From contig JAAXVQ010000015.1 in NCBI GenBank assembly GCA_013335425.1, positions 1-13,935 of the forward strand: a DNA stretch of 13,935 nucleotides. Reading direction: 5' to 3'. Below, piece by piece: positions 1-13,935 of this stretch (the first letter of the stretch is position 1; the number at the start of each line of letters is the position of its first letter). The translations under genes and the position numbers were made by a program. The notes beneath the pieces were generated by a model that saw nothing but the letters and a program-made list of their open reading frames with translations, was not told the origin of the DNA and searched no databases. The DNA comes from Candidatus Firestoneibacteriota bacterium (GTDB lineage: Bacteria; Oederibacteriota; JAAXVQ01).

Positions 1-22
1 GGGGCATGACATGTCATGCCCC
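1..22. repeat. Perfect 22-bp palindrome at the window edge
   Basis: The first 22 bases are a perfect palindrome: the left half GGGGCATGACA is followed by its exact reverse complement. As RNA it would fold into a 9-bp stem with a 4-nt loop. No T-run follows, so it is a poor intrinsic terminator. The arms (GGGGCA / TGCCCC followed by TA) resemble dispersed palindromic repeats between genes in many bacteria. The window starts inside or exactly at the element, so its true left end is unknown. I see no second copy here. Confidence 0.6.
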
Positions 23-77
23 TACCGTAAATATGCCTTTCGCCTTTTCCCTTTATGCAATTTTCCCTCCCCCTCCC

Positions 78-106
78 TTGACTTTGCCTTTCGCTTTCCC
101 TATAAT
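78..106 (+). promoter_or_regulatory. Sigma70-type promoter of the arsR-hgcAB operon
   Basis: A -35 box TTGACT (78-83) and a perfect -10 box TATAAT (101-106) are separated by exactly 17 bases. This is the strongest promoter-like sequence in the window. It lies 33 bases upstream of the arsR start, which allows a short leader. The -10 box overlaps the inverted repeat at 103-126, the usual arrangement for an ArsR-family repressor that blocks RNA polymerase. Confidence 0.82.
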
Positions 107-126
107 ATAAACATACATTTATATTA
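103..126. promoter_or_regulatory. Probable ArsR operator: 9-6-9 perfect dyad
   Basis: A perfect 9-bp inverted repeat with arms TAATATAAA (103-111) and TTTATATTA (118-126) is separated by CATACA. It overlaps the 3' half of the -10 box and the expected transcription start. AT-rich imperfect dyads of about this size, often containing ATA..AACA-like half sites, are the usual operators of ArsR/SmtB repressors. Its position just upstream of an arsR gene suggests autoregulation of the whole arsR-hgcA-hgcB operon. The dyad is seen directly; binding is inferred. Confidence 0.7.
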
Positions 127-138
127 ACGGGAGTTGAT

Positions 139-528
139 ATGCGCGAAAGTATGCGGTTGCAGGCCTTGTTCCACACGCTCAGTGATGCCAACCGGTTGGG
201 CATTTTGAAATTTATCGGCACCCAAAGCCGTTCGGTTTCCGACGTGGTGGCCGGGGTGAAGCTTTCCCAGCCTTTGGTTTCACATCATTTGAAAGTCCTG
301 CGGGAGCACAAGCTCTTAAAGACCCGCCGTGAAGGGGTTTTTGTTTTTTATGAACTCAATGACCCGCGGATTTTGGAGGCCCTGGGGGTGTTTGCGGAAA
401 TTGCGGCTGAGGTGCAATGTTGCGGAAAGACGGCGCGCATGTTCTGCTGCCCGGACTGGTTTCAAGGCCTCGCCAAGACCAAGCGGCCTGCGGGACGGCT
501 TGTCGTCAAACCTGTGCAAGGAGAATGA
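139..528 (+). CDS. ArsR/SmtB-family metal(loid)-responsive repressor
   Basis: Small winged-helix repressor of 129 residues, the usual ArsR length. The family consists of dimers that release DNA on binding a metal or metalloid. Residues 9-75 hold the domain: DANRLGIL near the N-terminus, the recognition-helix region LSQPLVSHHLKVLREHKLL (42-60), and the beta wing with RREGVFVFYELN (63-74). The classic alpha3 As(III) site (ELCVCDL) is absent: the matching stretch SVSDVVAG has no cysteine. Instead there are two cysteine pairs near the C-terminus, C94-C95 and C103-C104, close to the spacing known for the Acidithiobacillus ferrooxidans ArsR (C95, C96, C102). As(III), Hg(II) or another thiophilic ligand is therefore likely, but unproven. 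The start has GGGAG (129-133) upstream; a second ATG lies four codons in. Its stop is 5 bases before the hgcA start chosen here, and the operator at 103-126 suggests autoregulation. Confidence 0.93.
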   Translation: MRESMRLQALFHTLSDANRLGILKFIGTQSRSVSDVVAGVKLSQPLVSHHLKVLREHKLLKTRREGVFVFYELNDPRILEALGVFAEIAAEVQCCGKTARMFCCPDWFQGLAKTKRPAGRLVVKPVQGE

Positions 529-533
529 TGCCA

Positions 534-1541
534 ATGAAAGCGAACGTTAATCAAGCGGATCAAACCGGAAATGAGCAAGACCAAGGGCGTCTGGCGGAAA
601 TTCCGATTGTGGATGCGGTTTTTACCTTTCGAGACCGGTTTCGTCATTGGGGCTACCGTTGGGGCGTGGGGCGCATGACGGCGGAGGTCACGCCGGGGCT
701 TTATCGGCTGGGATCACCCGACGCGCAATCACCGGTTTTGGTTTCGGCCAATTACCGGATGAGTTTTGACCAATTGCGGCGGGCGCTGGTCGGGCGTGCG
801 GTTTGGATTTTGGTTTTGGACACCAAGGGCATCAATGTCTGGTGCGCGGCGGGGAAGGGGACGTTTGGCACGGAAGAGTTGGTGAGGCGTCTTGACCGGG
901 ACCGCCTGTCGGACGTGGTCACTCACCGTAAGGTGATTGTGCCGCAATTGGGCGCGCCAGGGGTGGCGGCGCATCGGGTTAAGCAATTGTCGGGGTTTAC
1001 GGTGATCTGGGGGCCGGTGCATGTCCGGGACCTTCCGGATTTTCTAGATCGCGGAGAGGCAGCGCCGGAAATGCGCCGCGTCACGTTTACCTTCGCCGAA
1101 CGGGTAGTCCTGGCACCCATGGAGCTGCGTCCCGCCTTTCTGCCGCTTATGGGGGTAGGTGTGGCCGTTGCTTTGGCTGTCGGGTGGAGGTCGGGTGCGG
1201 CGTTTTTCTTGGCCTCAATTTCCGCGCCTGTGGCCATACCGGCCCTGCACGACGCTTTGCCGGGAACTTGGCTTTCGGTTAAGGGGGTTTTTTGGGGGCT
1301 GATCGCTTCGGGAATGGCTGCCTGGGCGTTTTCTGTTTCGGGCTGGCCTCTGCTCGCCTTGGGGTTGTCGGTCACGGCGGTTTCCGCATTTTTAGGTCTA
1401 AATTTCACGGGCTCCACCACCTACACCCCGGTCAACGGCGTTAAGCGGGAAATGAAAGGCATGCTGCCGGGGATTATTTCCGCAGCGGGTTTGGGACTCA
1501 TCTTGTGGGTGGTTATTGCCATACGGAGGTTTTGGGCATGA
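534..1541 (+). CDS. hgcA: HgcA, corrinoid methyltransferase of mercury methylation
   Basis: HgcA is the membrane corrinoid protein thought to transfer a methyl group to Hg(II), forming methylmercury. The 335-residue product has an N-terminal corrinoid-binding domain (about 25-175) related to the CFeSP large subunit. The diagnostic cap helix NVWCAAGKGTFGTEELV starts at residue 101, with C104 as the expected cobalt ligand. A second conserved block, VVTHRKVIVPQLGAPGVAAH, starts at residue 128, followed by SGFTVIWGPV. The C-terminal part (about 200-331) holds four to five hydrophobic membrane segments and the conserved loop GSTTYTPVNGVKREM (293-307). Length and order match known HgcA. AAGGAG at 518-523 could serve ATG 528 or 534; ATG 525 overlaps the arsR stop as ATGA but is too close to the ribosome binding site. 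All options imply coupling to arsR. hgcB starts inside the last codons. I see no defect in any key motif. Confidence 0.97.
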   Translation: MKANVNQADQTGNEQDQGRLAEIPIVDAVFTFRDRFRHWGYRWGVGRMTAEVTPGLYRLGSPDAQSPVLVSANYRMSFDQLRRALVGRAVWILVLDTKGINVWCAAGKGTFGTEELVRRLDRDRLSDVVTHRKVIVPQLGAPGVAAHRVKQLSGFTVIWGPVHVRDLPDFLDRGEAAPEMRRVTFTFAERVVLAPMELRPAFLPLMGVGVAVALAVGWRSGAAFFLASISAPVAIPALHDALPGTWLSVKGVFWGLIASGMAAWAFSVSGWPLLALGLSVTAVSAFLGLNFTGSTTYTPVNGVKREMKGMLPGIISAAGLGLILWVVIAIRRFWA

Positions 1542-1828
1542 GCTACCAAACGCATACGTTAAAATTGGAAATTGCCGAGTGCACGGGTTGCGGGCAGTGC
1601 CTGGAGGTTTGTCCGCATGCGGTTTTTGGCCGGGAGGCGCAGAGCAAACGGGTGAAACTGCTGCATGCGGAACGCTGCATGGAGTGTGGTGCCTGCATGC
1701 GTAATTGCGCTTTTGGGGCCGTCCAAGTGGAAACGGGCGTGGGTTGCGCGGCGGCGCTTATTTCGGGTGCGCTCAACGGCACGGCACCACAGTGCGGTTG
1801 TTCGGGGAAAAAGACGGGCTGCTGTTAA
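1538..1828 (+). CDS. hgcB: HgcB, 2[4Fe-4S] ferredoxin of mercury methylation
   Basis: HgcB is the ferredoxin partner of HgcA, thought to reduce its corrinoid and to help bind or hand over Hg(II). The 96-residue product has two cluster motifs: C15-x2-C18-x2-C21-x3-C25-P and C47-x2-C50-x2-C53-x3-C57. C70 matches the conserved lone cysteine that follows the second cluster in known HgcB. The tail ends in the conserved CC pair (C95-C96). An additional C86-G-C88 lies seven residues before it and gives this protein a more thiol-rich tail than I expect. The start is well set: GGAGGT (1525-1530) is seven bases from ATG 1538, which overlaps the hgcA stop as ATGA. An upstream in-frame start at 1505 lacks such support. 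No clear intrinsic terminator follows. Confidence 0.97.
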   Translation: MSYQTHTLKLEIAECTGCGQCLEVCPHAVFGREAQSKRVKLLHAERCMECGACMRNCAFGAVQVETGVGCAAALISGALNGTAPQCGCSGKKTGCC

Positions 1829-1887
1829 GATCAGAAAATTGAGAGTGGGAAATAGATTAAAGGCAAAAAACGAGAGCTAGATACTCC

Positions 1888-1916
1888 TTGAGCAATCTAC
1901 TGTCCAATGCCATAAT
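1888..1916 (+). promoter_or_regulatory. Candidate sigma70 promoter for the response regulator
   Basis: TTGAGC (1888-1893) and CATAAT (1911-1916) are separated by 17 bases. They match the consensus at four and five of six positions. The -10 box lies 36 bases before the start of the receiver gene, in the 124-base gap after hgcB, so that gene is probably transcribed on its own as well as by any readthrough from hgcAB. Confidence 0.5.
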
Positions 1917-1952
1917 CAGCCGACACTTGGTTTATAAAATCCGAGGGTAGAC

Positions 1953-2312
1953 ATGGCTAAAAAGCTGATTTTAATTGTGGATGACAATGCCGAGTTGTTG
2001 GATGCGCTCCAGGACGTGTTGGGGGACGAATACAACCTGGCGTTTGCGGCCAATGGACGGGAGGCGCTGGAGAAATTTCAGGCCTGCACCCCGGCGGCGG
2101 TGCTTATGGATTATAAGATGCCGGGCATGGACGGTTTGGAAACGCTGCGTCACTTGCGCCATCAGACCAAGACGGTTCCCGTCATTATCATGTCGGCTTA
2201 TGATGAAATGGTCTTGGAACAAGACGTCATGGCGGCCGGGGCCAACCGCTATATCAGCAAACCTTTTGAACTTTCCACAGTCCGGTCCGCCCTGGCGGAG
2301 CTGGCGGTGTAA
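1953..2312 (+). CDS. Single-domain response regulator (CheY-like receiver)
   Basis: A stand-alone receiver domain of 119 residues with no output domain. The acidic pair D10-D11 follows strand 1 (LILIVDDN), the phosphoacceptor is D53 (in VLMDYKMPGMDG), S81 is the conserved Ser/Thr (IIMSAYDE), and K103-P104 is the conserved lysine motif (ISKPFE). All residues needed for phosphorylation are present, so it should act as a phosphoryl carrier or by protein contact, as CheY or Spo0F do. GAGGG (1943-1947) lies five bases before the ATG. No histidine kinase is encoded nearby, so the partner is unknown. It follows hgcB in the same direction, but its own candidate promoter makes a role in mercury methylation doubtful. 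Confidence 0.93.
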   Translation: MAKKLILIVDDNAELLDALQDVLGDEYNLAFAANGREALEKFQACTPAAVLMDYKMPGMDGLETLRHLRHQTKTVPVIIMSAYDEMVLEQDVMAAGANRYISKPFELSTVRSALAELAV

Positions 2313-2328
2313 ATTGAAGTCTCACGGC

Positions 2329-2356
2329 TTGGGAAAGCAACGTCTGCGTCGATAAT
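2329..2356 (+). promoter_or_regulatory. Weak candidate promoter before the deacetylase gene
   Basis: TTGGGA (2329-2334) and GATAAT (2351-2356) are separated by 16 bases, 29 bases before the ATG at 2386. The -10 box is good and the -35 box moderate. The gene could equally be cotranscribed with the response regulator, whose stop is only 73 bases upstream. Confidence 0.3.
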
Positions 2357-2385
2357 AACGGTATTCATCTTTGAAAGGCAGCGTC

Positions 2386-4260
2386 ATGCGCAGGCGGTTT
2401 TTGCTCTGGCTTTTATTGGGAATAATTTGGAGTGGTGGTGGGGACGGGCAAACAGCCTGGGGCGACAATGTCACGCTTTGCTACCACCGTTTTAACGACT
2501 CCCTGGAAGAAATGTATTCGGTCTTGCCTGAAGTCTTCGCCTGGCAAATCCAGTATATTCAATCTCAAAATATTCCGCTGATTAAGCTCAAGGACTTGGA
2601 AGCTGCTTATGGGTCGTCGCAAACGGCCCTGAGCGACAGCGTGTTGGTCACGGTCGACGATGGTTGGCAGGACGTCCAAAACGTAGTTCCTTTCTGTCGA
2701 AAAAATCAGGTGCCCCTGACCCTTTATCTCTATCCGCTGGTTTTAAACCATGGGCTGTATCTGCGGGATGCCGAATTGGAAGCGCTTAAGAACAACCCCT
2801 TGATCGATTTCGGTTGCCACAGTTACACCCATCCGGTGCTGCGCCGTCTTTCGGCACCGCTGTTGACGCATGAAGTTCTGGATTCCCAAACTTGGCTGGA
2901 GCGCCGCTTGGGGCGCCGGTTGGACACGTTTGCATATCCCTTCGGCATGTACGATACAGCCACCCGCAACTTGGTGGCAGCTCATTATAAGCTGGCTTTT
3001 GGGGTCAATGACGGCGGCAATCGCCGGAAAACCTCCACGGCCAATCTGAACCGTTTCGTGGTGTACCGGACCACCAGTTTCGGCGAGTTCATGGACATGG
3101 CGGGGCATGTCCACGAGCCGTTTTCCCAAGGCCGTTACACCAGCATCAAATTGGGCGACGGCAGTGAAGGGCGGAATTTTGTCTACACCAAGGCGCAAGT
3201 TTACCGTTTTCCCCCCGAAGGGCTGCAACGGGCGGTTTTGATCATACCCAGCATGCAACTCGGCGCGGCCTGGATGTATAAAGCCGTGGCGGCGTTCAAT
3301 CAACAAGGCATCCATGCCTACGCCTTGGTCACCCGCAACAACAACATTCCTTTTTACCGCCCGGACAAACAAATTATGCAGGACATCGGCGTCTGGGGTC
3401 TGCCGGATTACGTGCAGGACCTAAAAACCACGTTGGATTATGTGCGCGGGCGGGAAAAAAAATTCGCGGTGGTCACCTGGGGAGACGGTTTCGATTGGCT
3501 GGCTACGGCCGTGGCCGGAGACAGCCGATGTGCCGAGGGTATTGCAGGTATTTTGGCCGTCAATCCCTCGCTGGACAATCCGCAGAACCTCCCGGAGTAT
3601 TATGCCCGGGAGCGGGAACGCATGGATGCCCTTTTGTCGCAAGGGCAATTCGGTCTCGAAAATCTTTCGTTTTATATTAAGATGAAGACTCTCTCGGATT
3701 TGATGATCGTCAAACCCGACGCCCAGAGCCCGTTTGCCAAACGTTTGGGGTATGTGGATACGTTTACCAACCGCCAGGTTTTTCATGAAGAACTGGACCG
3801 GTTGGATCACCCGGAACTTTCCATTGATGAAACCGACGAGGAATACAGTTTGGAAACCTTTAAGGGCGCTTTTATGCAGCCCTTGCCCGTTTTCTCCATG
3901 GTGGTGCCCATCCGGGTCATGCTCGACTATCATGATCTTTGGGCGCGGAATTTTACTGATTTGGCCGGCAGTACACTAACGCCTTCTAATTTGGATTTGC
4001 CTGTGGCTGTTTGGGCTTCCGGGTTTTACCGCCGCAATCCCGATCGGATTTTGCGCATGTTTCCCAAGCTCCGGTTGCAGGCGAAGTATTATCGCGACGA
4101 GGATTCCACGGTGGAAATTTTGCTCTCGGATTCGACCATAGGTCAAATGGTGGAGCAAATCGGCTCTTTTTTCCAACCCGAGCCCCAACCCCAACTGCCC
4201 GTTCAGGTCCCGGTCCCGGTTCCACCGGAAACGCCTAAGAAGTTCTGGGGATTTTTCTAA
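2386..4260 (+). CDS. Exported polysaccharide deacetylase with a degenerate alpha/beta-hydrolase-like C-terminal domain
   Basis: The 624-residue product starts with RRR, the hydrophobic stretch FLLWLLLGIIW and a Gly-rich segment: a signal peptide, or possibly an N-terminal anchor. Residues 28-250 form a NodB-type carbohydrate esterase 4 domain. Motif 1 is TVDDG (89-93, D91 catalytic base and D92 metal ligand), motif 2 is HSYTH (145-149, metal ligands H145 and H149), and motif 3 is AYPFG (183-187). It probably removes N- or O-acetyl groups from a surface or wall polysaccharide. Residues 265 to about 590 look like a second, alpha/beta-hydrolase-like domain: strand AVLIIPS, helix, then FAVVTWGDGFD (360-370), where the nucleophile Ser appears replaced by Gly. 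That would make it a binding rather than catalytic domain. The last 30 residues are proline-rich (PQPQLPVQVPVPVPPETP). AAAGG (2374-2378) supports ATG 2386 over the upstream TTG. Deacetylase call firm; second domain inferred. Confidence 0.85.
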   Translation: MRRRFLLWLLLGIIWSGGGDGQTAWGDNVTLCYHRFNDSLEEMYSVLPEVFAWQIQYIQSQNIPLIKLKDLEAAYGSSQTALSDSVLVTVDDGWQDVQNVVPFCRKNQVPLTLYLYPLVLNHGLYLRDAELEALKNNPLIDFGCHSYTHPVLRRLSAPLLTHEVLDSQTWLERRLGRRLDTFAYPFGMYDTATRNLVAAHYKLAFGVNDGGNRRKTSTANLNRFVVYRTTSFGEFMDMAGHVHEPFSQGRYTSIKLGDGSEGRNFVYTKAQVYRFPPEGLQRAVLIIPSMQLGAAWMYKAVAAFNQQGIHAYALVTRNNNIPFYRPDKQIMQDIGVWGLPDYVQDLKTTLDYVRGREKKFAVVTWGDGFDWLATAVAGDSRCAEGIAGILAVNPSLDNPQNLPEYYARERERMDALLSQGQFGLENLSFYIKMKTLSDLMIVKPDAQSPFAKRLGYVDTFTNRQVFHEELDRLDHPELSIDETDEEYSLETFKGAFMQPLPVFSMVVPIRVMLDYHDLWARNFTDLAGSTLTPSNLDLPVAVWASGFYRRNPDRILRMFPKLRLQAKYYRDEDSTVEILLSDSTIGQMVEQIGSFFQPEPQPQLPVQVPVPVPPETPKKFWGFF

Positions 4261-4374
4261 ATCCGGCCGTGCGCCTGCAATAAATTAATGCTCCCGGTGC
4301 TTAGACTTTTTTCCGACAGCCAAGTGTGTTAAAATTTATTGGAGTTTTGCATCCGCTTCTTTCCGGAGGCAGGT

Positions 4375-4863
4375 ATGAAAAAAATGATTTGGTTGGCAGC
4401 CATGGGTGCGTTTTATCTGATCGCCTGTTCGGCGCCCAAACCGGCACCCTTGAATCCCGCGCTTTATATCACAGCCGGAAACTTATTTTTAAAAGGCATC
4501 ATGCAGGGGCGTATTCAGGCTACGTATGAGCAGTGGGTTTCACCCGGCGCCAAGTTCAATCCGGGGTTTTCCTTGCCTCAATTTACCGCCGATTGGCAGG
4601 CGATTGCCGAAAAATACGGGGCTTTGCAAAAAGCCGAACTGACGGCTTACCAAATCGTCCCCGGGCGCAAGGTGGTCCAGTTGTATTACCGGGTGACCCA
4701 TGCTCGGGCCGGAATGGTGGAATATCATTTGGTGACGGAAACGGACGCCCGGGGCCGTTGCACGGTTTTCTTAATCGATGTCGGCAATGCCCAAAGCTAC
4801 CCGGCCGGCGGCCTAGCCGGGGAGAAAGTGACTTTGTCCAAGAGTCTGGAAGTGACGCCCTAG
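4375..4863 (+). CDS. Small lipoprotein of unknown function, possibly NTF2-like
   Basis: A 162-residue predicted lipoprotein. The N-terminus has MKKM, a hydrophobic core and the lipobox LIAC with lipidation cysteine C18, followed by S19, so outer-membrane sorting is likely in a Gram-negative cell. The mature part alternates helices and strands: QATYEQWVSP, then FTADWQAIAEKYGALQKAEL, then strands such as VVQLYYRVTH and MVEYHLVTET. This order recalls small NTF2-like or DUF4019/DUF3887-type periplasmic proteins, but I do not recognise the family with confidence. No catalytic residues stand out. GGAGG (4365-4369) is five bases before ATG 4375; an earlier in-frame TTG at 4339 has worse support and would push the signal sequence inward. 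It lies between two other co-directed genes. Confidence 0.85.
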   Translation: MKKMIWLAAMGAFYLIACSAPKPAPLNPALYITAGNLFLKGIMQGRIQATYEQWVSPGAKFNPGFSLPQFTADWQAIAEKYGALQKAELTAYQIVPGRKVVQLYYRVTHARAGMVEYHLVTETDARGRCTVFLIDVGNAQSYPAGGLAGEKVTLSKSLEVTP

Positions 4864-4891
4864 ACGCGATTCGGGGACGCCGGGAAGAGCG

Positions 4892-4905
4892 GCCGGAAAT
4901 CCGGC
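4892..4905 (+). promoter_or_regulatory. Short hairpin just upstream of the STAS-kinase ribosome binding site
   Basis: GCCGGA (4892-4897) and TCCGGC (4900-4905) form a perfect six-base inverted repeat around AA, six bases before AGGGGA (4911-4916) and 15 before the GTG start. A GC-rich hairpin here could affect translation or stabilise the 5' end after processing. It has no T-run and is not a terminator. Confidence 0.25.
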
Positions 4906-4920
4906 GGGGAAGGGGAAAGC

Positions 4921-6174
4921 GTGGAACAGAAAACCCAGTTTGAGATTTTTCCCAGCAAACATAATCCGCGGGTGACGATTTTAAAAATCAACGGATTTGT
5001 GGACGTAAATGCCGCGCCTGAATTTGACGCCGCGCTGTTGCAATTGAGGAAACAGGAGCGCTTTCGCATATTGCTCGACATGGCCGGCGTAACTTATTTA
5101 AGCTCGGCGGGCATGGGCGTGATTGTGGGCTCTTTGCAGGATTTCCGCGAGCATGAGGACGGCGACATCAAGCTGCTCAATGTCTCGGACAAAATCATGA
5201 AAGTGCTGCAGAGCATCGGCCTGCATTACATGGTCGATTTTTTGGAGACCGAAGCCGCCGTGCTGCGCTGGTCTCCGCGCAAGTTGTTCCTGAATCTGGC
5301 GAGTTTTAGGTTCAGCCTGTTGGACCCGAAAATCGAAAGCGGCCGGCCGTTCAACATCCGGATCGAAGCCTTGAACGAGGACGGCCAGCCCGCAGTCCGT
5401 TATCAGGGGGAACCGCAAGTCTCTGTCAGCGACGGGTTGATTTATCCGAAAGAGCTGAAGGGGTTTGAAGCGGGCGTTTGGGAGGGTACCCTTATGACCA
5501 CGGGCACCGGCGCTTTACGCCTAACGATCCAAGAGGGGGAAAAAGCCAGCTTCCTGAATTTTACGGCCGAAGAACCAAGCCCCAAAGCTCAATTTCCTCG
5601 TGAAGTTGCGTGTAATTTCTGCCGGAGCGCCGCCCGAGCGCGCGGGATGGGGATCTACCGCTGCCAAAATTGCCAGGAGATTTTTTATGTCGACGCCTGG
5701 GCGCATGTGATCACCCTCAAGGGCGGGAGTCCGTTGCCCCCCAAACGTCTGCTGCACAAGACGGTGGAAATAAAAATCAACAGTGACATCAATTATTTGA
5801 CTTCCTTGCGCCGCTTCTTGTCCGGGTTATGTGAACAGGAAAATTTGCCGGAGGCGGCCATCAATGAAACGGTTTTGGCCACCGAGGAAGTCCTGCTGAA
5901 CATTATCGAACACAGCTATGATTTCGACCCGTTGCATGTGATGGACGTGCGGTTGAAAATCCGGCCCGAGCATTTGGAAATCCGGATCCGCGACCGGGGC
6001 AAGCCGTTTGACATTACCCAACATAAAAACCTGTCCCTGCAATCCGTGATTCAAAAAAGGCAAAAAGGCGGCTTGGGTGCGGTGATGATCAATGCTTTGA
6101 TGGATAAGGTCACCTATCGTACTTATAAGCATTACAACCAGTTGGTGATGATCAAATACCGGGTCAACAGCTGA
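4921..6174 (+). CDS. STAS anti-anti-sigma domain fused through a beta domain and zinc ribbon to an RsbW-like serine kinase
   Basis: A 417-residue four-part signalling protein. Residues 1-115 are a STAS domain of the anti-sigma-factor-antagonist type; LSSAGMGV (60-67) includes the likely phosphoserine S62. Residues about 125-218 are a beta-rich, Ig-like segment (FNIRIEALNEDG ... VWEGTLMTTGTGALRLTI). Residues 231-251 form a four-cysteine zinc ribbon: C231-x2-C234 and C248-x2-C251. Residues 282-417 are a GHKL ATPase of the HATPase_c_2/RsbW type, with N-box EEVLLNIIEHS (E322/E323, N327), DRGKPFD (358-364) and the glycine loop KGGLGAVMI (382-390). In Spo/Rsb switches the kinase and the STAS antagonist are separate proteins acting in opposition; here both are in one chain. 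Sigma factor or other client unknown. Start GTG with AGGGGA four bases upstream. It ends 22 bases from a convergent gene. Confidence 0.88.
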   Translation: MEQKTQFEIFPSKHNPRVTILKINGFVDVNAAPEFDAALLQLRKQERFRILLDMAGVTYLSSAGMGVIVGSLQDFREHEDGDIKLLNVSDKIMKVLQSIGLHYMVDFLETEAAVLRWSPRKLFLNLASFRFSLLDPKIESGRPFNIRIEALNEDGQPAVRYQGEPQVSVSDGLIYPKELKGFEAGVWEGTLMTTGTGALRLTIQEGEKASFLNFTAEEPSPKAQFPREVACNFCRSAARARGMGIYRCQNCQEIFYVDAWAHVITLKGGSPLPPKRLLHKTVEIKINSDINYLTSLRRFLSGLCEQENLPEAAINETVLATEEVLLNIIEHSYDFDPLHVMDVRLKIRPEHLEIRIRDRGKPFDITQHKNLSLQSVIQKRQKGGLGAVMINALMDKVTYRTYKHYNQLVMIKYRVNS

Positions 6175-6196
6175 ACCTGGCGTGCCCCAGGAGGAT

Positions 6197-6589
6197 TCAT
6201 TTTTCCAAATGTTTTTTCATGGGTTCCCAGTAATAATCGATCCAACCCTGTTTGATGTCTTCAAACATATTTTCCGGCAAGCCGGTTTGCACAAACGTCA
6301 GTTTGGTGCCATGGCCGGCTTTGGTCAACGTGAAATTGACCTTGGAGATAACGCCCGCCGGCCAATCTTCGGTCCGCCAAGCCTGCACGATTTTTTTGTT
6401 CTCCACCAGCTCCAGGTTTTTCCCGGAGATGTATCCGTCCCAAGCTGAAATTTTTCCGCCGACTTTGGGACTGATTTTGGCAGCCGAGCCCGTAAACGCC
6501 GCATGCGCCTTGGAATCCATCAAGGCGGTGTAAACTTGCCGAGGCGCAGCGGCGAACGTCACCACCTGGCGCAAAGATTGGGGTTTCAT
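6197..6589 (-). CDS. SRPBCC (AHSA1/START-like) domain protein
   Basis: A 130-residue single-domain protein of the SRPBCC fold. Its features are typical of the AHSA1-like branch: the N-terminal strand LRQVVTFAAAPRQVYTALMDSKAHAAFTG, the turn PKVGGKISAWDGYISGKNLEL, the strand IVQAWRTEDWP, KLTFVQTGLPE, and the C-terminal helix GWIDYYWEPMKKHLEK. The fold binds hydrophobic ligands or client proteins in a deep cavity; the ligand cannot be told from sequence. Probably cytoplasmic, as no signal peptide is visible. On the minus strand GGAGG (complement of 6597-6601) is seven bases before the ATG. It is convergent with the STAS-kinase gene and divergent from the 6825 gene. I see no clear promoter of its own in the 235-base gap upstream. 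Confidence 0.9.
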   Translation of the reverse strand: MKPQSLRQVVTFAAAPRQVYTALMDSKAHAAFTGSAAKISPKVGGKISAWDGYISGKNLELVENKKIVQAWRTEDWPAGVISKVNFTLTKAGHGTKLTFVQTGLPENMFEDIKQGWIDYYWEPMKKHLEK

Positions 6590-6702
6590 GGGAGGGCCTC
6601 CGAAAATAAGCCGTGGGATAACTGCGTAGAGCTATGGTAACCATGCCCGGCTTCTTTGGCAAGCGTTAAGCGGGGTTTTTCCCGGTTTCGGCACCTTAGC
6701 TT

Positions 6703-6732
6703 TTGACAAAGTAGAGAAGTGTCAAGTAAGAT
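6703..6732 (+). promoter_or_regulatory. Candidate promoter for the first V4R-like gene, with an inverted repeat
   Basis: A consensus -35 box TTGACA (6703-6708) is followed after 18 bases by TAAGAT (6727-6732), a moderate -10 box. TTGACA is mirrored by TGTCAA at 6720-6725, making an inverted repeat with an 11-base spacer inside the promoter that could be a regulator site. The -10 box is 92 bases from the gene start, so a leader of about 85 bases is implied. The rest of the 6590-6824 gap holds a 10-bp palindrome GTTCCGGAAC (6781-6790) and nothing else I recognise. Confidence 0.4.
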
Positions 6733-6824
6733 ATAGGCAATGCTGATACGCTGATGAGTTAAAGCCATTGTTGGAAAAATGTTCCGGAACGGATTACTTT
6801 TATAAAAGTTGACAGGAGCGGACC

Positions 6825-7403
6825 ATGCCCGTGGACAAGACTCAAGCCAGCATACGCGCGGTCGCTTTTTTAGGCGCGAAAAAGTGGATTATGACAAAGT
6901 ATGGTGAAAAAATATATAAGGAATTCTTAAGCAAATATCCCGACCTTGCCGTCGTTATTGAACGGAAAGGGCTTCTCCCTGTATCTTGGCTGCCTATGAA
7001 AGATTTTAATGTGCTCGCCAACGCCATTATCGAATTTTTTGGCCAAGGCGGTACCGCCAATTTCCAGGAAATGTGCAAATGGGTGGCGGGTGACGCCCTG
7101 AGTACCACGCTGAAGGTGTTCATGAAATTGGGGACGCCGTCGTTTATTGCCACGGCTTTTCCCGGAACTTTCGCCCATTATTTTACGATAGGAAAATGGA
7201 CCAACCTCCTTATCCAGAGCAAGCGGGTGGAAGGCGAACTTCGGGAAGACAGCAAGGACAACGGTCCGGCCCGCTGCATGGCCACCATGGCCTGGGCTCG
7301 GGGCGCGCTGGAGTATTCGGGCGCGAAGAATTTGATTCAACTCCACCCGGAATGCATTTTCAAAGGCGGCTCCCGGTGTTATTTTGTTTATACTTGGGAC
7401 TAG
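6825..7403 (+). CDS. Protein with V4R-like C-terminal region (copy 1 of a paralogous pair)
   Basis: A 192-residue soluble protein with no signal peptide or membrane segment. I do not recognise a named family with certainty. The C-terminal third ends HPEC-x7-RC-x-F (residues 174-187) with C177 and C185 and a final WD. That recalls the end of V4R (4-vinyl reductase) domains, where a C..G...C.F pattern follows a small-molecule or metal-binding fold, often as the sensor part of regulators; DUF2378/TIGR02265-like proteins are an alternative. It shares VFMKLGTPS (98-106), HYF (118-120), YSGAKN (164-169) and the whole C-terminal motif with the product of 8957-9520, while the N-terminal halves differ. 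There is no DNA-binding domain, so any output must be through a partner. AGGAG (6814-6818) lies six bases before the ATG. The gene ends in a clear terminator and looks monocistronic. Confidence 0.72.
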   Translation: MPVDKTQASIRAVAFLGAKKWIMTKYGEKIYKEFLSKYPDLAVVIERKGLLPVSWLPMKDFNVLANAIIEFFGQGGTANFQEMCKWVAGDALSTTLKVFMKLGTPSFIATAFPGTFAHYFTIGKWTNLLIQSKRVEGELREDSKDNGPARCMATMAWARGALEYSGAKNLIQLHPECIFKGGSRCYFVYTWD

Positions 7404-7449
7404 CCCACGCTCGGGGGTTTTGAAAGCAGCGTTGCTCTCCGGTTTTAAG

Positions 7450-7480
7450 AAACTCTCAGGCGAGTGCCCGGGAGTTTTTT
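7450..7480 (+). terminator. Rho-independent terminator after the first V4R-like gene
   Basis: AAACTC (7450-7455) pairs with GAGTTT (7472-7477). The stem continues inward with T-G and C-G pairs, a one-base mismatch and three G-C/C-G pairs around a four-base loop (7462-7465). The T-run is 7475-7480, followed by ATTTT. It lies 47 bases past the stop codon at 7403. Confidence 0.78.
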
Positions 7481-7552
7481 ATTTTAAAACATGTTTTGGC
7501 CGTTGGATCGTTCTACGGAGGGACCGGTAAGAGAGCCTGCCAGGTCGGACGT

Positions 7553-8686
7553 TTAAAGGTTGCTTTTTGAGTTTGAGAAGAATTTAAGCACCAGGCGATC
7601 AACAGCGGATAGATGGAAAAATTGTTCGTGTCGGCTGGTTATGGCGGCATCTTTCCCGAAGGCGCCGTAGGCAACCGGGAGCGTGGAGGAAGCTGCGGTT
7701 GCGATGCCGTCACCCTCGGCATAAGGCGTATAGGTTTCAGGGCTGCTTTTTCCCCGCGGGGGCACAGACATCAATCGGCGCTGGTTTTGCGACCATAGGA
7801 GTTGATGTTTGGTGGCGTATCCCCGGCCGGTCAAATTGAGGATCTTTTCCGGCGTTTTGTTTCGGTCCGACACCGGGGCGGGATGTTGAATGGCCATCAT
7901 GATATTTGCGCCGGTTTTAAGCTGGCGTAGTATAAAATTTATTCGTTCCGGCTCATTCCCCAGGCGGGACATGCCCAGAGAGGTCCAAACGGCCGCGTCT
8001 TTCGGGTTCAGGGGTTTCCGAGTTTCCAAGGAAAAAAGCCAGGGAGATTCCAGACTCGGAAACATTTGATAAGACGAGGGGAAGGTGGAGACGACTGCCG
8101 GGGCCAAAATATGCCGGTTCCAACCCACAGGATCGCCCTGCAAAGCGTACCACATGGCTTGAGACGTGCCTTGGAAGGGCACCCCGGCGAAGACGACCTT
8201 GTCGACCATCCGCAGCCCTTCCCAGCCGGGCGTTTGACCTGAGAACGGTCGGTCGCCGTATTTCAACCAATAAGCTGCAATAACCCCGCCCATACTGTGC
8301 GCGATCAAGTGAAAATTTTGGTGCCCTTGTCGCCGCAACGCGAGTATGAATTTATGCAGTTGTTTGACTTGCTCCAAAAGATCGGCGCGCCAGTCGTAGG
8401 CAAAAGGCACCATCGACCAAGCCGGCAGTTTCTGCTGCATTCGAACCAGAAATCCCTGATAAATATCTTTCGTCAACCCCGGGCCGAGTTTCAGCGCTGC
8501 CAAAAGTCTGTCCGGCACTAAGTCGGGCTTGGACGCCTCGGCTGCCTCCCGCAGGAATGCCAAATCGGTTCTGTCCCAAGGAAAAATTTGAGAGGCTGTC
8601 AGCCAACGCGTGGTTTTAGCCTTGGCGGCTACCAGACGGCTGCCTTTATAGCCGGGTATGAAAATCAGAGTCGCAGGGAAGGGCAC
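7553..8686 (-). CDS. LCAT-like alpha/beta hydrolase (lipase/acyltransferase family)
   Basis: A 377-residue alpha/beta hydrolase of the lecithin:cholesterol acyltransferase-like class. The family motifs are in order: the oxyanion-hole strand LIFIPGYKGSRL (7-18), PFAYDWRADL (94-103, the characteristic YDWR), the nucleophile elbow AHSMGG with S131 (129-134), and GVPFQGT (168-174), a usual landmark. Late in the chain come EGDG with D326 and RHEQFFHLSAV with H353 as the probable third triad member. A catalytic Ser-Asp-His triad is therefore likely intact. Substrate unknown: the family acts on phospholipids or acyl esters. No signal peptide is visible (MPFPATLIFIPG goes straight into strand 1), so a cytoplasmic or peripheral location is expected. 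The start is GTG with AGAGG (complement of 8693-8697) six bases upstream. It lies inverted between the two V4R-like genes. Confidence 0.85.
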   Translation of the reverse strand: MPFPATLIFIPGYKGSRLVAAKAKTTRWLTASQIFPWDRTDLAFLREAAEASKPDLVPDRLLAALKLGPGLTKDIYQGFLVRMQQKLPAWSMVPFAYDWRADLLEQVKQLHKFILALRRQGHQNFHLIAHSMGGVIAAYWLKYGDRPFSGQTPGWEGLRMVDKVVFAGVPFQGTSQAMWYALQGDPVGWNRHILAPAVVSTFPSSYQMFPSLESPWLFSLETRKPLNPKDAAVWTSLGMSRLGNEPERINFILRQLKTGANIMMAIQHPAPVSDRNKTPEKILNLTGRGYATKHQLLWSQNQRRLMSVPPRGKSSPETYTPYAEGDGIATAASSTLPVAYGAFGKDAAITSRHEQFFHLSAVDRLVLKFFSNSKSNL

Positions 8687-8956
8687 GTTGGTCCTCTACT
8701 TGGGAAATTTGGGAAATAGGGATCATACAGGTGACCCCGGAAAAAAAGTATTTAGACATTATAATGGAAAATCGCTCCAGGGCTTAAGATAAAATATTAT
8801 TACAAGAAAGATTTGAGAACTTTTTGTGATTTTTTATTTTCATTTAATTATTTTTCGGCCGGCAGGCACTAGAAGTCAATAAAACCTTGTAAAAACTCAA
8901 ATGGGGATATAAGCTTATAGGGAAGGTTGGTTTCAAGCAACTTCATAGGAGCCAAA
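8687..8956. other. AT-rich intergenic region with a 12-bp palindrome
   Basis: This 270-base gap between the divergent hydrolase and second V4R-like genes is visibly richer in A and T than the flanking genes. No ORF or RNA gene is recognisable. It must hold both genes' promoters. On the plus strand TATAAG (8908-8913) is a -10-like box within the perfect 12-bp palindrome TATAAGCTTATA (8908-8919), 38 bases from the ATG at 8957; the -35 match (TTGTAA, 8887-8892) has poor spacing. On the minus strand a perfect TATAAT is the complement of 8758-8763, with only a weak -35. Confidence 0.4.
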
Positions 8957-9520
8957 ATGGCAGAGGATTCCATCAAAGGCAGCGTTTTACTCGCCATCAA
9001 AGAATACATTCTCAAGGATCAGAAAGAAGCGGGTTACTTGAAGTATTTGCAGGCCTTTTCCCCGGAAGATCAAGTGCTGCTGGATAAGAAATTGGTCGGC
9101 GTGGGGAAGGTGCCTGCGCGGATTTTCGCCCAAAGCGGCGCGACGTGCATGCAGTTGTTCGGCCAGACGGATAAAAAATATTTTCAAAAGGTCATGAGTT
9201 TTGTGGCCGAGGACAACATCAACTCGTTTATGAAGGTTTTTATGCGCCTGGGCAACCCCTCGCTGACTGTTAAAAATGTCCCCTTAATGTGGAAACATTA
9301 CTTTTCAGCCAGTTCGGTGAACATGCTCGAAGTGACGAGCAACAGCGCCAAGGTGCTGGTGGAGGGCGGGGCGCCTTATGGCGAGGCTTTATGCCAGGGC
9401 GTGCTCGGCTTTGGGACCTATGTTGTGGCCTACAGCGGTGGAAAAAATGTTCAGGCCGCTCACCCCGAGTGCATTCACCACGGGGGCGCAAGGTGCTTTT
9501 TTACGGTTTCCTGGGAGTAA
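8957..9520 (+). CDS. Protein with V4R-like C-terminal region (copy 2 of a paralogous pair)
   Basis: A 187-residue soluble protein, diverged paralogue of the 6825-7403 product. Shared blocks appear in the same order and at nearly the same spacing: VFMRLGNPS (94-102), HYF (114-116), YSGGKN (159-164) and the ending HPEC-x7-RC-x-F (169-182) with C172 and C180, then W186-E187. The first 80 residues show little likeness to copy 1, which suggests a conserved core with a variable N-terminus. The C-terminal pattern recalls V4R domains that bind small ligands; ligand and output are unknown. AGGAG (8947-8951) is five bases before ATG 8957, which is preferred to the upstream in-frame start at 8927. A hairpin terminator follows, so the gene seems to be a single unit. 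Confidence 0.72.
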   Translation: MAEDSIKGSVLLAIKEYILKDQKEAGYLKYLQAFSPEDQVLLDKKLVGVGKVPARIFAQSGATCMQLFGQTDKKYFQKVMSFVAEDNINSFMKVFMRLGNPSLTVKNVPLMWKHYFSASSVNMLEVTSNSAKVLVEGGAPYGEALCQGVLGFGTYVVAYSGGKNVQAAHPECIHHGGARCFFTVSWE

Positions 9521-9540
9521 CCGTCCGGGAGCATGCGAAC

Positions 9541-9567
9541 CGGCAAGGTTCCTTGCCGCCTCTTTTT
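9541..9567 (+). terminator. Rho-independent terminator after the second V4R-like gene
   Basis: CGGCAAGG (9541-9548) and CCTTGCCG (9551-9558) are perfect inverted arms around TT. In RNA this gives about seven pairs with a four-base loop. The T-rich run TCTTTTT (9561-9567) follows after CC. It begins 20 bases past the stop codon. Confidence 0.7.
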
Positions 9568-9650
9568 CCAAGGTTCGTCCGAGTTTTAAGGCCCGGTTTT
9601 TCCGCACCTGAAACCCTGCCAGGGATTTAAACCGGATTTTTGAGGTCTTT

Positions 9651-12620
9651 ATGTCCGATCTGCAAAAACTCATCGACCGTCTGCGCCAGGCTCCGGAGTA
9701 CGCGTCCCAAGTGGTGCATTACCGGCATCTCCCGGCGGTGAAAGCCGCCTGGCATGCCCTGGACGCGGTTTCCGCGCCCTTGCGCATTGCGCTCAAAGGG
9801 AGCGGTATCGGCAAACTCTACGCCCATCAAGCGCAGGCGTTGGCTCTTTTGGGTACGGGCGAGAACGTAGGCATCACCACCCCCACGGCTTCGGGTAAAA
9901 CGCTCATCTACAATCTCGCGGTGACCGAGGCGCTGTTGGCCGACCCCAAGGCGCATGCGCTGTATCTGTTCCCGCTCAAAGCCCTGGCGCAGGACCAACT
10001 CAAAACTTTGGAAACCTGGTTTGCCTCCTTGGACGCGCTCAATTTGAATGCGGCCATTTACGACGGAGACACACCGGCGGCCGTGCGCGCCAAGCTCAGA
10101 CGCAAGCCGCCGCGCGTGATCATCACCAACCCGGACATGCTGCATTACGGCCTGCTGGCTTTCCCCGAAGCCTGGCGTGAATTTTTTGGGCATTTGAAAT
10201 ACGTGGTGGCCGATGAAGCTCATACCTATCGCGGGGTTTTCGGCTCGCATGCGGCTTTGATCCTGCGCCGTTTGCGTCGGCTCTGCGGAGAGCCCGGGCC
10301 GCAATTCATTGCCAGTTCGGCCACCATGGCCAATGCCGGGGAGTTTTTGCAACAGCTCACGGGGAAAGCCTTTACGCTGGTGGAAACCAGCGGTGCTCCG
10401 CGGGAGGGACGGCACGTGTTGTTCGTCGAACCCACGGGCAGCCCTTACACAGCCGGCGCCGGGCTCCTGCACGAGTGCGTCAACCATCATATCAAAACCA
10501 TTCTCTTTACCAAGTCGCGCAAGATTACGGAACTCATCAGCCTGTGGGTGCAGGAGTCCGCGCCTAAACTGGCCAAGCGGATCGCCTCCTATCGCGCGGG
10601 TTACCTGCCGGAAGAACGGCGCGCCATTGAACAGCGCTTATTCAAAGATGAACTCTCAGCCGTTATTTCCACCAGCGCCCTGGAAGCCGGCATCGACGTG
10701 GGCGGGTTGGATGCCTGCATTTTGGTCGGGTATCCTGGCACCATGATCAGTTTGTGGCAGCGCCTGGGACGCGCCGGGCGCGGCAAGCGCGAGGCGTTGC
10801 TGATTTTGATCGCGCTGCCGGACGCTTTGGACCACTATTACCTGCGCCACCCGGATTTGCTTTTCGGTTCCCGCTTCGAAAATTGCGTGCTGGACCCGGG
10901 CAACCCGCGTCTGTTGGACGAGCACTTGCCCTGCGCCGCGGCCGAAGAACCGCTGACGGCCGGGGATTGGGCGCTTTTCGGCCCCGGGGCCCAAGCGGCG
11001 GCGGCGCGCTTGACCCGCGCAGGGCTTTTGCGCGAAACCGCGACCGGCGATGCCTGGTTTTCCCAACGCAAGCAGCCGCAACGTCTGGTGGACATCCGTT
11101 CGGCCGACGAACCGTATGTTATCAAGTCGGAACGGCGGGGAACCTTGTTGGGGCACGTGGACGCGGCGCGCGTGTTCAAAGAGTGCCACCCTGGGGCTAT
11201 TTACCTGCATGCGGGGCAGACCTATGAGGTCACGGCATTGGATTTGGAAACCCGCACGGTCCTGGTGGCCGAGAGCCGGGCCGATTGGTACACCCAATAC
11301 ACGGCTTCCGAGGAAGTGGAGATTCTGGACCTGGCGCCCGGACAGCTCTGGCGCACGTCGCGGGAAGCCTTTACCTCGGCCTGGGTGCGGGTGCGCGTTA
11401 CGGAAAAAATCGTGGCCTACGAACGTCACCGGGTCCGCGACCAGACGCTGCTCTCCGAGCACAAGCTCAACCTGCCGCCGCGCGTGTTTGAAACCCAGGC
11501 CGTGCTGCTCTCGGTCCCGGACCGTTGGCGGCGCGAGTGTCGGGACCAAGGCCTGGATTTTTCCGGAGGTCTTCACGCCGCCGAGCACGTGCTTATCGCC
11601 GCGCTGCTCACGCAGGTGCTCTGCGAGCGCTGGGATTTGGGCGGGCTCTCCACCCTGGCGCACCCCCAGGTGGATCAACCCTGCATATTTATTTATGACG
11701 GTTACCCCGGGGGCGTGGGTCTGGCGGAGAAAGGCCTGCAAGTCTTGGAAACTTGGGCACGGGCCGCACGCGCCATGGTGGACGAATGCGATTGCGAAGA
11801 CGGCTGCCCCCTGTGCGTGCAGTCCCCCAAGTGCGGCAGCCGCAATCAGCCTCTGGATAAAACAGCCTGTCGTCTGTTGTTGGGCGCCCTGGACCGCCAG
11901 CCCGCGCGCCGCCTGCAGGTCCCTGAACCACCCGCATCTCAAGGAGGCAACATGGCAACCGAAAAACCGGAAAAAATTCAGTCCGCACAGACGACGCCTA
12001 CCCAGGTTTTGTCAGCAGACGTTCAGACGGAAAAACAACCGGCCGCTTTGCCGACCACCCAGGAATTTCGCTGGTTGGTTTTTGACTTGGAGACCCAAAA
12101 AAGCGCGGCCGAGGTGGGGGGGTGGGACAAAGCCCACTTGATGCGCATGTCCGTGGGGGTGGTCTTCGACGGCCTCACCGGCACGTTCCGGCATTACCGC
12201 GAAAACCAGGTGCCGGAGCTTATTCAAGACCTTTTGGCCGCGGATATGGTGGTGGGCTTTAATATCGACGGCTTTGATTTGAAGGTCTTGTCCGGATACA
12301 GCGAGTTTGCCGCCCGTATCCGCACCTTTGACCTGCTCTCCGATATCCGCCAAACTTTGGGTTTTAGGCTCTCTTTGGATCATTTGGGGCAGCATACCCT
12401 GGGGCGGCCCAAAACCGCCGAAGGTCTGCAGGCCTTGGCTTGGTTTGCGGCTGGGAACTGGGCGGATTTGGAAGCCTACTGCCGCGCCGACGTAGAAATT
12501 ACGCGCGATATTTTCCGATTCGGCCTTCAGTTTCACTACTTGCTTTATGAACGCCAGGGGCAGGTGTTGAAACTTCCCGTAGCCTGGCGTGAAGCCTTTC
12601 CCCGGGTGACCGACCGGTAA
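9651..12620 (+). CDS. MrfA-type DEAD/H helicase (DUF1998) fused to a DEDDy 3'-5' exonuclease
   Basis: A 989-residue fusion. Residues 1-760 match the MrfA/YprA superfamily 2 helicase: Q-region AHQAQAL (58-64), Walker A TPTASGKT (77-84), Walker B DEAH (188-191), motif III SAT (223-225), ALEAGIDVGGLD (343-354) and motif VI QRLGRAGR (370-377). A DUF1998-type zinc site follows, with C713, C715, C719, C722 and C728. MrfA is a 3'-5' DNA helicase in mitomycin C repair in Bacillus subtilis. After a low-complexity linker (about 760-803), residues 806-975 form an RNase H-like exonuclease: FDLET with D812 and E814, NIDGFD (871-876) with D876, and YCRAD (943-947) with Y943 and D947, i.e. a complete DEDDy set. 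The best functional parallel is MrfB/YprB, the nuclease partner encoded beside mrfA in Bacillus. GAGGT (9641-9645) precedes the ATG. An internal ribosome binding site and ATG lie at the domain border (11941-11954). Confidence 0.92.
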   Translation: MSDLQKLIDRLRQAPEYASQVVHYRHLPAVKAAWHALDAVSAPLRIALKGSGIGKLYAHQAQALALLGTGENVGITTPTASGKTLIYNLAVTEALLADPKAHALYLFPLKALAQDQLKTLETWFASLDALNLNAAIYDGDTPAAVRAKLRRKPPRVIITNPDMLHYGLLAFPEAWREFFGHLKYVVADEAHTYRGVFGSHAALILRRLRRLCGEPGPQFIASSATMANAGEFLQQLTGKAFTLVETSGAPREGRHVLFVEPTGSPYTAGAGLLHECVNHHIKTILFTKSRKITELISLWVQESAPKLAKRIASYRAGYLPEERRAIEQRLFKDELSAVISTSALEAGIDVGGLDACILVGYPGTMISLWQRLGRAGRGKREALLILIALPDALDHYYLRHPDLLFGSRFENCVLDPGNPRLLDEHLPCAAAEEPLTAGDWALFGPGAQAAAARLTRAGLLRETATGDAWFSQRKQPQRLVDIRSADEPYVIKSERRGTLLGHVDAARVFKECHPGAIYLHAGQTYEVTALDLETRTVLVAESRADWYTQYTASEEVEILDLAPGQLWRTSREAFTSAWVRVRVTEKIVAYERHRVRDQTLLSEHKLNLPPRVFETQAVLLSVPDRWRRECRDQGLDFSGGLHAAEHVLIAALLTQVLCERWDLGGLSTLAHPQVDQPCIFIYDGYPGGVGLAEKGLQVLETWARAARAMVDECDCEDGCPLCVQSPKCGSRNQPLDKTACRLLLGALDRQPARRLQVPEPPASQGGNMATEKPEKIQSAQTTPTQVLSADVQTEKQPAALPTTQEFRWLVFDLETQKSAAEVGGWDKAHLMRMSVGVVFDGLTGTFRHYRENQVPELIQDLLAADMVVGFNIDGFDLKVLSGYSEFAARIRTFDLLSDIRQTLGFRLSLDHLGQHTLGRPKTAEGLQALAWFAAGNWADLEAYCRADVEITRDIFRFGLQFHYLLYERQGQVLKLPVAWREAFPRVTDR
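11941..11954 (+). promoter_or_regulatory. Internal ribosome binding site and in-frame ATG before the exonuclease domain
   Basis: AAGGAGG (11941-11947) lies four bases before an in-frame ATG (11952-11954, codon 768 of the fusion), exactly at the border between the helicase and the linker of the exonuclease. Initiation here would give a 222-residue stand-alone exonuclease (to 12620). Either the gene makes two products, or this is the relic of a separate second gene that fused by loss of the upstream stop. The signal is stronger than that of the annotated start at 9651. Confidence 0.55.
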
Positions 12621-12718
12621 AAAACTCCACCTAAATCAATTTTTCCCCCTCCAGAACCGATACTTTCTGCGATCGGGCTAAAGTCGTCCGTGCCGCGAAA
12701 AATAGGGAAGGGGAAGGC

Positions 12719-13558
12719 ATGCGCGTCCAAATCAAGCCTGCGGAATTAAAATATTTGGCCCCCATGTCGGCCACCCTGAGCCGGTTGACGCAGGTGTTGC
12801 ACGACAACAACACCAAAATGTCCGAGGTCGCGCGCCTGATCGAGCTGGACTCGGGGTTGACGGCCAACGTACTGCGTTGGGCCAATTCGGCTTTTTTCGG
12901 CGCCCGCATGCCCGCCGAGAGCGTGCAGGCGGCCGTCGTCCGCCTGGGGATGAACAACATCATCCAGCTTTCCCTGCGGCATTCGCTTTCCTCGGTCATG
13001 AAAAAATCCGTGCCGGGTTATGCGCTGGCGGAAAACGAGTTGTGGCGGCACAACATGGCCGCGGCTTTGACCGTGGAGGTTCTGGGCCAGACTCAGTCCC
13101 CGCCCTTGCATCCCGGTGCGTTTACCGCCGCGCTGCTGCACGATGTGGGCAAGGTGATCCTGGGACAGCACTTGTCGCCGGCTGTTTATCAGCAATTGCG
13201 GAAGCTGATGGAAGACGAGGGCTTGCCCTGCCTGGAAGCGGAGCGGCGGCTTTTGGAAACGGATCACGCGGTCGTGGGCGCGGCGTTGGCCGGGTATTGG
13301 AAATTTCCCGCCGAGCTGGTGGCGGCCATTGAAAAGCATCATGACCCCGAGCCCCAGGCCGAGCCGCTGTTGGATCTGGTGATCATTGCCAACAGCGTGG
13401 CCAAGCGCATCGGCCTGGGGGCCGGAAGCGAACCCGTGCTGCCCGCCGCCGAGGCCGTGCTGCAAAGATGGGGTTTGGACCCGGAGGGCGTCATGACCTT
13501 GGGTCAAGCCGTACAGGCTAAGATCGCCAAAACCGAGGAAGAATGGAAAATGTTATGA
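12719..13558 (+). CDS. HDOD-domain signalling protein
   Basis: A 279-residue protein made almost entirely of an HDOD domain, a helical relative of HD phosphohydrolases found in regulators of motility, stress and cyclic-nucleotide output. The N-terminal part has the usual LSRLTQVLHDNNTKMSEVARLIELD, then VLRWANSAFFG (51-61) and the family's AAVVRLGMNNIIQLSL (71-86). AALLHDVGKVILGQ (137-150) keeps an HD pair (H141-D142). Further histidines follow at ETDHAVVG and IEKHHDPEP, so the site is less degenerate than in many HDOD proteins; whether it is catalytic cannot be told. No membrane segment. The AG-rich stretch GGGAAGGGGAAGGC just before the ATG serves as ribosome binding site. Its stop overlaps the start of the next receiver-domain gene, so the two are surely cotranscribed and likely act in one pathway. 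Confidence 0.9.
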   Translation: MRVQIKPAELKYLAPMSATLSRLTQVLHDNNTKMSEVARLIELDSGLTANVLRWANSAFFGARMPAESVQAAVVRLGMNNIIQLSLRHSLSSVMKKSVPGYALAENELWRHNMAAALTVEVLGQTQSPPLHPGAFTAALLHDVGKVILGQHLSPAVYQQLRKLMEDEGLPCLEAERRLLETDHAVVGAALAGYWKFPAELVAAIEKHHDPEPQAEPLLDLVIIANSVAKRIGLGAGSEPVLPAAEAVLQRWGLDPEGVMTLGQAVQAKIAKTEEEWKML

Positions 13559-13935
13559 AGCCGGGTTCACGCAAGCCCAAAGTGCTGATTGTCGACGATG
13601 ACGGGGATATCCGGAATTTTATCCGGTATTGCTTGGAAAGCCTCACCCAGTGCGATATGGCCGGCGGCGGGGAAGCGGCCCTGGAAAAATTTACGGCGGC
13701 CATGCGCTCCCGCGAGCCCTATGACCTGGTGCTGTTGGACATTTTGATGCCCGGGCTCAACGGCCGGCAGGTACTGGAAAAACTGCGCAATTTGGAGTCT
13801 GCCGCCGGAAAAGAATACCTGGAGGGCGTGAAGGTCGTCATGCTGACGGCTTTGGACGATACGGGCAATGTGCTCCAATCCTTCAAACACGGGTGCGATT
13901 CCTACCTGGTAAAGCCTTTTGATGAAAATGACCTG
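13555..13935 (+). CDS. Response regulator receiver domain, partial (cut by window end)
   Basis: The reading frame is open to the last base, giving 127 residues of a receiver domain whose C-terminus lies outside the window. The key residues are all present: D14-D15 in VLIVDDDGD, phosphoacceptor D62 in LVLLDILMPGLNG, T98 in VVMLTALDD, and K120-P121 in YLVKPFDEN. The domain is nearly complete, so any output domain would lie beyond the window. ATG 13555 overlaps the HDOD stop as ATGA. An in-frame ATG at 13543 has GAGG (13535-13538) four bases upstream and is a credible alternative, adding MENV. Coupling to the HDOD gene suggests that the regulator controls, or is controlled with, the HDOD protein. 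Confidence 0.9.
   Translation, partial: MKPGSRKPKVLIVDDDGDIRNFIRYCLESLTQCDMAGGGEAALEKFTAAMRSREPYDLVLLDILMPGLNGRQVLEKLRNLESAAGKEYLEGVKVVMLTALDDTGNVLQSFKHGCDSYLVKPFDENDL

Follow-up and report, generated by a model that had tools for sequence, protein, structure and literature searches.

The window, that is the whole stretch of 13,935 nucleotides analyzed here, is contig C177 of a host genome of 2.59 Mb (525 contigs, 84% complete). Three intact genes, arsR, hgcA and hgcB, lie in line on the forward strand at the coordinates given by the first-pass annotation (139 to 1828). They are preceded by a promoter-like sequence and an inverted repeat. The gene identities and the anatomy of the control region can be read directly from the sequence, and are summarized in Table 1.

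Table 1. Positions of the operon genes and control elements within the window
Feature	Position	Strand	Description
Palindrome GGGGCATGACATGTCATGCCCC	1-22		Perfect, 22 bp; at contig end, outside the operon
Promoter TTGACT-N17-TATAAT	78-106	+	Sigma-70-like; 11/12 consensus positions
Candidate ArsR operator TAATATAAA-CATACA-TTTATATTA	103-126		Perfect inverted repeat, 9-bp arms; overlaps the -10 box
arsR	139-528	+	ArsR/SmtB-type regulator, 129 aa; TGA at 526-528
AAGGAG	518-523	+	Shine-Dalgarno-like, for hgcA; within the arsR tail; read from sequence
hgcA	525, 528 or 534 to 1541	+	Mercury-methylation corrinoid protein; stop codon 1539-1541; cap-helix Cys codon 843-845
GGAGG	1525-1529	+	Shine-Dalgarno-like, for hgcB; within hgcA, 8 nt 5′ of the hgcB ATG; read from sequence
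hgcB	1538-1828	+	Mercury-methylation 2[4Fe-4S] ferredoxin, 96 aa; C-terminal vicinal Cys95-Cys96

The hgcA frame has three candidate ATG codons, at 525, 528 and 534, and the first of these overlaps the arsR stop codon as ATGA. The AAGGAG sequence is 1, 4 and 10 nt from them respectively. Because the spacing to ATG525 is only 1 nt, a start at ATG528 or ATG534 is no less likely, and the protein database places the start of this HgcA (P0001, 335 aa) at ATG534. At the second junction the start codon of hgcB and the stop codon of hgcA share an ATGA. The first-pass annotation had both junctions at or near such overlaps. This stands for hgcA and hgcB, but the 4-nt overlap of arsR and hgcA exists only if translation begins at ATG525. 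Translational coupling of the genes is plausible. The fixed ratio of products that had been deduced from it is unsupported, since a separate Shine-Dalgarno-like sequence precedes each of hgcA and hgcB, and overlap alone fixes no ratio.

Three promoter-like sites were found in positions 1-2400 compared with 1.1 expected from shuffled sequences, and the two others score 9/12. When positions 61-138, which were picked once the repeat had been noticed, were put through 2000 dinucleotide shuffles, four of these gave an inverted repeat with arms of 9 bp or more. Such arms also occur in 5 of 600 overlapping stretches of 138 bases taken across the whole window, the operator region included. We also inspected 20 other arsR regions, mostly hgcA-linked and taken without a shuffle control. 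In some of them AT-rich inverted repeats lie 31-65 bases 5′ of the start (L030, L031, L104 and L049 are examples), others show weak ones only, and among these 20 none was found for L032 or L114. The control region is laid out as in ArsR operons that regulate themselves, and ArsR would bind at the inverted repeat. A wider ArsR regulon was considered and dropped, since the repeat is a single site in the host genome when up to three mismatches are allowed. No Rfam family reaches its gathering score in the window. The palindrome at the contig end is a dispersed repeat that occurs six times in the genome if up to two mismatches are allowed (a control with the pattern reversed gave none), and it may have broken the assembly at this point.

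Outside the operon, a protein encoded at 4921-6174 carries a STAS domain (residues 13-111) and an RsbW-like kinase domain (287-412) on one chain, i.e. an anti-sigma antagonist fused to its type of kinase. Two proteins of around 195 aa (6825-7403 and 8927-9520) have no Pfam match at 0.001. They have a C-terminal HPECI-x-x-GG-x-RC pattern in common and flank an LCAT-like gene (7553-8686, minus strand), and they resemble V4R-type small-molecule sensors. At 9651-12620 there is a DEAH helicase of 989 aa with an MrfA Zn-binding domain, similar to TIGR03817 (711.4 bits against a cut-off of 874.1). It extends about 240 residues past the helicase match, and the tail resembles a 3′-5′ exonuclease domain.

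Identity and phylogeny of HgcA and HgcB

The profile matches of all three proteins are far beyond chance. HgcA scores 365.8 bits with the NCBIfam equivalog NF040863 (cut-off 275, E = 1.9e-109) and HgcB scores 105.4 bits with NF040864 (cut-off 99), so that both lie above the curated cut-offs. ArsR scores 41.5 bits with the winged-helix family PF01022 (HTH_5, cut-off 22) and 76.9 bits with the ArsR/SmtB subfamily model NF033788 (cut-off 55).

The motifs that had been noted in HgcA, GINVWCAAGK, PQLGAPGVAAH and the membrane-domain sequence GSTTYTPVNGVKREM, are all present in frame. The cap-helix motif N(V/I)WCAAGK with its corrinoid-binding cysteine is found as GINVWCAAGKGTFGTEE, and this cysteine is residue 104, as numbered in the first-pass annotation, when counted from ATG534 (107 from ATG525). 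In a 23-row alignment of HgcA sequences N101-C104 and A106-T110 are invariant, and A105 is nearly so. Known HgcA proteins have a C-terminal membrane domain with five transmembrane helices; in a hydropathy scan of the window HgcA, residues 196 to 335 contain about four merged hydrophobic blocks. The cysteine pattern ascribed to HgcB is likewise in frame. The cysteines are at positions 15, 18, 21, 25, 47, 50, 53, 57, 70, 86, 88, 95 and 96, making up two CxxCxxCxxxC clusters (15/18/21/25 and 47/50/53/57), together with Cys70 and the C-terminal pair 95/96. Methylation of mercury is the activity known for HgcA/HgcB pairs, and the host may fairly be regarded as a probable producer of methylmercury.

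The Pfam domain name for the window HgcA is CdhD (PF03599, 32.8 bits), and the three solved structures with similar sequences are large or gamma subunits of CFeSP. A decayed gene, or a corrinoid protein of the CFeSP/CdhD type, might therefore have been taken for HgcA. Yet the CFeSP gamma model gives 62.4 bits compared with the 365.8 bits of the HgcA model, the gene has no internal stop codons, and the protein groups with HgcA in the tree described below. As far as can be judged at the sequence level a misread CFeSP is refuted, and we regard it as extremely improbable.

We constructed a careful HgcA tree of 78 rows, comprising 77 sequences hand-picked for spread from 150 plus one CFeSP sequence; the rows left out include an HgcA-like sequence of genome G011 and P0003, a duplicate of the sequence from the same-genus genome G001. 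The CFeSP row serves as outgroup and has a very long branch. The window HgcA falls with the same-genus HgcA in a clade of 11 rows (100/99), whose sister is a set of Chloroflexota and methanogen sequences (99/78, not starred). The first-pass annotation had named a position among CdhD/CFeSP proteins as an outcome that would refute its reading; the position found, together with the curated profiles, bears out the reading of the locus as arsR-hgcA-hgcB. The G011 sequence (L166, G011:C124:4687-5619) has NVWCSSGKGKFS in place of NVWCAAGKGTFG, reaches 165.4 bits with the HgcA model against its cut-off of 275, and is possibly a divergent HgcA paralogue.

Of the two gaps in the membrane domain of the window HgcA, one is shared by the Chloroflexota and methanogen proteins and is also present in Elusimicrobial rows. 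Identity to the window HgcA is 47% for P0086 (Methanoregula), P0104 (Chloroflexi) and P0029. The gene upstream of hgcA is of MazE type, not arsR, in at least five of nine archaeal loci (L048, L077, L090, L092 and L101), where the MazE prototype was L048 itself.

The HgcA sequences from the host's phylum are scattered over five separate places in the tree: the window with G001, G004 with G005, f7 with f10, G009 alone, and f12 with f3 (a union that is unstarred, 84/90). Thus the order mates G004 and G005 have HgcA proteins placed apart from that of the window. In tests set after the tree had been viewed, a single group of the window, G001, G004 and G005 was rejected with p-AU = 1e-8, and a single clade of all 17 phylum rows with p-AU = 1e-66. 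Six state changes were counted, one more than the number of places, because P0002 and P0004 fall between the window and G001. The scattered placement indicates that hgcA has been transferred between lineages, as is known for this gene.

Host lineage and arsenic genes around hgcA

The RpoB of G001 has 93% identity to the host's RpoB fragment. It matches two proteins named 'candidate division FCPU426 bacterium' at 80% (P0125) and 78% (P0132) identity, and the RpoB proteins of the order mates are about equally near (G004 79%, G005 78%). By this comparison the host is related to candidate division FCPU426, at about the order level; this division is Ca. Luxamiota in the list given in the available text of PMC11382960. 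Elusimicrobia, a name carried by some HgcA matches, was rejected as the host group, since the G001 RpoB is 49% identical to that of one Elusimicrobia genome compared with 78-80% for FCPU426. We found no research paper naming both hgcA and FCPU426 in a search mostly of literature outside subscription; the single source with both was the review PMC11382960, in the accessible part of which hgcA occurs in a reference title. Among the first five matches for Luxamiota or mercury there was likewise none that names the two together. Candidatus Firestonebacteria and WOR groups are listed as putative methylators in PMC7438021, as far as its accessible text goes.

Of 45 genomes of the phylum, 16 encode an HgcA that exceeds the curated cut-off, and all 17 hgcA loci taken from them, that of the window included, have an HgcB match alongside. 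In the host and in its genus mate, which is 99% complete, the sole CdhD-type match is HgcA, so no CFeSP was found in either genome. Both have MTHFR and pterin-binding domains. The pterin-binding family PF00809 also includes dihydropteroate synthase, and a long pterin-binding frame of G001 (815 aa) looks like MetH. The presence of these domains makes methyl-tetrahydrofolate a likely source of the methyl group. CobS is present in the genus mate; a search of the host genome, at 84% completeness and in 525 contigs, did not find it.

The link between arsR and hgcA was examined in the closest relatives. The same-genus contig breaks 40 bases 5′ of the hgcA frame, and these bases encode FRETFK followed by a stop codon, resembling the ArsR tails DWFRKAFK and DWFKRKYK. 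A likeness of six residues at a contig edge is suggestive only. Elsewhere in that genome no close relative of the window ArsR was found, the best being 36% identical. A relative of the ArsR (P0243, 64%) and one of the HgcA (P0004, 61%) are each encoded on a contig of 523,349 bases, very probably the same one. It is probable that arsR and hgcA are linked on other contigs as well. Taking all sources together, 86 proteins encoded directly before hgcA were obtained from 85 of 97 loci, the window included, and ArsR-type genes are a minority at this position: HTH_5 was found in 16 of these compared with 20 for MarR and 10 for MazE.

A wider view was taken of the 17 phylum loci, of which 15 were eligible after G001 and G035, cut off directly upstream, had been set aside. 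The window was retained with an upstream room of 410, below the 500 asked of the others. An ars-type gene precedes hgcA on the same strand, at a distance of up to 4.2 kb, in 14 of the 15 (13/14 without the window), and G008 is the eligible locus with none within 4.2 kb. The window itself has arsR only. Eleven of the 15 carry acr3, arsC or a gene of ArsP type at no more than that distance. The arrangements are varied. The order arsR-hgcA-hgcB is shared by the window and G029, G005 has arsR-acr3-hgcA-hgcB, G022 has arsR-arsC-hgcA-hgcB, and G025 has acr3-arsC-ArsP-type-hgcA-hgcB. G020 has two copies of arsR-acr3-hgcA (L028 and L029), each hgcA behind its own arsR-acr3 pair, and in G009 acr3 is directly 3′ of hgcB. 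Five upstream genes score 377.7-447.3 with the curated ACR3 model (cut-off 282.8). The arsC of G004 is below its cut-off (159.7 against 174.3), the ArsP-type gene of G025 is below the cut-offs of the efflux models matched, and the further arsC and ArsP-type assignments rest on phmmer comparison with prototypes from the same phylum.

For comparison we used named loci, the best 80 of 582 confirmed and thus a sample near the window HgcA, of which five with less than 500 bp upstream were left out to give 75. In this sample any ars-type gene within 4.2 kb on either strand or side was found in 24/75, a count that should be at least 25/75 because gene calling missed the arsR of L049. An ars-type gene upstream on the same strand was found in 15/75, and an acr3, arsC or ArsP-type gene also in 15/75; nine of the 24 positives from these best 80 of 582 have an ArsR-type gene only within that distance. 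The difference between phylum and named loci has a Fisher p of 1e-5, which overstates independence because the rows are related, and the ACR3, ArsC and ArsP prototypes were taken from same-phylum loci, a bias in the phylum's favor.

The ars-gene setting spans all five places of the phylum in the HgcA tree, and its consistency across separate HgcA lineages is what this analysis adds. One might go further and regard the hgcAB of this phylum as in effect an arsenic-response module, embedded at each of the five places in clusters of arsR, acr3, arsC or ArsP-type genes. Exposure to arsenic, not mercury, would then set the timing of methylmercury formation, and the long-sought native role of HgcAB would be tied to arsenic. 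We offer this as a speculation with a low probability.

The regulator and proposed control of the operon

None of the listed named sensor equivalogs matches the window ArsR above its cut-off, the nearest being TsoR (83.5 against 115), and for this reason As(III) as the ligand is a guess from the gene context and not from the protein. The four cysteines (94, 95, 103 and 104) are all C-terminal, and there is no classical CxC site in the N-terminal half, where As(III)-sensing ArsR proteins classically have it. Other ArsR proteins are known to bind As(III) at C-terminal sites, and the arrangement is compatible with arsenic sensing. From 130 ArsR matches we aligned 18, including that of the window. 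An MFCCPxW tail is a common tendency among them. The CC pair corresponding to Cys103/104 is kept in 14 of the 18 (the exceptions are P0257, P0262, P0316 and P0333), and the Cys94/95 pair in four, the window included.

A real hgcAB pair might thus be controlled by an ArsR that senses some other signal, such as reactive sulfur species, Hg(II) or Zn(II). The score with TsoR, although below cut-off, is the best for any named equivalog, and the closest solved structures by sequence are SmtB and CzrA-type repressors. Moreover the window has arsR alone, like the nine ArsR-only positives among the best 80 of 582 named loci. Against this stand the 11 of 15 eligible phylum loci with acr3, arsC or ArsP-type genes close by, and the published response of the Pseudodesulfovibrio mercurii ND132 regulator to arsenic (PMC10349881, in its available text). 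On balance a non-arsenic signal seems unlikely, though it is the strongest of the competing explanations.

We favor, with good confidence, a genuine arsR-hgcA-hgcB operon that would be repressed by ArsR, probably induced by arsenic, and methylate Hg(II) in an FCPU426-related bacterium, where activity, inducer and repression are drawn from the known biology of HgcAB and ArsR. In the proposed mechanism ArsR would repress its own operon by binding at the inverted repeat that overlaps the -10 box, and a thiophilic ligand, most likely As(III), would release ArsR on binding its C-terminal cysteines. HgcA would be anchored in the membrane, with its corrinoid held by the cap-helix cysteine. The methyl group that it would transfer to Hg(II) probably comes from the pool of methyl-tetrahydrofolate. 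HgcB would re-reduce the corrinoid, and may pass Hg(II) via its C-terminal cysteines. The ligand, the repression, the methyl donor and the methylation itself are predicted by analogy.

The arsenic-gene context at five places in the tree also lends itself to a different interpretation of the proteins, that HgcAB serves mainly for some other methyl transfer, with a native substrate that is perhaps an arsenic or thiol compound, and methylation of Hg(II) a side reaction or absent. However, the window HgcA and HgcB have the marker motifs and match the curated models, and mercury methylation is the known activity of such pairs; this interpretation is rather doubtful. The operon proposed above matters in that hgcAB is a marker of methylmercury production whose natural switch-on signal is poorly known. 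A compact arsR-led hgcAB with a promoter and a candidate operator provides a concrete test case for arsenic-controlled methylmercury production, and its FCPU426-related host joins the probable methylators.

Comparison with published systems

The association of arsR with hgcAB, and the proximity of ars genes, has been published, and the window is a further case in a little-known host lineage. An arsR upstream of hgcAB is described in the accessible portions of PMC7438021 and PMC10349881, where the link is credited to Goni-Urriza 2020 and Gionfriddo 2023. The published data, as available to us, also show that ars genes are not always near hgcAB, which counts against a general rule: arsR was on 0/35 hgcAB contigs in PMC10349881, and the MAG arsR genes of PMC12953829 were not close to hgcAB.

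In the accessible text of PMC10349881 an ArsR-like regulator controls hgcAB in Pseudodesulfovibrio mercurii ND132. The window operon is likened to the ArsR-regulated hgcAB of ND132 and other Desulfovibrio-type methylators by that published description and not by ArsR sequence. It differs in that its host belongs to a different phylum, and in the sigma-70-like promoter with overlapping inverted repeat that we propose for it. McDaniel et al. 2020 (PMC7438021, in the text available) described hgcAB regions flanked by acr3, arsC, arsR or arsM in diverse genomes, and their loci resemble those of the host's phylum in having arsenic genes adjoining hgcAB. The distinction is that here the association is found in 14 of 15 eligible loci of a single phylum, across five places in the HgcA tree, with the window contributing arsR only.
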